From NCBI RefSeq assembly GCF_001610895.1, contig NZ_CP011273.1, positions 5,766,001-5,830,000 of the forward strand: a stretch of DNA of 64,000 nt, in the 5' to 3' direction. The translations under genes were made by a program, and so were the position numbers. The notes beneath the pieces are model-generated. The model ran no database searches. It saw only the letters and a list, made by a program, of their open reading frames with translations, and had not been told where the DNA came from. This document shows positions 1 to 64,000 of this stretch, piece by piece; the first letter of the stretch is position 1, and each line of letters begins with the position of its first letter. Source of the DNA: Planctomyces sp. SH-PL62 (GTDB lineage: Bacteria > Planctomycetota > Planctomycetia > Isosphaerales > Isosphaeraceae).

Positions 1-433
1 CCAGCATGTTGTGGTAGGCGTAGCGGCGCCGGAGCCGGGTGTTGAGGTCGGCGATCTCGTCGACCAGGAGTCGATCCTTCAGCGCCTTCTCGACCTGATG
101 CTGGAACAGGTCCGAGTCGATCGGCTTGAGCACGAAGTCGTACGCGCCCAGCTGGATCGCCTCGACGGCCGATTCGACGCTGGCCTCGCCGCTGATGACG
201 ATGATGGTCGCCGGCAGGTCGCGCGAGCGGATCTCGCGGATCAGGTCGAGCCCGTTGACGTCGGGAAGGTTCAGGTCGGTCACGACCAGCGAGAACGACT
301 TCTCGACGAGCAGCTCCAGGGCCGCGGTGCCGTTGCGGACGATGGTCACGTCGCGACCTGGGCCTGACAGGATCTGGCCGAGCTGCTGGCAGTAGAGCTC
401 GCTGTCTTCCACGACGAGAATGCGTCGATCCAT
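1..433 (-). CDS. NtrC-type response regulator, 3' end outside window
   Basis: The first 144 residues are visible on the minus strand, starting at ATG 433. Residues 1-120 form a receiver domain: acidic pocket at E9/D10, phospho-acceptor D53 in VVTDLNLPD, S81 in ISGEA and K103 in VLKPID. After it comes a linker helix (LVDEIADLNTRLRRRY, then AYHNML), which matches the segment that joins receiver and AAA+ domains in sigma-54 activators of the NtrC/AtoC family. The ATPase and DNA-binding domains would lie beyond the window edge, so the class is inferred from the linker only. It is transcribed away from the DUF5076 gene. The cognate histidine kinase is not in the window. Confidence 0.85.
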   Translation of the reverse strand, partial: MDRRILVVEDSELYCQQLGQILSGPGRDVTIVRNGTAALELLVEKSFSLVVTDLNLPDVNGLDLIREIRSRDLPATIIVISGEASVESAVEAIQLGAYDFVLKPIDSDLFQHQVEKALKDRLLVDEIADLNTRLRRRYAYHNML

Positions 434-737
434 GGCGCCCTCATCCAGTTGAGGCGATGTCCTATCCTGTTGCGGGGCCGAGGCCCATGCCGCCATGATG
501 CGAAGGAGCGGAATGCGCACTCCAACTCGATCGTCTCACTACTGACTATACCAGGCCGCCAAGACCGATCAACCCCGAAAACCCCGCCGCCCCCCCGGAT
601 TCTCCGCGGTCTCCGGCTTGCGGGGACGGCCGCCGTCCTGTCGCGGCGGCATGCCTGGAAAGGTACAATGACGCCGGCCCGACCCCTGGTGGCCGACCCG
701 GTCGGCTCCCGCGAACTCTCATGAGGAACCACCTCCG
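434..737. other. Intergenic region between divergent genes
   Basis: This gap separates the response regulator (minus) from the DUF5076 gene (plus). It is GC-rich and holds no convincing ORF. A TACAAT hexamer at 664-669 could be a -10 element for the downstream gene, but I see no matching -35 at 16-18 bases, so no promoter is called. Confidence 0.4.
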
Positions 738-1025
738 ATGTCCGCCCCGACCGGCCCCCTGCCCCCGCCCGCCCACGTCGCGCTCGACCCCCGAGCGGTC
801 GAGATCGCGCGGGTCTGGATCACCTCCGAGGGCCAGCGCGCCAGCCTGGCGGCGACGCTCTGGGACGACCCGGCGGCCTGGGGCCTGATGCTCGTCGACC
901 TGGCGCGGCAGGTCGCGGAAGCCTACGCGAAGGAGCAAGGCGTCGAGCCCGAACAGGCCCTCGCGCGGATCCGCGAAGGGTTCGACGCCGAGTGGGACCA
1001 CCCGACCGACGCCGCCGACGAGTGA
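738..1025 (+). CDS. DUF5076 family protein
   Basis: A 95-residue soluble protein with no signal peptide or membrane segment. Its pattern (LDPRAVEIARVWITSEG, then DDPAAWGLMLVDLARQVAEA) matches the small DUF5076 family as I remember it: a WG-containing centre followed by an amphipathic helix. The function of the family is not known. A GAGG sequence lies about 12 bases upstream of the ATG. The gene ends seven bases before the stop of the convergent FAD oxidoreductase, so the two probably share a termination region. Confidence 0.75.
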   Translation: MSAPTGPLPPPAHVALDPRAVEIARVWITSEGQRASLAATLWDDPAAWGLMLVDLARQVAEAYAKEQGVEPEQALARIREGFDAEWDHPTDAADE

Positions 1026-1032
1026 CCGCCTC

Positions 1033-2889
1033 TCAACGGAGCGACTCCCAGATCCTCGCCAGCAGCTCCCCGCGCGTCAGGTCGAGCGCCTGTTCCACGG
1101 TGGTCCCCGCCAGCCCCGATCGCCCCAGCCAGTCGCGGGCCTCGACCTCCGTCGGCTTCTGGTCGGGCCGCGCGAGCCAGGCGTCGGCGCCGAGATAGCC
1201 GAGGAGCGCGAGCCGCTGGACGGCCTCGAAATGGGGGTCGCCGGGCTTCGCGTCGCGGAAGAACATGAGCACCGCGCCATGCCTGAGAAGGCGATCCTGG
1301 AGGGCGTCGGCGGGCACCTTGCGGGGGGCGACGCCCGACTCGACCGCCAGCGCCGCCGCCTCGCCGGCCGCTTCGCCGAGGGCCATCCAGCAGGGCTCCA
1401 TCCGCAGGGTGCTGAAGCCGACGTGCGTCCCCGAGACCGGGACCGGGGTCAACACGCCGTCGACCCCCTTCGGCACGATCACGCCGTAAGGGATGGTGTA
1501 GGGACGGCTCGGCGAGCTGAAGAAGCCGTCGAGATGCGCCCGGCCGGGCTCGCGCTTGCGGACGGCGTGCGAGTCGAGCGCGTAGTGGCTCGCGGTGATG
1601 CTGTCGGCGTGGATCGGCGGTCGGCCGCCCGGCGTGGTCGGGATCGCGTCCTTCGCCGTGAACCAGAAGTCGCCGACGATCCGCCTCCCCTCCCGGACGT
1701 ACACCTGGCGCGGGAAGTGGCCGTTGTCGGCGAACTCGCTTTTCGCGAGGCCCCATTCGCGGCAGCGGGCGCGGAAGTCCTCCGGGAGCGACGGGTCGTT
1801 CTGCGCGAAATAGAGAAGGCCCAGCGTGTAGTCGCGCAGGCGGGCCGCGAAGCGGTCGCGCCAGTCCCAGCCGGAGGTGGGCCAGGGCCAGTTCTCCTCG
1901 GGGAGGTCGGACGAGAGGAAGTTCCAGTGCTGGTTGTTGGCGTCGACCTTGCCGTTGGGGGTGGCGACGGGGTTGAAGATCCGGCCGATGGAGTCCCAGG
2001 CCAGGGCCGTCGGCTTCGGCCCCCTGGCGTCGGCGGGGGCCGTGGTTCGGCCCTCGCGGATGTCGTCGGCCAGCGAGAGGTACTCGGCCCGATCGTAACG
2101 CTCCGGCCTGGCGACCTCCGCGCGGTCCTCGGGGTTCCTCGTCAGGCAGAGCCGGTAGTTGAACGCCTGGATGGCGTTGTCGGCCTGCCCCGTCGAGCCG
2201 GGCGCCGGGTCGGCCCCCCAGGGCTTGTAGAGCCGGCCGGCCATCGCCTCGCCGAACTCGTCGCGGCCTTCGCGACCGACGCGGTACTCGCAGCCGGCCG
2301 CCGCGGCGAGGTCCCCCTCATAGGTGGCGTCGATGAAGACCTGCGCCCGGTAGGTCTCGACGGAGCACGACGCCCGATCGCGGACCCGGATCGCGACGAC
2401 CCGACCGTCCTCCAGGTCGACGTTCTCCGGCTCGGCGTCGAACTGGCGGTTGCGGAAGACGGCCAGCCGGTCCCGGCGCTCGGCGAGCAGGGCTTCGAAG
2501 ACCGCCTCGGCCACGCGGGGCTCGAAGTGGTAGCCGTCGGAGCAGTCGCGGACCTGCTTCGAGTCGACCCCGTAGGTCTCGACGTAATGCCGCTTCACCC
2601 GGCCGACGAACTCCAGGAACAGGCCGCCGGTCGCGCCTCGGGTCCCGATGTCGGTCGCGCCGAGGCCGTTCGCCGGCAGCCCGCCGACGTGCTCCCCGCG
2701 CTCCAGGATCGCGGCCGACCGCCCGGCCCTCGCCGCCGCGACCCCCGCCATGATCCCGCCGGGCGTCGCGCCGACGACCACCACGTCGAACGTCGCCTCG
2801 GCCCCGCGAGCGGGGACGCTCGGGCCGGGAAGGATCAGGGCGAGCCCGACGACCAGGCCGGAAAGGAGACCGCGTCGTTTCTTCATCAT
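1033..2889 (-). CDS. Exported FAD-dependent oxidoreductase (FAD_oxidored family)
   Basis: The start at 2889 gives 618 residues beginning MMKKRRGLLSGLVVGLALIL, a clear signal peptide ending near ARGAEA. Directly after it is a dinucleotide-binding motif, FDVVVVGATPGGIMAGVAA, and an E-R-G segment typical of the FAD ADP-ribose site. Further on, AQVFIDATYEGDLAAAAG is the signature of the FAD_oxidored family (PF12831-like) common in planctomycetes, whose members are often found near polysaccharide-degradation genes. Substrate is unknown. A longer in-frame start at 3015 exists, but it would put 42 basic residues before the signal peptide and is rejected. Confidence 0.85.
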   Translation of the reverse strand: MMKKRRGLLSGLVVGLALILPGPSVPARGAEATFDVVVVGATPGGIMAGVAAARAGRSAAILERGEHVGGLPANGLGATDIGTRGATGGLFLEFVGRVKRHYVETYGVDSKQVRDCSDGYHFEPRVAEAVFEALLAERRDRLAVFRNRQFDAEPENVDLEDGRVVAIRVRDRASCSVETYRAQVFIDATYEGDLAAAAGCEYRVGREGRDEFGEAMAGRLYKPWGADPAPGSTGQADNAIQAFNYRLCLTRNPEDRAEVARPERYDRAEYLSLADDIREGRTTAPADARGPKPTALAWDSIGRIFNPVATPNGKVDANNQHWNFLSSDLPEENWPWPTSGWDWRDRFAARLRDYTLGLLYFAQNDPSLPEDFRARCREWGLAKSEFADNGHFPRQVYVREGRRIVGDFWFTAKDAIPTTPGGRPPIHADSITASHYALDSHAVRKREPGRAHLDGFFSSPSRPYTIPYGVIVPKGVDGVLTPVPVSGTHVGFSTLRMEPCWMALGEAAGEAAALAVESGVAPRKVPADALQDRLLRHGAVLMFFRDAKPGDPHFEAVQRLALLGYLGADAWLARPDQKPTEVEARDWLGRSGLAGTTVEQALDLTRGELLARIWESLR

Positions 2890-3080
2890 TTCATCGACCG
2901 TTGCGAGACCTCGGGACGTTCGGGACCACCCCGACCGCCGCCGAGTATGCGCGCGGAATTCGCCGGCCGCAACCGCCCGGCACCCCTGGAATCCGGCCGT
3001 CGATCGGGCGAACATGGCAGGTCGCCGCGAACTTCGCGCGAGGCCCCGCGTCCGGGAGAGGGTCGAATCGAGGAGGTCTC

Positions 3081-4238
3081 ATGCTCCGCCGCGAACTGCT
3101 CCGTCTCCTGGCGTCCGCCCCCCTGCTCGGCCGGTTCCGAGCCTGGAGCGGATTCCCCCAGGCTTCGGCGGGCGACGGCCCGAACGCGGCGGCCGTTTAT
3201 CGTCGGGCGTTCGCGTGGGTGGACGGCGTGCCGTCGGACCAGTGGGGGGAAGCGCGTGAGGCGTTGGCGGCTTCGAAGCTCGGGCCGCAGGTCGATCGCT
3301 GGATCGAGCAGGCCCGACCCGCGCTGGAGGCCCTCCGCGAGGCGGCGAAGATCGAGCCCTGCCGGTGGGGCGACGAGGCGATGACGGCCGACGTCATCGA
3401 CCGCGATCGGCTCCGGATCGCCAACCGCCACCTCGTGCGCGTCGCCTGCCTGTCCGCGCGTCGGCACGCCGAGGCGAGGCGGTTCGAGGAGGCGTTCGAC
3501 GACGCTTTCGCCGCCCTGGCCTTCACGCGGCGGGTGGGGGCCGACGGGCCGATGATCGCCCGGCTGTTCGAGTGCGCCGTCGAGGTCGTGACGCTCAGGA
3601 CGCTGGGCCGCCTCCTCCCGCTCCTGGACCGCCAGGCCCTCGACTCGCTGGCCCGGCGGCTCGACGCCCTCCCCCCGCTCGCGCCGGTCTCGGCGACGAT
3701 CGGCCCCGAGTCGCGGTACATCCTGAACCGCGTGCGCGCGGGCCTCGCCGAGTCCGGCCCAGTTCTGAGCGACGACGACTGGCGACGGCTCGGGTACGCC
3801 GAGGACGAGGCCGACGCCGCGACGCTCAAGGCCCTGACCGGCGGCGACCGCGACCGGCTGCTCGCCCACCTGGACGCGACGGCTCCGGCCTTCGCCGAGC
3901 TGGGCCGTCGCCTGGACCTCCCCCGCCCCGAGCTGGACGCGGCGGTTGCGGAGTTCGTCCGGTCTCGTCGCGAGACCGACCCGATTCCGGCGAGCCTCGC
4001 CGGGAACGCCCGAGGGGTCCGCGACGCCGTCGACCGGGCGGGCCTGCACTTCGCGATGCTCCGCGCCGGGCTGGTCCTCGTCCGCGACGGCGAGCCGGCG
4101 TTCCGGGCGCTTCGCGACCCGTTCGGCGACGGCCCGTTCGGGCTCGAAGGCAGCCGGAAGGGGGGCTGGACCCTCCACTCGGCGCTCCCGGAGGGAGACG
4201 CGCCGGCGACCCTTTTCCAGGTCGGCGATCCGGGCTGA
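3081..4238 (+). CDS. Exported protein of unknown function
   Basis: A 385-residue protein that I do not recognise. The start at 3081 is set by a strong AGGAGG ribosome-binding site 5 bases upstream. The N-terminus (MLRRELLRLLASAPLLGRF) resembles a signal or Tat-like leader without a clear twin-arginine core. The rest is helical and rich in Arg, Leu and Asp, with repeated LARRLDALPPL-like stretches suggesting a solenoid or all-alpha fold. It is divergent from the FAD oxidoreductase and upstream of a DUF1559 gene; no operon link is evident because 237 bases follow it. Confidence 0.75.
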   Translation: MLRRELLRLLASAPLLGRFRAWSGFPQASAGDGPNAAAVYRRAFAWVDGVPSDQWGEAREALAASKLGPQVDRWIEQARPALEALREAAKIEPCRWGDEAMTADVIDRDRLRIANRHLVRVACLSARRHAEARRFEEAFDDAFAALAFTRRVGADGPMIARLFECAVEVVTLRTLGRLLPLLDRQALDSLARRLDALPPLAPVSATIGPESRYILNRVRAGLAESGPVLSDDDWRRLGYAEDEADAATLKALTGGDRDRLLAHLDATAPAFAELGRRLDLPRPELDAAVAEFVRSRRETDPIPASLAGNARGVRDAVDRAGLHFAMLRAGLVLVRDGEPAFRALRDPFGDGPFGLEGSRKGGWTLHSALPEGDAPATLFQVGDPG

Positions 4239-4475
4239 CGGGCCTCCCGGCCCCGCTTCCCGACCCCCCCGACGATCGATCGCTCGGATCATGAAGATTC
4301 TGTTAAGACATTGCTTGCATCAGCGGCGATGTATCCGCTAGCAACTAAATATGCTGCTCTCTCGCAGACGGGCCGACCATCGCCGTTCGGTCCGCCTCTT
4401 CCAGCGCGGCGACGCCTGTCTGCGCGCGGACTCCTGCACATCTCCTCCCTCTCTCGATCGCTGTGGAGTTCTCCC

Positions 4476-5546
4476 ATGTTTCGCCAGACTCGGATCTCGG
4501 ACGATCCCCCCCGGAAGCCCCGTCGCGGCTTCACCCTCATCGAGCTTCTGGTGGTGATCGCGATCATCGCGGTCCTGATCGCCCTGCTCCTGCCCGCCGT
4601 GCAATCGGCGCGCGAGGCCGCGCGACGGATGCAGTGCACGAACAACCTGAAGCAGATCAACCTCGCCTTGCACAACTACGTGGACGTGGTGGGGAGCTAC
4701 CCCTACGCGGGCGGGTTCGGCACCGGCGGCAAGGGCTGGGGCTGGCTGCCGATGATCCTGCCGCAGCTCGAGCAGACCTCGCTCTACAATGCCATCAACT
4801 TCATGGACAGCTGCGACTGCTCGTCGATGTCGACGGTCCGCCGGATCGTGATCAACGCGTTCTTCTGCCCCAGCGACCCGAACACGGGCCAGTTGCACAA
4901 CGACCGCACCACGCCGGGCGTCGCCTGCTTCGGCGGCGATTCGACGCGCGACAACGTGGCCGCCAATCGCCAGAACGGCATGCTCAACAACTACACGGGC
5001 AGCTACGGCGACGGCTACAACAACAACCCGGCGAACCCCTACGACACGGCCGGCGCGGGCCTCCGCTACGGCTGCGGCGGCTGCAACGCCTCGGGCTCCG
5101 CGGCCGAGACCCCGGCGGCCGACTGCATGTCCCCCACCGGCGCCTACGGCTCGGGCGCGAACCATCGCGGCCTGTTCGACTACCGGAGCGTGTCGGGGGC
5201 CGTCTCCATGTCCTCGATCACCGACGGACTCAGCAACACCTTCTCGCTGGGCGAGGTCGCCTCGGTCGTCCGCTCCCAGAGCTCGGTCTGGTACTCGAGC
5301 ACCGGCTCCACCAACGGCACCTGCCTGCCGATGAACTGGACCCTCCAGAAGTGCCTCCGCGACCCGACCTACGCCAACGCCAACAGCTGGTCCGGGCGCG
5401 GCTTCTCCAGCTTCCACTCCGGCGGGTCGAACTTCGGCATGGCCGACGGCTCGGTCCGCTACGTCAAGCAGTCGGTCGACCAGCGGACCTATAACGCGCT
5501 CGGGAGCCGCCGGGGCGGCGAGATCACCAGCTCCGACGCCTATTGA
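4476..5546 (+). CDS. DUF1559 prepilin-like exported protein
   Basis: A 356-residue protein with a type IV-prepilin N-terminus: basic leader, then [20 protein letters not shown], where cleavage after G and methylation of F are expected, followed by the planctomycete signature ARRMQCTNNLKQI. The C-terminus has FHSGGSNFGMADGSVRYV, the H-x9-DG motif of DUF1559/SBP_bac_10. The middle is rich in Asn, Gly and Cys. Such proteins occur in large paralogue families in planctomycetes and are thought to form surface or pseudopilus structures; the exact job is not known. A small lipoprotein gene starts 14 bases after its stop, a pairing often seen with this family. Confidence 0.92.
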   Translation: MFRQTRISDDPPRKPRRGFTLIELLVVIAIIAVLIALLLPAVQSAREAARRMQCTNNLKQINLALHNYVDVVGSYPYAGGFGTGGKGWGWLPMILPQLEQTSLYNAINFMDSCDCSSMSTVRRIVINAFFCPSDPNTGQLHNDRTTPGVACFGGDSTRDNVAANRQNGMLNNYTGSYGDGYNNNPANPYDTAGAGLRYGCGGCNASGSAAETPAADCMSPTGAYGSGANHRGLFDYRSVSGAVSMSSITDGLSNTFSLGEVASVVRSQSSVWYSSTGSTNGTCLPMNWTLQKCLRDPTYANANSWSGRGFSSFHSGGSNFGMADGSVRYVKQSVDQRTYNALGSRRGGEITSSDAY

Positions 5547-5560
5547 GCCGGGAGGTCGCC

Positions 5561-6043
5561 ATGCCACGTCCACATCCGATTGGAAAGCTGCTGACGGCCT
5601 CGTCGGCCGGCCTCGCCCTGGCCCTCGCGCTCGCGATGGCGCCGGGACTGGCCGGCTGCGGCGGTGAGCCGGGCCTGGTGAAGGTCACCGGCCGGGTCAC
5701 GTACAAGGGCCGGCCGGTCTCCAAGGGCCAGGTCTATTTCACCCCCGAAAAGGGGGGCCGCGCCGCCGACTCGGCCCTCGACTCCGACGGCAACTACCGC
5801 CTGGGGACCTTCGACCTGGGCGACGGCGCCTACGCCGGGTCGTACCAGGTCTCCGTCGTCTCGCGGGGCGAGGACAAGGCCCCTCCCACCGGCAAGCGAG
5901 CCAAGGCCGTGATGGAAGAAGACATGCAGGGGACGGGCGAACCGCTCATCCCCCGCAGGTATTTCTCCCCGGAATCCTCGAACCTCAAGGCCGAGGTCGC
6001 CGCCGACCGGTCGAGCAACTTCGACTTCGAGTTGACCGACTGA
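5561..6043 (+). CDS. Small lipoprotein with carboxypeptidase-regulatory-like fold
   Basis: A 160-residue protein. The start at 5561 follows a GGGAGG ribosome-binding site. A hydrophobic leader of about 35 residues ends in MAPGLAGCGG, a lipobox with the expected lipid-modified Cys. The mature part begins VKVTGRVTYKGRPVSKGQVY, the beta-sandwich opening found in carboxypeptidase-regulatory-like or transthyretin-like domains of planctomycetes. It is almost certainly co-transcribed with the preceding DUF1559 gene. A hairpin with a following TTTT lies just after the stop. Confidence 0.85.
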   Translation: MPRPHPIGKLLTASSAGLALALALAMAPGLAGCGGEPGLVKVTGRVTYKGRPVSKGQVYFTPEKGGRAADSALDSDGNYRLGTFDLGDGAYAGSYQVSVVSRGEDKAPPTGKRAKAVMEEDMQGTGEPLIPRRYFSPESSNLKAEVAADRSSNFDFELTD

Positions 6044-6081
6044 CCGGAGGGCCGAGGCTCGCCACGCCGACCGCCCGACTC

Positions 6082-6116
6082 GAAGGCCGCGCGTCACCGC
6101 GCGGCCTTCAGCTTTT
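6082..6116. terminator. Bidirectional hairpin between convergent genes
   Basis: A perfect 12-base-pair stem (GAAGGCCGCGCG at 6082-6093, TCAC loop, complement at 6098-6109) is followed on the plus strand by GCTTTT. It sits between the lipoprotein gene and the convergent esterase gene and overlaps the esterase stop codon, so it can end both transcripts. Confidence 0.75.
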
Positions 6117-7194
6117 GATCGAGGAATTCGTACGCCTTCATCCGGGCGCCGGGCTCGAACGAGTGCTCCGCGTCCGGGAATTCGGCCTGGAGGTCGTCCT
6201 CGGCGCGGTAGAGGGCGTAGATCGGCCGGGCGGCGCGGAGGCAGACGCGGACGCCGTCGACGTCGAAGTTGGCGTCGTGCAGGGGAGAGCAGGTGAAGAA
6301 CGGCCGGGGGGCCAGCGCCCCGATCAGCTCGGGGAAGTCGAAGGGAATCCGCTTGAGATCCAGGCCGTACACCTCGCGGAGCCGGGGCATGTACCCCTTG
6401 TGCGACCAGCCGGCGACGTCCCCTTTATAGTAATAGGGGAAGGCGTTGAACCCGCACGAGGAGACGACGACCTTGAGCCGGGGCTCGAAGGCCGCCGTGA
6501 AGATGGCGTTGTGTCCTCCCAGCGAATGGCCGATGACGCCGATCCGCTCGGGGTCGACCTCGGAAAGCGAGGCGAGCAGGTCCACCGCCCGCTTGTTGTT
6601 CCAGATCGCCTTCATGGAGGCGCTGGCGTAGCCCATCTTGTAGACGTCGCGATGGTACTCGCCGAAGTTGGGGTAGTCCGGGGCGATCACGACGTACCCC
6701 CTCTGGGCCAGCTCGCGGGCGTACCAGAGGTCGGGCTTCCCGCCCAGGCCGGCCGGCTCGTCCTTGCCGATCGCCACGGTCTGATGCAGGGCGAGCATCG
6801 CCGGCCGCTTCGGGGCCTCGCCGTCCTCCGGGGCGTCGGGGATCAGGAGCCAGGCCGGGACCCGGTCGCCGGGCTCGGCCTGGAACTCGACCTTCTTGCG
6901 GACGTACCCCTCCTCCGGGAACTCCGCGAGGACCTTCCAGTCCAGCGGGGCGAGCCGCTCGGGACCGGGGAGCGGACCCATGACCTCCTGGAGGTGGGCC
7001 AGGATGTGGCCCCGGCGCACCTCCCAATCGGCGGTGCTCTCCACGGGCCTCTGGCCCCCCTCCGCGTCGCGGACGACCAGCAGGTTCCCGTGGTCCGGGT
7101 AGTCCGGGGGGGCCTCCCCCCGCGCGGGAAGGGCGATCGACCAGAGGGTCGCCAGGAGCAGGAGCGGGTTGCGTGATCGTCGGGTCGAGCCCAT
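6094..7194 (-). CDS. Exported alpha/beta-hydrolase (acetyl xylan esterase-like)
   Basis: The start at 7194 gives 366 residues with a signal peptide (RNPLLLLATLWSIALPARGE). The core is an alpha/beta-hydrolase: the nucleophile elbow is GVIGHSLGGHNAIF (Ser of GHSLGG), the likely catalytic acid is in SPLHDANFDVDG and the catalytic His in FPDAEHSFEPG. The layout resembles the exported dienelactone-hydrolase/acetyl esterase proteins that planctomycetes use on polysaccharides; the real substrate is unknown. A perfect TATAAT lies about 59 bases upstream of the start. A longer reading frame reaches 7350 from a TTG codon, but that extension is basic and precedes the signal peptide. Confidence 0.85.
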   Translation of the reverse strand: MGSTRRSRNPLLLLATLWSIALPARGEAPPDYPDHGNLLVVRDAEGGQRPVESTADWEVRRGHILAHLQEVMGPLPGPERLAPLDWKVLAEFPEEGYVRKKVEFQAEPGDRVPAWLLIPDAPEDGEAPKRPAMLALHQTVAIGKDEPAGLGGKPDLWYARELAQRGYVVIAPDYPNFGEYHRDVYKMGYASASMKAIWNNKRAVDLLASLSEVDPERIGVIGHSLGGHNAIFTAAFEPRLKVVVSSCGFNAFPYYYKGDVAGWSHKGYMPRLREVYGLDLKRIPFDFPELIGALAPRPFFTCSPLHDANFDVDGVRVCLRAARPIYALYRAEDDLQAEFPDAEHSFEPGARMKAYEFLDQKLKAAR

Positions 7195-7514
7195 CGTCGG
7201 CCTCTCGTCGTGTCGTGCCGGGATCGCCGTCGGGAGGTCGACGGCCGGGGTCATTATACGATGGGGCCGTCGGCCGACGAGTGCGGGGCGGCCTCTTCCA
7301 TGTCGAGGGCACGCGCCCGCCCGCCGCGGTCGCATCCGGGTTTTCCCCAAGTCGCTCTGGACGAAAGGGGCGGACTGGGGTCAACTCAGCGGATCGCGAA
7401 CAAGGGACCGGCGCGCCCCGAGGCGGTACGCGATCCGCGATCGCGATCGAGGGTGCGGGCGCACGGAGGTGTCGCCGAGGCGGTCCTCGACGGCCGGGAT
7501 TCAAGGAGGAACTG
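7195..7514. other. Divergent intergenic region
   Basis: It separates the esterase (minus) from the TlpA-like gene (plus). A minus-strand TATAAT is at 7253-7258. On the plus strand I see only the AAGGAGG ribosome-binding site at 7503-7509 and no clear promoter. Confidence 0.4.
7253..7281 (-). promoter_or_regulatory. Candidate promoter of the esterase gene
   Basis: A consensus TATAAT (7258 to 7253 on the minus strand) stands out in this GC-rich DNA, 59 bases from the esterase start. The -35 region at 17 bases (CTCGTC) is a poor match, so either the promoter needs an activator or only the -10 is conserved. Confidence 0.45.
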
Positions 7515-9470
7515 ATGCGGAGACTCGGATACGCGGCGGCCTTGGCGGTCTGGTTGGGGGCGGGTTCGTCCGCGACCCGCGCCGCCGACCTCTCGCCGCA
7601 GAAGATGCTGGAGATCAAGCCGACGCAGCAGAGCGGCGTCGATTACGAGACGCCCGCCGACCAGGCCGGGATCGACGCCTGCAAGGTGGAGACGGTGACC
7701 GACGCCCAGAAGCGGGCCGTCGGCTACGCCCTGCGCGACGGCCAGGGGAAGCTGCTGCGCCGGTTCATCAGCACCAACGGCGGCAAGAGCCTGACCCAGT
7801 GGAGCTACTACCAGGACGGCTTCGAGGTCTATCGCGAGAGCGACGTCGACGGCGACCGCCGTCTCGACGAGTGCCGCTGGATGAACACCGGCGGCACCCG
7901 GATCGCCGTCGTCCAGGGGAACAAGATCGTCGGCTGGAAGCGACTCTCGGCCGAGGAAGCCACCAAGGTCGCCGTCCAGGCCCTGTCGGCCGGCGACGCC
8001 TCGCTGGTCGACTCCCTGGTCGCCACGTCTGAGGAACTGACCGCCGCCGGGCTCCCCAAGGAGGTCGTCGCCCGGGTCGCCTCCGCCCCGGAGAAGCGGG
8101 CCGAGCAGGTCGCGGCCCTGACCGCCGCGCTGAAGGCCGGGGGCGAGAAGCTCGCCTGGAACCGGTTCGACGGCGCGATGCCCCACGCCATCCCCGCCGA
8201 CCCCGAGGTGGGGGTCGCCAAGGACCTGGTGCTCTATGAGAACGCCATGATCTTCACGAGCGCCCCGGCCGCCGCCGGCGCCCAGCCCGCCAAGCTCTCG
8301 ATGCTCCAGGTCCCCGAGCTGATCCAGCTCGGCGAGGTCTGGAAGTTCGTCGAGCTGCCCCGCTCCGTCGACCCCGAGAAGCCGGTGGTCGCCGCCGCCG
8401 CGGGCATCCGCGCCTCGCTCTACGAGACCGTCGGCGGCGCCGGCCCCGGCGGCCACGACGAGGCCATGGAGGCCCCCCTCCGCGCCCTGGCCGAGTTCGA
8501 CAAGGCCAACAACGCCGCCATCCTCGGCGGCGACAAGCGCGAGGTCGCCCAGTTCCACCTCAAGCGGATCCCGCTCCTGAAGGCCGTCGCCGACGCCGCC
8601 GGCGACGCCGAGGAGAAGCTCAGCTACAACAAGCAGTCGGTCGACAGCCTCGTCTCCGCCTATCAGACCGGCGTCTATCCCAAGGGCCGCGAGGCGCTCG
8701 ACGCCGTCGTCAAGGCCGGCGGCCCCCTCGCCTCCTACGCCTCCTACCGCCTGATCGGCGCCGACTTCGTCATGCGCAACGAGGAGCCCAACGGCAACTT
8801 CGTCGCCAACCAGAAGAAGTGGATGGGAGACCTGGAGGAGTTCCTCAAGCTGTTCCCCAAGGCCGACGAGGCGTCCGAGGTCTGGCTCCAGCTCGGCAGC
8901 TCCAACGAGTTCAACGCCGAGGAGGACAAGGCCCGCGAGGATTACAAGAAGCTCGTCGAGGACTTCCCCGAGACCCTCGCCGGCAAGAAGGCCGCCGGCG
9001 CGCTGCGGCGGCTGGACCTCGAAGGCAAGTCGTTCTCCATCAAGGGCGACGGGGCCGACGGGACCACCGTCGACACCGCCGCGATCTCGGGCAAGACGGT
9101 CCTCGTGGTCTTCTGGGCCTCGTGGGGCGGCCAGTCGGTCCGCCGCGAACTCCCCGACCTGATCAAGATCGCCGAGAAGAACGCCGACAAGGGCTTCCAG
9201 ATCGTCGGCGTCTGCCTCGACAACGACAAGGCCGACCTCGAAGCCTTCCAGAAGGAGCACAACCTCCCCTGGCCCCAGATCTTCGAGCCCAACGGCATCG
9301 ACGGCCGCCTCGCCGTCGAATACGGGATCATCTCGCTGCCGACGATGTTCCTGGTCGACGCCCAGGGCAAGGTCGTCAACCGCAACCTCCGCTCCGCGTC
9401 CGAGGTCGAGCGCCAGCTCGAAAAGACCCTCGCCGCCAAGCCCGCCGGCGTCGCCCTCGGCGTCAAGTAA
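7515..9470 (+). CDS. Exported TlpA/thioredoxin-like protein with lost CxxC
   Basis: The start at 7515 follows an AAGGAGG site and gives 651 residues with a signal peptide (RLGYAAALAVWLGAGSSATR). The first 500 residues are helical and include TPR-like stretches (FLKLFPKADEASEVWLQLGS). The last 140 residues are a thioredoxin fold of the TlpA/AhpC-TSA type: TVLVVFWASWGGQSVRRELP, then IVGVCLDNDKADLEAF, and the cis-proline in ISLPTMFLVD. The place normally held by CGPC reads GGQS, so both redox cysteines are missing. A disulfide reductase role is therefore unlikely; a binding or chaperone role is possible. Confidence 0.85.
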   Translation: MRRLGYAAALAVWLGAGSSATRAADLSPQKMLEIKPTQQSGVDYETPADQAGIDACKVETVTDAQKRAVGYALRDGQGKLLRRFISTNGGKSLTQWSYYQDGFEVYRESDVDGDRRLDECRWMNTGGTRIAVVQGNKIVGWKRLSAEEATKVAVQALSAGDASLVDSLVATSEELTAAGLPKEVVARVASAPEKRAEQVAALTAALKAGGEKLAWNRFDGAMPHAIPADPEVGVAKDLVLYENAMIFTSAPAAAGAQPAKLSMLQVPELIQLGEVWKFVELPRSVDPEKPVVAAAAGIRASLYETVGGAGPGGHDEAMEAPLRALAEFDKANNAAILGGDKREVAQFHLKRIPLLKAVADAAGDAEEKLSYNKQSVDSLVSAYQTGVYPKGREALDAVVKAGGPLASYASYRLIGADFVMRNEEPNGNFVANQKKWMGDLEEFLKLFPKADEASEVWLQLGSSNEFNAEEDKAREDYKKLVEDFPETLAGKKAAGALRRLDLEGKSFSIKGDGADGTTVDTAAISGKTVLVVFWASWGGQSVRRELPDLIKIAEKNADKGFQIVGVCLDNDKADLEAFQKEHNLPWPQIFEPNGIDGRLAVEYGIISLPTMFLVDAQGKVVNRNLRSASEVERQLEKTLAAKPAGVALGVK

Positions 9471-9498
9471 GCCCCACGCCCGCCAGGCCGCGAAACCC

Positions 9499-9545
9499 AG
9501 GCCGGAGTCTCCCGACATGCTCGGGGGGCTCCGGCCTTCGTCATT
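9499..9545. terminator. Hairpin between convergent genes
   Basis: AGGCCGGAG at 9499-9507 pairs with CTCCGGCCT at 9529-9537, and an inner CCCGA/TCGGG extends the stem. It lies 29 bases after the TlpA-like stop and upstream of the convergent ftsK end. Confidence 0.65.
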
Positions 9546-9565
9546 CCCGGCCCCCGGACCGTCGC

Positions 9566-9675
9566 CCGAAATTGGCTTCGTCCGTCCCGGGCCGCGAACG
9601 AAGCCGATCGCCGCAAAGTCTTATATTCAAGTTCTTTACAACAATAACCAGGCCCGAGAAATTGGGTTCGTTCGG
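9566..9675. repeat. Pair of GAAATTGGxTTCGT units
   Basis: CCCGAAATTGGCTTCGTCCG (9566-9585) recurs with changes at 9655-9675 as GAGAAATTGGGTTCGTTCGG. Translated on the minus strand the second copy reads AERTQFLGPG, similar to short spurious peptides I associate with planctomycete intergenic repeats. Only two copies are in this window, so the family assignment is tentative. Confidence 0.4.
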
Positions 9676-9852
9676 CGAAATTCGAGTCATCGCGGCGGGG
9701 CGCAGCTCGGGACCGAGGGAGTAGGCGGCGCGCACGCCCGTCCATCATCCGGGATGCCACAGAGCTTGAGGGGCGGACCACCCCCAGCATTCAGGATGAG
9801 ACCGATTCGCCGGTCTGAGACGACGGATCGCGTGGAATCTCGGAAGATCCGA

Positions 9853-12204
9853 TCAGGCGGCGGCGCCGTTGGAGTCGCCGGCCTCGTCGCCGCCGGGGCC
9901 GTTCCCCTTCATGGCCTCCCAGTCCTCCCAGGTGTAGAGAACCTCGCGGGCGGAGCCGCTCTTGAACTCGCCGACGATGCCGTCCTCGGCCATGAAGTCG
10001 ATGAGCCGCGAGGCGCGGCCGTAGCCGATGCCGAGCGCCCGCTGGAGGAGCGAGCAGGAGCCTCGGCCTTCGCGGATGACGATCTCGATGGCCGGTTCGT
10101 AGAGGTCGTCCCGCTCCTTGAGCGCCGCGCCCCGGTCCTTGCCGGATGGTCCGCCGCCGACCTTGAGCTGCATCATCTCGCGGCTGTATTCGGCGGGGTA
10201 CTGGCTGAGGTAATCCGTGACCCGGTTGAGTTCGGCGTCGGAGACGTAGGTCCCCTGGGCCCGGACGATCTGCGAGGTGCCGGGGATCAGGAAGAGCATG
10301 TCGCCGTTGCCCAGCAGCTTGTCGGCGCCCATCTCGTCGAGCACGACCCGCGAGTCGCTCCGGCTTGCGACCTGGAACGCGATCCGAGCCGGCATGTTCC
10401 CCTTGATGAGGCCCGTGACGACGTCGACGGTCGGCTTCTGGGTCGCCAGGATCAGGTGCATCCCCACCGCCCGCGACTTCTGCGCGAGCCGGACGATGTG
10501 CTGCTCGACCTCCTTGCCGGCGGTCATCATCAGCTCGGCGATCTCGTCGGCGACGATGACGATGTAGGGCATGAACGTCGGGATCCGCTGCGCCTCCTCG
10601 TCGTCCTCGGGCTGCATCCGGGAGAGGATCTCGTCGGGCCCCAGCGCGTTGAACGACGCGATGTTCCGCACCCCGGCGCGGGCGAGGTAGCCGTAGCGCT
10701 CGTCCATCTTGTCGCAGGCCCAGGCCAGGATGGACTCGGCCTTCTTCATGTCGGTGACGACCGGGTGCATCAGGTGGGGGATCTTCTTGAACTGGGACAG
10801 CTCCACCACCTTGGGGTCGATCATGATCATCTTGACCTCGTCCGGCCGACGGGTCATCAGGATCGAGAGGATCATCGCGTTCAGGCAGACCGACTTGCCG
10901 GTGCCGGTCCGGCCGGCGATCAGGAGGTGGGGCATGTCGGCCATGTCGAACGCCATCGGCGTCCCCTTGACGTCCTTGCCCAGGAACAGGGGGATGCGGG
11001 TCTTGCCGCTGGAGGCCGCGACCCCCTCGATCACCTCGCCGAGCCGGACCATCGTCCGATGCTCGTTGGGGACCTCGATGCCGACGGTGGTCTTGCCCGG
11101 GATCGGCGCGACGATGCGGACGGTCTGCACCGCCAGGGCGATGGCCAGGTCGTCCGCCAGGCTCGCGACCCGCGAGACCCGCAGGCCCGCCTCCAGCTCG
11201 ATCTCGAACTGGGTGATGACCGGCCCGGTGTCGATCTGGACCACCCGGACCTGGAAGCCGAAGTCGAGCAGGGTCCGCTCCAGGAGCATCGCGCGGGCGT
11301 GCACCTGCGCCTCGTGTTCCTGCACGGGCGCCGGCGAGGAGGGCTCCAGCAGCTCGAACGGGGGGAGCTGGAACGGCGAGTCGGGGTCGATCCGGGGGTA
11401 GGCGGGGCCTGTGTGCGCCACGGCCGTGGACGGGGCGGACGCCTGAGGCGCCCGGGTCGCGGGGACGGACGGCCCGCGCTGGACGATCGGCCCGGGACGA
11501 GAGGCGACCTCAGTGACCACGGCGCCCCTCGTCAGCGCCTGCCGGGGCGCCTGTTCGACCCCCAGGGGGGCGGGGGCCGACTGCCATTCGGCCAGGGCCG
11601 GGACCCCGACGTGGCCGACCGGGGCGAGTTCGCGACGGCGACGCCGCGACAGGCCGGGGAGCAGCGCGGAAAGCTCCTGGGCGGGGATCGTGACCAGCAT
11701 CTCCTGACAGAGCGCCGCGCCGAGCAGGGCGGCGGCGAAGAGGATCAGGAGCAGGCCCGCGAGGCCGAAGTGGCTCTCCAGCGCGGCCACGGCCAGCGCG
11801 CCGGCGTAGCCTCCGGGGCCGACCGGGGCGCTGGGGCGGAAGTGCGCCCCGAACTTGTCGACCAGGGCGGCGGCCACGATCAGGACCAGGAGCAGGCCGA
11901 CGGCCGGGACGATCGCGTCGTGGATGCGACGGCCGCGGGCGACCAGCAGATTGAGAGCCGCCAGCGCCGCCAGGCCGAGCCACGACGCCCAGCCGAAGGT
12001 CTGGTAGGCCGTCTCGGCCAGCTTCGCCCCCACCGGGCCGCAGGGATTCGCGACCGCGACCGCGGCGGTCGTCGTCGCGGCGTCGCCGGTCCGGCGGAGC
12101 GCGTCGGCCGGGTCGTAGCCGGCGAGGCTCAGGGCCAGGAACAGGTTGACGATGAGGAAGGCGAGTCCGGGGGCCGAGCGGTAGAGGCGCTGTCGCAGAA
12201 GCAT
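9853..12204 (-). CDS. ftsK: DNA translocase FtsK/SpoIIIE
   Basis: 783 residues from ATG 12204, which is preceded by a GGGGGGA site; a longer start at 12300 has no ribosome-binding site. About four membrane segments lie in the first 190 residues, followed by a short Pro/Ala linker. The motor domain has Walker A IAGRTGTGKSVCLNAMI near residue 430, Walker B MIMIDPKVVELSQF, and LILATQKPTVDVVTGLIK. The C-terminal gamma winged helix (LLQRALGIGYGRASRLIDFM) is present and should read chromosome-polarity sequences. It acts at the septum to move the terminus region during division. It closes the minus-strand run that includes gmk and rpoZ. Confidence 0.93.
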   Translation of the reverse strand: MLLRQRLYRSAPGLAFLIVNLFLALSLAGYDPADALRRTGDAATTTAAVAVANPCGPVGAKLAETAYQTFGWASWLGLAALAALNLLVARGRRIHDAIVPAVGLLLVLIVAAALVDKFGAHFRPSAPVGPGGYAGALAVAALESHFGLAGLLLILFAAALLGAALCQEMLVTIPAQELSALLPGLSRRRRRELAPVGHVGVPALAEWQSAPAPLGVEQAPRQALTRGAVVTEVASRPGPIVQRGPSVPATRAPQASAPSTAVAHTGPAYPRIDPDSPFQLPPFELLEPSSPAPVQEHEAQVHARAMLLERTLLDFGFQVRVVQIDTGPVITQFEIELEAGLRVSRVASLADDLAIALAVQTVRIVAPIPGKTTVGIEVPNEHRTMVRLGEVIEGVAASSGKTRIPLFLGKDVKGTPMAFDMADMPHLLIAGRTGTGKSVCLNAMILSILMTRRPDEVKMIMIDPKVVELSQFKKIPHLMHPVVTDMKKAESILAWACDKMDERYGYLARAGVRNIASFNALGPDEILSRMQPEDDEEAQRIPTFMPYIVIVADEIAELMMTAGKEVEQHIVRLAQKSRAVGMHLILATQKPTVDVVTGLIKGNMPARIAFQVASRSDSRVVLDEMGADKLLGNGDMLFLIPGTSQIVRAQGTYVSDAELNRVTDYLSQYPAEYSREMMQLKVGGGPSGKDRGAALKERDDLYEPAIEIVIREGRGSCSLLQRALGIGYGRASRLIDFMAEDGIVGEFKSGSAREVLYTWEDWEAMKGNGPGGDEAGDSNGAAA

Positions 12205-12365
12205 GAGTCCCCCCGAACGTCCCGGTCGGCGGCGGCCTGGCGGCGGCCGACCGGCGCGGAATCGCACCAAGTCGATGACAGAGTCGGCGTTCCTTGTCAT
12301 CGGCCGGACCGCCGCGCCGGTTTCGGGGGAATCGGGCCCGGCGCGGCTTTACGCCCGGAGGCTGA

Positions 12366-12638
12366 TCATTCTGCCGACTGGGTAAGGTCAACGGTCCCGC
12401 CGTCGGCCTCGTAGTCCTCGGTCGGCTCGTTGGTGAGGAGGTTGCCGGACATGTCCAGGTAGATCTTGTCCTGCATGATCTCCTGGATCACCATCGAGAT
12501 CTTGTCCAGGCCTCGCCCGTCGATCAGCGGTCGCGCGCCCTGATTCAGGGCGATCATCCGCTTCTGGATCAGGGTCGAGAGCTTGAACCGGCCGCCCACC
12601 TTGTTGACGATCTCTTCTTCCTTCAGCTCTTCAATCAT
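12366..12638 (-). CDS. rpoZ: RNA polymerase omega subunit
   Basis: A 90-residue protein starting [20 protein letters not shown] at ATG 12638, overlapping the end of gmk by 8 bases. The omega signature is present: a helical N-terminus, [23 protein letters not shown], and an acidic C-terminal tail ([17 protein letters not shown]). The subunit helps assemble the beta' chain of RNA polymerase. The gmk-rpoZ order is widely conserved in bacteria, which supports the call for such a short gene. Confidence 0.88.
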
Positions 12639-13266
12639 GGTCGATCCCGTCTCCACAAGGGTCAGGCGCGAGCGTCGCGGCGAGTGCGTCGACGCACGAT
12701 TCGAGGTCGTCGTTCACGAGTTGGACGTCGTAGCCCCGGGCGGCTTCGATCTCATAGCGGGCGTTCGTCAGCCGCCGGGCGATGGTCGCGTCGTCGTCGG
12801 CCCCGCGCGCCCGAAGCCGTTGCTCCAGGACTTCCAGCGAGGGGGCCTGCACGAAGACGAGGAGGGCGTTGGGGACCTTGGACCGCACCTGGAAGCCCCC
12901 CTGGACGTCGATGACCAGGACGACGCAGGCCCCTTCGGCCAGGGCCTTGCGGACCGGCTCGGCCGGGGTGCCGTAGGTGGCGCCGTGGACCTCGGCCGAT
13001 TCCAGGAGGTCGTCGCGGAGGGCTTCGAATTCCTGGGGGGAGACGAAGAAGTAGTCCCGGCCCGGCACTTCCCCCTCGCGAGGGGCGCGGGTGGTCGCGG
13101 AGATCGAACGGCGGACCTTCGGCCCCACGCGTTCGATGACGCGGTCGATGAGCGTGCTCTTGCCGGCTCCCGACGCCCCCGACAGGACGACCAGGCGCCC
13201 GGGGAGCGAGTTCCAGTCCAGCTTGCCCGCCTTCTCGGAGTTCACGGCCGCCTCCTCGATGGTCAT
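12631..13266 (-). CDS. gmk: Guanylate kinase
   Basis: 211 residues. P-loop [19 protein letters not shown], then [25 protein letters not shown], the GMP-binding segment, and [14 protein letters not shown] in the lid/core. It phosphorylates GMP or dGMP to the diphosphate. Length is normal for the family (about 205). The start codon overlaps the yicC stop in an ATGA arrangement, which indicates translational coupling, and the 3' end overlaps rpoZ. Confidence 0.95.
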
Positions 13267-14132
13267 TCGACGTTCTGCACCAGTTCCCGGATCCGTTCGA
13301 GGCTCGCCTTGATCTCGACGACGAGCCGGCTGATCTCGACGTCGTTGGACTTCGAGCCCACGGTGTTGACCTCGCGGCCCATCTCCTGAACGACGAATTC
13401 GAGCTTCCGGCCGCCGCTCTCGGGGGCGTCCACGATCTCCTCGTACTGGTCCAGGTGGGCGCGCATCCGGACCAGTTCCTCGGAGACGTCGCTGCGGTCG
13501 GCCAGGATGGCGATCTCGCGGATCAGGTCCTTGGCCTCGACGGCGACGCCGTGCTCCTGGACGAGGGCCTGCACCCGCTCGGTCAGCCGCTTCTGGTAGG
13601 CCTGGACTAGCAGCGGGGCGCGATCGCCGACCTGGGCCAGGGCCTCGCGGATCGCGCGGGACTGGGCGAGCAGCTCGGCGGCCATCGCCGCCCCCTCGCG
13701 GGCCCTCGCGGCCTCGAAGTTCGCCAGGGCCTCGGCGGCGACGCGGGCGATCACGGGCCAGTCGGCGGCGACGTCGGGGGCGGCCGGCTTCAGCTCCTCG
13801 ATGATCCCCGGCAGGCCCAGCAGGGAGACCAGCGCGACCGGGGCCCCGTCCAGGCTCTGGAGCTGGTCGCGGTAGCCGGTGAGGGCCGTGGCGTTCAGTT
13901 GATAGTCGCCGGTCTTGCGGGGCCGGTCGATGCGGATCGAAACCTGGACCGCGCCGCGGCGGACGCGCTCGCGGACGAGCTGTTCAAGCTCGGGCTCCAG
14001 GGAGCCGTAGGGGTCGGTGACCTTGGCGGTGATCTTGAGGTGGCGGTTGTTCACCGCGCGGACCTCCGCGGCGACCGACAGGGTCGCGTCCTGGGCCCGG
14101 GCTTCCCCGAATCCGGTCATGCTGAGCAGCAA
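13263..14132 (-). CDS. YicC/YloC family endoribonuclease
   Basis: 289 residues. The family opening M-x2-SMTGFG is reproduced as MLLSMTGFGEARAQ only if the TTG codon at 14132 is used; a GAGG site 6 bases upstream supports it. Other family blocks are ADRSDVSEELVRMRAHLDQY and the end motif KLEFVVQEMGREVNTVGSK-SNDVEIS. Members of the family are endoribonucleases that act in RNA turnover. The gene lies between secG and gmk and its stop overlaps the gmk start. Confidence 0.92.
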   Translation of the reverse strand: MLLSMTGFGEARAQDATLSVAAEVRAVNNRHLKITAKVTDPYGSLEPELEQLVRERVRRGAVQVSIRIDRPRKTGDYQLNATALTGYRDQLQSLDGAPVALVSLLGLPGIIEELKPAAPDVAADWPVIARVAAEALANFEAARAREGAAMAAELLAQSRAIREALAQVGDRAPLLVQAYQKRLTERVQALVQEHGVAVEAKDLIREIAILADRSDVSEELVRMRAHLDQYEEIVDAPESGGRKLEFVVQEMGREVNTVGSKSNDVEISRLVVEIKASLERIRELVQNVE

Positions 14133-14279
14133 GGTCGGCCTCGTCGATCGATGTCGGAGAACGGTCGGAGCGAGGCGGAGTTCATCCGCCTCGCTCCCGG
14201 TTTGGAATCGGCAGGGGGTCGCGGCCTCGCGACCGCCGAAGGCTGGAGCCCGGGCTTGCGCGTGGGGTGCCCGGCTCGC

Positions 14280-14747
14280 TTACTTGGGGGTCGGCGGCGG
14301 CTCGTTGCCGGGGGTGAGCGGGAAGTTGCTGGTCGGCGGGATCGCCGGGACGTTCTCGGCGGGGGCGGTCGGCGCGGCGGCCTCGGCGGATGCGGGGGAG
14401 GCCGCGGCGGCGGCCCCGTCGACCGGGGACGGGACGGGAGGGACGTCGGTCTTGGGGGTCAGGTCGCGAGTGAGCGACGTCGGCGCGTCGTCGAAGATGG
14501 AGGAGCCCTGCTGGTTGCTGGTGAGGATCACCAGCAGCATCGTCATGAGGATCCAGATCGAGGCCGTGACGATGGTGATGCGGGTGAAGGTGTCGCCGGC
14601 CTTGGTGCCGAAGGCGCTGGAGCCCCCCGCGCCGCCGAAGGCGCCGGCCAGGCCGCCCCCCTTGCCGCGCTGGATCAGGACCAGGCAGATCAGGAACAGC
14701 GAGAGGAGGACCAGGAGCGTGTTGAAGATGGAGGTCAGTACACCCAC
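14280..14747 (-). CDS. secG: Preprotein translocase subunit SecG
   Basis: 155 residues with the SecG pattern: membrane helix 1 ([20 protein letters not shown]), the glycine-rich [18 protein letters not shown] loop with FGTKAGD, and membrane helix 2 ([14 protein letters not shown]). The C-terminal 75 residues are an Ala/Pro-rich extension not seen in E. coli SecG. It belongs to the SecYEG channel. The start is GTG 14747 with AAGGA 8 bases before it. It follows tpiA by 71 bases on the same strand. Confidence 0.93.
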
Positions 14748-14818
14748 GTAAGGAATCCTTTGCGCTCGGGCGGGGGCGGTGGCGGGGGTGAGTTAAGGCG
14801 TCGGGATCCGATCACGAC

Positions 14819-15598
14819 TTACTTGCCGCGCGCCATGACGTCCTGGCCCGCCTTGATGATGCCGAGGAAGTCGCCGGCCTTGAGGGCGGCGCCGCCGACC
14901 AGGGCGCCGTCGATGTCCGGCTGGCCCAGCAGCTCGGCGGCGTTGTCGGGCTTGACGCTCCCCCCATACTGGACGACGACCCGGCCGGCCGTCGCCGCGC
15001 CGAAGGTCTGCGTCAGCCAGTTGCGGATGAAGGCGTGGACCGCCTGGGCCTGCTCGGGCGAGGCGGTCAGGCCGGTGCCGATCGCCCAGACCGGCTCGTA
15101 GGCCAGGACGACGCCGGCCATCTCTTCCGGCGAGAGCCCGGCGAGCGAGCCGACGAGCTGCTCCAGCAGGACCTCCTCGGTCTTCTCGGCGAGCCGTTCG
15201 TCCTTGGTCTCGCCGATGCAGACGATGGGGATCAGCTTGGCGGCCAGGGCCGCCTTGAGCTTGGCGTTGACCTGGCCGCTGGTCTCGCCCTGGCCGTGCC
15301 GCCGCTCGGAGTGGCCGATGATGACGTGGGTGCAGCCGACGTCGACGAGCATCGGGCCCGACACCTCGCCGGTGAACGCGCCGTTGTTCTCCCAGTACAG
15401 GTCCTGGGCGGCCAGCCCGATCGGCGAGCCTTCCAGCACCTGGTCGACCTTGGTCAGGAAGACGAAGGGAGGGGCGAGCGCCACGTGGACGTCGGTCGCC
15501 GAGCCGAGGCCCTGCTTGACCCCGTCGGCGAGCAAGGCGGCGGCCTCGGCCGTGGTGGGGTTGAGCTTCCAGTTGCCGGCGATCAGCAGCGTGCGCAT
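14819..15598 (-). CDS. tpiA: Triose-phosphate isomerase
   Basis: 259 residues. It starts [20 protein letters not shown], with the catalytic Lys in NWK; the catalytic His is in [14 protein letters not shown], the catalytic Glu in [12 protein letters not shown], and the phosphate-binding loop in [13 protein letters not shown] and [11 protein letters not shown]. It interconverts dihydroxyacetone phosphate and glyceraldehyde 3-phosphate. The start overlaps the DAHP synthase stop as TGATG, so the two are translationally coupled. Confidence 0.97.
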
Positions 15599-16635
15599 CA
15601 GACCGTCACTCCTTCGCAGACGTCGATCGACTTGCCCAGCACCCCGGCGAGCTGACGCAGCTCGTCCATGAGGCGGGCGTATTGTTCGGGGAGGAGCGCC
15701 TGGGGCCCGTCGGAGAGCGCCTTCTCGGGGCAGGTGTGCACCTCGACGTGGACGCCGTCGCAGCCGGCCGCCACCGACGCCCGGGCCATGGCCGGGATCA
15801 GCTCCGGCCTCCCGGTCGCGTGGCTGGGGTCGACGATGATCGGCAGGTGGCTCAGGCACTTGGCGTTGGGGACCATCGACAGGTCGAGCGTGTTCCGCGT
15901 CGAGTCCTCGAAGGTGCGGATGCCGCGCTCGCAGAGGATGACCTCGCGGTTCCCCTGGGCCAGGATGTACTCGGCCGACATCAGGAGGTCCTTGACCGTC
16001 GCGCTCATCCCGCGCTTGATCAGGACCGGCAGCTTGACCTTGCCGACTTCCTTCAGCAGGTCGAAATTCTGCATGTTCCGCGCGCCGATCTGGAACATGT
16101 CGGTGTACTTCGCCACCAGTTCCACCTGGCGCGGGTCCATGACCTCGGTCACGACCGGCATGTTGAGCGAGTCGCCGACCCGGCGGAGGATCCGCAGGCC
16201 TTCCTCGCCCAGCCCCTGGAAGCTGTAGGGGCTGGTCCGGGGCTTGAAGGCCCCGCCCCGGAGGATGTTGGCGCCCGCCTCGCGGACCTTCACGGCGGTC
16301 TCGTAGAGCAGGTCCTCGCCCTCGATCGCGCACGGCCCGGCGATCATCGCCAGGTGCCCGCCGCCGATCTTGACCCCCTTCACGTCGAAAACCGAGTCGT
16401 CCTGGTGGAATTCCCGGCTGGCCAACTTGAACGGCTTGAGGATCGGCACCACCTGCTCGACCCCGGGGATCGCCTGCAACGGCTCGACCTGCAGCTTCTC
16501 CTCGTCGCCGATGACTCCGATCACGGTACGCGAGACGCCCTGGCTGAGATGCGGCGTGAGTCCGAGCGCTTCGATCCGCTCCAGGACGTGAGCCATCACC
16601 TCGGGCGAGGCGTGGGGCTTCAGGACGATGATCAT
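15598..16635 (-). CDS. 3-deoxy-7-phosphoheptulonate synthase (AroF/AroA-beta type)
   Basis: 345 residues from ATG 16635. The N-terminal 70 residues form a small ferredoxin-like regulatory region ([20 protein letters not shown]). The barrel follows: [88 protein letters not shown], and [12 protein letters not shown]. It condenses PEP and erythrose 4-phosphate, the first step of the shikimate pathway. Type I-beta enzymes of this design are common in Thermotoga- and Bacillus-like lineages. It heads the minus-strand run with tpiA. Confidence 0.93.
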
Positions 16636-16824
16636 GGGACGCGGGTCTCGATCGAGTTCGGTTCTATCCGGGGATCTTCGGCCTGGCGCAAGGCGTGCAA
16701 CACGCGCGCAGACGAGCATCGACCCTCAGCGTGTGTGGAAAGTCCCATCCTAACTCATCCCGCCCCCCGCGCGAAGCGGGCGCGAAGGAAAATCCCGCGC
16801 CTTCCTCCTTCCTTTCGTCCGGCT

Positions 16825-18213
16825 TCAGCCGTCGAAATCATCCGTCGGCGCCTTGTCCACCCGGCGCACGGCCTGGACGACCGCCCAGGCGAGGACGGCC
16901 GTCATGAGGATCAGGGCGAGGGTCAGCCAGGTCGCGCCGTCGCCCCAGGGTCGGGACGAGGGGCGGTGGTCGGCGTTGGGGATCGGCGGGCCGAGGGCGA
17001 CGGTTTCGCGGGGGTGGCGGGGGCCGAGGGCGGCGAGGACGGCGGCGGCGTCGTATCGGGGGGGGTCGAGGGCGTCGGAGCCGTAGGCCAGGCGATAGGT
17101 CCGGCCCTCCTCGCCGATGAAGGCCAGGCGGAGGTCGGCGCGGTCGCCGTCGACGCCCAGCACGTCGAGCGGCGGGTTGTCGCCGTCGTCGATGATGATC
17201 CGCAGGCGGTCGGCCCGGCTCTCGACGACGTCCAGGGCCAGGTGCTCGCGGCGGAACCCCTCGATTTGATAGAGGTAGAGCGTCCCCCGGCCGATCTCGG
17301 CCCAGCGCTCGATCGCGCCCCCCGGGGCCGGGGCCAGGACCCGCGCCGGGCGGTTGAAGTTCCGGCTCGACGTGCGGAGGGCCAGGCGGAGCAGCGGCAA
17401 CCGCCCTCCCGCCACGTCGATCCGCGTCACCCGCTCGCGGCGGTCGGTCTCCACCTTGAGGACGTCGAGCTGGTCCCGGATCATCGCCGGCTCCTCCTCG
17501 GTCGTCCGCTCGACGGTCCGAAAGAGGTCGATCCGATCGATGCGGAAGGGGCGCCGGAGGATTCTCTCGACCTCCGTTCGGCGCTCGCGCTCGCCTTCGA
17601 TGCGGCTCCGGCTCAATTCGTAATAGGGGGATCGCGACTCGTCGGCCTCGCGCTCGACGATCAGCTTGAACCAGCGGAAGCCTCGGGGGGGGAACGGGAC
17701 GTCGACGTCGCGGACGTCCATGAAGCGGGAGTAGTCGAAGATGCGGGCGTCGTCGACCAGTGGCGTCCACGTTCGGCCGTCGGCCGAGCCGAGGACGCGC
17801 ACCCGGCGTTCGAAGTCGTTCAGGGGAGTCCGCACGGTCGCGCCGTCGGGCTCGGGGGCGTCGTCGTCGAGCTTCACGACGATCTCGATCGCCTCGCCCT
17901 CGACGACCTCCAGCGAGACGACGCGGGAGGCGGCCGGCTCGTGCGCGGAGACGGTCCGGCGCCAGACGGCGCGTTCCAGGTCGTAGGGGACCTCTCCCCC
18001 TCGGTCGTCGTACACGCGGAGATCGGGGAAGCCGTCGCGGGCCTCGGCGAAGACGGGGGCGTCGAGCGGGGCGACCAGGACGGCGTCGCCGCGCCCCTCT
18101 CGCGCCAGGTCTCGGGTGAAACGCAGCCGGGAGTCGGCCGCCGCCCCGGTCGCGGCGAGGGCCAGGACGACGAGGAGCCCGGGGCGGATTCGCGCGGCGA
18201 GGGTCGCGGTCAT
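16825..18213 (-). CDS. DUF3999-like exported membrane protein
   Basis: 462 residues from ATG 18213, overlapping the DUF2339 stop as ATGA. A signal peptide ([15 protein letters not shown]) leads into a beta-rich periplasmic region with [19 protein letters not shown] and [14 protein letters not shown], which look like discoidin-type sandwiches, and a single C-terminal membrane helix ([20 protein letters not shown]). The features fit DUF3999, which is a known genomic partner of DUF2339 proteins. The function of the pair is not established; envelope polysaccharide work is an inference. Confidence 0.75.
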
Positions 18214-20675
18214 GATCGGGCTCCGTCGTCCGGCGATTCGATCGTCCGGGCGAACACCGCCTCGGATCGGAGATACACGAACGCGCCGAAGAGGGTGAGG
18301 ACGCCGAGCAGCAGGAACGCCACGATGCGGTAGAACGGGTCGAGGGCCGCCAGGTCGACCAGGAAGACCTTGAAGCCCACGATCGTGAACAGGCCCAGGC
18401 CGACGTGCCGCAGCACCCCGACCCGATGCCGCAGACCCGCCGCGATCAGGCCGAGCGCGAACAGGGTCCAGAGGATCGAGATCCCGCCCGAGCGGAGGTT
18501 CGGGACGAATCGGGCGAGGAACGTGTTCGTCTCCAGGGTCAGGAAGACGAACGCCAGCCCGATCGCCGCGCCGGCCGCCGCGACGGCCGCTTCCCGCCCC
18601 TTCGCGACGCCCCGCAGCCGCAGCGACGCGAACGCCAGGAAGGCCGCGATCGCGCCGAACTCGATCGCCCGCATCAGGCCGTCGAGCGGCGAGTAGGGTC
18701 CGCCGTAGGTCAGCGTCGGGTCGATCCGCCAGGCGGGAAGGTCGAAAACGACGAGCTTCAGGAGGACCCCCGCGACCGCGCACGCCAGGGCGATGGTGGC
18801 CGCGCCGACGGTCCCGGCCCCGGCGCCGGCCCGGATCAGCAGGGCCGCGCAGGCCGCCAGCCAGAGGAACGTCAGGATCGTCGGCCTCGCGGCCGGGAAG
18901 AGGTCGCCCACCGTCCGTGCGAGTTCCAGGTGCAGGAACAGGAAGGCCGTCGCCGCCGCCGCGACCGCCAGCCACCGGGCCGGCGAAGCCCCGCGCGGGA
19001 CCACGGCCAGCTCGTCGTCGAGGGTCGACTCCCAGGATTGTCCCGGACGCGTCAGCAGGTAGGCCGCCCCCGCCATCGAGGCGATCGGCGCGCCGAAGGT
19101 GATGAGCCGCTGGATCATGAGGCCGAAATACGCGGCGTCCGCGACTCCGACCGGCCCGCCCCCGCCGTACGATCGCGGCAGGTCGATCGCGCCGAACCGC
19201 AGCAGGACGAGGCCGTAGAGCAGGAACGCGGCCCCGCGCAGGAAGCCGCTGCGCAGCTTGCCGGCGAGCCAGAGCGTCGTCAGCGCCTGGACGGCCCAGC
19301 AGACGGTGATCCAGTCTCGCGAGAACGCCAGGGGGATCGTCACGGCCAGGAAGAAGCTCGCCAGGCCGAGCGAGCCGTACAGGAGCCCCCGATCCCGGAT
19401 CCCGCGCGACGACAGCAGGCCGACCTGGCCCAGATGGAAGACCGCCAGCCCCAGCGAAACCGCCGCCACGCCCCGCGTGCCGTAGGACGCTTCGACCAGG
19501 TGATAGCTCATCCCGAAGAAGAAGGCGGCGTTGGCCGTCGTCCCGAGCCATTCGAGGAGAGTCGACGCCTCCCGCCTCGCCGCGCTGAAGACGATCAGCG
19601 ACGCCGCGTAGAGCACGAAGACGGCCGCGAGGAACGGGAAGGTCATCGCGAACCGCCCCGGTTCGTAGCGGACCAGGGTCGCCAGGAACAGGCTGTAGGT
19701 CGCCACCAGGCCCAGGTAGTTCAGCAGCCGCCAGTTCCGCCTCACGCTCACCGCCAGCACGCCGCCGCCCAGCAGCAACAGGTAGACGTAAAGGCCCCGG
19801 TAGTCGTCGCTGGCGCTGGAGAGGATCAACGGCGTCCCGTAACCGCCGCAGATCCCCAGCACGGCGACCAGCAGCGAGTTGAACCGAACCGCCGTCACGC
19901 AGGCCGTCGCGGTGATCAGGGCCATGAGCAGGAAGGCCGGCGCCGGGCCGATCAGGTGGTGGAATTCCGACGCCGCGAAGATGCTGAAGTAGAACGCGGC
20001 GATCCCCGCCCCGAGCAGCGCGTGGCCGAGCGCCCGATAGCGGCCCGCCAGCAACGCGATCCCTCCCGCGACAAGCCCCGCGCCGGCGAGGATCGTCATC
20101 GCCACCCGAGCGGCCGGCGGGAGCCAGCCGTGGTCGATCGAATATTTCAGGAAGAATCCCAGCCCGGTCACCAGGATCACGACCCCCAGCCTCAGCAGCC
20201 AGGTGCTCGCGACCGCGAACTCCACGGAGGCTCCCGGCCGGCGATGCTCCTCCCCCACCACGATCCAGTTGCCGATCCTCGCAAGCGCCTCCCACGCCGC
20301 GACTTCGAACCGGCTCCGTTCGCGAACGGGCGGCGGGACCGGCGTCGGCCGATAGGGCGGGACCGGCGTCGGGCGCGGGGGCGGGGCGGCGGGGCGGATC
20401 GGCTCTACCAGCGACGAGGCGTCCAGGCGGATCGGTTCGACGGCCGGCTGCTCAGGAACGTGGGCGACTTCCGGCCCCTCGTCGCGACGACGGCCGTCCA
20501 GGATGATCCGTCGGAGCCCGTCGAACCGCGCGCCCAGCGCCTGAATCTCGGCCGTCTGCCGGCGCGTCTGCGCGACCTGCCAGACGATCAATCCGATCAG
20601 GCCGAGGAGGAGGAGGAAGCTGTCGGGAATCATGTCGTCGCTCTCGGTGGACTTCGAAGCCTCTGCCTGAGTCAT
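18210..20675 (-). CDS. DUF2339 multi-spanning membrane protein
   Basis: About 821 residues. The N-terminus has one membrane helix ([19 protein letters not shown]), a short coiled segment ([20 protein letters not shown]) and a Pro-rich linker. The family motif [20 protein letters not shown] follows and opens a run of more than 20 hydrophobic segments through the rest of the protein. This is the DUF2339 architecture. I chose ATG 20675; ATG 20633 is an alternative that removes 14 residues. The gene is coupled to the DUF3999-like gene. No enzymatic motif is visible. Confidence 0.88.
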
Positions 20676-20777
20676 ACCCGTGACGAACGATCCGGTGCCA
20701 ATTTTCCGCCTAAATCCCGATCGGCAGCCCACGGGAATCTCGCCGCCGGGGCCGTCCGTCGGGTCCGGGGCGCAGCG

Positions 20778-20809
20778 AATCGCCCTCGCCGGGGTCGGCG
20801 AGGGCGATT
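20778..20809 (-). terminator. Strong hairpin after the second DUF1559 gene
   Basis: AATCGCCCTCGCC (20778-20790) and its exact complement (20797-20809) form a 13-base-pair stem with a GGGGTC loop, 33 bases after the DUF1559 stop on the minus strand. No U-run follows. Confidence 0.65.
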
Positions 20810-20842
20810 GAGAACGAGCGGATGGGGCTTCGCGAAGCGTCC

Positions 20843-21796
20843 TTACAGCGAGTCCGAGCTGATGATCTCGCCGCCGGCCTTGCTGCTCAGGGCGCGCCAG
20901 GTCGGGATGGCGATCGAGTCCTTGACGAACCGCACGGAGCCGTCGCCCAGCAGGACGTTCACGCCGCCGGGGTGCTTGCTCCGCGACGCGATGTAGTGGG
21001 TCGCCGCCTGGCCCACCTTGCGGGTGCAGGGGGCGTTGAGGGGGTCGGTCTGCCCGCCGCAGACGCCGAGGTCCGGGTCCTGGCTGTTGGGCCCGTTTCG
21101 GGTCGAGAGGTGGTACGAGGTCGACAGGTCGGTCCAGATGCGGCCGCGACGGTCGACGTAGTCCTGCGGCTGCCCCGGCGGGTGCGGCAGCTGGAGCACC
21201 TCGGCCATCAGGTAGGTGTTGCTCGTGCCGTCGATCAGCTCGGCCAGCGAGGCCCCGTAATTGATGCTGAACGGCCCGGGGAGGACCTGATCGCCGAACG
21301 TGTTCTGCCCCCAGTTGATCCCGTAGCTCCCCTTCACGTCGGAATTGCCGCCGTTGTCGCTGGTGAACAGGACCTGTTGGTCCGAAGGGCAATCGAACAC
21401 GCTCACGCGGGTGAGCCGGGTGGTGTCGTTGTGCGGGTTCTGGAACGACCGGTCGTAATTGAAGCTGTTGGCCAGCGTCCCCTGCTCCAGGTAGGGGAGC
21501 AGCGACGTGATGAACGGCTGGCGATAGTCCCTGGTCGGCGTCGCCGTCACCGTGATCGAGCCCGGCGCGAACCGCCCGTGGACGTCGTGGTAGTTGTGCA
21601 ACGCCAGCCCGAGTTGCTTGATGTTGTTGGTGCACTGGATCCGCCGCGCGGCCTCCCGCGCCGCCTGCACGGCGGGCAGCAGCAGGGCGATCAGGACCGC
21701 GATGATCGCGATCACCACCAGCAGCTCGATCAGCGTGAACCCGCGACGCCCGTCCGCGGCCTTGACGGCCGCCTCGGCTCGACTCGCCTTCCCCAT
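20843..21796 (-). CDS. DUF1559 prepilin-like exported protein
   Basis: 317 residues. The leader ends at [20 protein letters not shown], followed by [20 protein letters not shown], which is the type IV-prepilin/DUF1559 opening. The C-terminus has [20 protein letters not shown], the H-x9-DG-type motif. Its leader and helix are close to the copy at 4476, but the body differs, so it is a diverged paralogue. Here it stands alone with no lipoprotein partner; it is divergent from a sulfatase gene with an unusual shared promoter region. Confidence 0.92.
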
Positions 21797-21839
21797 CCGA
21801 AAATCTCCTTCGTCTCGTTCGCGACCAGTTTTTCAGCGA

Positions 21840-21925
21840 CGGTGGGCAATCCTGGTATTTCCTATCGGATTTGTCAAGATACTAACTTCATATTGTTGAC
21901 CGGATTTATAGGAATCCGTATAGTG
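21840..21925. promoter_or_regulatory. Divergent promoter region, DUF1559 / sulfatase
   Basis: For the sulfatase: TTGACC (21896-21901), 17-base spacer, TATAGT (21919-21924), the best sigma-70-like promoter in the window. The spacer holds an inverted repeat, CGGATT...AATCCG (21901-21918), that could be an operator. On the minus strand, TTGACA (21877 to 21872) points toward the DUF1559 gene and is followed by the same ATAGGAA sequence at the same distance as in the plus-strand promoter. The minus-strand -10 is poor. Confidence 0.65.
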
Positions 21926-21976
21926 GGCCGCTTCGCTGGGTTTCCGAACGAGGATCGAAGGAGGGTCGGGTACGCG

Positions 21977-23383
21977 ATGAAGCTCATGACGCGATCGAAG
22001 GGGATGGGATCTCGGCTCGCCGCCGCGGCGCTGGGGATGGCGGTCGTCGCGACCTCGGCGGGGGTGGCGCGGGCGACGGAAGTGAGGAGGCCGAACATCG
22101 TCGTCCTGATCACGGACGACATGGGGTACGCCGACCTCGGCTTTCATGGCAATCGGGACTTTCCGACGCCCCGGATCGACGCCCTGGCGGCCGGCGGGGT
22201 GCGGTGCACCGACGGCTACGTCTCGGGGTTGTATTGCAGCCCGACGCGGGCGGGGTTCTTGACCGGCCGGTACCAGCAGCGTTTCGGCCACGAGTGGAAC
22301 CCGGGGGGCGGCGGGAAGGCCGGCCTGCCGACGACGGAGACGACGATCGCCGACCGGCTCAAGGGGGTCGGGTACGCCACGGGGCTGGTCGGGAAGTGGC
22401 ACCTGGGCGGGGCCCCGGAACTCCGCCCCCAGAGGCGCGGGTTCGACGAGTTCTTCGGCTTCCTCGGCGGCGCGCACACCTACTTCGCCGAGGCGACCGA
22501 CAACATCTACCGGGGTACGGAGGTGGTCAAGGAGGAAGCGTACCTGACCGACGCCTTCGCCCGGGAAGCCGTGGCGTTCATCGACCGCCACAAGGAAGGC
22601 CCCGCGCCGTTCTTCCTGGAGGTGGCCTTCAACGCCGTCCACACGCCGATGGACGCGACCGACGAGCGGCTGGCGCGGTTCGCCTCGATCGAGGACCCGG
22701 TGAGGCGGAAGTACGCGGCCATGCTGACGGCGCTCGACGACGCCGTGGGCGCGATCGTGGACAAGCTCCAGGCGTCGGGGCTCGCCGAGGACACTTTGAT
22801 CGTCTACTTCAACGACAACGGCGGCCCGACGATGACGGGTACGACGCAGAACGGGTCCAGCAACGCCCCATTCCGCGGGTCGAAGCGGACGTCGCTCGAA
22901 GGGGGCGTCCGGGTGCCGTTCGTCCTGAGCTGGCCGGGGAAGCTCCCCGCGAACGCCGTCTACCGCAAGCCGGTCGTCCAGCTCGACCTGCTGCCGACCG
23001 CGCTGGCGGCGGCCGGTGCCGAGGTGAAGCCGGAGTGGAAGCTGGACGGCGTGGACCTCTTTCCCTTCCTCTCCGGCGTCGACTCCGGCTCGCCGCACGA
23101 CGCCCTCTTCTGGCGGATGGGCGAGCAGGCGGCCGTGCGCCGGGGCGACTGGAAGCTCGTCCGCTATGACAGCACGGTCGACAGCCCCGGCGCACGCTCG
23201 AACGCCGCCCGGGTCGTCGTCACCCCCTTCCGGCTCTACAACCTGGCCGAAGACCCGGGCGAGAGCCGCGACCTGGCCGCCGAGGAGCCCGAGAAGGTCA
23301 AGGAGCTGCTCGCCGCCTGGCAAGTCTGGGACGCCCAGCTCGTCGACCCGCTCTGGGGCCCCGCCCGCTCGACGCGGGACTGA
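21977..23383 (+). CDS. Exported type I sulfatase
   Basis: 468 residues with a signal peptide (LAAAALGMAVVATSAGVARA). The metal site opens in RPNIVVLITDDMGYADLGFH. CSPTRAGFLTGRYQQR carries the C-x-P-x-R motif in which Cys is converted to formylglycine, and VGKWHLGGAPE supplies the Lys/His pair; FNDNGGPTMTG completes the metal ligands. It should hydrolyse sulfate esters, probably of algal or mucin-like polysaccharides, in the periplasm. Planctomycetes carry many paralogues. A 7-base-pair hairpin (23386-23406) follows the stop. Confidence 0.93.
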   Translation: MKLMTRSKGMGSRLAAAALGMAVVATSAGVARATEVRRPNIVVLITDDMGYADLGFHGNRDFPTPRIDALAAGGVRCTDGYVSGLYCSPTRAGFLTGRYQQRFGHEWNPGGGGKAGLPTTETTIADRLKGVGYATGLVGKWHLGGAPELRPQRRGFDEFFGFLGGAHTYFAEATDNIYRGTEVVKEEAYLTDAFAREAVAFIDRHKEGPAPFFLEVAFNAVHTPMDATDERLARFASIEDPVRRKYAAMLTALDDAVGAIVDKLQASGLAEDTLIVYFNDNGGPTMTGTTQNGSSNAPFRGSKRTSLEGGVRVPFVLSWPGKLPANAVYRKPVVQLDLLPTALAAAGAEVKPEWKLDGVDLFPFLSGVDSGSPHDALFWRMGEQAAVRRGDWKLVRYDSTVDSPGARSNAARVVVTPFRLYNLAEDPGESRDLAAEEPEKVKELLAAWQVWDAQLVDPLWGPARSTRD

Positions 23384-23564
23384 CCGCGCGACGCGAAGGG
23401 TCGCGCCCTCGACGTTCGGCCTCCCGAACCGCTACGCCGACGGGAGCGAGGAGCTGGCGACCGGCGCGGGGGTCCCTCTCTCCGGGGGATGCGGCCGGTC
23501 GCACCGGACGCCTCCCGACCTCCGCAATTCCAGATTCCAGCCCCTGCCGCCCCGGATCTCGGCC

Positions 23565-24629
23565 TCAGCGCGACGCCGAGGCCGGGGCCGCGATCTTCGA
23601 TTTGACCTCGAACTCGGTCCCCTTCAGGGCCTCGACGGCCTTGTGGGCGGTCTCCTGGAGGAACCTCGCGTATTCGGCGTTGATGCCGTTGGGGCGGAAT
23701 CGGCAACCCACGGCGGACCTGCCGTAGAGCGATTCGTAGAACACCAGCGCGCCGAGGTACTGGCCGGCGACGTTGGCGTGGTGGCCGTCCATGACCATCC
23801 GGTAGGTCCCGTCTTCGTCCTTCGACCACTTGCGGCCCACGTGCAGCGAGTGCTTCTGGTTCGGGAGGACGGGGTAAGCCGCCCCGGCCAGGTCGAACGC
23901 CGGGTCGGGCTTATAGCCCCAGGCGGGGTCGGCGTCGGCGAGGTGGAAGGCGTCGCCGACGGGGATCAACGGGGCCTCCAGCTCGCGGGCGATCGTTCGG
24001 TACGCCCCCGCCAGGCCGCCGTACATCGCTTCCTGGTCGGTCGGCTGGCCGGGGGCGGACTGGACCGCAGGGTCGAATCGGGGGTCGTCGATCCGGTAGG
24101 CCCAGGTCTCGTGGACGACGACTCGCGCGCCCGGCGCCCCCCGCCTGAGGATCCCGACCAGGCGCTCGGCGAAGGGGCGGTAGGTGGAGACGTCGTGGCT
24201 GCGGATGCTGGCCTGCTGGACGGTGATGAAGTCCCAGGGCCCGTCCCGAAGCTCCTGGGCCAGGCTTCGCCCGGTCCGGTCGTAGAGTCCGCGAGGGTCC
24301 TCGGGATTTTCGGCGTGGATCGCCTGCTTCTCGCAATGCTGCGCGAGCGTCCCGCCCGGGATCGCGGCGGAGTGGTGGACGAGCGCATCCCCCTGCGCGG
24401 CGACGACGTCCCCCAGGAATCGCGTGGCGTCCCTGGAGAAGCTGTTGCCCACGGTGAGCAGCCGCACGGTCGCGGCCTCGCGATCGGGGACGGCCTGACC
24501 CCATGCCGGTGGGGCCGTCGCGGCGGCCGACGCGATCCAGACGCCCAGCATGAGCGCGACGGCCGAACGCCCCCGCCAGGAAGGTCCGGGACCGCGTACG
24601 CCGGCTTCGACTCGATGGTTCATAAACAT
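23565..24629 (-). CDS. DUF4886-like exported SGNH-type protein
   Basis: 354 residues from ATG 24629, which has a GAGG site 6-9 bases upstream. A signal peptide (SAVALMLGVWIASAAATAPP) is followed by VRLLTVGNSFSRDATRFLG, the GNSFS block with the putative nucleophile Ser of DUF4886/SGNH-like hydrolases. WDFITVQQAS and the C-terminal DGHHANVAGQYLGALVFYE (Asp-x2-His) give the other expected active-site residues. Substrate is unknown; deacetylation or ester cleavage of polysaccharides would suit its relatives. It converges on the sulfatase gene. Confidence 0.82.
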   Translation of the reverse strand: MFMNHRVEAGVRGPGPSWRGRSAVALMLGVWIASAAATAPPAWGQAVPDREAATVRLLTVGNSFSRDATRFLGDVVAAQGDALVHHSAAIPGGTLAQHCEKQAIHAENPEDPRGLYDRTGRSLAQELRDGPWDFITVQQASIRSHDVSTYRPFAERLVGILRRGAPGARVVVHETWAYRIDDPRFDPAVQSAPGQPTDQEAMYGGLAGAYRTIARELEAPLIPVGDAFHLADADPAWGYKPDPAFDLAGAAYPVLPNQKHSLHVGRKWSKDEDGTYRMVMDGHHANVAGQYLGALVFYESLYGRSAVGCRFRPNGINAEYARFLQETAHKAVEALKGTEFEVKSKIAAPASASR

Positions 24630-24988
24630 CCAACCTCGACCAAAAGTCCCTGGCCGTGCCCTTGCGCGGCCGACGATCGAGCTTAACGACGTGGGGGACG
24701 GGCGTAAACCGGCGGGAAGAAACGGCGGAATCGGGGGGAAATCCGGACCTTCCCGCTTGCAATACCGCAGATTCGTTCTAGTAGAATAGTGACCGTTCAA
24801 ATCCCGGCCGCTTTGGAGAACGGCCCCCGCCGTCATCGCGGGGCTCACGGGCGTCCCGCCTTTGTTTCGCCGCATTCCAAACTTTAATAGCACAACGCCA
24901 CGCATTCACGTGACGGCCCGCCGGCGCGGCGCCCTTGCGCGCGCCGCCGAGCCCCCTTGATCCATTCATCCGATCAGGACGTTCACCC
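24630..24988. other. Divergent intergenic region
   Basis: It separates the DUF4886 gene and the subtilase gene. Noted items are a perfect TTCTA-G-TAGAA inverted repeat at 24776-24786, with TTGCAA 19 bases before TAGAAT (24757-24787), which would be a poor promoter, and a short AT-richer stretch at 24876-24894. No gene was seen. Confidence 0.4.
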
Positions 24989-27484
24989 ATGAAAACCCGC
25001 ACGATGAACCTGCGTCGCCGCGGCGAGCCCCGGATCGGCCGCACTCGGCCGATGCTCTTCGAACGCCTGGAGACTCGGACGGTCCTGAGCGGGACGTCGG
25101 CCGCCCTGCTCGTGCAGCTGAAGGACGCCTCGTTCGCCGAGGTGTCCGCGGCGGCGGGGCGCGTCGGCGCGACGCTGATGCCGACGTTGGAGCCGGGGGT
25201 GATGCAGGCGATCGGGTCGACGAAGGCGCTCGATCGGCTGGCGGGCCGGCTGTCGACCACGCCGGGGCTCGGCTACGTCGAGCCTCTCCGCACCTTCACC
25301 GTCGACGCGACCCAGCCGGACGACCCCTCGTACGCCAACGGCAGCCTCTGGGGGCTGAACGGGGCCAAGGGGATCGACGCGCCGACGGCCTGGGACGCCG
25401 GCCAGGGCTCCTCCAAGGTCGTGGTCGGGGTCGTCGACACCGGGATCGACTACGACCACCCCGACCTCTACATGAACGTCTGGATCAACCAGGCGGAGAT
25501 CCCGGCCTCGCGACGGGCCAACCTGACCGACGTCGACGGCGACGGCCTCATCACCTTCTACGACCTGAACTACAAGGCCCCCAACGGGTCCAAGCCGAAC
25601 CAGGGGCCCGGCAAGATCGCCGACTCGAACGGCGACGGCCGGATCAGCGGGTCCGACCTGCTGGTCTCCATGTATCTGACCTCCGGGGGGGCGGACAGCG
25701 GCCAGGGGGGCTGGTCCAACGGCGTCTCGGACGACCGCGACGGCTATGTCGACGACATCATCGGCTGGAACTTCGTCGACAACACCAACAAGCCCTACGA
25801 CGACCACGGCCACGGCACGCACGTCTCGGGGATCATCGGCGCGACCGGCGACAACGCGGTCGGCGTGGCGGGCGTGAACTGGACCGTCCAGATCATGGCC
25901 CTGAAGTTCCTCAACTCCTCGGGCAGCGGCTACGACTCCTCGGCGGCGGCGGCCGTCCGCTACGCCGCCGACCACGGCGCCCGCCTCACCAACAACAGCT
26001 ACGGCGGCGTCGGCGAGGTGAGCTCCATCCTGGCCTCGGCCATCAGCTCGGCCGCCTCGGCGCAGTCGGTCTTCGTGGCGGCCGCGGGCAACAGCGGCCT
26101 GAACATCGACGTCACCGCGTACTCGCCGTCCTCCTCCGCCAGCCCCAACGTCGTCTCGGTGGCGGCGATCGACTCGAACGGGTCGTTGGCCGGCTTCTCG
26201 AACTTCGGATCGAAGAACGTCGACCTCGCGGCGCCCGGCGTCAACATCCTCAGCACGCTCCCCGGCAACCGCTATGGCTACATGAGCGGGACCTCGATGG
26301 CCGCCCCGTTCGTCAGCGGATCGGCCGCGCTGCTGCTGGCGGCCCATCCCACCTGGGGATATTCCCAGGTCGTCGGCCAGCTCCTGAGCAAGGTCAAGGT
26401 CCTGTCCGGCCTCCAGGGCAAGGTGGCCACCGGCGGCACGCTGAACGTCGGTGCCGCGATCGGGCCGACCACCCCGACCACGCTCCCCGCCGCAGCCTCG
26501 TTCAAGGGGACGGACGCGACGACCCGAGGGACGTGGCAGGGGACCTACGGAGCCGCCGGGGCCGCCCTCGCCGCCGTCGGCTCCCCCACCGCCCCCGGCT
26601 TCGCCCTCAAGAGCGGCCAGACCACCATCTGGAACAGCGCCACGACCGACGTCCGCGGGCTCCAGCGCCCCGGCGCCTCCACCCGCATCGCCGCCACCTG
26701 GGTCGGCTCCTCGCCGATCGTCGTCGACCTCGACCTCTCCGCCGGACCCCGCGCGGTCAGCCTCTATTTCGTCGACTGGTACTCCAACTCCCGCTCCCAG
26801 AAGGTCGAGGTCCTCGACGCCGTCACCGGCGCGGTGCTCGACTCCCGGTCGATCGCCTCGTTCCACGGCGGCGTCTACCTCACCTGGAACCTCCAGGGCC
26901 GCGTCAGCTTCCGGGTCACCCGCCTCGGCGCCGACAACGCCGTCCTCAGCGGCCTCTTCGTCGACGCGTCCCAGGGGACGACCCAGCAGCCGATCACGAC
27001 CCCCGCCGATGGGTCGTTCAAGGGGACGGACGCGACGACCCGGGGGACGTGGCAGGGGACCTACGGCGCCGCCGGGGCCGCCCTCGCCGCCGTCGCCTCC
27101 CCCACCGCCCCCGGCTTCGCCCTCAAGAGCGGCCAGACCACCATCTGGAACAGCGCCACGACCGACGTCCGCGGGCTCCAGCGCCCCGGCGCCTCCACCC
27201 GCATCGCCGCCACCTGGGTCGGCTCCTCGCCGATCGTCGTCGACCTCGACCTCTCCGCCGGCCCCCGCGACGTCAGCCTCTACTTCGTCGACTGGTACTC
27301 CAGCAACCGCTCCCAGCAGGTCGACCTCCTCGACGCCGACACCGGCGCGGTGCTCGACTCCCGGCCGATCGCCTCGTTCCAGAACGGGGTCTATCTGACC
27401 TGGACCGTCCAGGGCCGCGTCAGCTTCCGGGTCACCCGCCTGGGATCCAGCAACGCCATCCTCAGCGGACTCTTCGTCGACTGA
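24989..27484 (+). CDS. Exported subtilase (S8) with EF-hand loops and duplicated C-terminal domain
   Basis: 831 residues. The N-terminus is basic and has no classical signal peptide but contains MLFERLETRTVLSG, the LE-x-R-x-(L/V)LS motif typical of planctomycete exported proteins. An I9-like propeptide follows. The catalytic triad is D150 (GVVDTGIDYDHPD), H275 (DHGHGTHVSGI) and S436 (SGTSMAAPFVSG). Between Asp and His are two calcium-type loops, DVDGDGLITFYD (181-192) and DSNGDGRISGSD (212-223), as in dockerins. Residues 505-659 and 677-831 are two nearly identical beta-rich repeats, probably for binding. It should be a surface or secreted calcium-stabilised protease. It is monocistronic. Confidence 0.92.
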   Translation: MKTRTMNLRRRGEPRIGRTRPMLFERLETRTVLSGTSAALLVQLKDASFAEVSAAAGRVGATLMPTLEPGVMQAIGSTKALDRLAGRLSTTPGLGYVEPLRTFTVDATQPDDPSYANGSLWGLNGAKGIDAPTAWDAGQGSSKVVVGVVDTGIDYDHPDLYMNVWINQAEIPASRRANLTDVDGDGLITFYDLNYKAPNGSKPNQGPGKIADSNGDGRISGSDLLVSMYLTSGGADSGQGGWSNGVSDDRDGYVDDIIGWNFVDNTNKPYDDHGHGTHVSGIIGATGDNAVGVAGVNWTVQIMALKFLNSSGSGYDSSAAAAVRYAADHGARLTNNSYGGVGEVSSILASAISSAASAQSVFVAAAGNSGLNIDVTAYSPSSSASPNVVSVAAIDSNGSLAGFSNFGSKNVDLAAPGVNILSTLPGNRYGYMSGTSMAAPFVSGSAALLLAAHPTWGYSQVVGQLLSKVKVLSGLQGKVATGGTLNVGAAIGPTTPTTLPAAASFKGTDATTRGTWQGTYGAAGAALAAVGSPTAPGFALKSGQTTIWNSATTDVRGLQRPGASTRIAATWVGSSPIVVDLDLSAGPRAVSLYFVDWYSNSRSQKVEVLDAVTGAVLDSRSIASFHGGVYLTWNLQGRVSFRVTRLGADNAVLSGLFVDASQGTTQQPITTPADGSFKGTDATTRGTWQGTYGAAGAALAAVASPTAPGFALKSGQTTIWNSATTDVRGLQRPGASTRIAATWVGSSPIVVDLDLSAGPRDVSLYFVDWYSSNRSQQVDLLDADTGAVLDSRPIASFQNGVYLTWTVQGRVSFRVTRLGSSNAILSGLFVD
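26501..26965 (+). repeat. Tandem coding repeat, copy 1
   Basis: A 465-base unit encoding residues 505-659 of the subtilase, from FKGTDATTRGTWQGTYGAAG to VLSGLFVD. It is near-identical at DNA level to the unit starting 516 bases downstream, including long perfect stretches. Confidence 0.9.
27017..27481 (+). repeat. Tandem coding repeat, copy 2
   Basis: The second 465-base copy encodes residues 677-831 and ends at the stop codon. The copies differ at scattered codons (for example NSRSQKVEVLDAVTG against SNRSQQVDLLDADTG) and are joined by a 51-base linker rich in Thr and Gln codons. Confidence 0.9.
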
Positions 27485-27533
27485 CCGACGGAGGTCCGCA
27501 GCGGCACGATGATTGCCTGTGGTACTCGGCGTC

Positions 27534-27561
27534 GCCCCCTCCCGCGTCGGGGGGAGGGGGT
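27534..27561 (+). terminator. GC hairpin after the subtilase gene
   Basis: CCCCCTCCC at 27535-27543 pairs with GGGAGGGGG at 27552-27560, about 50 bases after the stop. There is no U-run. It may instead be a degenerate member of the intergenic hairpin repeats found near 32.3 and 50.6 kb. Confidence 0.45.
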
Positions 27562-27635
27562 GCCCTCGATCGACGACGAAGGGTCTCCGCGGGCAGCCCC
27601 CCGACCGGCCGCCGCGAAACGGTGGAGGACGTATC

Positions 27636-28940
27636 ATGACCGCCGATCTCCTTGGTCGTTTGAATCAGGCCTTCGACGCCCACGCCGTCCAGAAACTGAG
27701 CGTCGCGCTCGACGAGCAGCCCGACCGCGTGAAGCAGGCGATCGCGCTGGGCGGGCCGGCGATCCTCGCGGGGCTGCTCCACTCCGCCACCGGCTCGCGA
27801 GACGCCGCCCACCTGATGGATGAACTCAAAAACGCTCCCGAGCGGACGGCGGGGCTCGGGGACGCGGCGATCGGCGTTTCGGCGGAAGACCTCGCCCGAG
27901 GCGGGGCGTCGTTCCTCCACGCGATCTTCGGCGATCGACTGGGCCGCGTGGTGGACCTGATCGCCGACGACAGCGGCGCCCGATCGACCTCGGCCGCCGC
28001 CATCCTGGGGACGCTCGCCCCGGCGGCCGCGGGCGTGATTCGCGACGCCCTCGGCGCGGGGGGGGGCCTCAACCTCGACGGCTTCCGTCGTCTTATGCGC
28101 GTAGAGGCGGACGCGATCACCCACGCGATCCCCGGGGGACTCGCCGAGGCGATCGGGTTGAAGAGTCTCGCCCATCCGACGCAACCCGAATCGGCCGTGC
28201 ACGGCACCACGGCCGGGCGGATCGCCTCCCGCGCCCCCCAGCCTCACCACCACGACGACGAGCACGAGCACGGATCGCTGCTCTCCCGCTGGGGGATCCC
28301 GGTGGCCCTGGGCGTGCTCGTACTCCTCGCCGCGTACTCGCTGCTCCCCCCGAACTTCGAGCGGAACGTCCCCGCCGACCGCGCGAAGGCCCCGGAAGGG
28401 AACCGGCCCGCGACCGACCTGGCCCGGGGCGAACCCGAGGAGTCGATCCCCACGCCCGCCGTCACCAACGAGGGTCGTCCTGTCGTCGCGACCGCCGCCC
28501 GGGGGGTCTCGCTCGCCCTGCCGGGAGACGTCACGATCGAAGTCCCTCCCGGTTCGTACCTTGAGGCGATGGTCAAGGTGCTCCGCGACGGGAAGTCGAC
28601 GACCTCCCAGACCTTCGTCGCCGGCGAGTTGGCTTTCGACGGCGAGGGCCGTCTCACGTCCGAGGCCGACGACGCCATCGAGCGGCTCGCGAAGGTCGCC
28701 CTGGCCTACCCGAACGCGAAGCTCACGATCAACGGACGGGAAACCCTGGAAGGGGACGTCGACAACGCCCGAAAGGTCGCCGCCAGCCGCGCCGAGGCCG
28801 TCCGCGAGGCCCTCGTGAAGGCCGGCGTCCCGGCCGATCGGCTGACCGCCGGTACCGTCGCCGCCAACCTCCCCGCCGAACATCCGGCGGCCGTGGCCGA
28901 GGCCGACGTGCCGATCAGCATCTCGATCGAGGTCGAGTGA
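27636..28940 (+). CDS. DUF937 protein with OmpA-like C-terminus
   Basis: 434 residues, start 27636 behind GTGGAGG. Residues 1-190 are a DUF937 region (ALGGPAILAGLLHSATG; AAAILGTLAPAAAGVIRDAL). A His/Asp-rich linker (PHHHDDEHEHG) leads to one membrane helix (WGIPVALGVLVLLAAYSLL). After a disordered stretch comes a degenerate OmpA-like domain: LAFDGEGRLTSEADDAIERL, YPNAKLTINGRET, ASRAEAVREALVKAGVPADR. DUF937 would sit in the cytoplasm and the OmpA part in the periplasm, where it could touch peptidoglycan, though the usual Asp/Arg pair is not clear. The role is unknown. Confidence 0.82.
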   Translation: MTADLLGRLNQAFDAHAVQKLSVALDEQPDRVKQAIALGGPAILAGLLHSATGSRDAAHLMDELKNAPERTAGLGDAAIGVSAEDLARGGASFLHAIFGDRLGRVVDLIADDSGARSTSAAAILGTLAPAAAGVIRDALGAGGGLNLDGFRRLMRVEADAITHAIPGGLAEAIGLKSLAHPTQPESAVHGTTAGRIASRAPQPHHHDDEHEHGSLLSRWGIPVALGVLVLLAAYSLLPPNFERNVPADRAKAPEGNRPATDLARGEPEESIPTPAVTNEGRPVVATAARGVSLALPGDVTIEVPPGSYLEAMVKVLRDGKSTTSQTFVAGELAFDGEGRLTSEADDAIERLAKVALAYPNAKLTINGRETLEGDVDNARKVAASRAEAVREALVKAGVPADRLTAGTVAANLPAEHPAAVAEADVPISISIEVE

Positions 28941-29106
28941 CCACGCGGCCGTCATGACGCCGACGCCCCCTCGGCTCCGCGCGCGGATTTCCCGCCTCCC
29001 CTCACCGAAAACGGCCGTTGCCGGTATCCTTATCATCATCATCGAGGTGAGACGGGTTCGGGGCGGCGGAGGATTGGCGTTCGCGACGCGGAGCGATGGA
29101 GCTTTG

Positions 29107-29796
29107 ATGTTCGGCGGGATTCGATACGAGCAGGCGGTCTACGGCAGCTTTCCATTCTGGTCGCGCGGCTACGCGATACTCGCGGCCTCGGGGGGCTGCC
29201 TGCCGTCGTGGCGGGACGCGATGAAACGGGCGTGCGGGCGTTTCGGCGAGCCGCCCGCGGGGGTCGACCGCTTCCGGAGCGTGTTCGCCCTGCCGGCGGA
29301 CCGATCGACCTGGATGGTGGTCCAGGTGGACTCGCTGGGATGCGACGACCAGGGGCGACCGGGGGCCCTGGCGTTCCACGCGCTCTTCGTCTCCTCCTGG
29401 TCCTACCGCCTCGCGGGGGCCTCCCCCCTGGCCTTCCGGCCGGCCTTCCGCAACGACTGGACCGCCGACGATCAGGACGCTTCCTTGCCGAAGGGCCGAT
29501 TCAGGCCTAAATCGGGCGGGCGTGAGGAAGCCGCGATCGACCCGCGAGTCGGGCCTATCGTGGCGGCGCTGTCACGGAATCGTCGCGTCGTCGTTCAGAC
29601 CAGGGAGCCCGCCGATGAGTTGTTGGGCTCGATCTGGCGACGACTGCCGGGACGCACGCGGCGTGGGGCGAGTGTGGCGTCGTGGGCCTTCGGCAACGCC
29701 AACGGTTTCGACTTCGTCGCCCTGCCCCGCCTGGGAAGCCTCACGCTCGACGGCACCGAGCTGGTCCTGGCGTCCGAACCGTCGGCCGGCGCTTGA
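29107..29796 (+). CDS. Protein of unknown function
   Basis: 229 residues, not recognised. It opens MFGGIRYEQAVYGSFPFWSR and includes DDQGRPGALAFHALFVSSW, a well-formed globular pattern with aromatic residues. There is no signal peptide or membrane segment. I recall similar uncharacterised proteins in Isosphaeraceae, and the opening is faintly like N-terminal domains of GTPase-associated proteins, but I cannot support that. Codon use is like its neighbours. It lies 60 bases upstream of the methyltransferase on the same strand and may be co-transcribed with it. Confidence 0.72.
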   Translation: MFGGIRYEQAVYGSFPFWSRGYAILAASGGCLPSWRDAMKRACGRFGEPPAGVDRFRSVFALPADRSTWMVVQVDSLGCDDQGRPGALAFHALFVSSWSYRLAGASPLAFRPAFRNDWTADDQDASLPKGRFRPKSGGREEAAIDPRVGPIVAALSRNRRVVVQTREPADELLGSIWRRLPGRTRRGASVASWAFGNANGFDFVALPRLGSLTLDGTELVLASEPSAGA

Positions 29797-29856
29797 CGGC
29801 CGCCGAGAGCGGACGACGTCGAAAGCACGCAGCGATGGTCTCCCGATTTTCAGAGG

Positions 29857-30657
29857 ATGGTTTCGATCGTGTCCAAATTCAACGGGAAGACGCCCGATCA
29901 ACAACGATCGTGGAGCCGCGCCGCGGCGCGTTACGACGAGGTCTTCCTCGACCCTTACGGCCCGGCCGTGCGCAACCCGCTTTGGGCGGCCCTCGACGCG
30001 GTCGAGGACGCGGGCTCCAAGACGGTCGCCGACCTGGGGTGCGGCACCGGCCCGCTGATCAACCCGCTGCTGGAACGGTTCGCCCGCGTGGTGGCTTTGG
30101 ACTTCGCGCCCGGGATGCTGGCGAAGGCGAGGGATCGGGTGGCGCCGGAAGACCGGCCGAGAGTCACGTTCCTCGCCCGGTCGATGGAAGAGCTGGACGA
30201 CCAGGCGGGCTCGATCGACGTGGCGATCGCGAACAACTCGCTGGTGATGCCCGACGTGCGGCGGATCCATCGCGTGCTCACGGCGATCCACGCCTCGCTG
30301 CGGCCCGGCGGCGTCTTCCTGGGGATCGCACCGTCGATGGACGCGATCCAGTACCACACGATGCTGCTCTACGAGCAGGCTCTCGACCGGGGACTCGACC
30401 CCGAAGAGGCCGAGCGATTCGCGGCGCTGCACGGCGAGCATCGCTATTACGACTTCGCCTTCGGCCGCTTCCGGTTCCAGGGCCTCCGCCAGAAATTCTG
30501 GCAGCCCTTCGAGTTCGAGCATCGCTTCAAGAAGGCGGGCTTCCGGTCGGTCGCCCTGGACCGGGTCCTCTACCCGTGGGACGAGAATTTCGCCGGTGCC
30601 GTCGAGCTGGCGGCCGAGCCGCCGAGCTGGGACTGGTTTTTCCGCGCCGAGGCGTGA
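29857..30657 (+). CDS. Class I SAM-dependent methyltransferase
   Basis: 266 residues. Motif I VADLGCGTGPLINPLLE binds SAM; VVALDFAPGMLAKARDRV is motif II, and IDVAIANNSLVMPDVRRIHR with LRPGGVFLGI are motifs III and IV. The C-terminal third (FRFQGLRQKFWQPFEFEHRF) may set the substrate, which is unknown. The ATG at 29857 abuts AGAGG, which is too close to act as its ribosome-binding site; the in-frame GTG at 29869 has that AGAGG 12 bases away and may be the real start, removing four residues. Confidence 0.88.
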   Translation: MVSIVSKFNGKTPDQQRSWSRAAARYDEVFLDPYGPAVRNPLWAALDAVEDAGSKTVADLGCGTGPLINPLLERFARVVALDFAPGMLAKARDRVAPEDRPRVTFLARSMEELDDQAGSIDVAIANNSLVMPDVRRIHRVLTAIHASLRPGGVFLGIAPSMDAIQYHTMLLYEQALDRGLDPEEAERFAALHGEHRYYDFAFGRFRFQGLRQKFWQPFEFEHRFKKAGFRSVALDRVLYPWDENFAGAVELAAEPPSWDWFFRAEA

Positions 30658-30765
30658 GCCGATGGGACGGCCGCTCCCCTTGTGCGGGCGGCGCGGCGGC
30701 ACTAGTCTGTTAGTGCGGCGGACCAGGATCGACGGAGGCTCCGGCCTCGTGCGGAGAACGGCGGC

Positions 30766-31143
30766 ATGTCCGGCGAGCGACGGGACCATCCCGAGCAGGA
30801 AATCTCGATCAAGCGGCGCGGGAACGAGCTGTTCGTCCAGGATTCCGCCGCGTCCGGCGGCCCGGTCAAGCGGTTCTCCGAGTACCTTCGCGAGACCCCG
30901 GCGACGCCCCTCCCCGGATGGGTGAAGGCCGCACTTTGGGCCCTCGCCCTGGTGGCGGCGCTGCTGTTCGCCGCCGCGCTCTGGCGTCTGGTGAACCGGC
31001 CGACGCCCAGGCCGCCGGCCCGCAAGGCGCGGCCCAAGGCCTCGTCGCGCGTCGCGCCCCGCAAAACCGACTGGACGCTCCCCCCCGCGCCGATCGCCGC
31101 CGCACGCTTCACCCCACCGCCGAACCAGGAGATTCCACGATGA
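30766..31143 (+). CDS. Small single-span membrane protein
   Basis: 125 residues. An acidic-basic cytoplasmic head (EISIKRRGNELFVQD) is followed by one membrane helix (VKAALWALALVAALLFAAALWR) and a Pro/Arg/Lys-rich tail. I do not recognise a family. Its stop overlaps the start of the TlpA-like gene as ATGA, so the two are coupled and probably work together at the membrane. Confidence 0.75.
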   Translation: MSGERRDHPEQEISIKRRGNELFVQDSAASGGPVKRFSEYLRETPATPLPGWVKAALWALALVAALLFAAALWRLVNRPTPRPPARKARPKASSRVAPRKTDWTLPPAPIAAARFTPPPNQEIPR

Positions 31144-32270
31144 GCCGCCGCCCCTCGCCCGCCCCCGCCCGAGCCCTGGCCGCCCGCGCGGCGACGCTCG
31201 GCCTGCTCCTGTCCGCCGGCACGGCCTGGGGACAGCAGGTTCCCGCCACGGCCACGCCTGCGACGGCCCAGGGGGAGGACGCCAACCTCAGCCGGCCGGA
31301 GAAGGGGACGACCGACGCCCTGGTCGCGATCGACGCCGCCTACGCCGAGAAGCTCAAGGGGCTGGACGTCGAACACCTGGAACGACTCCGAACCCTGGCC
31401 GTCGGCCTGCCTCCCAGGGAATCCGCGGCCGTCTACGAGCAGCTTTTCCGGACGGCGATCGCCGCCGACATCTTCGCCGAGGCCGAACCCGCCGCCGACG
31501 CCGTGATCGGGGGGAACCTCCCCTCCCCCTCGTGCGTCGCGCTGGCCCACCTCGTGAAGCTCATCGCCGAATGCGATCGGGGCGATTTCGACCAGTCGCT
31601 CAAGGACCTCGCCGCGCTGATCGCGACGAAGGCCGACGCGAACGGGGACGCGGCCGACGTCCTGACCACGTCCGAGCTGATCGGCGTCGCCGACGCCTAT
31701 TATCAGCGGCTGATCCACGCCGGCCGCTACGACGTCGCGACCCGCGCCTTCCAGCTCGTCCTGGGCAAGGCCGAGTCGCCCCAGGTGAAGGACTACCTCG
31801 CCTCGCGACTGGACCGGCTCAAGCTCGTCGGCCAGGCCGCACCCGCGATCCGGGGCGTGGACCTGGACGGTCGCCCCTTCGACCTGGCCGCCCACCGCGG
31901 CAAGGTGGTGTTGGTCGTCTTCTGGGCCACCTGGTGCCTCCCCAGCGCCGCCGAGACGGCCTGGCTCCAGGAGACCTACGCCGCCGCCCACGCCCACGGC
32001 TTCGAGATCGTCGGCGTCAACCTCGACCCCCTGCAAGACGAGCAGCCGAACGTCGCGGCCTACATCCCCGCCGTCCGTCGGTTCGCCCTCGACTACAACC
32101 TTCGCTGGCCGATCCTGATGAACGGCCCCGGCGACGCGGACATCGCCAGGGCCTACGGCGTGGCCGAGATCCCCGCCAGCGTCCTCATCGACGCCGAAGG
32201 CCGGGTCGTCGGCATGGACCTCGTCCGCAAGAACCTGGAGCCCACCGTCTCCAAGCTCCTCGGCCGCTGA
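31140..32270 (+). CDS. Exported TlpA-like thioredoxin protein with CxxS site
   Basis: 376 residues with a signal peptide (LAARAATLGLLLSAGTAWG). A helical region (about residues 60-230) precedes a C-terminal TlpA/AhpC-TSA domain: VVLVVFWATWCLPSAAET, IVGVNLDPLQ, AEIPASVLIDAEGRVVG with the cis-proline. The active site is CLPS: the first Cys is kept, the second is Ser. CxxS thioredoxins can trap or isomerise substrates but cannot reduce disulfides through the usual two-Cys cycle. The overall design (helical region then TlpA domain) parallels the protein at 7515, where both Cys are lost. Confidence 0.88.
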   Translation: MSRRPSPAPARALAARAATLGLLLSAGTAWGQQVPATATPATAQGEDANLSRPEKGTTDALVAIDAAYAEKLKGLDVEHLERLRTLAVGLPPRESAAVYEQLFRTAIAADIFAEAEPAADAVIGGNLPSPSCVALAHLVKLIAECDRGDFDQSLKDLAALIATKADANGDAADVLTTSELIGVADAYYQRLIHAGRYDVATRAFQLVLGKAESPQVKDYLASRLDRLKLVGQAAPAIRGVDLDGRPFDLAAHRGKVVLVVFWATWCLPSAAETAWLQETYAAAHAHGFEIVGVNLDPLQDEQPNVAAYIPAVRRFALDYNLRWPILMNGPGDADIARAYGVAEIPASVLIDAEGRVVGMDLVRKNLEPTVSKLLGR

Positions 32271-32304
32271 TCGCCGACTCACGGGCGACCGGATCGCGAA
32301 TCCC

Positions 32305-32378
32305 GACGGCTTCCCGGCTCGTCCCCCCCTCAACTGACCCCTTCGGGGTCTGTCTTCCCCCGCGAGGGGGGAAGACCG
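32305..32378 (+). repeat. Intergenic hairpin repeat, copy A
   Basis: GACGGCTTCCCGGCTCGTC, then TCTGTCTTCCCCCGCGAG and a GGGGGGAAGACCG end. The end forms a CTTCCCCC/GGGGGAAG hairpin. It closely matches copies at 50656-50728 and 50780-50843. Confidence 0.75.
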
Positions 32379-32414
32379 CCGCGCGCGTCATGGCTCACGC
32401 CGGCCTGAGGATGC

Positions 32415-32475
32415 GACGGCGGTCGTCCCCTCGTCCGGCCTTCGGCCACTTTCTCCCACCCGGGGAGACAGGAGG
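32415..32475 (+). repeat. Intergenic hairpin repeat, diverged copy
   Basis: GACGGCGGTCGTCCCCTCGT, then CCGGCCTTCGGCCACTTTCT and CCCACCCGGGGAGACAGGAG. It shares the CCTCrTCCGGC-CTTCGG centre with the inverted copy at 50553-50625 and lies 36 bases after copy A. Confidence 0.5.
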
Positions 32476-32486
32476 ATCGCGCGGCG

Positions 32487-33213
32487 TCAGCGTGCGACGG
32501 CCGGGGCCGGGGGGATCGTGGCGGCGCTGAGGGAGTCGTAGAGGCTCAGCAGGAATTCGTGGAACGCCTCGGCGATGCGGGGCGTGGAGTCCTCGCGAAT
32601 CTCCTGGAGCGCGGGGCGGCCGTAGTCGAGGAGCTTCTGGCGAGCCTCGGCGGCCAGCGCGATCGGGGCCCAGCCCTGCGCGTCGACCTCGCGGCGGACG
32701 TTGACGACGGCCTGGTCGGAGACGTCCCGCTTGGCCTTCAGGTCGCCCTCGACCGGGGAGTCCGCGGGCCAGACGAGTTCGCCGGCGGCGTCGAAGAAGC
32801 TCGCCAGCGGCAGGGACCGCCGCGAGGGGCGGGCCTGGCGTCGGCGGGGCCGGGGCGGGTGCGGGTGCGGGCGTCGTGGGCGTCGCCTGGCCGAGCGAGG
32901 CCGGAGGCGATGCGGGGCGGCGTCGGCCGGGCGATCGTCCCCGCGCGTCGTACTGGGTGACGAAGCCGTTGTCGCGGATGCGGTTGACGTAGGAGTTGGG
33001 GTTGTTCGCGTAGACGTTGTTCGAAGGCGGCCGACGGCCGCCTCGGGCGGCGTTCTGCAACGCCCAGTCGTTGATGAAGTTCGTCGGCGACGGGACGTTG
33101 TTCCAGGGCATGAACCAGCCCATCCCCATGTCTTGCCCCCGCGCGGGCCGCGGCGACCAGGAGACAACGGCCAGGCAGAGCAAGAGGGCCGGCGCGACTT
33201 GACGCGTCTTCAT
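32487..33213 (-). pseudogene. Frameshifted gene for an exported protein
   Basis: Reading from ATG 33213 gives a signal peptide (VAPALLLCLAVVSWSPRPARG) and an Asn-rich start (SPTNFINDWALQNAARGG), then a Pro/Ala linker. Around 32825-32880 the sensible frame changes by one extra base, after which LPLASFFDAAGELVWPADSP continues to the stop at 32487 (LHEFLLSLYDSL-like helices). Neither frame alone gives a plausible protein: the first runs into Arg/Pro-rich sequence. Removing one base would restore about 241 residues. Either the gene is inactivated or the sequence has an indel error in this GC-repeat run. Family not recognised. Confidence 0.65.
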
Positions 33214-33556
33214 GTTCGTCGGGCACCCGAATCGGGACGAGGGGGAACCCTTGAAGAGAAGGACGCACGGGGACCGGCCCGCGACGCGCCCGACGGATCG
33301 AGGGCGGATGGCTTCGCGGGATTCATTCTATGTCGATCGGGGAAGGATTTGAAGCGCCGGGCCGGGTCGTCGCGATCGGGATCCGGCGCGCGGGCCCGCC
33401 CCTCGGCCATCGGGTGGTCCCGAAAGCCGTGGGGCGGGCTCGTCGGATCGGATCGGTCGCGTGCGGCGGCGATCGAGGGCCCGACGCAGCCATGGTCGGG
33501 CCTCGCGAGCGTTCCGGCGCCGCATCCGGAGGGAGTCGGGACGGATCGCTGGCGGG
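33214..33556. other. Intergenic region downstream of fliA
   Basis: This gap lies between the fliA stop and the start of the frameshifted gene, both on the minus strand. It is GC-rich, with no convincing hairpin, promoter or ORF. Confidence 0.4.
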
Positions 33557-34333
33557 TCAGGTCCCGAATTCGGGGCGGCGTAGGGAGAGCTGCGACTGGA
33601 GCCGCTGGATGATCGACGAGTGCATCTGCGAGACGCGGGATTCGCTCAGGTCGAGCGTCGCGCCGATCTCCTTCATCGTCAGTTCCTCATAATAGTAGAG
33701 GATGATGATGAGGCGTTCGTTGCGGTTGAGCCCCTTCGTCACCATGCGCATCAGGTCTTTGCGCTGGAGCCGACGGGTGGGGTCCTCCCCCTTCTTGTCC
33801 TCGAGGATGTCGATCTCGCGGACGTCCTTGTAGCTGTCGGTCTCGTACCACTTCTTGTTGAGGCTGATGAGGCCGACGGCGTTGGCGTCGGACGCCATCT
33901 TCTCGAACTCCTCCATCGGCAGGCCGAGTCGCTCGGCCAGCTCGGCGGGGGTGGGAGGTCGGCCGTGCCTGGCCTCCAGCTCCTTGCGAGCCTCTTCCAT
34001 CTTGGTGGCCTTGGAGCGGACCAGCCTGGGCACCCAGTCCATGGTCCGCAGCTCGTCGAGCATGGCCCCCCGGATCCGCGGGACGCAGTAGGTCTCGAAC
34101 TTGACGCCGCGCGTCAGGTCGAAGGCGTCGATCGCGTCCATCAGGCCGAAGACGCCCGCCGAGATCAAGTCGTCGAGGTCGACCCCCTCGGGGAGGCGCT
34201 GCCAGATGCGTTCCGCGTTGTACTTGACCAGGGCCAAGTAGCGCTCGACCAACTGGTTCCGCATCTCCGTGGTGGGCTGTTCCTTGAACTCCCGCCAGAG
34301 TTCCGTCACATCCACATCCACTTTGGTTGACAT
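33557..34333 (-). CDS. fliA: RNA polymerase sigma factor FliA/WhiG (sigma-28)
   Basis: 258 residues from ATG 34333 with GGAGGT 5-6 bases upstream. Region 2: LALVKYNAERIWQRLPEGVD and DLISAGVFGLMDAIDAFDL; region 3: EEARKELEARHGRPPTPAELA; region 4: LNRNERLIIILYYYEELTMK with helix-turn-helix MKEIGATLDLSESRVSQMHS. These are the FliA/WhiG features. Sigma-28 directs late flagellar genes in motile bacteria. It ends the flagellar export run here. No FlgM-like anti-sigma gene was found nearby. Confidence 0.95.
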   Translation of the reverse strand: MSTKVDVDVTELWREFKEQPTTEMRNQLVERYLALVKYNAERIWQRLPEGVDLDDLISAGVFGLMDAIDAFDLTRGVKFETYCVPRIRGAMLDELRTMDWVPRLVRSKATKMEEARKELEARHGRPPTPAELAERLGLPMEEFEKMASDANAVGLISLNKKWYETDSYKDVREIDILEDKKGEDPTRRLQRKDLMRMVTKGLNRNERLIIILYYYEELTMKEIGATLDLSESRVSQMHSSIIQRLQSQLSLRRPEFGT

Positions 34334-34644
34334 CCTGACCTCCGTGTCGGCTGCGCGAGGGGGCGCACATCCCTGTGCGGCCCCCGGCGACGGACGAGGA
34401 ATCCGTCCCCGGTGATCGCGGGGCGTTTCGCCCGATCCACCGCGTCCCGCCCCGCCGGGGTCCCGGTCCGCGTCGATCGGGGTCGTCGCCCCTGTCCCCT
34501 CGCCATTCAAGGAACTCGATCCTCATTACTCATCGGACGATCCGGCCATTCGTCTTGAGCCTTGCCATCCGAAGAATCCGAACAACCCGCGCGATCAAAC
34601 CAACCCCGCCCATCCCTGGGTGTGGGGAGGCCCCGTCGCGGCGG
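34334..34644. other. Gap where flhG would be expected to continue
   Basis: Between the 65-residue DQAxxLR gene and fliA. No ATPase domain or other ORF of sense is encoded on either strand. Only the fliA ribosome-binding site (GGAGGT) was recognised. Confidence 0.5.
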
Positions 34645-34842
34645 TCACCCCGCGTTCCGGGGGGTCCCGCGTCCGCCCCGAGGGGCCTGTCCCGAGAGCC
34701 ATCCGGCCCGAACGGACGCGTCCCGGAGCCCGGGGGCTTCGCGGTCGGCGTCGATGCGGGGGGACGCGGGTGCGGAGGTCATCCGCTCCCAGTCCCTCTG
34801 GGCTCGAACCAGTCGTCTCAGGCTCTCGGCTTGGTCGTTCAT
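34645..34842 (-). CDS. 65-residue FlhG N-terminal-like protein (possible FlhF activator)
   Basis: From ATG 34842, which has a GGAGG site exactly 6 bases upstream, the protein reads MNDQAESLRRLVRAQRDWER and then a Pro/Gly/Arg-rich tail. DQAESLR matches DQAxxLR, the N-terminal helix by which FlhG (YlxH) of Bacillus stimulates the FlhF GTPase. In most polar-flagellated bacteria flhG, a MinD-like ATPase of about 290 residues, stands between flhF and fliA; here only the activator segment remains. An alternative coupled start (ATG 34923, overlapping the flhF stop) would add 27 Arg/Ser-rich residues. It could be a working mini-activator or a remnant; the good ribosome-binding site favours expression. 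Confidence 0.68.
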   Translation of the reverse strand: MNDQAESLRRLVRAQRDWERMTSAPASPRIDADREAPGLRDASVRAGWLSGQAPRGGRGTPRNAG

Positions 34843-34919
34843 GGAACGCCTCCGTGGGGACGCGGCGGAAAGGGACGAGGCACTCGGCGATCGGTCTCGG
34901 TCTCGGTCTCGGGCTCGAT

Positions 34920-36053
34920 TCATGCGATCGACTCCTCGCCCAGGATCAGGCGGGCGAGCCGGTCGCGGGCCGCGAGTTCGAGGTCGTCGGGGACGGCCTG
35001 GCCGGTCGTCAGATAGGCGACCGGTCGGTCGGCGCGACCCAAAACCGCGAGCAAGGGCCCCAGAGTCTCGGCTTCGTCGAGCTTGGTCAAGATCAAGCGG
35101 TCGGGACGGGCCGGAGCGAAGAGGTCGGCCGCGGCGCGCAGGCCGCGGGGCGAGGTCGACGCCGACAGGACCAGATGGACCTCGTCCGGCCGAAGACGCC
35201 CCAGCAGGTCGCCCAGCTCGCGGATCCGGTCCTGGTCGCGAGGGCTCCGCCCGGCGGTGTCCACGAGGACCACGTCCACCGCGCCAAGGTCGTCCAGGGC
35301 GCGTCGGGCGGCGTCGGGATCGTCGGCGACGGCCAGCGGCAGGTCGATGATGTCGGCGTAGGTCCGAAGTTGTTCCACGGCGGCGATCCGGTAGGCGTCC
35401 ACCGTGAGGAGGCCGACCTTCACGCCCTGACGGAGCTTGAGCGAGGCGGCGAGCTTGGCGAGGGTCGTCGTCTTGCCGACGCCCGTCGGCCCGACCAGCG
35501 CCACGACCCGCCGCGTCCCGGAGACCGCCCGGATCGGCGGCGCGACGGCCAGGGCGTCTTCCAGGGCTCGCCGGACGGCCGCCAGGGCCGCGGCGGGGGT
35601 CGCCAGGTCCTCCGGCGCCGAGCCGCTCGCGGCCTCGCGGACGAGGGCCCGCGCCGACGGCTCCGGCGCGTCGGCCTCCAGAAGTCGGGCGTAGGCCGAG
35701 GCCAGTTCGCGGGGGAGGTCGGGCGACCACTGCTCCATGAGGCCGCGTCGGCTGAGCGCGCCGACCATCGCGTGGACCCGGCCCAGGTCGCCCCGCAAGC
35801 CGCGCGGCGGCCTGGCGGCGGCGGGGGCCGCGAGCCATTCCGAGGACGGCGACGAGGCGTCGACCTCGACCGTCGAGTCGGCGGACAGGCCGAAGAGCCG
35901 TCGGCGGCGGACCTCGCGGGCGGCGAGGATCACGGCGTCGCCGCCGAGGTCCCGGCGCACCCGCGCCAGCGCTTCCCGCATCGTCCGGCCTCGATAGGTC
36001 CTGGCGTCCACGGCCCCTTCCATCCCCCGCATTGCGGGCCTCTCGACGCTCAT
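34920..36053 (-). CDS. flhF: Flagellar SRP-type GTPase FlhF
   Basis: 377 residues. The N-terminal B region opens RTYRGRTMREALARVRRDLG. The NG GTPase domain has G1 VALVGPTGVGKTTTLAKLAA, VDAYRIAAVEQLRTYADII, G3 VLVDTAGRSPRDQDR and G4 LILTKLDEAETLG. FlhF places or numbers polar flagella and is activated by FlhG. The start overlaps the flhA stop as ATGA. Its motifs are intact, which suits the idea that the DQAxxLR mini-protein downstream acts on it. Confidence 0.94.
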   Translation of the reverse strand: MSVERPAMRGMEGAVDARTYRGRTMREALARVRRDLGGDAVILAAREVRRRRLFGLSADSTVEVDASSPSSEWLAAPAAARPPRGLRGDLGRVHAMVGALSRRGLMEQWSPDLPRELASAYARLLEADAPEPSARALVREAASGSAPEDLATPAAALAAVRRALEDALAVAPPIRAVSGTRRVVALVGPTGVGKTTTLAKLAASLKLRQGVKVGLLTVDAYRIAAVEQLRTYADIIDLPLAVADDPDAARRALDDLGAVDVVLVDTAGRSPRDQDRIRELGDLLGRLRPDEVHLVLSASTSPRGLRAAADLFAPARPDRLILTKLDEAETLGPLLAVLGRADRPVAYLTTGQAVPDDLELAARDRLARLILGEESIA

Positions 36054-38317
36054 GCGAACGCCTCGGTCGTCGCGAACGTCACCGGATCGACCGCGGGCTC
36101 GGCCGCCTCGGAGTCCTCGGCGGGCTCCTCGACGATCGTCCCCAGGACCTCGACGGGCGTGTCGCGGGGGATCTCGCGCTGGCTGAGGACGACCAGCCGG
36201 GGCAGGTCGGCCCGGGTCAGGTCCTTGAGCACGGCGCGGGCCGGGGCCGAGGTCAGGACGATCGGCGGCAGGCCGACCTCGATCAGGGCGCCCACGCCTT
36301 GCGCCACGGCGCGGAGGATGCTGCGGACGGTCTCGTCGCCCAGGGCTTCCGAGGGATGGGCCTCGGACTGGCCCGCCACGATCGAGAGCCGGGAGTTGAG
36401 GTCCTGCGAGAGCGTGACCACGCGGATCCGGCCGTCGCCCGAGCGGTGGCTCTCGGTGATCTGGCGCGCCAGGCTCTGGCGGGTCAGCTCGGTCAGCGGC
36501 TCGACGTCCGTGGTCTTGCCGGCGTGGACCGCCAGCGTCTCGAGGATCGTCTCCAGGTCGCGGATGCTCACCTGTTCGCGCAAGAGATTCTGCAAGAGCC
36601 GCTGAAGTTCGCCCGGCCTGAGCAGCCCGGGGACGACCTCGCCGGCGAGCGTGGGGGCCGTGGCCCGGACGCGGTCGAGCAGGCGTTCGATCTGGTCGCG
36701 GGTGAGCAGCTCGTCGGCGTGGCTGCGGACGATCTCGCCGAAGTGGGCGGCGACGACGGCCGACGCCTCCAGGATCTTGCAGCCGGCCAGCTCGGCGACC
36801 TCGCGGCCCTCGGCGTGGATCCAGACGGCCGCCTCGCCCGTGGCCGGGTCGACGGCCTCACGGCCTTCGGGACGCTCGGCCAGGCCCGCCGGCGGGATCG
36901 CCAGCAGGCGCCCGGCGTAGGCCGTCCCGCCGCCGACGATGGTCCCACGGATCTTCACCCGGTATTCGTGCGCGGAGAGCCCGATCTCGTCGTGGATGCG
37001 GACCTGGGGGACGATCAATCCCAGCTCGCGGGCGACGTTCTGGCGGACGGTCCGAAGCCGCTCCAGCAGGTTCCCGCCCCGGGTCGAGTCGGCCAGGCTG
37101 ATGAGTCGATAGCCGATCTCCAGCTCCAGCAGGTCGACGTGCAGGAGGTTCTCCATGTCGTCGGAGGCCGGGTCGCCGGAGACGCGGAGGGGCTCGGCGT
37201 GCGGGGCCTGGGGGGAAGGGTTCGGCCGGGTCGTCGTCGGTTCGGCGGAGCCCGCTTCCTCGACCCGGATCGGCGTCCGCTTCGGGGGCGAGGTCGGCCG
37301 TGCTTCGGGCTCGGCCTCGTCCCGTTCGTAAGGGGACGCGTCCCGCAGCCGATAGGCCCGCCAGCCGAGGACGCCCGACAGGACCAGGAGCGGCAGCTTG
37401 GGGAGCGGCGTGAGGGCCAGCAGGCCGAGGAAGACCGACGAGACGCCCAGCACGCTGGGATTCCGCGTGAGCTGGCCGACGACGTCGCGGCCGATGTCGC
37501 TGGCCGAGGACGACCGCGTGACGATCAGGCCCGCCGCCAGCGAGATCAGGAACGCCGGGATCTGGCTCACCAGCCCGTCGCCGATCGTCAGCTTGGTGAA
37601 GACCTCCACGGCCTCGACCGGCCGCATGTCGTGCTGGACCACGCCGATGAACAGGCCGCCGGCGATGTTGACCATCAGGATGATCACGCCCGCCACGGCG
37701 TCGCCCCGGACGAACTTGCCGGCGCCGTCCATCGCCCCGAAGAAGTCGGCCTGGCGATAGACCTCGTCGCGACGGGCGTGCGCCTGATGCTGGTCGATCA
37801 GCCCGGCGTGGAGGTCGGAGTCGATGGCCATCTGGCGGCCGGGGAGGCCGTCGAGCATGAACCGCGCGGCGACCTCGCTGATCCGCGTGGCCCCCTTCGT
37901 GATGACGACGAACTGGATCACGACGAGGATCGCGAAGAGGATCGCGCCGACGAGCACCTGGTCGCCGGCGACGAACTCGCCGAAGGCCCGGATGACCGAG
38001 CCGGCCGCGTCGACGCCGTGCTCGCCGCCCCGCGTCAGGATCAGTCGGGTGGTGGCCACGTTGAGGACCAGCCGGGTCAGCGTGGTCGTCAGCAGGATCG
38101 TCGGGAAGGCGCTGAACTCCTGCGGCGATCGGATCGCCAGCGTCGTCAGCAGCACCAGGACGGCGAGCGTCAGGTTGGCCGACAGGAGGAGGTCGAGCAG
38201 CTCCGGGGAGACCGGCACGACGAAGACCAGGACCGCCCCGACGATGGTGATCGGCAGGACGAGTCCCGAGGCGGTTCGCCACGCGGCGGCGGCACGATCC
38301 GATGTCGACGGAGGCAT
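36050..38317 (-). CDS. flhA: Flagellar export gate protein FlhA
   Basis: 755 residues from ATG 38317. Eight membrane segments are expected in the first 330 residues. The FHIPEP-type cytoplasmic loop is well conserved: GRQMAIDSDLHAGLIDQHQA, then ADFFGAMDGAGKFVRGDAVA with the key Asp. The C-terminal cytoplasmic domain is present (VRIHDEIGLSAHEYRVKIRG and PTLAGEVVPGLLRPGELQRL). FlhA forms the nonameric ring that energises export with the proton gradient. The length is slightly above the usual 690-700 because of a Pro-rich linker. It is coupled to flhF. Confidence 0.95.
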   Translation of the reverse strand: MPPSTSDRAAAAWRTASGLVLPITIVGAVLVFVVPVSPELLDLLLSANLTLAVLVLLTTLAIRSPQEFSAFPTILLTTTLTRLVLNVATTRLILTRGGEHGVDAAGSVIRAFGEFVAGDQVLVGAILFAILVVIQFVVITKGATRISEVAARFMLDGLPGRQMAIDSDLHAGLIDQHQAHARRDEVYRQADFFGAMDGAGKFVRGDAVAGVIILMVNIAGGLFIGVVQHDMRPVEAVEVFTKLTIGDGLVSQIPAFLISLAAGLIVTRSSSASDIGRDVVGQLTRNPSVLGVSSVFLGLLALTPLPKLPLLVLSGVLGWRAYRLRDASPYERDEAEPEARPTSPPKRTPIRVEEAGSAEPTTTRPNPSPQAPHAEPLRVSGDPASDDMENLLHVDLLELEIGYRLISLADSTRGGNLLERLRTVRQNVARELGLIVPQVRIHDEIGLSAHEYRVKIRGTIVGGGTAYAGRLLAIPPAGLAERPEGREAVDPATGEAAVWIHAEGREVAELAGCKILEASAVVAAHFGEIVRSHADELLTRDQIERLLDRVRATAPTLAGEVVPGLLRPGELQRLLQNLLREQVSIRDLETILETLAVHAGKTTDVEPLTELTRQSLARQITESHRSGDGRIRVVTLSQDLNSRLSIVAGQSEAHPSEALGDETVRSILRAVAQGVGALIEVGLPPIVLTSAPARAVLKDLTRADLPRLVVLSQREIPRDTPVEVLGTIVEEPAEDSEAAEPAVDPVTFATTEAFA

Positions 38318-38574
38318 TCCATTCCACTCCCAACGGACCGAACGACGTACGCCCCACGACGCCGGCGCGGAGAGCGATCTTCGCCCCGCGCCATCCCGCC
38401 GAAACCTCCCGGCCATCCTCGCCGGCCGCCCCTCGCAATCGAAGGGAGGGCGACCCGTCGAGCCTTGTCCCGATGGGCCCGAATCGGCCCACGTGATGTG
38501 TGCGGGGACAATACTTCGATCGCCCCGGATTGTCCAGGGCGAATGACGCTCCGGCCGGGGTTTCGGCGGCCGGA

Positions 38575-38800
38575 TCAGGCGATCGGCCAGGCCTCGCGAA
38601 GCTGGGCGAGAAGGAGGGGATCGGCGATCGCCGTTCGGGGCGCGGAAGCGTCCGGCCGCGACGCGATCCGCAAGGCCAGCTGCGCCGCCTCGCGTTGCGG
38701 GAGCTTCGACCGGACGGCCGCCTGGCGGATCGAGGCGGCCGTCGCGCCCCTCGCGACGACCCTCACGAACACCTTGCGCGGCGGCGGGCCCCCGCGAGCA
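38575..38800 (-). pseudogene. Out-of-frame C-terminal part of flhB
   Basis: PPPRKVFVRVVARGATAASI and KLPQREAAQLALRIASRPD continue the FlhB cytoplasmic domain but lie one base out of frame with the upstream part. Inserting one G in the GCGGGGGCCC run (about 38787-38795) joins them into a 343-residue protein ending LLAQLREAWPIA. The joining point corresponds to the NPTH autocleavage site of normal FlhB. Confidence 0.65.
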
Positions 38801-39605
38801 CGACGACGAGCCCGGCGTCGCCGAGCAGGGCGAGCGAGGAGCCGTCCAGCAGCTCGGGCGTGCCGTCGCGAAACGCCTGGGCGAGCCGCCGACGCGAGGC
38901 GCGGACCTTCGGGTCCCCCTCGATCGTCCGCAGGTCCTCGCGATGCTCCTCCGGGGTCGTCCTCAGCATGGCCTCGAACCGGGCGGACCGAAGGCCGTAA
39001 TCCACCAGCCCCACGGCGAGCATCGCGCCTGCCAGGGCCCACGCGGGGGTTGTGAGGATCGCGAACGCGGCCCGCGCGGCCTCGGGGAACTCCAGGAAGC
39101 TCAGCCCCTGCAAGGCTCCCCACCGCGAGCGAACGCCCCAGGCCGCCACGACCGCCAGGATCATCGCCTTCACGACCGACCAGACGCTCCGCTCCAGCTT
39201 CGCGACGAAGCCCCCGTCCCGTCCCACCCGCCACAGCCGCGAGAGATCGGGCGTGATGAGGGCCGGAGCCCAGAGCCCGCGGACCTGGAACTGGTGGCCC
39301 GCGAACGCGCCGAGGGCGAACCCGCCCACCACCACGCCGACCGGCAAGGCCACGCCCAGCATCGCGTCTCGCACGATCCGGGCCAGGTCGAACGGGTCCG
39401 AAAGTCGGGCGACGGGGCCGATCAACGGCGACCGCACGAGGTCGACGAGCGCCCCGGTCAGCCGGGTCTCCATCCCGGCCAGCAGCGCGACCGCCACGAG
39501 CCAGCCGGCCGCGGCGGTCAGCTCCGGGCTGTGCGCCGCCTGGCCCTGCTCGCGGGCGAGCTGGCGACGCATCGGTGAAGCGGGCTGCGTGCGATCCTCC
39601 GACAT
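38763..39605 (-). CDS. flhB: Flagellar export switch protein FlhB, frameshifted, no NPTH
   Basis: From ATG 39605 (GGGAGG upstream) the readable frame gives 280 residues. SPMRRQLAREQGQAAHSPEL is the basic FlhB start; about four membrane segments follow, and the linker GDPKVRASRRRLAQAFRDG matches the FlhB cytoplasmic linker. Normal FlhB then has VxxNPTH, cleaved between Asn and Pro to switch substrate class. Here the aligned segment is LVVVLAGG-PPP, so NPTH is absent, and the frame breaks exactly there, ending RRRARCS. Either a base is missing in the sequence or the two halves are made separately. It lies between fliR and flhA, as usual. Confidence 0.85.
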   Translation of the reverse strand: MSEDRTQPASPMRRQLAREQGQAAHSPELTAAAGWLVAVALLAGMETRLTGALVDLVRSPLIGPVARLSDPFDLARIVRDAMLGVALPVGVVVGGFALGAFAGHQFQVRGLWAPALITPDLSRLWRVGRDGGFVAKLERSVWSVVKAMILAVVAAWGVRSRWGALQGLSFLEFPEAARAAFAILTTPAWALAGAMLAVGLVDYGLRSARFEAMLRTTPEEHREDLRTIEGDPKVRASRRRLAQAFRDGTPELLDGSSLALLGDAGLVVVLAGARRRARCS

Positions 39606-39625
39606 CGATCCCGTTCCTCCCTCGC

Positions 39626-40393
39626 TCAGAAGGCGCCGCGAGCCCAGTCGAGCCAGGCGGCGTCCAGGCAGGCCGCCAGCGCGGCGAGCCCCGCCATCAC
39701 GAGCAAGACGCCCAGCAGCGCGCGGATCGGCAGCGAGAGCGCCATCAGCGGCACGCTCGGCGCGAGCCGGCCGAGCCATCCCAGGGCCACCCCCGCCGTC
39801 GCCAGCGCGACCGCCGGCGGCGCGGCGGCGTGGACCGCCAGCTTGAGCGCCTCGGCCGCCTGCGCGAAAATCCCCTGGATCGTGGCCCGCTCGAAGACCA
39901 GCCGACCGGCCGGGACCGCGCGGAAGCTCTGGAGCAAGGCCTCGACCATCACCAGCGGCCCGTCGACCGCCAGGAACGCGACGATCGCGAGCAGGCCGTA
40001 AAGATGCCCGAGCGCCGTCAGCTCCTCGCCCGTCTCGGGGTCGAACAGCGACGCCGTCGACATCCCCGCCTGCGCCGCGACGAGGTCGCCCGCCTGCTTC
40101 GCCCCCGCGACCACCAGCGACGCCGACAGCCCGAGCAGGCCGCCGACCAGAAGCTCGTTGACCACCAGCCAGGCCAGTCCGTAAGGCGAGGTCGGCGCGC
40201 CGACCAGCGGCGCGGCGAGGGGGATCATCCAGGCCCCCAGGATCAGGGCCAGGACGATGCGGAACCGCCAGTCGATCCCCGGCGCGGCCAGCACCGGCGC
40301 CGTGAAGCAGACCCCCGCCGCCCTCGCCGCGATCAGGGCGCAGGCCGCCCCGTTCGCGGTGAGCCAGCCGACGTCGAACGGTAGGTCGGTCAT
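39626..40393 (-). CDS. fliR: Flagellar export protein FliR
   Basis: 255 residues, six or so membrane segments. ARAAGVCFTAPVLAAPGIDW and RFRIVLALILGAWMIPLA are the FliR start; LAWLVVNELLVGGLLGLSAS and AGMSTASLFDPETGEELTAL are further conserved blocks. FliR is part of the FliPQR export channel inside the basal body. The length is normal. Its stop is 20 bases from the flhB start. Confidence 0.93.
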   Translation of the reverse strand: MTDLPFDVGWLTANGAACALIAARAAGVCFTAPVLAAPGIDWRFRIVLALILGAWMIPLAAPLVGAPTSPYGLAWLVVNELLVGGLLGLSASLVVAGAKQAGDLVAAQAGMSTASLFDPETGEELTALGHLYGLLAIVAFLAVDGPLVMVEALLQSFRAVPAGRLVFERATIQGIFAQAAEALKLAVHAAAPPAVALATAGVALGWLGRLAPSVPLMALSLPIRALLGVLLVMAGLAALAACLDAAWLDWARGAF

Positions 40394-40418
40394 CTCGGCG
40401 CCGCCCTTCGCATCCAGA

Positions 40419-40679
40419 TCAAAGCATATCCGGGATCGAGCCGATGAGGTCGACCGTGAAGTCGATCCAGCGGGCCGCGAGCCAGGGGAGCAGCACCAAC
40501 GTCGCGACCACCACCGCCGCGAGGCGGGGGACCAACCCGACGACCGGCTCGTTCAATTGGGTCAAGGTCTGGAGGACGTTCACCGCCAGCCCGACCACCA
40601 TCGCCGCCGCGAGCAGCGGGCCCCCCAGCATCAGCGAGAGCCTAAGCGCCTCGCGCGTCCAGTCGATCGCCTGGTCCAT
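40419..40679 (-). CDS. fliQ: Flagellar export protein FliQ
   Basis: 86 residues with two membrane hairpins: MDQAIDWTREALRLSLMLGG, VVGLAVNVLQTLTQLNEPVV and LVPRLAAVVVATLVLLPWLA. These are the FliQ blocks, including Q-x-LTQLNE. It belongs to the FliPQR channel. GTG 40685 is an equally good start since the GGAGGGGGG site lies better spaced for it; a GTG at 40703, directly after the fliP stop, is less likely. Confidence 0.92.
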   Translation of the reverse strand: MDQAIDWTREALRLSLMLGGPLLAAAMVVGLAVNVLQTLTQLNEPVVGLVPRLAAVVVATLVLLPWLAARWIDFTVDLIGSIPDML

Positions 40680-40703
40680 GTCCACGCGGAGCCCCCCTCC
40701 CAC

Positions 40704-41603
40704 CTAAGCCGAAAATCCGGCGAGCAGCATGTCGGCCACGAGCAGCCAGCCGTCGGCCAGCACGAAGACGATCAGCTTCACGGGCGTCGAAACCAGGGTC
40801 GGCGGCAGCATGAACAGCCCCATCGCCGCCAGCACCGCCGAGACCACGAGGTCGATCACCAGGAACGGAAGATAGAGCATGAACCCGATCTTCAGGGCCG
40901 TCGTCAGCTCGCTCAGGATGTACGCCGGGGCGACCACGCCGATGGCGAAGTCCTCCGGGCGTTCCGGCTGCTCCGCGCCCGGCGTGCCGCCGCGCGAGCG
41001 CTCGTGGAGCGTCGTCAAGTAATCCTGATGTTCGGTCATGACGATCTGGTCGACCATGAACGTCTTGATGGGGATCGACCCCGCGTTCCAGGCGTCGACC
41101 GCGCCCGCCCGGCCCGCCATGTACGGCTCGACCGCGTCGGCGTAGACCCGTTCGGCGACCGGCCGCATGATCAGGGCGCTGAGCAGCAACGCCAGCGCGG
41201 TCAGGACCTGATTGCCGGGGACCTGGGGGCTCCCCAGGGCCTGCCGAAGCAGGATCAGGACGATGTTGATCCGCACGAACGGCGTGATCATGAGCAGGGC
41301 GACGGGCGCCAGCGAGACCGCGCCGAACAGCACCACCGACTGCACCGTGCGGGCCGCGCCCGACACGTCCACCGCCGCGTCCGGCCGCGGCGCGGGCTTC
41401 GCGGCGTCCGATTCGGGGGCCGCATCGACGACCACCGCGGGCTCGTTGAGCCGCGAGACGGCCGCGGACTTGCGCACGGCGCTCGTCGGCGTCTGCGCCT
41501 GCGACCGCCCCGCCAGGACCGGCGAGAGCATGACCAACAGCGCCACGACGCTCGCCATCGGGAGGACGAGGAGTTTGCGGTCTTCCCTCCGCGTCCCGCT
41601 CAT
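40704..41603 (-). CDS. fliP: Flagellar export protein FliP
   Basis: 299 residues. A signal peptide (LPMASVVALLVMLSPVLAG), as in other FliP proteins, then a nonconserved stretch to residue 85. Conserved core: ITPFVRINIVLILLRQALGS, PQVPGNQVLTALALLLSAL, PIKTFMVDQIVMTEHQDYLT, APAYILSELTTALKIGFMLY and LVVSAVLAAMGLFMLPPTLV. It forms the core of the export channel. The start overlaps the fliO stop as ATGA, and its TAG precedes fliQ by 24 bases. Confidence 0.95.
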   Translation of the reverse strand: MSGTRREDRKLLVLPMASVVALLVMLSPVLAGRSQAQTPTSAVRKSAAVSRLNEPAVVVDAAPESDAAKPAPRPDAAVDVSGAARTVQSVVLFGAVSLAPVALLMITPFVRINIVLILLRQALGSPQVPGNQVLTALALLLSALIMRPVAERVYADAVEPYMAGRAGAVDAWNAGSIPIKTFMVDQIVMTEHQDYLTTLHERSRGGTPGAEQPERPEDFAIGVVAPAYILSELTTALKIGFMLYLPFLVIDLVVSAVLAAMGLFMLPPTLVSTPVKLIVFVLADGWLLVADMLLAGFSA

Positions 41604-42088
41604 GATTCGTCTCCGATCCGCACGTCGAAGCGTCTTTGCGCGGGGACCGGTCGATGCGAAGCGGAGGGCGAGGCGTCCTCGACGGCCTCGTCGTCAAGCT
41701 CGCCGAGGAGCGTGGGTGCGCCCTGGGGGCCGGCGCCGATCAGCAGCGTCCGGCCGCCGGCGCGGACGGCGAAGACGGCGTGTTTGGGCGGCAGCGCGAC
41801 TCGGCCGACGACCTGGAGCTTGATCGAGGGGCCGCCCGCGCCCTGACGTCGCGCGGCGATGCAGACCACTCCGGCCCCGCCCAGGACCAGCAGCATGAAG
41901 GCCGTCCCCAGCCACCAGCCCTGCGACCCGGTCGCCAGCGACGACGCCCGCGCCCGCTTGCTCGCGACCGTCGGCCGCGAAGCCTTCGCCGCGTCGGCCG
42001 CGGGGGCGGAAGCGTCCTGCGCCGAGGCGGCCAGGGTCGCCGCCAGCAGCAGCGCGGGGACCAGGAGGGCGATCTTGGCTCTTGCCAT
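41600..42088 (-). CDS. fliO: Flagellar biosynthesis protein FliO-like
   Basis: 162 residues: signal peptide (IALLVPALLLAATLAASAQ), an Ala-rich stretch, one membrane helix (WLGTAFMLLVLGGAGVVCIA), and a short cytoplasmic domain with IKLQVVGRVALPPKHAVFAV and GRTLLIGAGPQG. The 'vvgrvaLxpkhavxvvrvggr.lLlG' pattern is the FliO signature. FliO helps FliP assemble. Position before fliP and coupling by ATGA support the call. Confidence 0.88.
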   Translation of the reverse strand: MARAKIALLVPALLLAATLAASAQDASAPAADAAKASRPTVASKRARASSLATGSQGWWLGTAFMLLVLGGAGVVCIAARRQGAGGPSIKLQVVGRVALPPKHAVFAVRAGGRTLLIGAGPQGAPTLLGELDDEAVEDASPSASHRPVPAQRRFDVRIGDES

Positions 42089-42144
42089 GCGAGAGTCCTT
42101 CGTGAGTCGCGGGTGCGGTTCGGCGGGGGTCGGCCGGGCGGGGG

Positions 42145-42789
42145 TCAGACCAGGACTTCCTCGCGACCGCTGGGGTCGGGCAGGTCGATCACGCCCTGGT
42201 CGTAGAGGATGCGGATCCGCTCCGAGACCTCGACCTGCGCGACCTCGGTGTCGGAGAGCCGGAACGGGCCGAGGTTCTCCAGATAGCGCTGGAGCATCTG
42301 ACCGGCCGAGGCGTTCAGGGCGCCGAGCACCTTGGCCCGCAGCGGGGGGGCCGATCCGGCGAGGGCCAGGGCCCAGGCCTCGGCGTCCTCGGCGCGAAAG
42401 GCGGCGCGGATCTCGCGGTCGTCCATGCGGAGGAGGTCTTCGAAGACGAAGCAGAGCCGCCGCAGGCCGAGGCTGAGGAACTCCTCCAGGACGACGGCCT
42501 GCTCGGCCGGGTCGACCCGATCCATCCGGGCGATCTCCCAGGTGACCGCGTCGACGGCGTCCCGATCGAGATGGGCGAGCATCTGGGTGGATAGCGACTG
42601 CTCCAGGCTCACCAGGACGATCGCCGCCTTGCGGAGCGGGGGGATCGCGGCGACCGACGGGGCGTCGGACGGCGAATCTTCGGCCGCGAGGGGGTCGGCC
42701 CCCGCGCCGAGGTCGCCGCGCGGGAACTCGGCGCCGGATTGGGGGCGGTGGGCCGCTCGGGCGGACGTGGACGAGGTCGACGCATTCAT
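42145..42789 (-). CDS. Short FliG-like protein without middle domain
   Basis: 214 residues against about 330 in typical FliG. Residues 50-100 match the FliF-binding N-terminal domain (LRKAAIVLVSLEQSLSTQML), and residues 105-205 match the C-terminal domain (CFVFEDLLRMDDREIRAAFR; LENLGPFRLSDTEVAQVEV). The middle domain with EHPQR, which binds FliM, is missing. In an alignment by eye the stator-facing residues of E. coli FliG, K264, R281, D288 and D289, become A, S, R and Y; only R297 is kept. It may hold FliF or assemble an export platform rather than produce torque. Coupled to fliF by ATGA. Confidence 0.88.
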   Translation of the reverse strand: MNASTSSTSARAAHRPQSGAEFPRGDLGAGADPLAAEDSPSDAPSVAAIPPLRKAAIVLVSLEQSLSTQMLAHLDRDAVDAVTWEIARMDRVDPAEQAVVLEEFLSLGLRRLCFVFEDLLRMDDREIRAAFRAEDAEAWALALAGSAPPLRAKVLGALNASAGQMLQRYLENLGPFRLSDTEVAQVEVSERIRILYDQGVIDLPDPSGREEVLV

Positions 42790-44300
42790 GACCTTCCCCC
42801 CCCCTGGCTCGTCCAGCGATTCAGCACGCTGAACGCGGTCTCGGGATTGCGGCGGACGAATTCGAGCACCCGTTCGGTCGGCGCCGGCGCGCCCGCCGCG
42901 CCTCGGTGATATCGCAGATCGCCTCGCGACGGCGAGGCCCGTCGGGCCGGCGGGCGGCTGCCGAAGAGCCAGGTGCCAAAGGCCACCAGCGAGGCGGCGG
43001 CGGCCCCCGCCGCGCCCGCCATCGCCCAGTCGCGAGCCGACCGCCGCGACGACGCCGCGACGCTCGCCGGCGTGTGCTCGGGGGGCATCCCGTCGAGCAA
43101 AAGCTCGACGAGCGTCGGCTCCCAGTCGACCGGATCGGCCTCGGGGACGACCAACTCGACGGTGTCGCGTATCAGCGCCTCGGTGCGGTCCTTCAGGGCG
43201 AGGTGCTCGTCCTGCGAGGCGTGGCCGCCGTCGGGCATGAGGCCGGCGTTGAAATAGTAGCTTCGCGGCACGAGCACCCGGACCCGGCCCCGGCCTCGGG
43301 CCGGCTCGGGGGCCTCGGCGACCGCGACGGTTTCGGCGGCGGGAGGCAGGTCGTCCGGCTCCAGTTCCATGGCGCGATTGAGGCCGACGGCCAGCCCCGC
43401 CTCCAGCGGCGATGCGGTCCCGGGGCGTCGCCGCGCGGCGGTTTCGGTCGCGCGGGGCTCGGGAGGAGCGGGCGGGTCCTCGATCTTCACGTCGACCCGC
43501 GCGCCCTTGATCCAGTCCAGCTTGTCGAGGATGCGGCGGCTCAGGTCTTCCTCGCGGGCCCGGTTGTTCGAGAGCGCGGTGAGGGCCGGGTTGTCGGCGT
43601 CGCGGTAGAGGCGGCCCTCGTCGTCGACGACGGTGAACGATTGCCGGGTCAGGCCGGGCTCGGCCGCGGTGAGGATCGAGGCGATCGACTCGACGGTGGC
43701 GGAAGGAAGCTCGCGGGTCTGTTCGGTGCGGACTCGCACCAGGGCCGTGGTCCGGGTCGTCGGCCGCAGCACGCCGCGCTGGCGTTCGCGGCTGATCCAG
43801 ACGAAGGAGCTTTCGACCCCCGGCAGGTCGTCGATCATCGATTCGAAGACCTTGGCCCGCTCGCGCTGGGAGCGTTCCTCCTTGTCGCGAGGGGATTCCC
43901 AGAAGGACGAGGCGGCGGCGCCCTCGCGCAGCTCGTCGAGCGAGCGCGGGCCGAGGTCGAGCTTGGCGACGATCGCGGCGGCGGCTTCGGCCGATCGGCC
44001 GGCGACGCTCACGCGGCGGTCGTCCACCTTGTAGTCGATGTTCTGGGAGAGGAGCGCCCGCTCGACCTTGTCGAGGTCGTCCTGGCGGAAGGGCCGTCCC
44101 GAGGCGAGGTAGGCGCGCTCGGCCGGGGCGATCGACCAGGCGGCCAGGCAGCCGGCGACGGCGAGGCCGCCGGCCATCAGGGCCAGCAGCGCGAACCGCG
44201 CGGGTGCGGACCGTCCGGCCGTCGCCTTGCGGGTGCCATCGAGCCAGGAGCGGAGACGGGCCGGCGTCTTGCCGAGAGCGTCGAAGCGGAAGGTCGCCAT
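42786..44300 (-). CDS. fliF: Flagellar MS-ring protein FliF
   Basis: 504 residues from ATG 44300 with GGAGG five bases upstream. Membrane helix 1 (FALLALMAGGLAVAGCLAAW), a RBM1-like domain (DDLDKVERALLSQNIDYKVD), RBM2 (MIDDLPGVESSFVWISRERQ; LTRQSFTVVDDEGRLY), a Pro/Glu-rich inserted part, PRSYYFNAGLMPDGGH near the beta-collar, membrane helix 2 (AGAAAASLVAFGTWLFG), and the FliG-binding tail FVRRNPETAFSVLNRWTSQG. The MS ring is the base of the export apparatus. A TTGACA/GATAAC promoter lies upstream and probably drives the whole flagellar run. Confidence 0.93.
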   Translation of the reverse strand: MATFRFDALGKTPARLRSWLDGTRKATAGRSAPARFALLALMAGGLAVAGCLAAWSIAPAERAYLASGRPFRQDDLDKVERALLSQNIDYKVDDRRVSVAGRSAEAAAAIVAKLDLGPRSLDELREGAAASSFWESPRDKEERSQRERAKVFESMIDDLPGVESSFVWISRERQRGVLRPTTRTTALVRVRTEQTRELPSATVESIASILTAAEPGLTRQSFTVVDDEGRLYRDADNPALTALSNNRAREEDLSRRILDKLDWIKGARVDVKIEDPPAPPEPRATETAARRRPGTASPLEAGLAVGLNRAMELEPDDLPPAAETVAVAEAPEPARGRGRVRVLVPRSYYFNAGLMPDGGHASQDEHLALKDRTEALIRDTVELVVPEADPVDWEPTLVELLLDGMPPEHTPASVAASSRRSARDWAMAGAAGAAAASLVAFGTWLFGSRPPARRASPSRGDLRYHRGAAGAPAPTERVLEFVRRNPETAFSVLNRWTSQGGGRS

Positions 44301-44394
44301 CCATCCTCCACGGATCCGCCCCCGACGCGAGAGTCGCGCGGCGGCTCCGCCCATCCTTGGGCTTGGGGCGCCGAGCGCGTCACGGGGCGACCGT

Positions 44395-44422
44395 GTTATC
44401 CACATTCCGCCCGATCTGTCAA
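44395..44422 (-). promoter_or_regulatory. Candidate sigma-70 promoter of the flagellar run
   Basis: On the minus strand TTGACA (44422 to 44417), a 16-base spacer, and GATAAC (44400 to 44395) stand about 95 bases before the fliF start, in the gap after ftsY. The -35 is a perfect consensus. No sigma-54 (GG-N10-GC) or sigma-28 (TAAA-N15-GCCGATAA) element was seen here. Confidence 0.5.
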
Positions 44423-44471
44423 TCGCGGGCGGGCCGTCCGGCCGGGTCGGCGACGGCCAGAGGGGGACGGC

Positions 44472-45377
44472 TCAGGAGAAGAGCGACTCGACGAACGCGT
44501 CGGCGTCGAAGGGCTGGAAGTCCTCGATCCCCTCGCCGACGCCCAGGAACTTGACCGGGAGCTTCATGGCCTGCCGCACGGCGACCACGACGCCCCCCTT
44601 GGCGGTGCCGTCGAGCTTGGTCAGGATGACGCCCGTGCAGCCGATGCTCTTGGTGAAAACCTCGGCCTGACGGATGGCGTTCTGGCCGTTGGTGCCGTCC
44701 AGGACCAGCAAAACCTCGTGCGGCGCGCCGGGGATCTGACGCTGGACGACCGACTTGATCTTCTCCAGCTCGCGCATCAGGTGGGTCTGGGTGTGGAGCC
44801 GACCGGCGGTGTCGACGATCAGGATCTCGCTGCCGCGTGCCAGGGCGCGCTGGCAGGCGTCGTGGGCGACGCTCGCCGGATCGGCCCCCGGGGCCCCCCG
44901 GACGATCTCGCAGCCGGCGCGTTCGGCCCAGATCGAGAGCTGGTCGGCCGCCGCGGCGCGGAAGGTGTCGCACGCGGCCAGGACCACGCTCTTGCCCTGG
45001 TCGCGGTGCCGCTGCGCCAGCTTGGCGATCGAGGTCGTCTTGCCCGAACCGTTGACGCCGGCGACGAGGTAGACGCTCGGCTTCCGGGCCGCGACCGTGA
45101 GCGTCTCCGGGCTGTCGTCGCGGAGCAGTTCCTTGAGCTGCTGCTTGACGAACGCCACGAGGTTCTCGTCGGCCGTCTGGTCGGCGAACGCCTCGCGCAC
45201 GGAGTCGATGATCCGCGAGGTCGCCGTCACGCCGACGTCGGCCTGGATCAGCCGCCCTTCCAGCTCGTCCAGGAACGCCTGGTCCACCTTCCGGCCGAAC
45301 CACGACCGGACGTTGAACAGTTGCGCCGTCTTCGCCAGACCCTTCTTGAACCGCTCCAGGATCCCTTTGATCGCCAT
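44472..45377 (-). CDS. ftsY: Signal recognition particle receptor FtsY
   Basis: 301 residues from ATG 45377. The N-domain begins [20 protein letters not shown]; GTPase motifs are [68 protein letters not shown] and [20 protein letters not shown]. The long acidic N-terminal extension of E. coli FtsY is absent, as in many bacteria. It docks SRP-ribosome complexes at the membrane. It follows the PHP gene on the same strand. Confidence 0.96.
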
Positions 45378-45465
45378 GTCCGCCCTTCGTCTCCCTCGAA
45401 ATTTCCTACCGCAGCCCGCGGGCGCGACCCGCGCAGATACGACGTATTCTAGCATGTCGAGCCCG

Positions 45466-46308
45466 TCAGGCCGTAGCCGGGTCCGACGTCCCCGTCGCGC
45501 GTCGGCGGAGCCGTTCGAGATCGGCGTCGGGGGTGGTCGTGGCGCCGACGCGGCGGCCGGGACGGTCGGGGGCGTGGAAGTCGGAGCCGGCGGTGGGGAC
45601 GAGATCGAGCAACTCGGCCCAGTCGCGGAAGCGGCGGCCGACGCGGTTCTGGACGCCCGGTCCGGCCGTCTCGACGGCCCCGAGCCCGGCCTCGGCGAGC
45701 GTCCGCAGCGAGTCGAACTTGAGATTGTAGGGCGGGTGCGCCCACGAGACGACGCCGCCGGCCCGGCGCACCAGGGCGATCGCCTCGAAGGCGTCGAGCC
45801 GGGCCTTCTCGACGCAGGCGGGCCGGCCGTCGGCGAGGTAGAGGTCGAAGGCCTCGCGGACGGTCTCCGTCTGCTTCGTCCGAAAGAGGTATTCGGCCAG
45901 GTGCCGCCGCCCCAGGACGGCCCTGGGGAAGCAGCGGCGGACGGCCGTCAGATCGACGATCAGGTCGAGTTCGTTCAGCTTGTCGGCCATCTCGGCGAAC
46001 CGTCCGACCCGCTCCGTGCGGAGGCGGTCGACGGCGGCCAGCAGGTCGGGATGGTCGTGGAAGAAGTACCCCAGGAGGTGAACCTCCCGGCCCTGATACT
46101 CGCAGGTCAGCTCGACGCCGGGGACCAGCTCCACGCCCAGCCGGGCGGCCTCGTCGCGGGCGGGCGGCAGGGCGGAGACCGTGTCGTGGTCGGTGATCGC
46201 CAGGGCGGCGAGCCCGACCTGCGCCGCGGCGACGACGACTTCTCTCGGGGAGCAGGCGCCGTCGGAGTGCGTGGTGTGGATGTGCAGGTCGGCGTCGCGG
46301 CGGTTCAC
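45466..46308 (-). CDS. PHP-domain phosphoesterase
   Basis: 280 residues, GTG start at 46308 overlapping the nusB stop as GTGA. The metal sites of the PHP fold are clear: ADLHIHTTHSDGACSPREVV, LAITDHDTVSALPPA, LVPGVELTCEYQGREVHLLG, VSWAHPPYN, and TAGSDFHAPDRPG. This matches the YciV/RnaAM family of 3',5'-nucleoside bisphosphate phosphatases or RNA 5'-exonucleases. The precise substrate cannot be told from sequence alone. Confidence 0.88.
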   Translation of the reverse strand: MNRRDADLHIHTTHSDGACSPREVVVAAAQVGLAALAITDHDTVSALPPARDEAARLGVELVPGVELTCEYQGREVHLLGYFFHDHPDLLAAVDRLRTERVGRFAEMADKLNELDLIVDLTAVRRCFPRAVLGRRHLAEYLFRTKQTETVREAFDLYLADGRPACVEKARLDAFEAIALVRRAGGVVSWAHPPYNLKFDSLRTLAEAGLGAVETAGPGVQNRVGRRFRDWAELLDLVPTAGSDFHAPDRPGRRVGATTTPDADLERLRRRATGTSDPATA

Positions 46309-46835
46309 GCGGCGGGGCCTTCCCCGATGGGAGCCGGCGGGGCGACCTCGGCCTCGGCGGCGGCCGGGGATTCGACCGCGACGTCGGGATCGGCCTCGCT
46401 CCCAGCCTCGGCGTCCGAGCGGGGGGCGGGGTCCTGGAGCTGGAGCACCTTGTCGAGGATGCCGTTGACGAACCGGCTGGACTGGGCGGTGCTGTACCGC
46501 TTGGCCAGTTCCAGGGCCTCGTTGATGGCGACCTTGGCGGGGACCTCGGGGTGGTGGAGGATCTCGAAGGCGCCGAGGCGGAGGATGTTGCGGTCGATGG
46601 CGGCCATGCGGTCGAGCCGCCAGTTCTCCGCGACCTGCTTGATCGCGTCGTCGATCTGGGGCTGGTTCCCCCGCACCCCCTCGATGAGTCCGGTGGTGAA
46701 CTCGACGAGCGGTCGGTCGCGCAGGAGCCGGCGATCGATGAATCGACGGACGTCGGTCGTCATGACGCCCGAGTTCTGCTCAAGCTGATAAAGCACCTGG
46801 AGGGCGACTTCGCGCCCTCGGGAACGTCGGGTCAT
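46305..46835 (-). CDS. nusB: Transcription antitermination factor NusB
   Basis: 176 residues from ATG 46835. It opens TRRSRGREVALQVLYQLEQN, the Arg-rich RNA-binding helix, and has WRLDRMAAIDRNILRLGAFE, HHPEVPAKVAINEALELAKR and SRFVNGILDKVLQ, all NusB hallmarks. A 45-residue acidic, Ala/Pro-rich tail is extra to the family. NusB with NusE/S10 supports rRNA transcription. It heads the nusB-PHP-ftsY run. Confidence 0.94.
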   Translation of the reverse strand: MTRRSRGREVALQVLYQLEQNSGVMTTDVRRFIDRRLLRDRPLVEFTTGLIEGVRGNQPQIDDAIKQVAENWRLDRMAAIDRNILRLGAFEILHHPEVPAKVAINEALELAKRYSTAQSSRFVNGILDKVLQLQDPAPRSDAEAGSEADPDVAVESPAAAEAEVAPPAPIGEGPAA

Positions 46836-47156
46836 GATGCACTCGCTTCGGCCTCGTCGGCCGCGATCAGACAGCTCGGCTTCGCCGTCCCTGGTCCACA
46901 TCTCGTCTCGCGACGGCGCCGCTCGACCCTGGCCCGATCATAGCGTTTCGCGCCCCCCGGCGGAAAGACCAGTGCCCGTGGCGGCGTCGGGGGCCGGTCG
47001 GCCGGAACTTGGGCTCAAGGGGCGCCCCTGCGCCGACGATCGTTATGATAGAGGAATGAGGAGGGATCGTCCGGCCCGGTCGGACGCCCGTCGGGGCGTC
47101 GGGGTTGACAGGATCGGACGGTTGGGTAGATTCCGGCGCTCCATCCCGGCGACGGG
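46836..47156. other. Divergent intergenic region, nusB / rsmH
   Basis: It holds a good plus-strand promoter at 47105-47132 and a TTATGATAG stretch at 47043-47051 that is AT-rich compared with its surroundings and could serve the minus strand. No mraZ gene or other ORF was found. Confidence 0.45.
47105..47132 (+). promoter_or_regulatory. Candidate sigma-70 promoter of rsmH
   Basis: TTGACA (47105-47110), 16-base spacer, TAGATT (47127-47132), about 25 bases before the rsmH start codon. The -35 is perfect and the -10 matches in four positions. Confidence 0.5.
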
Positions 47157-48173
47157 GTGGCGTCGTCAATTTCAACGGAAACGAGCGTTCAGGCCGTGTC
47201 ACGCGAGGAGTCGCCGGGCGGAATCGGGCCGGAACCGGAGCGGAGGCCGCGGGCCGTCCATCGCCCCGTCCTGATCGACGAGGTGCTCGAATGGCTCGCC
47301 CCGCGCGAGGGTTCGATCCTCGTGGACGGGACGGCCGGGGCCGGCGGTCACACGTCGGCGATGGCCCGCCTGGTCGGCGCATCGGGGCGGGTCGTCGGCT
47401 TCGACCGCGACGTCGAGATGCTGGAGCTGGCCAAAGCGGCCTGCGCCGGCCTGCCGGTCGATCTGGTCCACGCGCCCTACAGCGCGATGAGACGGGGGCT
47501 GGCCGGGCTGGGGATCGTCGCGGGGAAAGTCGACGGCGTGCTGCTCGACCTGGGGCTCTCGTCCGACCAGCTCGCCTGGCGGCATCGCGGGTTCAGCTTC
47601 GGGGCCGACGGGCCGCTCGACATGCGGTTCGACTCCGGTTCCGACGCCCCCACCGCCGCCGAGCTGCTCGCGGAGCTGTCGGCCGAGGATCTGGCCAAGG
47701 CGTTTTTCGAGTTCGGGGAGGAACGGTTCAGTCGCCGGATCGCCCGGCAGATCGTCGAAACGAGGCGAGCCGAGCCCCTGAAGACCACGGGCCAGCTCGC
47801 CGAGCTGGTCCGCCGCTGCATCCCGGGCCGCCTGCGGCACGGCCCGATCGACCCGGCGACCCGCGTCTTCCAGGGCCTCCGAATCCTGGTCAACGACGAG
47901 TTGGAGCACCTCGACGCGATCCTGACGGAGTTGCCCGAAATCCTCGCCCCGGGCGGGCGAGCCGCGATCATCAGCTTCCACTCGCTGGAAGACCGTCGCG
48001 TGAAATGGGCGTTTCGCAATGATCCGAGGTGGACCGTCCTGACCAAGAAACCCGTCACCGCGACGGCCGAGGAAACGGCCGTCAACCCCCGCGCCCGCAG
48101 CGCCAAACTAAGGGTGGCCGAACGATGGTCGAACCAGGAACCTACCCCGACCCCGACGAGCCCCAGGCCCTGA
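47157..48173 (+). CDS. rsmH: 16S rRNA (cytosine-1402-N4) methyltransferase RsmH
   Basis: 338 residues. HRPVLIDEVLEWLAPREGS, VDGTAGAGGHTSAMARLVG (SAM motif I), VVGFDRDVEMLELAK, VDGVLLDLGLSSDQL, GPLDMRFDS, and FHSLEDRRVKWAFRNDPRW are family signatures. It methylates C1402 of 16S rRNA. The start is GTG 47157; GTG 47193 region is an alternative since neither has a strong ribosome-binding site. As in many bacteria it begins the division/cell-wall order, but here the next gene encodes a LysM protein and mraZ is absent. Confidence 0.94.
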   Translation: MASSISTETSVQAVSREESPGGIGPEPERRPRAVHRPVLIDEVLEWLAPREGSILVDGTAGAGGHTSAMARLVGASGRVVGFDRDVEMLELAKAACAGLPVDLVHAPYSAMRRGLAGLGIVAGKVDGVLLDLGLSSDQLAWRHRGFSFGADGPLDMRFDSGSDAPTAAELLAELSAEDLAKAFFEFGEERFSRRIARQIVETRRAEPLKTTGQLAELVRRCIPGRLRHGPIDPATRVFQGLRILVNDELEHLDAILTELPEILAPGGRAAIISFHSLEDRRVKWAFRNDPRWTVLTKKPVTATAEETAVNPRARSAKLRVAERWSNQEPTPTPTSPRP

Positions 48174-50404
48174 CGCCCGACGCGGTCGCCTACCCCCCCG
48201 ACGCCTTCGAATCCGACGGCGCCCCGACCGCGACGGACCACGAAGCTCACGTCCATCAAGCGATCGACGACGGATCGGAAGGGCCGACCGGCGCGATCGC
48301 GGACGCGGTCGCGGTCGACGATGCGGAAGCGAGCCCGGAAGCCGACGGCCCCTCGGCCCCCGGCGCGGCGGCGAAGCTCCTGGGCGCGGTCGGGACGGTC
48401 GGCGCGGCCTGCTGGCGTGGGGCCTCGGCGGCGGCGGTCGGCGGCTTGGGCCTGGCCTGGGCGTATCCCCGCGCCTCGGCCGCGTCGGGCCTGTCGGTGC
48501 TCGTGCTCCTCGGCGTCCTGTCGCTGAAGTCCGGCAAGTCGCCGACCCTGGACCTTCCCGGCCCCGAGGCGCCCCCCGCCGCGACGACCAAGGGCGATCC
48601 GGTCGTCCCGCCGGCCGACGACCCGGAGACGATCGCGGCGACCCCCCCGGAGGCGGAGGACGATGCCACGCCCGCACCGGCCCCCAGCCCGGCCGCCGCG
48701 CCGGAGGCCGTCGCCGACCTGCCCGCGCCCGCCCCCGCGACCGACGACCTGAAGCGGACGAGCGGTCGCGACGACATGGACTTCCCCGCCCTGCCCCCCA
48801 TGAACGACCACGAGCCCGACTTCCCGGTCGCGGCCGATCTGGACGACGCCCCCGCGCCCAACGCCTCGCTCATGCTCGCCAGCGCCGGCTTCAAGCCCGA
48901 GGACGATCTCCCGGCGCCCGCGCCCGCGCCCGCTCCAGCCCCGGAGCCGGAGCACCAGGACGCCGCCCCCGCGCCCGCCCCGGCCCCGGCCCCGGTCGCC
49001 GAGCCCACGGCGGAGGCCGAACCGGCACCGGCTCCGGCTCCTGCTGCGGAGACCGCCCCCGCGCCCGCTCCCCCGACCGAACCGGCCCCCTCGCCGCCGG
49101 TGAACCTCGCGCCGACGCCGCCAGAGACCGCGCCCGTGCAGCCGGAGATCGCGCCGGCGCAACCAGTGACCGCGACGCCCACGCCGGAGCCCACGACGCC
49201 CACGCCGGAGCCGGAACCGCTCCCCGCACCGACGCCACCCTCGACGACCCCTGCGGCGGGGCTCGGCAGCTTTGACCTCCCGCCGATGGTCGACGCCGCG
49301 GCGGCGCCCCCTCCGGTCGAGCCCGCCGCGACTCCTGCGGTCGACGTCGCGCCGATCGACAAGCCCGCCGCGTCGGTCCCGGCCCCGGTTCCGGTCCCCG
49401 TCCCTTTGCCGAGTCCCGCGGTTTCCGCCCCGGCGGCCCCTACCGAGGTCCCCCCGTTGCGGACGATTCCCGACCCCACGCCCCTCGCCGAGCCGAAACG
49501 GGGCGCGAACGCCGGTGACCGCGCGACCGAGCGGCCCCCCGGCGATTGGGTGCCGATCAGGCACAGCCCCGGTGAGCCGCAGATCGATCCGGGGGTCATG
49601 GACCTGACCGACGACGAGTTCGACATGCGGACCGGTCGGCCGACCGCCGACCTGTTGGGCGAGCGTCGGCCGTTCGAACCCGAAGAGCCGATCCGGTTCG
49701 TCTCCGAGGCGGGCCGCACGACGGCCCCCGCGCCGACCGCCGCCGCGACGACGGCCTCAGCGGCAGTCGCGGCCAGACGCGACGAGGGCCGGATGGACAC
49801 CGTGCTCCACAAGGTTCAGCCCGGCGAGAATTTCTGGACGATCTCGCGGACCCATTACGCCTCGGGCCGCTACTATCGGGCGCTCGGCAAGGCCAACTCC
49901 GACCAGTTCCAGCGTCTGGAAGACCTGTACGTCGGGGCCGTCATCCGGATCCCGCCCCCCGAAGACCTCGACACCGCGTTCATCGATCCGCCCGGCGGCC
50001 GTTCCGCCCGCGACCAGGACCCAGCCGCGCCCGAGATCTCCCAGGTGAAGACCGCGCTCCCCGGCGGCGCGACCTCCGTTCGACGCTCCAGCCGGCACGA
50101 CGGCGAGCTTAATCTCCCCGTCTCCGACCCGTCGACCGAGCGCGTCGCCGACCGCGACGACCGCGATCGCCGCCGCACCTCTCCGCGCGAGGACCTGGAA
50201 GCGCCGGCGATCGCCACGCGCAACGCCGCCCCCCAGCCGGTCCACAAGGTCCGCGCCCGCGAGACCCTCCGCTCGATCGCTCGGGACCGCCTCGGCGACT
50301 CCCGCCGCGCCCCCGAGATCCTCGACCTCAACCGCGACGTCATCGACGACCCGGTTCACCTCGTCGTCGGCCAGCTCCTGTACCTCCCCGACGACGCGGA
50401 GTGA
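48125..50404 (+). CDS. LysM membrane protein with long Pro/Ala-rich linker
   Basis: 759 residues; the start at 48125 overlaps the rsmH end by 49 bases and has GGGTGG upstream. Layout: an acidic cytoplasmic region (1-110), one membrane helix near residue 135 (ASGLSVLVLLGVLSL), a linker of about 400 residues dominated by PAP, PEP and PTP repeats, and two C-terminal LysM domains (VLHKVQPGENFWTISRTHYA; VHKVRARETLRSIARDRLGD), which bind peptidoglycan. The position after rsmH is normally ftsL, also a single-span division protein, so a role in septal wall attachment is plausible but inferred. Confidence 0.9.
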   Translation: MVEPGTYPDPDEPQALTPDAVAYPPDAFESDGAPTATDHEAHVHQAIDDGSEGPTGAIADAVAVDDAEASPEADGPSAPGAAAKLLGAVGTVGAACWRGASAAAVGGLGLAWAYPRASAASGLSVLVLLGVLSLKSGKSPTLDLPGPEAPPAATTKGDPVVPPADDPETIAATPPEAEDDATPAPAPSPAAAPEAVADLPAPAPATDDLKRTSGRDDMDFPALPPMNDHEPDFPVAADLDDAPAPNASLMLASAGFKPEDDLPAPAPAPAPAPEPEHQDAAPAPAPAPAPVAEPTAEAEPAPAPAPAAETAPAPAPPTEPAPSPPVNLAPTPPETAPVQPEIAPAQPVTATPTPEPTTPTPEPEPLPAPTPPSTTPAAGLGSFDLPPMVDAAAAPPPVEPAATPAVDVAPIDKPAASVPAPVPVPVPLPSPAVSAPAAPTEVPPLRTIPDPTPLAEPKRGANAGDRATERPPGDWVPIRHSPGEPQIDPGVMDLTDDEFDMRTGRPTADLLGERRPFEPEEPIRFVSEAGRTTAPAPTAAATTASAAVAARRDEGRMDTVLHKVQPGENFWTISRTHYASGRYYRALGKANSDQFQRLEDLYVGAVIRIPPPEDLDTAFIDPPGGRSARDQDPAAPEISQVKTALPGGATSVRRSSRHDGELNLPVSDPSTERVADRDDRDRRRTSPREDLEAPAIATRNAAPQPVHKVRARETLRSIARDRLGDSRRAPEILDLNRDVIDDPVHLVVGQLLYLPDDAE

Positions 50405-50552
50405 CGAGACGATCCGTCGAACCGTTCCACGCGGCTCGCCAGGACGCCCGTCGCGGGCACGACTCGTCCCCGGCGGTTCTCTGACGACCCCCGAGGAAAG
50501 GCCCCTTCGAGCCGGTCGATCCTGACCATCACGGATTTTCTGGGCCTCATCA

Positions 50553-50625
50553 CGTCCTTCCCCCCTCGCGGGGGCAGGTGGCCCGAAGCGCCGGATGAGG
50601 GGGAAGACGAGCACGAGAATCCGTC
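50553..50625 (-). repeat. Intergenic hairpin repeat, inverted copy
   Basis: Read on the minus strand: GACGGATTCTCGTGCTCGTC, then TTCCCCCTCATCCGG, and a CCCCCGCGAGGGGGGAAGGA end. It is the same family as the next two copies but in the opposite orientation. Confidence 0.7.
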
Positions 50626-50655
50626 GGCGCGACATCCGGCCGCCCCGCGAAATCC

Positions 50656-50728
50656 GACGGCTTTCCGGCTCGTCACCCCCTCATCTGACCCCTCAGGGGG
50701 TCTGTCTTCCCCCGCGAGGGGAAGACCG
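50656..50728 (+). repeat. Intergenic hairpin repeat, copy B
   Basis: GACGGCTTTCCGGCTCGTCA, CCCCTCATCTGACCCCTCAG, then TCTGTCTTCCCCCGCGAGGG and GAAGACCG. It matches copy A at 32305-32378 over its whole length with few changes. Confidence 0.8.
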
Positions 50729-50779
50729 TGATTGAGCACGATAACCGTCGGCGTTTCGTGCGGCAGGATCGCGAACTCC

Positions 50780-50843
50780 GACGGTTCTCGTACTCGTCTG
50801 CCCCCGATCGGGTCTGTCTTGCCCCGCGAGGGGGGAGAGACCG
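50780..50843 (+). repeat. Intergenic hairpin repeat, copy C
   Basis: GACGGTTCTCGTACTCGTCT, then GGGTCTGTCTTGCCCCGCGA and GGGGGGAGAGACCG. It is shorter than copies A and B because the middle hairpin is reduced. Confidence 0.7.
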
Positions 50844-50939
50844 TTACGAGACCCCATAATCCGTGACGATCAGGATTTATCGAAGAGGGGCATCGCACGC
50901 GATGGGCTCTCGACCGAGCACCGTGTCGGAGCGAACGAA

Positions 50940-50974
50940 GACGGCCGGAGCGCCTTGGGGGGCGTCCGGCCGTC
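50940..50974 (-). terminator. Hairpin after the MurE-like gene
   Basis: GACGGCCGGA (50940-50949) pairs with TCCGGCCGTC (50965-50974), with an inner GCGCC/GGCG partial stem; 39 bases after the stop on the minus strand. Confidence 0.6.
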
Positions 50975-51012
50975 GGTCGGGTGGGTTTTGGAGGGTCGTC
51001 GCGGAGTCGGGC

Positions 51013-52575
51013 TCAGGCGGATCGCCAGGCCGTGTGGCGGGCGCGACGGCCGACGAGGGCGCGACGGGCGACGGCGAAGTCGTCGAAGGGGGCGACGCGG
51101 TCGGCGAAGATCTGGTAGCCGTTGCGGCCCTTGCCGGCGATCAACACGGCGTCGCCGCGTCGGGCGTCGGAAACGGCGGCCTCGATGGCGCGTCGGCGGT
51201 CGGGCTCGACGTGGACCTTGCCCGGCCGGCGGAAGCCGCCGAGGACGTCGTCGAGGACCTGATCGGGATCTTCGGAGCGAGGGTTGCCCAGGGTCAGGAC
51301 GACGCGGTCGGCGACGGACTCGGCGACGTGCGACAGGGCGCGACGGGTGGCGCGGTCCTGGCCCCCCTCGGCGCTGAGCACGAGGTGCAGACGGCCGGCG
51401 GAGACGGACTTCAGGGCGGCGAGGGCCTGCGCCAGGGGGGCCGCGGTCAGGGCGCCGTCGATCCGAACGTCGAAGTCCTGGCCCTCGTCCACCGCTTCCA
51501 GGTGGTTCGCCACGCAGGCCACGCTTTCCAGGCCCGCCACCACGGCGTCGGCGTCGATGTGCAGCGACCAGGCGAGCGCGGCGGCGGCCAGGGCGTGGCT
51601 GACGTGCCGGACGCCGACCAGTCGCAGATCGACGGGCCGGACGCGATCGAAGCCCTGGAGCAGGAAGCGCGAGCCCGAGGAGTCGACGCGCTGGACCGCC
51701 GCCGAGACGTCGACCCGACCGGGTCGTTCGAGGCCGAAGCTGACGCGGCGGGCGTCCAGGTTCAGGCCGCCGAGGAGTTCGGCGTCCGGGTCGTCGTCGT
51801 TGACGATCGCCGCGCCCCCGGGGGCGATCTTGCGGAACAGGCGGGCCTTCGCCCGACGACGGCGCAGGGCCTCGTCGACGGGGGTGCCCGGCGGCAGGGC
51901 CAGGTCGGTCGCGACGGCCGCCTGGAAGGTCACGCCTTCGAGACGGCGGGACTCCAGGGCCTCGGCGCCGACCTCGATCACGCCGGCCTCGCACTGCTGC
52001 TCGACCATGTACGAGAGGATCGACGCCAGCCCGGCCGCACCGCCGGGCCAGGCCCCGTTGGGCTCGGTCCCGGCCTCCGCGAGCCCCGCGCCCAACGGCC
52101 GGGAGACGACGCCGTCGGACCAGCCGGAGCCGCCGACCAGGCCGCACCGCACGCCGGCGGCGTTGAGGATCGCGCGGGCCATCTGGCCGACGACCGTCTT
52201 GCCGTAGACGCCCGTGACGCCCAGGGTCGCGAGGCGGGCCGACGGATCGCCGGCGAGCGCCTGGCAAAGCCGCGAGTGGGCCGCGCGAGCGTCGTCGACG
52301 ACCACCTGGAGCCGCCCGGCGTCGGGGATCTCGCGCTCGACCACGATCCCCGCCGCGCCCCGGTCGAGCGCCTCGCGGACGTGGCCGTGGCCGTCGTAGC
52401 GGGCGTCGCGGACCGCGACGAACACCTGGCCCGGATCGAGCCGGCGATGGTCGACGGCGCAGCCGGTGACCTCCCAATCGGCGCATCCCACGAATCGAGC
52501 CTCCGGGAGCAGCCTCCTGAGGCTGACCGAGGGGATCCCTCGCTGCGGTAGACGATCGACGAACCAGCGTGCCAT
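51013..52575 (-). CDS. MurE-like Mur ligase with degenerate catalytic motifs
   Basis: 520 residues; ATG 52575 lies 8 bases from AAGGAGG. The order of blocks is that of MurE: DHRRLDPGQVFVAVRDARYD (UDP-MurNAc domain), the P-loop region, a central ATPase domain, and NPRSEDPDQVLDDVLGGFRR with VLIAGKGRNGYQIF at the C-terminus. Several catalytic blocks are altered: TGTNGKTT is TGVYGKTV, the central SRDHLDYH block is absent, DNPR is GNPR, and GKGHE is GKGRN. A normal UDP-MurNAc-tripeptide ligase role is doubtful. It may be a paralogue with a new substrate or a non-catalytic partner of the true MurE. Confidence 0.8.
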   Translation of the reverse strand: MARWFVDRLPQRGIPSVSLRRLLPEARFVGCADWEVTGCAVDHRRLDPGQVFVAVRDARYDGHGHVREALDRGAAGIVVEREIPDAGRLQVVVDDARAAHSRLCQALAGDPSARLATLGVTGVYGKTVVGQMARAILNAAGVRCGLVGGSGWSDGVVSRPLGAGLAEAGTEPNGAWPGGAAGLASILSYMVEQQCEAGVIEVGAEALESRRLEGVTFQAAVATDLALPPGTPVDEALRRRRAKARLFRKIAPGGAAIVNDDDPDAELLGGLNLDARRVSFGLERPGRVDVSAAVQRVDSSGSRFLLQGFDRVRPVDLRLVGVRHVSHALAAAALAWSLHIDADAVVAGLESVACVANHLEAVDEGQDFDVRIDGALTAAPLAQALAALKSVSAGRLHLVLSAEGGQDRATRRALSHVAESVADRVVLTLGNPRSEDPDQVLDDVLGGFRRPGKVHVEPDRRRAIEAAVSDARRGDAVLIAGKGRNGYQIFADRVAPFDDFAVARRALVGRRARHTAWRSA

Positions 52576-52885
52576 GGGCATCGCCTCCTTGCCTTGCCAG
52601 CCTGTTTCCCCGCACCCCCCGCAACCGGCCCGCGGCGTCATCCTTGTACAGCCCGCGAAACCGGGGTCGGCATCATTGCAAGCCGCCCGCGCCTTCATCC
52701 CGCAAGGCGCTTTTCAGACGCCTTGCTTCCCGAAGCCTCGATCCAGCACGGCCCGTTGCGGGCCGCCGTCGACATGGAGGGTGCATCACCAGCAGGTCGC
52801 GGCATTCTTGGCGAAGCCTCGAAAAAAGGCAATGCCAAGACGCCCGGAAAGCCGATACGAATCGATTGCGCCACGCTGCACCGAC
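52576..52885. other. Intergenic region upstream of the MurE-like gene
   Basis: It holds the AAGGAGG ribosome-binding site of the MurE-like gene and a perfect 8-base-pair hairpin, GCAAGGCG / CGCCTTGC (52702-52726), that could end the hydroxylase transcript. A run of six T on the minus strand lies at 52824-52829. No gene was seen. Confidence 0.45.
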
Positions 52886-53569
52886 TCAGTCCGTCGGGAC
52901 GTCGATCGCCTCCATCGCGCGGAGGTCCTCGGGGGAAGGCCGACGATGCGTCCGCAGCAGCCAGTCGCCCCCCATCAACAGGTTGAAATTGAACCGCGGA
53001 TAGACGTGGTGCAGGTAGTGGTGGCGGGCCACGGCGCGGAAGTACGAGGTGCGCAGCAGGCACGCGACCGGCCGTGGCGCCCGCCGCAGGGCCTCGCGAT
53101 GCGGCAGGTGCAGATACGGGTGGACGAACATCGACAGCAGCGGCGCCGCCAGGGGCGCCGGCAGGGCCGCCAGCGCGGCGCATGGGCCGATCGCCCAGTA
53201 CAGTCCCGGGACCAACGGCCAGACCGCCGCGCCGAAGGTGAGGAAGGCGCGCACGCCGACCGTCAGGCCGTAGCGCTCACGCTCGATCAACGGATCGCCC
53301 CGACGCCCGATGACCGCGTCGACACGGGCCTTGTCGGCCTCGTCCAGAAACTGCGTCACGTGATCCCGCGCGAACGTCAGCCCGTGATGGACGACCGCGT
53401 GGCGGTAATGGGCGCGGAGGAGGAATCCGCAAAGCCGGGGATGTCGCGCCCAGAAACGGCGCCGACGCGCGCCCGCATGGCCGACGACCCGATGCTGAAT
53501 CGACTCCGCGAGGGTCGCCGCAAGGTACGACGCCCCCAGCCCGACCGCGATCTGGACCCAGGCGTTCAT
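52886..53569 (-). CDS. Fatty acid hydroxylase / sterol desaturase-superfamily membrane protein
   Basis: 227 residues from ATG 53569 (GAGG nine bases upstream). The histidine clusters that bind a di-iron centre are visible: SIQHRVVGH, HYRHAVVHH, HPYLHLPH and ARHHYLHHVYPRFNFN. Two hydrophobic stretches (VGLGASYLAATLAES; AVWPLVPGLYWAIGPCAALA) suggest membrane association. Members hydroxylate or desaturate fatty acyl chains, sterols or carotenoids; here the substrate is open. A CATAAT -10-like element is 63 bases upstream. Confidence 0.75.
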   Translation of the reverse strand: MNAWVQIAVGLGASYLAATLAESIQHRVVGHAGARRRRFWARHPRLCGFLLRAHYRHAVVHHGLTFARDHVTQFLDEADKARVDAVIGRRGDPLIERERYGLTVGVRAFLTFGAAVWPLVPGLYWAIGPCAALAALPAPLAAPLLSMFVHPYLHLPHREALRRAPRPVACLLRTSYFRAVARHHYLHHVYPRFNFNLLMGGDWLLRTHRRPSPEDLRAMEAIDVPTD

Positions 53570-53631
53570 TCCCGCGGCCTCGCCACGATGTGGATGAATC
53601 AACCCACGCGCGGCCTCGCGCACGGCGAGCT

Positions 53632-53659
53632 ATTATGGCGGGAAATCCGGGCCCACAAA
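53632..53659 (-). promoter_or_regulatory. Candidate promoter of the hydroxylase gene
   Basis: Minus strand: TTTGTG (53659 to 53654), 16-base spacer, CATAAT (53637 to 53632), 63 bases before the start codon. The -10 matches five of six positions; the -35 is weak. Confidence 0.4.
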
Positions 53660-53713
53660 GAAGATTCCGGAGAATTTTCGTCCAAAACGTGCAGACCGCC
53701 CCGCCGATCGCGA

Positions 53714-55267
53714 TCAGGCGGGGGACGCATCCATGACGATGCCGGCGACGGCGGCCTCGGCTCGACGGATCTGGTGGAGCTTCCAGCCGAGGGTCAGCAC
53801 CAGCAGCGCCGCGGGGACGAAGAGGTTGCCGTAGGCCTGGGCGTACAGGGGGAACGCGACCGCCGTGGCCGGGCCGAGGAGGATCGCGGCGAGCCAGGCG
53901 CGTTCCAGGGTCCGACGTCGGGGGTCGGACGCGGGATGTTCCAGGGCCTCGTTCAAGGCGACGGTCATCGGATAGATGAGCCACACGAACGCATAATTGA
54001 ATGACAACGGCGAGAACATGACGATCAGGAGGGTCACGAGCGCGAATTCGATCGCGTCGGTCCGGGGCGTGCGGTCCCGCTCGCGAGGCAGGACGGCCAG
54101 CGTGAAGAGGCCCAACCCGGCCATGCCGGCGAGCGTCGCGAGCGTGACGGCCCGGAAGTCCCACGACGCGACATTCACCCGCCACGCCTTCTTGAGATCG
54201 TCGTCGATCCCCTCGAAGGCCGCCGCGATGGCCGACGAGCCCTGCGGCGGCCCTTCCAGGATCGCCTTGAGGTCGATCGAACCGTCCTCGCGCCCCCCTT
54301 CGGGAGCCCCCATCTTGCGGTCGCGACGGATCTTGCCGATGCGTTTCGCCAGGACGGCCTCGCCGTCGGCCGGCACGTCGCGCAGCAGGCGATGGGCCAT
54401 CGCCATGATCGACTGGTTCTTGTAGCTGTAGGACCGGAAGGGACGCTGGGCGATCCCCTGCTTGTTGTAGGTGAACAGCATTCCGCCGGCCCAGACCTCC
54501 ACGTCGCGCACGGCCTGCGCGGGGGTGCGGAACGCCAGGGGGACCACCAGAAGCCAGGCCGCCAGCGCGACGACCGTCGCGGCCGAGGCCCGCCATCGGC
54601 GGCGGTAGACGAAATAGCCCAGCGCCAGGATCGGGAACGCCTTGATCGCCGCCCCCGTCGCCACCAGCGTCCCCGCCCAGACGTCCTTCCCCTTCTGAAG
54701 ACAGGCGAACGCGCCGAGCAGCAGGGTCAGCAGCGCCAGGTTCGGCTGGCCGAGTAAATACGTGTTGTGGATCAAGGCCACGATGACGAGCGAAGGGACC
54801 AGGTAGAGGAGCGGATTGCGCCCCTTCGCCCCGCCGCCGGTCGCCAGGCGTACCGAGAGGACCACGGCGCCCAGCCAGGCCGCGGAATGCACGAGCACCA
54901 GCAGCACGACCGTCGCATAAGGGCCCAGATAGCTGACGTATCCGAGCAGGGCGGCGGCCGAGGGCGGATACATGAACGGGAAGAGCCGGTTTGAATCCGG
55001 GTCGGGATAGACTTCCAACCCGCCGCGCACGGCGGCGCCCACCTGATACCAGAGGCTGTAGTCCTTGTTCGGCTCACCCCGGAACAGGTTGATCAGCGGG
55101 GGTGCCGAGAACACGACCATCAGGACGGCCATGAGCCCCAGCAACCGGCGATCCCAGGCCCGGAGCGACACGCCGCCGGCCGGCGTCCTCGCGTCGTCCG
55201 CGTCGCGACGGCGGCCGGAGGCCCCGTCCAGACCGTCCCTGGAGTCGGATTCGTCGGGGTGCGCCAT
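53714..55267 (-). CDS. GT87/DUF2029 family membrane glycosyltransferase
   Basis: 517 residues from ATG 55267. After a hydrophilic start, about eleven membrane segments follow. The first periplasmic loop has NKDYSLWYQVGAAVRGGLEV and YPDPDSNRLFPFMYPPSAA, the DYxxY...Y block of GT-C mannosyltransferases in family GT87/DUF2029. Later, LGQPNLALLTLLLGAFACLQ and AAIKAFPILALGYF are typical. It would use a polyprenyl-phosphate sugar to glycosylate an exported acceptor. A hydrophilic 80-residue loop (about 285-365) with Lys/Arg and Glu is unusual for the family. Confidence 0.85.
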   Translation of the reverse strand: MAHPDESDSRDGLDGASGRRRDADDARTPAGGVSLRAWDRRLLGLMAVLMVVFSAPPLINLFRGEPNKDYSLWYQVGAAVRGGLEVYPDPDSNRLFPFMYPPSAAALLGYVSYLGPYATVVLLVLVHSAAWLGAVVLSVRLATGGGAKGRNPLLYLVPSLVIVALIHNTYLLGQPNLALLTLLLGAFACLQKGKDVWAGTLVATGAAIKAFPILALGYFVYRRRWRASAATVVALAAWLLVVPLAFRTPAQAVRDVEVWAGGMLFTYNKQGIAQRPFRSYSYKNQSIMAMAHRLLRDVPADGEAVLAKRIGKIRRDRKMGAPEGGREDGSIDLKAILEGPPQGSSAIAAAFEGIDDDLKKAWRVNVASWDFRAVTLATLAGMAGLGLFTLAVLPRERDRTPRTDAIEFALVTLLIVMFSPLSFNYAFVWLIYPMTVALNEALEHPASDPRRRTLERAWLAAILLGPATAVAFPLYAQAYGNLFVPAALLVLTLGWKLHQIRRAEAAVAGIVMDASPA

Positions 55268-55615
55268 GGTCCGAGGTGTCTCCCGCAGTCGACGCGGGCC
55301 ACGCCGCGCGACGCGGAGCCGCCGGAGTCGACCCGTCCGTGAGAAGAATTCCATCCAGAAACAGGGGCGGATCCTAATCCACGCCCCGGATTCCGAGAAC
55401 GCCAATCCGGCGAAAGGGCGTCCCCCGCCGCCAGGGCGGAACCGCCAAGAATGGCCATGACCACTTGCCGCCATGATTGGGCGCATGTTACGATCCGACC
55501 GCCGGATTGGGAGCGAGGTCGAGGCGAGTCATCGCACACGAGCCGCCTGCCGAGAAGCCGGGCCCGAGCGCGTGGCGGGGGACGCGTCCACGACCATCAA
55601 CCCGAAGCGGCGACC
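55268..55615. other. Divergent intergenic region
   Basis: It lies between the GT87 gene and the large surface-protein gene. A plausible plus-strand promoter is at 55465-55494. No ORF of its own. Confidence 0.4.
55465..55494 (+). promoter_or_regulatory. Candidate promoter of the surface-protein gene
   Basis: TTGCCG (55465-55470), 18-base spacer, TACGAT (55489-55494), about 120 bases before the start codon. Confidence 0.4.
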
Positions 55616-58600
55616 ATGAAGCTCATCCAGCGTCCGACGCGGGCGACGTCAACGGAACGGGGACATCGGGACGAGAGGCGGCCGCCCGAGAGGAATCGCC
55701 TGAGGCCGGGCCTGGACATCCTGGAGGACCGCCTGGCACCGGCCGGGGGGCCGGGGTTCGCGGTCGTCCAGCAGCCCGCGGCGGTCCAGGCTTACGTCGG
55801 CCAGGTCGCCGTCTTCTCGGCCGCCGCCGACGCCCCCGGCCTCTCGGTCCGCTGGCAGTCCAGCGACGACGCGGGCGCGAGCTGGTCCGACCTCCCCGAC
55901 GACCGGGCCGTCACCGTGGCCGATGCGACGCGGACGTGGTACGCCCTCGCGACCGCGCCCGGTCAGGACGGCAGGCAAGTCCGGGCGGTGTTCTTCTCCG
56001 ACCCGTCCGATCCGCTTCCGACCGCCGCGGCGTCCCTCGGGCTGGCGAAAGCCCCCTCGTCGATCGCGGTCGAGCCGAGCGCCAGCCCCCGGAGTATCGG
56101 CGAGCCGATGACCGTGTCGGTGCGGGTCGGCGCGGGGGTGTCCGGCCTCCCCACGCCCAACGGCGGCCTTGTGCGGCTCTCCATCGGCCCGCTCCAGCTT
56201 TCCGGCGCGCTCGTCGACGGCCGGGCGGTCTTCGACGTCCCGGACACGCTCGATCCCGGCGCCTACCCGTTCGCGGCTTCCTACGACGGCGACGCCTACA
56301 CCGCCGCCATCTCGACGACGCTGGACTCGCTCGCCGTCCAGCGCGGGGCGAGCCGGCTCGACGTCCAGATCCCGCGCGAGGCGGCGCGGGGGGCCGCGAC
56401 GACGCTGACCGCCTACGTCAACCAGTGGATGCCGGAAGGCCACCCGATCCCCGGCGGCGTGATCTTCATGGACGGCGGCCGACCGATCGACTTCGTTCAA
56501 CTCACGCGACAGGCCGACGGCCGTTACGCCGCCGTGATCCGCACGTCGCAGCTCGCCGTGGGCGACCACTATTTCCAGCTCGTCTTCCTGGGCAACCCGC
56601 GGACCTACGCCGCATCGTCGGGCGTCTACCGGTTGACGGTCAAGCCCTCCGGGACGACCGTCACGCCCGGATGGGCCTCTCCGCTCGGGGTCTCGCCCGC
56701 GTCGACGTCCGGCGCGCCCCCGGTCTCGCCGTCGACATTCGATCCGGTCGGCCCGGGAGACGAGCCGTTCCGCCTGCTGGACGAATTGGCCGCCGGGCTC
56801 GACGACGGCTTCGGCCTGACCCTGTCCGCAACGGCCGACGGCTCGCTCCTCGCGGTCGGCGCGTTCGAGGAGGTGGTCGGCGGCTCGGGGGGCAAGGGCT
56901 CGGTCTCCATCTACGCCCGCTCCGGCGACGCCTGGGCCCGGACGGACCATATCGCGGCGGCCGGGTCCGACCGCTTCGGCTTCGACGTGGCGATGAGCGC
57001 CGATGGGTCGACGCTGGCCGTCGGCGCGCCCCTGACGGCCGTCGCCGGCCGCGCGTCGCAGGGGGCCGTGTACGTCTACGCGCGATCGGGGGGATCGTGG
57101 TCGCTCGTCCAGACCCTGACGGCGACGGACGGCCGCGCGAGCGATCGATTCGGCTACTCGGTGGCGATCAGCTGGGACGGCCGGACGATCGCCGTGGGCG
57201 CCGAACGCGGCGGGGGCGTGGCGCAGACGGCGAACAAGGTCTCGGCCTACGTCTTCGCCCGAGCCGAGGGGGCCTGGTCGCAGACGGCCGAGGTCGAGCC
57301 GGCCGAGGGGAAGGCGGTCCCCGTCGACTACACGGTCGGGGTCGAGCTGGCCGCCGACGGGGCCACGCTGCTGGTCACCGCGCTGACCATGACGACGCCC
57401 GGCGGCCTGGCCGCGATCTACTCGGCGAACGCCGGGGGATGGGTCCGTGATCTCTTCCTCGACTCGCGCGACTTCCCCGGGGTCTCAGGCCTGTCGGGGC
57501 GGGCCGCGCTCAGCTCGGACGGGGCCGAGCTGGCGGCCGGGGCGAGGATCGACGCATCCCCGGCCCCGTCGAAGCCCGCGATCCTGATTCTGACCCGTTC
57601 CGGCTCGACGTGGAGTCTGGCCGCGACCCTGACCGCCGACGCCGACCCGACCGACCCGATCGGCGCGGGGGCGCTGGGGGGCTCGAAGCTCGCCTTCAGC
57701 CCCGACGACTCGACGCTCCTCGCCGGGGCCCACGAGGCCGCCGTAGACGGCTCGGCGAATCGGGGCGCTCTCCACGTCTTCGAGCGATCGGGCTCGTCGT
57801 GGGCCCACGTCGCGAGGCTGACGGCGGCCGACGGGCGGGCGGGCGACAACTTCGGCGCGACGACGGTCGCGGCCGGCGGCGCCCTCTTCGTCACGGCCTA
57901 CCGCCCCACCACGGTCGACGGCCATGCGCGGGGCGTCGTGTACGCCTATCGCGACGCGAGGGGCGACGCCGAGGTGGCGCGGCCCGCGGACCAGACCGTG
58001 CTCGTGGACTCCCCGGCGACCTTCACGGCCAGGGCGTCCGGAGCCTTCGCCTCGGTGCGATGGCAGGTCGACGACGGCGGCGGCTCGGGCTGGACGGACG
58101 TCCCGAACGCCACCGATCTCGTGCTCACGGTGCGGCCCCGGTTGGAGGATTCCGGCCGGCGCTTCCGCGCCGTCTTCCGAACCGCGAGCGGCGGCGCGTC
58201 CGCCTCTGAACCGGCGACGCTCACCGTCGTCGCGCACCGCGTCGACCTGGCCCTCAGCATCCGGGACAACCCGCGACGGGTGGGGGACCCCCTGCTGATC
58301 ACCGTCGCGGCGCGATCGACGACGACCGACGAACGGCCCTCGGGGACCGTGGATCTGGCGATCGGAGCCTTCCGCCTGACGGCCTCGCTCGACCAGGGGG
58401 TCGCGGTCTTCTCGATCCCCACCACGCTCGCGATGGGGCCCCATACGGCGACGGTCTCCTACGGCGGCGACGGCGCGCGGTTCGGCGCGGCGGTCGCGTC
58501 CGCCCCCCTGGCCGTCGTGCGAGGGACGTCCACCCTGACCGCCGAGATCCCAGCCACGGCGACGGCCGGCTCGATCGTAAGGCTGACGGCCGTCCTGGGA

Positions 58601-59074
58601 TACTCGGGGACCGTGGCGACGCCGGGGGGCGGCGTCATGTTCATGGACGGCGGCCGACCGATCGCCTTCGAACAGCTCTCGACGGCCGCCGACGGCCGAG
58701 TCACCACCGTCTTCGCCACCGCCGGGCTCGCGCGGGGCGATCATTACTTCCAGCTGGTCTACCTCGGGAACCCCGGGACCTACTTCTCGTCGTCGCCGAT
58801 CTACAAGCTGACGATCGTTCCGCCCACACCGTCCGCGTCGAACTTTTCGCGGATTTCGAAAGCCTCGACGGCGGCGAATATTCCGGACTTATCAGATCCT
58901 CTTATTAACATATCGCAAAGCCCGAATCGACCCTCGCCGGCCGTCTCGAGGGCGTTTCGGGGCCGCATGAGGGACGCGGGGATCGCGCCGTCGCGGCCCC
59001 TCGCGCGAGCGCCGGAGGGGCTTCGCGGGGGATCCGCGGCACACAAGGCATCACGATATTTAGACTTGCAGTGA
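55616..59074 (+). CDS. Large exported Ig-like / FG-GAP surface protein
   Basis: 1152 residues. The basic N-terminus carries RPGLDILEDRLAPAGG, the LEDR-x-AP motif of planctomycete exported proteins. Then: an Ig-like segment (VRWQSSDDAGASWSDLPD, residues 80-150), two Big_3_5-type Ig units (to about 345), a beta-propeller of FG-GAP-like repeats (for example RFGFDVAMSADGSTLAVGAP and RFGYSVAISWDGRTIAVGAE, 385-780), and then the same Ig order again (VRWQVDDGGGSGWTDVPN; two Big_3_5 units to about 1065). The protein is thus nearly symmetric around the propeller. It ends in a basic tail of about 70 residues. Adhesion or surface-layer function is inferred. Confidence 0.88.
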   Translation: MKLIQRPTRATSTERGHRDERRPPERNRLRPGLDILEDRLAPAGGPGFAVVQQPAAVQAYVGQVAVFSAAADAPGLSVRWQSSDDAGASWSDLPDDRAVTVADATRTWYALATAPGQDGRQVRAVFFSDPSDPLPTAAASLGLAKAPSSIAVEPSASPRSIGEPMTVSVRVGAGVSGLPTPNGGLVRLSIGPLQLSGALVDGRAVFDVPDTLDPGAYPFAASYDGDAYTAAISTTLDSLAVQRGASRLDVQIPREAARGAATTLTAYVNQWMPEGHPIPGGVIFMDGGRPIDFVQLTRQADGRYAAVIRTSQLAVGDHYFQLVFLGNPRTYAASSGVYRLTVKPSGTTVTPGWASPLGVSPASTSGAPPVSPSTFDPVGPGDEPFRLLDELAAGLDDGFGLTLSATADGSLLAVGAFEEVVGGSGGKGSVSIYARSGDAWARTDHIAAAGSDRFGFDVAMSADGSTLAVGAPLTAVAGRASQGAVYVYARSGGSWSLVQTLTATDGRASDRFGYSVAISWDGRTIAVGAERGGGVAQTANKVSAYVFARAEGAWSQTAEVEPAEGKAVPVDYTVGVELAADGATLLVTALTMTTPGGLAAIYSANAGGWVRDLFLDSRDFPGVSGLSGRAALSSDGAELAAGARIDASPAPSKPAILILTRSGSTWSLAATLTADADPTDPIGAGALGGSKLAFSPDDSTLLAGAHEAAVDGSANRGALHVFERSGSSWAHVARLTAADGRAGDNFGATTVAAGGALFVTAYRPTTVDGHARGVVYAYRDARGDAEVARPADQTVLVDSPATFTARASGAFASVRWQVDDGGGSGWTDVPNATDLVLTVRPRLEDSGRRFRAVFRTASGGASASEPATLTVVAHRVDLALSIRDNPRRVGDPLLITVAARSTTTDERPSGTVDLAIGAFRLTASLDQGVAVFSIPTTLAMGPHTATVSYGGDGARFGAAVASAPLAVVRGTSTLTAEIPATATAGSIVRLTAVLGYSGTVATPGGGVMFMDGGRPIAFEQLSTAADGRVTTVFATAGLARGDHYFQLVYLGNPGTYFSSSPIYKLTIVPPTPSASNFSRISKASTAANIPDLSDPLINISQSPNRPSPAVSRAFRGRMRDAGIAPSRPLARAPEGLRGGSAAHKASRYLDLQ

Positions 59075-59431
59075 CATCCATCCCGCCGACGCGGCGGGGG
59101 ATTTCGGGCGACGTGAAGAATTCCATGAAATTCCACCTGATCCCCCTTCCGCAAGCGGGCCGAGTGGTGTCTAATCGAAGTCAGAATCACGGCGTCGCAC
59201 TTCAAGAATCGACTCGAAGGACGACGAATCAATTAAGGTGAGGAGCCGGCCTTGCGATGGCGAGAAGCGCCATCGGACCCAGGCTGGACGCCACCCCCCC
59301 GCGACATCTCAAGTTCGCGAGACTTCGGCCTGCAATGGGCCTTGGGCGGCATTGCCCCGAACCAACCGCCGGATCGATCGAAGATCGCAACCGCGGTGCA
59401 AAACCTTCAGAAAAACTCGGAGATAGGGATC
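59075..59431. other. Intergenic region upstream of hppA
   Basis: No gene of its own and no clear terminator or promoter. GGAG at 59419-59422 is the probable ribosome-binding site for the leader at 59432. Confidence 0.4.
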
Positions 59432-59590
59432 ATGCACCCCTGCATTGGCTTCAGGTCGCTGGCCTTGACGGCCGCGATGTTCATGGGCCCCGCGTACGTC
59501 GCTGCGCAAGAGGCCGTCCCGGCGGCGCCGGCGGCGGCCCCATCGCCGCGCCGGCGGCGGCTCCCGTGGCGATGGAAGAGCACTCGGTGA
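59432..59590 (+). other. Signal-peptide-like leader, out of frame with hppA
   Basis: From ATG 59432 (GGAG ten bases upstream) the frame reads MHPCIGFRSLALTAAMFMG and PAYVAAQEAVPAAPAAAP, a good signal peptide with an Ala/Pro start of the mature part, then turns into Arg-rich sequence and stops. The pump frame upstream of 59572 in turn reads [20 protein letters not shown]. One missing base in the GCGGCG run near 59520-59560 would join the two, giving hppA an N-terminal signal sequence as some membrane pyrophosphatases have. Confidence 0.55.
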
Positions 59591-62079
59591 AGCTGTTCGA
59601 ACCGCTGACCGACTACGCGATGCCGGAGCGGGTGGGCCTGATCCTGACGTTGTTGATCGCGGTGGCGGGGCTGGGCTACGCGGGCATGCTGGTCGGCCAG
59701 GTTTTGGGCGCGGACCAGGGGACTCCCAAGATGCGCGAGGTGGCCGACGCCATCCGCGAGGGGGCGTGGGCCTACCTGATCCGGCAGGCGAAGGCGCTCT
59801 TCCCGCTGATCTTCCTGCTGACGCTGATCCTGTACTTCACGGCGCAGGCGTCGGGGGCGGTGCAGCTCGGCCGGGCGCTGGCGTTCTTCGTGGGGGCGTT
59901 CTTCTCGTGGCTGGTGGGGTTCGTGGGGATGAACCTGGCGGTGCGGGGCAACCTCCGCGTGGCCGCCGCGGCCCGGACGAGCTACGGCGACGCGATGCAG
60001 CTGGGCTATCGCACCGGGACCATCACCGGCATGCTGACCGACGGCCTGGGCCTGCTGGGCGGCACGGCGATCTTCATCATCTTCGGCGAGAAGGCCTATG
60101 AGGTCCTGCTCGGGTTCGGCTTCGGCGGCACGCTGTTGGCCCTGTTCATGCGGGTCGGCGGCGGCATCTACACGAAGGCGGCCGACGTGGGCGCCGACCT
60201 CGTGGGCAAGGTCGAGGCGAACATCCCCGAGGACGACCCCCGGAACGCGGCGACGATCGCCGACAACGTGGGCGACAACGTCGGCGACTGCGCCGGGATG
60301 GCGTCGGACATCTTCGAGAGCTACGAGGTCACGATCGTCGCGGCGATGATCCTGGGCTACGCAAGCTTCGGCCACAAGGGGGTGATCTTCCCGCTCCTGG
60401 TCCGGGCCATCGGCGTGGTGGGCTCGATCATCAGCACCTACAGCGTTCGGGCCAAGGCCGACAGCACCAGCGACGAGGCCTTGCACTCGGTCCACCGCGG
60501 CTTCGTGATCGGCTCGGTCATCAGCGTCTTCGGCTTCATGGCTCTGGGCCTGGCCTACCTGCACTTCGACGACGCCTACATCCACAACTATCCCCAGGCC
60601 GCCTACGGCTACAACGTGACCGAGGAGTTCGCCAAGGCCCGCGACGCCGCGCTGGACGCGGGCGTGCCGCTGAAGGAATTCACCCACGCCTACGAGGGCC
60701 CGATCCTCGCCGCCCAGCCGTTCTGGGCCGACCTGGGGATGGTCCAGGGCCTGGACATGCGGCCCGCCTGGACCTGCCTCATCGGCATCCTCCTGGCGAT
60801 CGGCCTGAACAAGGTGACGAGCTACTACACCCACACCCAGTACGAACCGGTGCAGAGCCTGGCCAAGAGTTGCCAGACCGGCCACGCGACCAACATCATC
60901 CAGGGCCTGGCCGTGGGCTACGAGTCGGCCGTGGTATCGACCCTGGTCATCGCGGGGGCGATCTTCGTCTCGGTGGTCATCTATGAAGGGGCGAGCCCGC
61001 TGTTCGTCGCCTACGGCGTGGCGATGTGCGGCATCGGCATGCTGACCCTGACCGGCAACACGATCTCGATGGACGTCTTCGGCCCGGTGGCCGACAACGC
61101 CAACGGCATCGGCGAGATGGGCTACGACCGCGAGGAGATGGGCGAGGAGAACTACGCCCGCGCCCGGCAGATCCTGGCCGACCTCGACGCGGTGGGCAAC
61201 ACCACCAAGGCCGAGACCAAGGGGATCGCGATCGGCTCGGCGGTCATCGCGGCGGTGAGCCTGTTCTCCAGCTTCATCGCGGTCGTCGCGGTGGGGAGCG
61301 AGGACAAGGTCGCGACGATGCCCCTGAGCGAGTACATGGCCGAGGCCGGCAAGCTCTCCGTCGCCGCCCCGATGGTCTTCATCGGCGCCCTGATCGGCGG
61401 CGTCGTCCCCTTCCTGTTCAGCTCGATGCTGATCCGGGCCGTGGGCCGCGCCGCGTTCCTGATCGTCAAAGAATGCCGCACCCAGTTCCGCGACAAGGAC
61501 ATCTGGGCGGGCGTCAAGAAGCCGGACTACGGCCGCGTCGTCAACATCTGCACCTCGGCCGCCCAGAACGAGCTGGTGGGCCCCGCCCTGCTGGCGATCC
61601 TGATGCCGATCCTGGTCGGCATCTTCCTCGGCCCCCAGGCCCTCGGCGGCTTCCTCGCCGGCATGATCATCGTCGGCCAGCTCCTGGCCGTCTTCATGTC
61701 GAACGCGGGCGGCGCCTGGGACAACGCCAAGAAGACCATCGAGGACGAGCCCCGCACCGCGACCACCGGCAAGGGCTCCGAGAAGCACAAGGCGGCCGTC
61801 ACCGGCGACACCGTGGGCGACCCCCTGAAGGACACGGCCGGCCCGGCCCTCAACCCGCTGATCAAGGTCATGAACATGGTCAGCCTGCTGTCCATCCCGG
61901 CCATCATGGCCACCGCGAAGGGCGACTACGCCTCGGCCCTCTACATCGTCGGCGTGTTCTGCCTCGCCGGCGTCGGCTGGGCCGTCTGGCGGTCCAAGAC
62001 CGACAGCAAGGAACTCCGCGAGATGGAAGCCGAACTCGCCGGCTCCGCCGAGCAGGTCTTCGAGGGTTCCGCCCGCTGA
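59572..62079 (+). CDS. hppA: Membrane-bound proton-pumping pyrophosphatase
   Basis: 835 residues from ATG 59572, with about 16 membrane segments. Substrate-site motifs: DVGADLVGKVEANIPEDDPR, DNVGDNVGDCAGMASDIFE, DVFGPVADNANGIGEM, and GDTVGDPLKDTAGPALNPLI. The residue pair that decides potassium need reads GNTTKAETKG, that is Lys and Thr as in K+-independent H+-pumps (K+-dependent types have Ala and Gly there). It couples PPi hydrolysis to proton export across the membrane. The start is uncertain, because a signal-peptide-like leader lies upstream in another frame and ATG 59572 has no ribosome-binding site. Confidence 0.93.
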   Translation: MEEHSVKLFEPLTDYAMPERVGLILTLLIAVAGLGYAGMLVGQVLGADQGTPKMREVADAIREGAWAYLIRQAKALFPLIFLLTLILYFTAQASGAVQLGRALAFFVGAFFSWLVGFVGMNLAVRGNLRVAAAARTSYGDAMQLGYRTGTITGMLTDGLGLLGGTAIFIIFGEKAYEVLLGFGFGGTLLALFMRVGGGIYTKAADVGADLVGKVEANIPEDDPRNAATIADNVGDNVGDCAGMASDIFESYEVTIVAAMILGYASFGHKGVIFPLLVRAIGVVGSIISTYSVRAKADSTSDEALHSVHRGFVIGSVISVFGFMALGLAYLHFDDAYIHNYPQAAYGYNVTEEFAKARDAALDAGVPLKEFTHAYEGPILAAQPFWADLGMVQGLDMRPAWTCLIGILLAIGLNKVTSYYTHTQYEPVQSLAKSCQTGHATNIIQGLAVGYESAVVSTLVIAGAIFVSVVIYEGASPLFVAYGVAMCGIGMLTLTGNTISMDVFGPVADNANGIGEMGYDREEMGEENYARARQILADLDAVGNTTKAETKGIAIGSAVIAAVSLFSSFIAVVAVGSEDKVATMPLSEYMAEAGKLSVAAPMVFIGALIGGVVPFLFSSMLIRAVGRAAFLIVKECRTQFRDKDIWAGVKKPDYGRVVNICTSAAQNELVGPALLAILMPILVGIFLGPQALGGFLAGMIIVGQLLAVFMSNAGGAWDNAKKTIEDEPRTATTGKGSEKHKAAVTGDTVGDPLKDTAGPALNPLIKVMNMVSLLSIPAIMATAKGDYASALYIVGVFCLAGVGWAVWRSKTDSKELREMEAELAGSAEQVFEGSAR

Positions 62080-62118
62080 CCGGCTCGCTCGCTGAATGCT
62101 GAACGACGCGACGACCTT

Positions 62119-62154
62119 CGGGCCTCCCCGCTCCACCGCGAGCCGGGAGGCCCG
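62119..62154 (+). terminator. Hairpin after hppA
   Basis: CGGGCCTCCC (62119-62128) pairs with GGGAGGCCCG (62145-62154), 10 base pairs, 40 bases after the hppA stop. CTTCAT follows rather than a U-run. Confidence 0.6.
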
Positions 62155-62363
62155 CTTCATGCGCCCCGCGAGGCCGTCGCGGGACGATCGCGGGCCGAAG
62201 GCCGCGGCGAAGACGCTGAGATGAGATGGGGAGGGCCTGTGCGTCGGGGGGGTCGCACGGCCCTCGCTCGCCGCCCCGCGCCGGTTGCGTTTGTCGCATC
62301 GGGGACGATCGAGTAAGTTGGGAGGGGGGCGGATTGCTGACGTCGAAGGCGGGAGGTCCGGCG

Positions 62364-63302
62364 GTGACGGAATCACGGCGTGGCCGGGTGTGGGCGATCG
62401 CGTCCTTCCTCGGAATCTGGCTCCTGGCGATCTCATGGTCCCTCTCCCCGTCGACCGCGACGGCCCAGGAGTCGGAACCGGCGGCCGTCGCGACGGCCTC
62501 GACGGGGGGCGAACAGCTCGCCGGCGACGACGGCGGCGAATCGTTCCTGCGCTGGATGATCCGCGCGTCGGGCCTGATCGGCGTGCTGATCGCGGTGATG
62601 TCGTTCTACCTCGTCGCCCTGATCGTCTGGATGTCGATCCACTACCGGACCTCGGCCGCCGCGCCCCGGTTCCTGGTGCGCGAGACCCGCGAACTGCTGG
62701 ACCAGCGGCGCTACGGCGACGCCTACAACCGGCTGGCGGCCGACCGCTCGCTGTTCGCCCGGGTCCTCGCGGCCGGGGTGCAGAAGCTCCCCGCCGGCAT
62801 CCTCCCCGCGCGCCGGGCCATGGACATGGCGAATGAGGACGCCACGATGGAGATGGAGCACCGGACGACCTACCTGGCGACCGTCGGCACGCTCGGGCCG
62901 ATGATCGGCCTGGTGGGGACGGTCTACGGCATGATCAAGGCGTTCCGCGTCATCGCCACCAAGGGGACCGCCCCGCAGGCCAGCCTTCTCGCCGAGGGGA
63001 TCTCGACGGCCCTGTTCGCGACCCTCGAAGGGATCGCGATCTCGATCCCGGCCATCTACTTCTACGCCTTCTTCCGCAATCGCATCGCCCGGATGTCGCT
63101 CGAGGCCGAGAAGGCCGCCGAGCCGCTCCTGGAACTGTTCGCGCCGGGGGTCAAGCCCGAGACCTCGGCGACGCCCAATCCGGCGCCCGCCACCCCGGCC
63201 GGGCCGGGCTCGCATCCCCATCCGTTCGCGCTCAACGCGGCGTTGGCGGCGTCAGGCGGGGTCGCGCCGCGATCGGCGCTGCCGCCGGCCCATCCCGAGT
63301 GA
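62364..63302 (+). CDS. MotA/TolQ/ExbB proton channel family protein
   Basis: 312 residues from GTG 62364, with GGGAGGT six bases upstream; TTG 62334 is a second option with its own good site. A signal-like segment (VWAIASFLGIWLLAISW) and a short acidic linker precede the ExbB core: ASGLIGVLIAVMSFYLVALI, ATVGTLGPMIGLVGTVYGMI and LAEGISTALFATLEGIAISI. These are the family's channel helices with TLGPMIGLVGTV. It is paired with two ExbD-type genes downstream, so it probably energises an outer-membrane process by the proton gradient. Confidence 0.92.
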   Translation: MTESRRGRVWAIASFLGIWLLAISWSLSPSTATAQESEPAAVATASTGGEQLAGDDGGESFLRWMIRASGLIGVLIAVMSFYLVALIVWMSIHYRTSAAAPRFLVRETRELLDQRRYGDAYNRLAADRSLFARVLAAGVQKLPAGILPARRAMDMANEDATMEMEHRTTYLATVGTLGPMIGLVGTVYGMIKAFRVIATKGTAPQASLLAEGISTALFATLEGIAISIPAIYFYAFFRNRIARMSLEAEKAAEPLLELFAPGVKPETSATPNPAPATPAGPGSHPHPFALNAALAASGGVAPRSALPPAHPE

Positions 63303-63327
63303 TCGCCCCCGGTCGAGGCCGCCCGAC

Positions 63328-63861
63328 ATGTCGCGCTCGTCCACGTCGCACACGCTGAACCCGAACCTGACGCCGCTGCTGGACCTGGTCCTCCAGCTGA
63401 TCACGTTCTTCATGATGCTGGTCCACTTCGGCAACCAGATCGAGGGTGAGACCCGCGCGGTGCGGCTGCCGCTGGCGCCCGCCGCCCTCCCCGGCGCCGA
63501 CCTGGCGCTGGACCGGCTCGCCGCCGCGATCGACGCCCGGGGGAACCTCCTGGCGGACGGCCGGGTCTACGAGGGCGAGGACGCCTCGGCCTGGTGGAAG
63601 CGACAGGCCGAAGCCCGCCGCGCCGGGCTCGAACTGATCCAGACGGCCCCGGCCGCCGAACCGACCCGCCCCGAAACCCCGACGCTTCGCCTGCAATTCC
63701 CGGCCCCGACTCCCGATCCCGGCGGTGAGCTTCCCACGGTCGTGGTCCTCCGGGCCGACCGCGAGGCGTCGTTCGGCGCGGTGCGGAAGACGCTCGCCGA
63801 GGCGCAGTCGCTGGGCTTCGCCAATTTCAGCCTCGTGGTCCTGAACCGGGAGGAGCCGTGA
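63328..63861 (+). CDS. ExbD/TolR-family protein
   Basis: 177 residues. NPNLTPLLDLVLQLITFFMM is the single membrane helix with the channel Asp, as in ExbD/TolR. The periplasmic part ends PTVVVLRADREASFGAVRKT and LAEAQSLGFANFSLVVLNR, the usual ExbD fold. It acts with the ExbB-like protein 25 bases upstream. Its stop overlaps the next ExbD gene as GTGA. Confidence 0.92.
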   Translation: MSRSSTSHTLNPNLTPLLDLVLQLITFFMMLVHFGNQIEGETRAVRLPLAPAALPGADLALDRLAAAIDARGNLLADGRVYEGEDASAWWKRQAEARRAGLELIQTAPAAEPTRPETPTLRLQFPAPTPDPGGELPTVVVLRADREASFGAVRKTLAEAQSLGFANFSLVVLNREEP

Positions 63862-64000
63862 GCGTCTCGCCGCAACTCGCGATCCCCCCGGCCGGCAACG
63901 ACGACCCCGAAGCCCGGGGGACTCGACGATACCGCCCCGGCCCCCCCGACGACGTGTACTTCCCGGTCGCGCCGATGCTCGACATGGCGTTCCAACTCCT
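63858..64000 (+). CDS. Second ExbD/TolR-family protein, 3' end outside window
   Basis: Only about 47 residues are visible, from GTG 63858 with GGGAGGAG upstream. An N-terminal Pro/Arg-rich stretch leads to DVYFPVAPMLDMAFQLL, the start of an ExbD-type helix with its Asp. Two ExbD genes after one ExbB gene is a common planctomycete layout. Confidence 0.85.
   Translation, partial: MSVSPQLAIPPAGNDDPEARGTRRYRPGPPDDVYFPVAPMLDMAFQL

Follow-up and report, generated by a model that had tools for sequence, protein, structure and literature searches.

The window analysed is a stretch of 64,000 nucleotides from Planctomyces sp. SH-PL62, the genome of which is 100% complete and Paludisphaera-like, within the Isosphaeraceae. 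A flagellar export locus lies on the minus strand of the window in the order fliF-fliG-fliOPQR-flhB-flhA-flhF, followed by a micro-ORF and a gene for a FliA/WhiG sigma factor (Table 1). This order and the coordinates agreed with the original prediction, and the profile scores of FlhA, FliP and FliR in Table 1 bore out the intact export gate that it described.

Table 1. Features of the flagellar export locus, with coordinates given as positions in the window.
Feature	Coordinates	Strand	Basis
fliF, MS-ring protein, 504 aa	42786..44300	-	YscJ_FliF 64 bits; AlphaFold2 model; Foldseek
fliG-like, 214 aa, N part joined to C domain, no middle domain	42145..42789	-	Pfam, alignment, model
fliO, 162 aa	41600..42088	-	Pfam FliO 34 bits
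fliP, 299 aa	40704..41603	-	Pfam FliP 211 bits
fliQ, 94 aa with the listed GTG start	40419..40703	-	tblastn matches in relatives; position between fliP and fliR
fliR, 255 aa	39626..40393	-	Bac_export_1 150 bits
flhB, in-frame part, 280 aa, without NPTH, frameshift near 38794	38763..39605	-	sequence
flhB, remainder of C domain, out of frame; open in congeners	38575..38794	-	comparison with relatives
flhA, 788 aa if the longest start is used	36050..38416	-	FHIPEP 766 bits; TIGR01398 747 bits
flhF, SRP-type GTPase, 377 aa	34920..36053	-	SRP54 143 bits
micro-ORF, 65 aa, FlhG remnant: DQAxxLR activator helix and unconstrained tail	34645..34842	-	alignment with full FlhGs
FliA/WhiG-family sigma factor, 258 aa; a neighbour that may be outside the system	33557..34333	-	TIGR02479 267 bits

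FliF retained both membrane helices, RBM1-, RBM2- and RBM3-like parts and the C-terminal FliG-binding helices, and the Foldseek matches of its model were FliF rings. The FliG protein consisted of the first half of FliG_N (residues 51-106, 48 bits) and FliG_C (residues 108-203, 77 bits), and no separate middle domain was detected in a Pfam search of the 214-aa protein. As predicted, the FliM-binding middle domain has been lost, and this was a property of the whole family: all 31 aligned family FliGs lacked the stretch corresponding to residues 70-219 in a planctomycete FliG of ordinary type (331 aa), and in each the FliF-binding N part was fused to the C domain. The modelled N part resembled FliG-N bound to FliF (5tdy_B, Z 11.3). 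The predicted loss of most stator-facing charges was not confirmed, as the acidic pair of the FliG_C loop was kept in 19/31 and 26/31 family FliGs, with K or R at the adjoining position in 26/31. FliG_C was absent from 7 of 45 family genomes. Of the 28 loci considered for the structure alignments, three were left out, two with ordinary FliGs (331-332 aa) and one with an open frame including the middle domain; one further locus (L193) was left out of the FliF alignment.

The NPTH motif, also expected to be missing from FlhB, was found in none of 26 family FlhBs. The C domain was reached by 19 of these proteins, 18 of which presented a (G)GGPPP-like pattern at the place of NPTH. NPTE was kept in the FlhB of a flagellated member of the class, and the C domain was gone in the four genomes of one genus (g20). 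Judging from these sequences, the usual Asn-Pro cut is predicted to be impossible in the family FlhB. Compared with four congeners, the flhB of the window has a frameshift of one base near 38794, which puts the C-terminal domain out of frame and which had been missed in the original prediction. The same stretch was open in the congeners. The frameshift is not a feature of the family, but either an error of assembly or a lesion of very recent date.

An FlhG cut down to its activator motif had likewise been proposed, and all that is left in the window is the 65-aa ORF with DQAESLR, which had no Pfam match. Micro-ORFs of 59-78 aa with DQAxxLR were present in 11 family genomes, and the motif was kept in all 11 and in full FlhGs in the alignment. 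DQAxxLR is described as the enhancer helix of FlhG (YlxH/FleN) in PMC12826062. As in FlhG, the motif is at the extreme N terminus and the gene is directly 3' of flhF, but the micro-ORF stands alone, without the MinD-type ATPase domain. For its first 20 codons dN was 0.10 and dS 0.64, and the motif is under strong constraint. Of 31 relatives in which flhF could be read, 15 had the full FlhG ATPase domain, and neither FlhG nor a micro-ORF with the motif was found in three genomes (G012, G032 and G033). The reduction of FlhG to a micro-ORF most likely occurred in three separate events; in the tree used for this grouping the FlhA row of G038 was in the wrong frame (branch length 10), and the grouping does not depend on that row. 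The literature search returned nothing relevant on a stand-alone FlhG helix.

The sigma factor was 89-99% identical among the relatives searched, and its dN/dS was 0.06, compared with 0.19-0.50 for the locus genes (a dN of 0.90 for the pair G000-G031 was an artefact of a wrong start). It may have another job and is not diagnostic of the system, so that its use as evidence for a live locus was not upheld. A scan of the window for sigma-28 promoters gave 19 loose matches where 6.6 would be expected; none was judged to lie just upstream of a locus gene, and the scan was set aside.

Profile searches were performed on 45 genomes of the family, 26 of them of good quality, from at least 20 genera, and four flagellated genomes, which served as positive controls for each absent-part search, gave the expected matches every time. 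FlhA was present in 42 of the 45 and in all 26 good genomes; the three genomes lacking it were 85, 83 and 64% complete. Flagellin (PF00669), FliE and, over cut-off, the FliI ATPase (TIGR01026, which covers fliI and yscN) were found in none of the 45 genomes. The MotB plug gave no match over cut-off and one weak match, and rod/hook proteins (PF00460) were found in three genomes. In the SH-PL62 genome, searches for the MotB plug, flagellin, rod/hook and FliE found nothing and FliI was not found over cut-off. This genome encoded one FlhA, one FliG_C and one SpoA protein, and in these searches the refuting condition set with the original prediction, a second complete set elsewhere, did not arise. 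Among the genomes listed in a class-wide comparison, FlhA was found in 20/20 and flagellin in 17/20, and FliI was detected in 25 of the 33 planctomycete genomes in which it was sought.

An ordinary flagellum in which the axial, stator and ATPase proteins have diverged beyond the reach of the profiles appears highly improbable. Fast-evolving proteins can escape profiles, and the stator profile used was that of the MotB plug, but five profiles failed together in the same genomes, while flagellin was detected in most of the same-class genomes listed and FliI in most planctomycetes tested. In addition, the described Isosphaeraceae members have no motile swarmers and lack FtsZ and MreB, according to PMC5352709. 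The family keeps an inner-membrane export core, with no filament or motor drive detected and a rod or hook protein in only three genomes. This suggests that an old swimming machine has been turned into a non-rotating secretion or polar device. Twenty-six other Planctomycetota with FlhA and without flagellin were picked by eye, leaving out at least G135 and also the weak G212. FliI was found in 19 of these, including 10/10 of one family (f19), and was missing in seven (G301, G310, G161, G192, G244, G128 and G050); with FliI in 19/26, theirs is not the same case as the Isosphaeraceae.

Within a genus, dN/dS was 0.19-0.50 for the locus genes, these being values with no neutral control gene alongside. 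FliQ, FlhA, FliG and FliR ranged from 0.19 to 0.31, with FliQ and FlhA the most constrained, and FliO and FliF reached 0.42 and 0.50. The locus genes are under purifying selection, and no FlhA of the 42 genomes had an internal stop, so the relatives did not present a decaying gate. The FlhA of the window scored 747 bits with the FlhA model (TIGR01398) versus 499 with the SctV model. In a tree without SctV, from which three wrongly short rows (G015, G037 and G038) were omitted, the family FlhA fell among planctomycete FlhAs and was sister to the flagellar FlhA of Planctomycetia on a long stem of 0.96 changes per column. The family FlhA is descended from the flagellar FlhA of Planctomycetia.

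The locus might instead be a slow relic, in which the outer parts were lost early in the family and the remaining genes are eroding, with the constraint left over from single proteins that are still partly in use or that moonlight. The ongoing losses (the FlhB C domain in g20, the FlhG ATPase domain, an unlinked SctQ-like gene in 11/45 genomes), the frameshift in the window flhB, the less than tight constraint on FliF and FliO and the long FlhA stem are in line with such erosion. We consider it unlikely, given an intact FlhA in 42/45 genomes of at least 20 genera, the low dN/dS of FliQ, FlhA, FliG and FliR, and a coordinated remodelling across the family, as in the FliG fusion.

The SctQ-like gene encodes a lone FliM-FliN fusion (a SpoA protein), one per genome, in 34 of the 45 family genomes; five of the 11 genomes lacking it were among the 26 good ones. 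It lies far from the export locus. The protein resembles injectisome SctQ in its layout and in its best NCBIfam model, which was SctQ (80-93 bits in four members), but these scores are under the cut-off of 100.8 and the solved structures closest to its C-terminal SpoA domain were FliN. In the SH-PL62 genome the gene adjoins a two-component cluster of response regulators and two kinases, one hybrid and one of PAS type. This cluster was complete beside the gene in 8 of 18 relatives and is not general; in G028 three of its genes were found, with a poor kinase match.

On the gene content described above, the locus would, by a modest balance of probability, be a flagellum-derived, FlhF-positioned, ATPase-less and non-rotating export complex that is kept by selection. 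Of a former polar flagellum, the half in the inner membrane would have been converted to protein export. FlhF would hold FliG and so place FliF at a site, probably the pole, and the helix left from FlhG, also where it is a micro-protein of its own, could reset FlhF by stimulating its GTPase. The FliF ring would surround the gate, with the SctQ-like protein as a putative cytoplasmic loading platform. Export would be powered by the proton motive force alone (ATPase-independent export is possible in Salmonella, PMC4230889) and would serve a single substrate class, the cleavage-based FlhB switch having been lost. The putative destination is the periplasm or an unrecognised short axial piece. Counting against an export complex are the unlinked and sometimes missing SctQ-like gene, the genomes without FliG_C, the FlhB losses in g20 and in the window, the three genomes without the FlhG motif and the long FlhA stem. 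A conserved-neighbour search for substrates, in which many clusters were shadow ORFs, also counts against it: no further gene was common to most loci, and no substrate, outer-membrane channel or candidate neighbour was found.

This last result would suit a polar landmark, in which the gate together with FlhF, FliF and FliG would mark a place for budding or for growth of the envelope, with export secondary or absent. The retention of FlhF with the activator motif, and the lack of FtsZ and MreB in described members (PMC5352709), would suit it too. FliP, FliQ, FliR, FlhB and FlhA would be needless for a marker, yet they are kept, with FliQ and FlhA the most constrained, and we regard a landmark as quite unlikely. 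Of the remodelled device originally proposed, two elements stand: the locus is remodelled and not simply decaying (no second FlhA or FliG_C in the genome, an FlhA without internal stops in 42 genomes), and it is probably non-rotating. The arguments from stator charges and the sigma factor do not.

The locus resembles the Planctomycetia flagellum (basal body and export apparatus) in FliF, the FliG domains, FliOPQR, the flagellar-type FlhA, FlhF and the FlhG motif. It differs in that rod/hook, flagellin, FliE, the MotB plug and FliI were not detectable as family features, and in the lack of the FliG middle domain and of NPTH in FlhB. Of the defining parts of a flagellum, the export gate (FlhA, FlhB and FliPQR) and FliF were found, and filament, rod/hook and FliI were not; of those of an injectisome, neither an SctV-type gate nor an SctN ATPase was found. 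As in Chlamydia and Buchnera, flagellar parts are kept in non-motile bacteria. Buchnera hook-basal bodies have kept rod, hook and ATPase. The reduced set of Chlamydia (FlhA/FliF/FliI) includes the ATPase, which was not found over cut-off in the Isosphaeraceae genomes. The secretin-less non-flagellar T3SS of Myxococcales is, according to Abby and Rocha (2012, PMC3459982), similarly vertical, universal in its taxon and without FlgBCDEK, FliE and MotAB (the stator search here was for the MotB plug). Unlike that system, the Isosphaeraceae locus keeps FliF, FliG and FlhF, with a flagellar-type FlhA and no type III ATPase found. Nothing relevant was found in the literature on a planctomycete non-flagellar T3SS, and the only published mention found of Isosphaeraceae flagellar genes was a remark on their 'poor representation' in four members.

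The locus could, as a tentative reading with the balance slightly against it, represent a second case, independent of the injectisome lineage, in which a flagellum was converted to a non-flagellar machine for type III export. Such a machine would be ATPase-less, with an SctQ-like fused platform. Its FliG would lack the switch domain, its FlhB would not cleave, and the helix freed from FlhG would act by itself as a micro-protein that activates the GTPase of FlhF. If true, a natural type III export gate would exist family-wide without an ATPase or recognisable axial structure, and a flagellum, separately from the injectisome, would have dropped motility and held its export core. A gate alone, an FlhB without cleavage and an FlhF-FlhG switch needing only the activator helix would then be testable, and evolution seems to have run the last of these experiments about three times. 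The export locus also offers a concrete deletion target in bacteria without FtsZ and MreB.

As originally predicted, fliF, the fliG-like gene, fliO, fliP, fliQ, fliR, flhB, flhA, flhF, a 65-aa micro-ORF and a sigma factor gene of the FliA/WhiG family lie in this order on one strand of the window, the minus strand. Four-base overlaps (fliF/fliG, fliO/fliP and flhA/flhF) were observed, as in an operon, and ftsY, named by eye from the sequence, lies upstream. The genome (6.78 Mb, 5 contigs, 100% complete) has Paludisphaera soli JC670 as its closest named relative (same genus grouping, FliG identity 88%), followed by Aquisphaera insulae, Singulisphaera acidiphila and Tautonia sociabilis, which places it in the Isosphaeraceae. 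Upstream of the sigma factor gene, similar translated residues in several genera with no common ORF hint at a conserved regulatory DNA element. Elsewhere in the window, a small gene was picked out by eye alone as an ExbD/TolR candidate.

A profile survey was performed on 45 Isosphaeraceae genomes (21 genera). FlhA was found in 42 and FliG_C in 38; 34 carry a single SpoA-domain protein, and Flg_bb_rod was found in three (G006, G018 and G043). Flagellin and FliE were detected in none of the 45 by profile search, and neither the MotB plug (one weak match) nor FliI/YscN exceeded the cut-off in any of them. The same profiles exceeded their cut-offs in four flagellated control genomes. The genome-wide check did not refute the original proposal of a remodelled system; the window's own genome lacks flagellin, Flg_bb_rod and FliE and has neither a MotB plug nor FliI above the cut-off. 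The top FliI-profile scores in the family reached 237 bits (cut-off 379.5); these matches, two of them 2 kb apart in the window's genome, resemble the F1 ATPase. Of 294 genomes sampled across the phylum, 177 had FlhA and 163 had flagellin; the other same-class genomes listed had FlhA in 20/20 and flagellin in 17/20. Four other Planctomycetota (G301, locus L224; G310, locus L225; G161; G192) had FlhA without detectable flagellin and FliI, possibly through parallel reductions. Ten genomes of another family, f19, combined a divergent FlhA with FliI and no flagellin; theirs would be another kind of system, either a reduced flagellum or a non-flagellar T3SS.

In the FlhA tree, 17 family members formed one clade (100/100). 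Its stem is long, at 0.96 changes per column, and it stands next to the FlhA sequences of ten genomes from the same class (96/87), seven of them with flagellin. The NCBIfam FlhA model scored 747 bits on this protein, versus 499 for SctV. A literature search, mostly without subscription papers, returned no recognised description of this system. The nearest concept was a secretin-less system that Abby and Rocha described in Myxococcales. According to the available portion of that paper, it is strictly vertical and lacks FlgBCDEK, FliE, FliG and MotAB (PMC3459982); in contrast, FlhA here is flagellar, and FliF, FliG and FlhF are retained. Partial flagellar sets and reduced rods described in the accessible text of PMC12199754 (motility loss) and PMC10746217 (Actinobacteria) do not show this combination.

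The predicted absence of the FliG middle domain was confirmed: Pfam recognised the N-terminal half of FliG_N and almost all of FliG_C with nothing in between, and residues 70-219 of an ordinary planctomycete FliG (L201, 331 aa) were missing from all family members aligned. FliG measured 182-214 aa in all 31 genomes where the gene was readable. Its AlphaFold2 model, reliable between about residues 50 and 200, matched FliF-bound FliG-N (5tdy_B, Z 11.3, 1.6 Å over 66 residues) and FliG-C (3ajc, Z 13.9, 1.8 Å over 94). The claim that most stator-facing charges were lost did not hold, as two acidic positions of the stator-facing loop were retained in 19/31 and 26/31. Eleven family genomes carry a second small gene (102-117 aa), overlapping the end of fliG and encoding a FliG_C-like domain, an arrangement suggestive of a split FliG or a duplicated C domain; none was seen in the window's genus among the genomes read.

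NPTH was absent, as predicted for the window, from all 26 family FlhBs. Nineteen extend to the C domain, 18 of them fitting a (G)GGPPP-like pattern at the NPTH place; G211, a flagellated class member, has NPTE there. The window flhB has an additional one-base frameshift that four aligned congeners do not share. FlhB ends ahead of the C domain (259-262 aa) in all four g20 genomes, which form one genus, and a similarly shortened FlhB (266 aa) was found in G318, a same-class genome with FliI and without detectable flagellin. These are two separate planctomycete lineages, both aflagellate, in which FlhB stops just before the cytoplasmic C domain and carries a similar short tail rich in proline and serine.

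FlhG was scored in the 31 genomes whose flhF could be read. In 15 of them, a complete MinD-type FlhG with DQAxxLR was present (that of G034 taken from BLAST and not from the motif scan), and 11 (genera g1, g2, g6 and g8) had only a 59-78 aa ORF beginning with DQAxxLR. The window, with its 65-aa ORF alone, belongs to the latter, in line with the predicted reduction of FlhG to its activator motif. The scan after flhF found no DQAxxLR in G012, G032 (ORF retained) or G033, and in G015 and G024 the gene was cut by the locus end. The micro state requires four changes on the FlhA tree, and well-supported branches force three of these; the simplest reading is that the ATPase domain was cut away three times independently and that one loss followed later. 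According to the available portions of PMC12826062 and PMC12327844, the motif glutamine stimulates the FlhF GTPase, and FlhF holds FliG via its N-terminal region.

The SpoA-domain protein of the window's genome (396 aa, read across two stretches) is encoded 1.6 Mb from the locus. In four family members the SctQ profile scored 80-93 bits on this protein (cut-off 100.8), above the FliN and FliM profiles, and the nearest solved structure to its C domain was FliN. As this genome has a single SpoA protein and a single export gate, the protein was assigned by exclusion as a putative member of this system. Beside the gene lies a cluster encoding response regulators and histidine kinases, conserved in full in 8/18 relatives and possibly serving as a control input.

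The FliF model (mean pLDDT 72) contained the first membrane helix, ring-building domains, second membrane helix and C-terminal helices, and matched FliF rings; the C-terminal segment is conserved in the family alignment. dN/dS values (NG86, medians over genus pairs; 6 genomes, or 5 for the micro-ORF and SctQ-like gene) were 0.19 for FliQ, 0.24 for FlhA, 0.27 for FliG, 0.30 for the SctQ-like gene, 0.31 for FliR, 0.33 for FlhF, 0.34 for FlhB, 0.37 for FliP, 0.40 for the full-length micro-ORF (median dN 0.10 and dS 0.64 in its first 20 codons), 0.42 for FliO and 0.50 for FliF. The sigma factor (0.06) evolves far slower than the rest, and should not count as evidence for this system, contrary to its earlier use as a sign of a live locus.

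Features and their locations
Feature	Location	Remark
Window	G000:C1:5766001-5830000	genome G000, contig C1
Possible regulatory element	window 34333-34620	
flhB frameshift	window, near 38794	
ExbD/TolR candidate	window 63328-63861	
SpoA (SctQ-like) gene	C1:4182837	genome G000
Regulator/kinase cluster	L003:866-5871	genome G000
Second FliG_C-like gene	L110:9766-10083	
Second FliG_C-like gene	L111:15190-15495	
Second FliG_C-like gene	L122:2798-3148	
Second FliG_C-like gene		eight further relatives
Shortened flhB	L229:5217-6017	genome G318
f19 genomes		G059, G087, G127, G145, G207, G234, G246, G257, G268, G290

Pieces of the system are still undergoing loss in the family; the SctQ-like gene is missing from 11/45 genomes (5 of them among the 26 of better quality) and FliG_C from 7/45. 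The system is possibly a slow relic of a flagellum, or it may have a marker role. The gene set, fusions, losses and conservation of the system were all demonstrated in these genomes, and an export complex, proposed from the known families, is the most likely reading. FlhF would guide FliF placement via FliG, the FliF ring would form round the export gate, and the SctQ-like protein would act as the loading platform. Export would be powered by the proton motive force without an ATPase, which the available text of PMC4230889 describes as possible in Salmonella mutants, and without a substrate switch; release would be either into the periplasm or into a short, unrecognised axial piece. Without stator, rod and filament, such a complex would not be expected to rotate.

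Follow-up and report, generated by a model that had tools for sequence, protein, structure and literature searches.

In Planctomyces sp. SH-PL62, the gene between flhF and fliA encodes a protein of only 65 aa, which comprises the N-terminal DQAxxLR helix of FlhG and a disordered tail but no MinD-type ATPase domain. By analogy with FlhG proteins studied elsewhere, we consider with good confidence that this protein, here designated mini-FlhG, would act as a peptide dedicated to activating the GTPase of FlhF within a stripped flagellar-type apparatus. It is also likely that mini-FlhG is a free-standing activator of an SRP-type GTPase, FlhG having been cut several times independently to its helix, which would keep FlhF cycling in an apparatus devoid of rod, hook and filament. 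The window, i.e. the whole stretch of DNA analysed (64,000 nt; contig NZ_CP011273.1, positions 5,766,001 to 5,830,000), belongs to a complete (100%) genome of 6.8 Mb that is congeneric with Paludisphaera soli, and has the following features in this region:

33557..34333, minus strand: fliA/whiG-type sigma factor gene (Pfam Sigma70 r2, r3 and r4)
34531..34558, minus strand: sigma-28-like promoter element TCAAG-N17-TCCGATG, between mini-flhG and fliA
34645..34842, minus strand: mini-flhG, 65 aa, enhancer helix and disordered tail without ATPase domain
34777..34842, minus strand: enhancer (activator) helix, codons 1–22 (AlphaFold2, conservation and pN/pS)
34816..34836, minus strand: DQAxxLR motif, residues 3–9, DQAESLR (sequence; invariant in 15/15 mini-FlhG proteins)
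34849..34853, minus strand: ribosome-binding site GGAGG, 6 nt before the mini-flhG ATG (sequence)
34920..36053, minus strand: flhF, SRP-type GTPase, 377 aa (TIGR03499 and Foldseek; catalytic residues D219, R222, Q228, D265 and R269 all present)
36050..38416, minus strand: flhA, upstream neighbour in the cluster (PF00771, E 5.8e-230)
38763..44405, minus strand: flhB, fliR, fliQ, fliP, fliO, fliG and fliF (export gate and MS ring; same cluster)
42181..42468, minus strand: match to the FliG C-domain, within the preceding gene block

The mini-flhG gene and its protein

The product of the minus-strand ORF at 34645–34842 (full translation MNDQAESLRRLVRAQRDWERMTSAPASPRIDADREAPGLRDASVRAGWLSGQAPRGGRGTPRNAG, beginning with MNDQAESLRRLVRA) is predicted by AlphaFold2 to form a single helix at residues 3–22 (block pLDDT 84–87), the remainder being disordered. 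Scans against Pfam and NCBIfam gave no matches, and the MinD-like ATPase domain with its deviant Walker A motif is absent. A search of the PDB with the 65-aa protein likewise gave no matches, as expected for a motif so short; with the mini-FlhG alignment as the query, the lone match was a porin, which was dismissed as a chance match. The identity of the upstream gene is clear, since its product scores 197 bits against the FlhF equivalog model TIGR03499 (cut-off 174) and its best structural matches in Foldseek include the FlhF structures 8r9r, 2px0 and 2px3.

A reading of the sequence alone had proposed that the gene between flhF and fliA is an flhG cut to its N-terminal DQAxxLR helix, that it has an ideal ribosome-binding site, and that no ATPase domain follows in the next 311 bases. 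All three proposals were borne out: position, conservation and selection (see below) agree with the first, GGAGG lies 6 nt before the ATG, and the 311-bp gap before fliA, which is too short to encode the roughly 250 aa of an ATPase domain, holds the sigma-28-like promoter element instead. The assignment of mini-flhG as a reduced flhG, orthologous by position to the gene for full-length FlhG, is thus supported.

Distribution of mini-FlhG and probable loss of the ATPase domain

Among 45 genomes of the family (Isosphaeraceae-type), 41 contain flhF, and 25 of these 41 encode a MinD-type FlhG, nearly always directly after flhF. The same gene order prevails more widely, full FlhG usually being encoded directly after flhF in 80 flhF loci from planctomycete genomes. 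In 15 family genomes, this position is occupied by an ORF of 59–78 aa starting with M.DQAxxLR, one of the 15 with a GTG start codon. These 15 genomes represent six genera, namely five of the six members of the window's genus and every flhF-bearing member of genera g2, g6, g8, g12 and g14. Residues D3, Q4, A5, L8 and R9 are invariant in all 15 proteins, and a genome-wide profile search detected an FlhG-level ATPase in none of the 15 genomes. The sixth member of the window's genus, G005, has a degenerate copy (MDDPAESLGRRARARR, starting with MDDPAESLGRR; L191:1218–1361). The short DQAxxLR ORF downstream of flhF is therefore conserved in relatives, and the reduction of FlhG to its helix is real. 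It is not limited to the window genome: six genera show it, probably as a result of several independent events. That the ORF is open merely by chance, in GC-rich DNA open in many frames, is suggested by the overlapping open frames on both strands that are usual at such GC content, but this explanation, to which we assign practically no probability, is refuted by the fact that 15 genomes share both its position and its motif, and by selection at the amino acid level.

A complete flhG elsewhere in the window genome, which had been named as a possible counter-argument, was rejected. With a planctomycete FlhG profile, the best match in this genome was of the ParA type (E 2.9e-15), whereas almost every true FlhG protein of the family scores between 1e-62 and 1e-127, and the divergent copy of G009 scores 1e-28. 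It is conceivable that FlhG function has been rebuilt in trans, with one of the several ParA-type ATPases of the genome recruiting mini-FlhG. However, the six ParA/MinD-like ORFs that were scanned had partition ParA rather than MinD or FlhG as their best models, and all ATPase matches map away from the flagellar cluster; we regard such recruitment as highly improbable.

Outside the family, none of the 32 flhF-positive, FlhG-negative genomes contains mini-FlhG, and a widespread occurrence of mini-FlhG in planctomycetes was therefore rejected for this sample. Eight of the 32 have long ORFs with a DQA or QQA start that are divergent or degenerate in the ATPase domain, and in the other 24 a recognisable DQA ORF is absent within 1.5 kb. 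Several side observations were made at these and other loci. In another planctomycete group (loci L068, L074, L075, L214 and L230), flhF is followed by FlhG-like ORFs of about 200–220 aa, which start with DQA, QQA or SQA followed by ..LR or ..LRC and lack a recognisable Walker A motif; from their sequences, these are apparent pseudo-ATPase FlhG proteins. The FlhG of G009 (L199), in which the middle of the ATPase domain is divergent or partly missing, is a possible intermediate. Genomes G152, G167, G233, G062, G245 and others have flhF with no FlhG or DQA ORF found nearby (loci of this non-family kind include L208, L220, L222, L231 and L233), and their FlhF proteins are often altered at otherwise invariant sites.

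On a tree of FlhF, the mini-FlhG state requires 5 changes, at least 3 of which are forced by well-supported branches, and it is therefore probable that the MinD-like ATPase domain was lost repeatedly in the family; as the tree is that of a single gene, in which G020 is placed with uncertainty, the number of changes is to be taken as approximate. The manner of loss may be read from the C-terminus. At its far C-terminus, mini-FlhG of genera g2, g6 and g8 is similar to the tail of full FlhG in the family (RRPGFFAALAARWALGRV), as seen for G016 (p 0.001), G008 (p 0.001), G012 (p 0.008) and G007 (p 0.009), whereas in the window's genus any such similarity is weak, with p 0.014 for G001 and p 0.09 for the window protein. 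When the tails were scored by hydrophobic moment, which proved a less useful test than similarity to the FlhG tail, G016 alone was significant among the mini-FlhG proteins. The FlhG-like tails in these three genera suggest that the ATPase domain was removed from within the gene, and the simplest history would be that the domain was excised with both ends kept and that the tail was then lost in some lineages.

Selection on the helix and its covariation with FlhF

Using the five intact congeners, a pN/pS of 0.19 was obtained for codons 2–18 of mini-FlhG (an earlier estimate for codons 2–20 was 0.23), compared with 0.29 for the NG domain of FlhF and 0.38 for the whole FlhF protein. The helix is thus under purifying selection stronger than that on the FlhF NG domain. 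The tail of mini-FlhG, with a pN/pS of 0.78 in the same genomes, is nearly free of constraint.

The FlhF sequences fall into three groups, 75 accompanied by full FlhG, 14 by mini-FlhG and 20 from genomes in which a DQA gene was not detected. The catalytic core (K194, T195, D219, R222, D265 and R269) is kept in all three groups. At six other sites (Y221, A224, T231, A267, D273 and G332), all 14 FlhF proteins with mini-FlhG and almost all of the 75 with full FlhG have the conserved residue, whereas each site is altered in 5 to 9 of the 20 without a detected DQA gene. In G005 both partners have changed: the mini-FlhG motif has decayed from DQA to DPA, and FlhF (L014/L191) has lost R269 (DTAGR to DTPGA) as well as Y221, A224, T231 and A267. 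Since the sites are kept with the helix and relaxed without it, and since both have decayed in G005, the DQA helix and the FlhF GTPase seem to share one fate, being either both retained or both lost. This covariation of sequences is to be taken as supporting evidence, being a trend that is confounded by phylogeny, with some DQA-less controls keeping most of the sites.

These data bear on the possibility that mini-FlhG is a dying remnant, i.e. that the ATPase went with the flagellum and that the leftover helix is disappearing and has no function at present. Consistent with such a course are the failure to detect flagellin in the family and rod/hook domains in its flhF-bearing members, the degenerate copy in one of six congeners, the unconserved tail, and the several planctomycetes outside the family that have flhF with no FlhG or DQA ORF found nearby. 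However, the helix is held more tightly than FlhF while the tail drifts, the motif does not vary among 15 genomes of six genera, in which the reduced state has probably arisen several times, and the decay of the helix in G005 is accompanied by decay of the catalytic motif of FlhF. We therefore judge a functionless remnant to be unlikely, and favor mini-FlhG being an activator of FlhF.

Proposed function and the flagellar-type apparatus

FlhF and FlhG are regarded as one switch, in which the timing of contact between the enhancer helix and FlhF is set by the ATPase cycle of FlhG. The glutamine of the DQAxxLR motif stimulates FlhF (PMC12826062; PMC11236974), and the structure of FlhF complexed with the FlhG N-terminal helix has been solved (PMC12713375; PDB 3syn). 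In Bacillus subtilis, an FlhG mutant with this glutamine changed to alanine resembles an flhG deletion, from which the authors inferred that FlhG serves above all to stimulate FlhF (PMC12327844).

On this basis, we propose that repeated loss of the ATPase domain would have left a small protein consisting of the DQAxxLR enhancer helix, together in some genera with a C-terminal tail that may resemble the membrane-targeting end of FlhG. Mini-FlhG would dock on the GTP-bound FlhF homodimer as the helix of full-length FlhG does, with Gln4 as the supplied catalytic glutamine, and would trigger GTP hydrolysis and then release of FlhF. Because ATP-dependent dimerisation and membrane cycling, which would otherwise gate the helix, are gone, mini-FlhG would act constitutively. 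Binding to FlhF, activation of its GTPase and constitutive action are most likely, as judged from the FlhG family. It is quite unlikely that the helix instead binds FlhF in some other role (as chaperone, dimer inhibitor or, in genera with the C-terminal tail, membrane anchor) or acts on FtsY or Ffh. In favor of such roles are the FlhG-like tails of G016, G008, G012 and G007 and the FtsY gene, which is also located within the flagellar-type cluster, but invariance falls on the residues of the motif that provides the catalytic glutamine in studied FlhG proteins, the catalytic residues of FlhF are all kept, and the window's genus retains the helix while being largely without the tail.

Full-length FlhG (YlxH/FleN/MinD2; examples are 4rz2/4rz3, 'site-determining protein', and B. 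subtilis YlxH) shares with mini-FlhG the N-terminal DQAxxLR helix and the position of its gene directly after flhF; in some mini-FlhG genera, the C-terminal tail resembles that of the family's FlhG. Mini-FlhG differs in its length (59–78 aa vs about 300) and in the absence of a MinD-type ATPase domain, which also deprives it of the ATP-dependent dimer, the membrane cycle and the surface to which FliM, FlrA or GpsB dock. Although all its parts are FlhG parts, it is, lacking the ATPase, strictly outside the MinD-type FlhG family. The helix seen in the 3syn complex (PMC12713375) corresponds to what mini-flhG encodes on its own, but there it is part of a larger protein, whereas mini-flhG occurs naturally as an independent gene, with a ribosome-binding site and a tail of its own. 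Pseudomonas FleN, another FlhG-family member with one functional half, is its mirror image, keeping the ATPase and lacking DQAxxLR (PMC12713375). The activity proposed for mini-FlhG also resembles that of SRP RNA on Ffh/FtsY, a small ATPase-free activator from which an SRP-GTPase dimer receives a catalytic group (PMC12826062); SRP RNA is, however, an RNA rather than a peptide and acts on another GTPase pair. We found no description of an ATPase-less or planctomycete FlhG of this kind in the open-licence literature.

The existence of a natural gene for the helix alone suggests that activation of FlhF can be uncoupled from ATP control. If the proposed function is true, GTPase activation has been separated in nature from the MinD-type ATPase that controls it, and mini-FlhG, if its activity holds, would offer a minimal activator, simple to synthesise, with which the FlhF GTPase could be dissected. 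Together, the repeated loss of the ATPase, the Walker-A-less FlhG proteins and the co-decay of helix and FlhF would form an evolutionary series on the role of each half of FlhG.

The initial framing of the pair in terms of flagellar number control is probably moot. Flagellin (PF00669) was detected in 71 of the 129 genomes of a class-wide sample, all 71 outside the family, and in none of the 45 family genomes. The rod/hook C-terminal domain Flg_bbr_C (PF06429) is absent from 44 of the 45, and the lone genome with it lacks flhF, so that no flhF-bearing member of the family has the rod/hook domain. FliG is present in 36 of the 45. With flagellin and the rod/hook domain undetected, FlhF and mini-FlhG would thus work in a stripped flagellar-type apparatus, the FlhF cycle serving its basal and export parts (FliF, FliG, FlhAB and FliOPQR). 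Isosphaeraceae have been described as poor in flagellar genes and as lacking motile swarmer cells (PMC5352709), with which our family data agree; by gene content, the family seems to be non-motile and to have lost its flagella. A flagellar-type apparatus without filament would then be under selection family-wide in apparently non-motile bacteria.

In the window, the region 33557–44405 encodes FliF, FliG, FlhA, FlhB, FliOPQR, FlhF and the sigma factor, a set consistent with a filament-less flagellar-type apparatus. The sigma-28-like element TCAAG-N17-TCCGAT(A/G) recurs at about position -225 relative to fliA in 17 of the 17 genomes in which the fliA start could be placed, which suggests autoregulation of the sigma factor.
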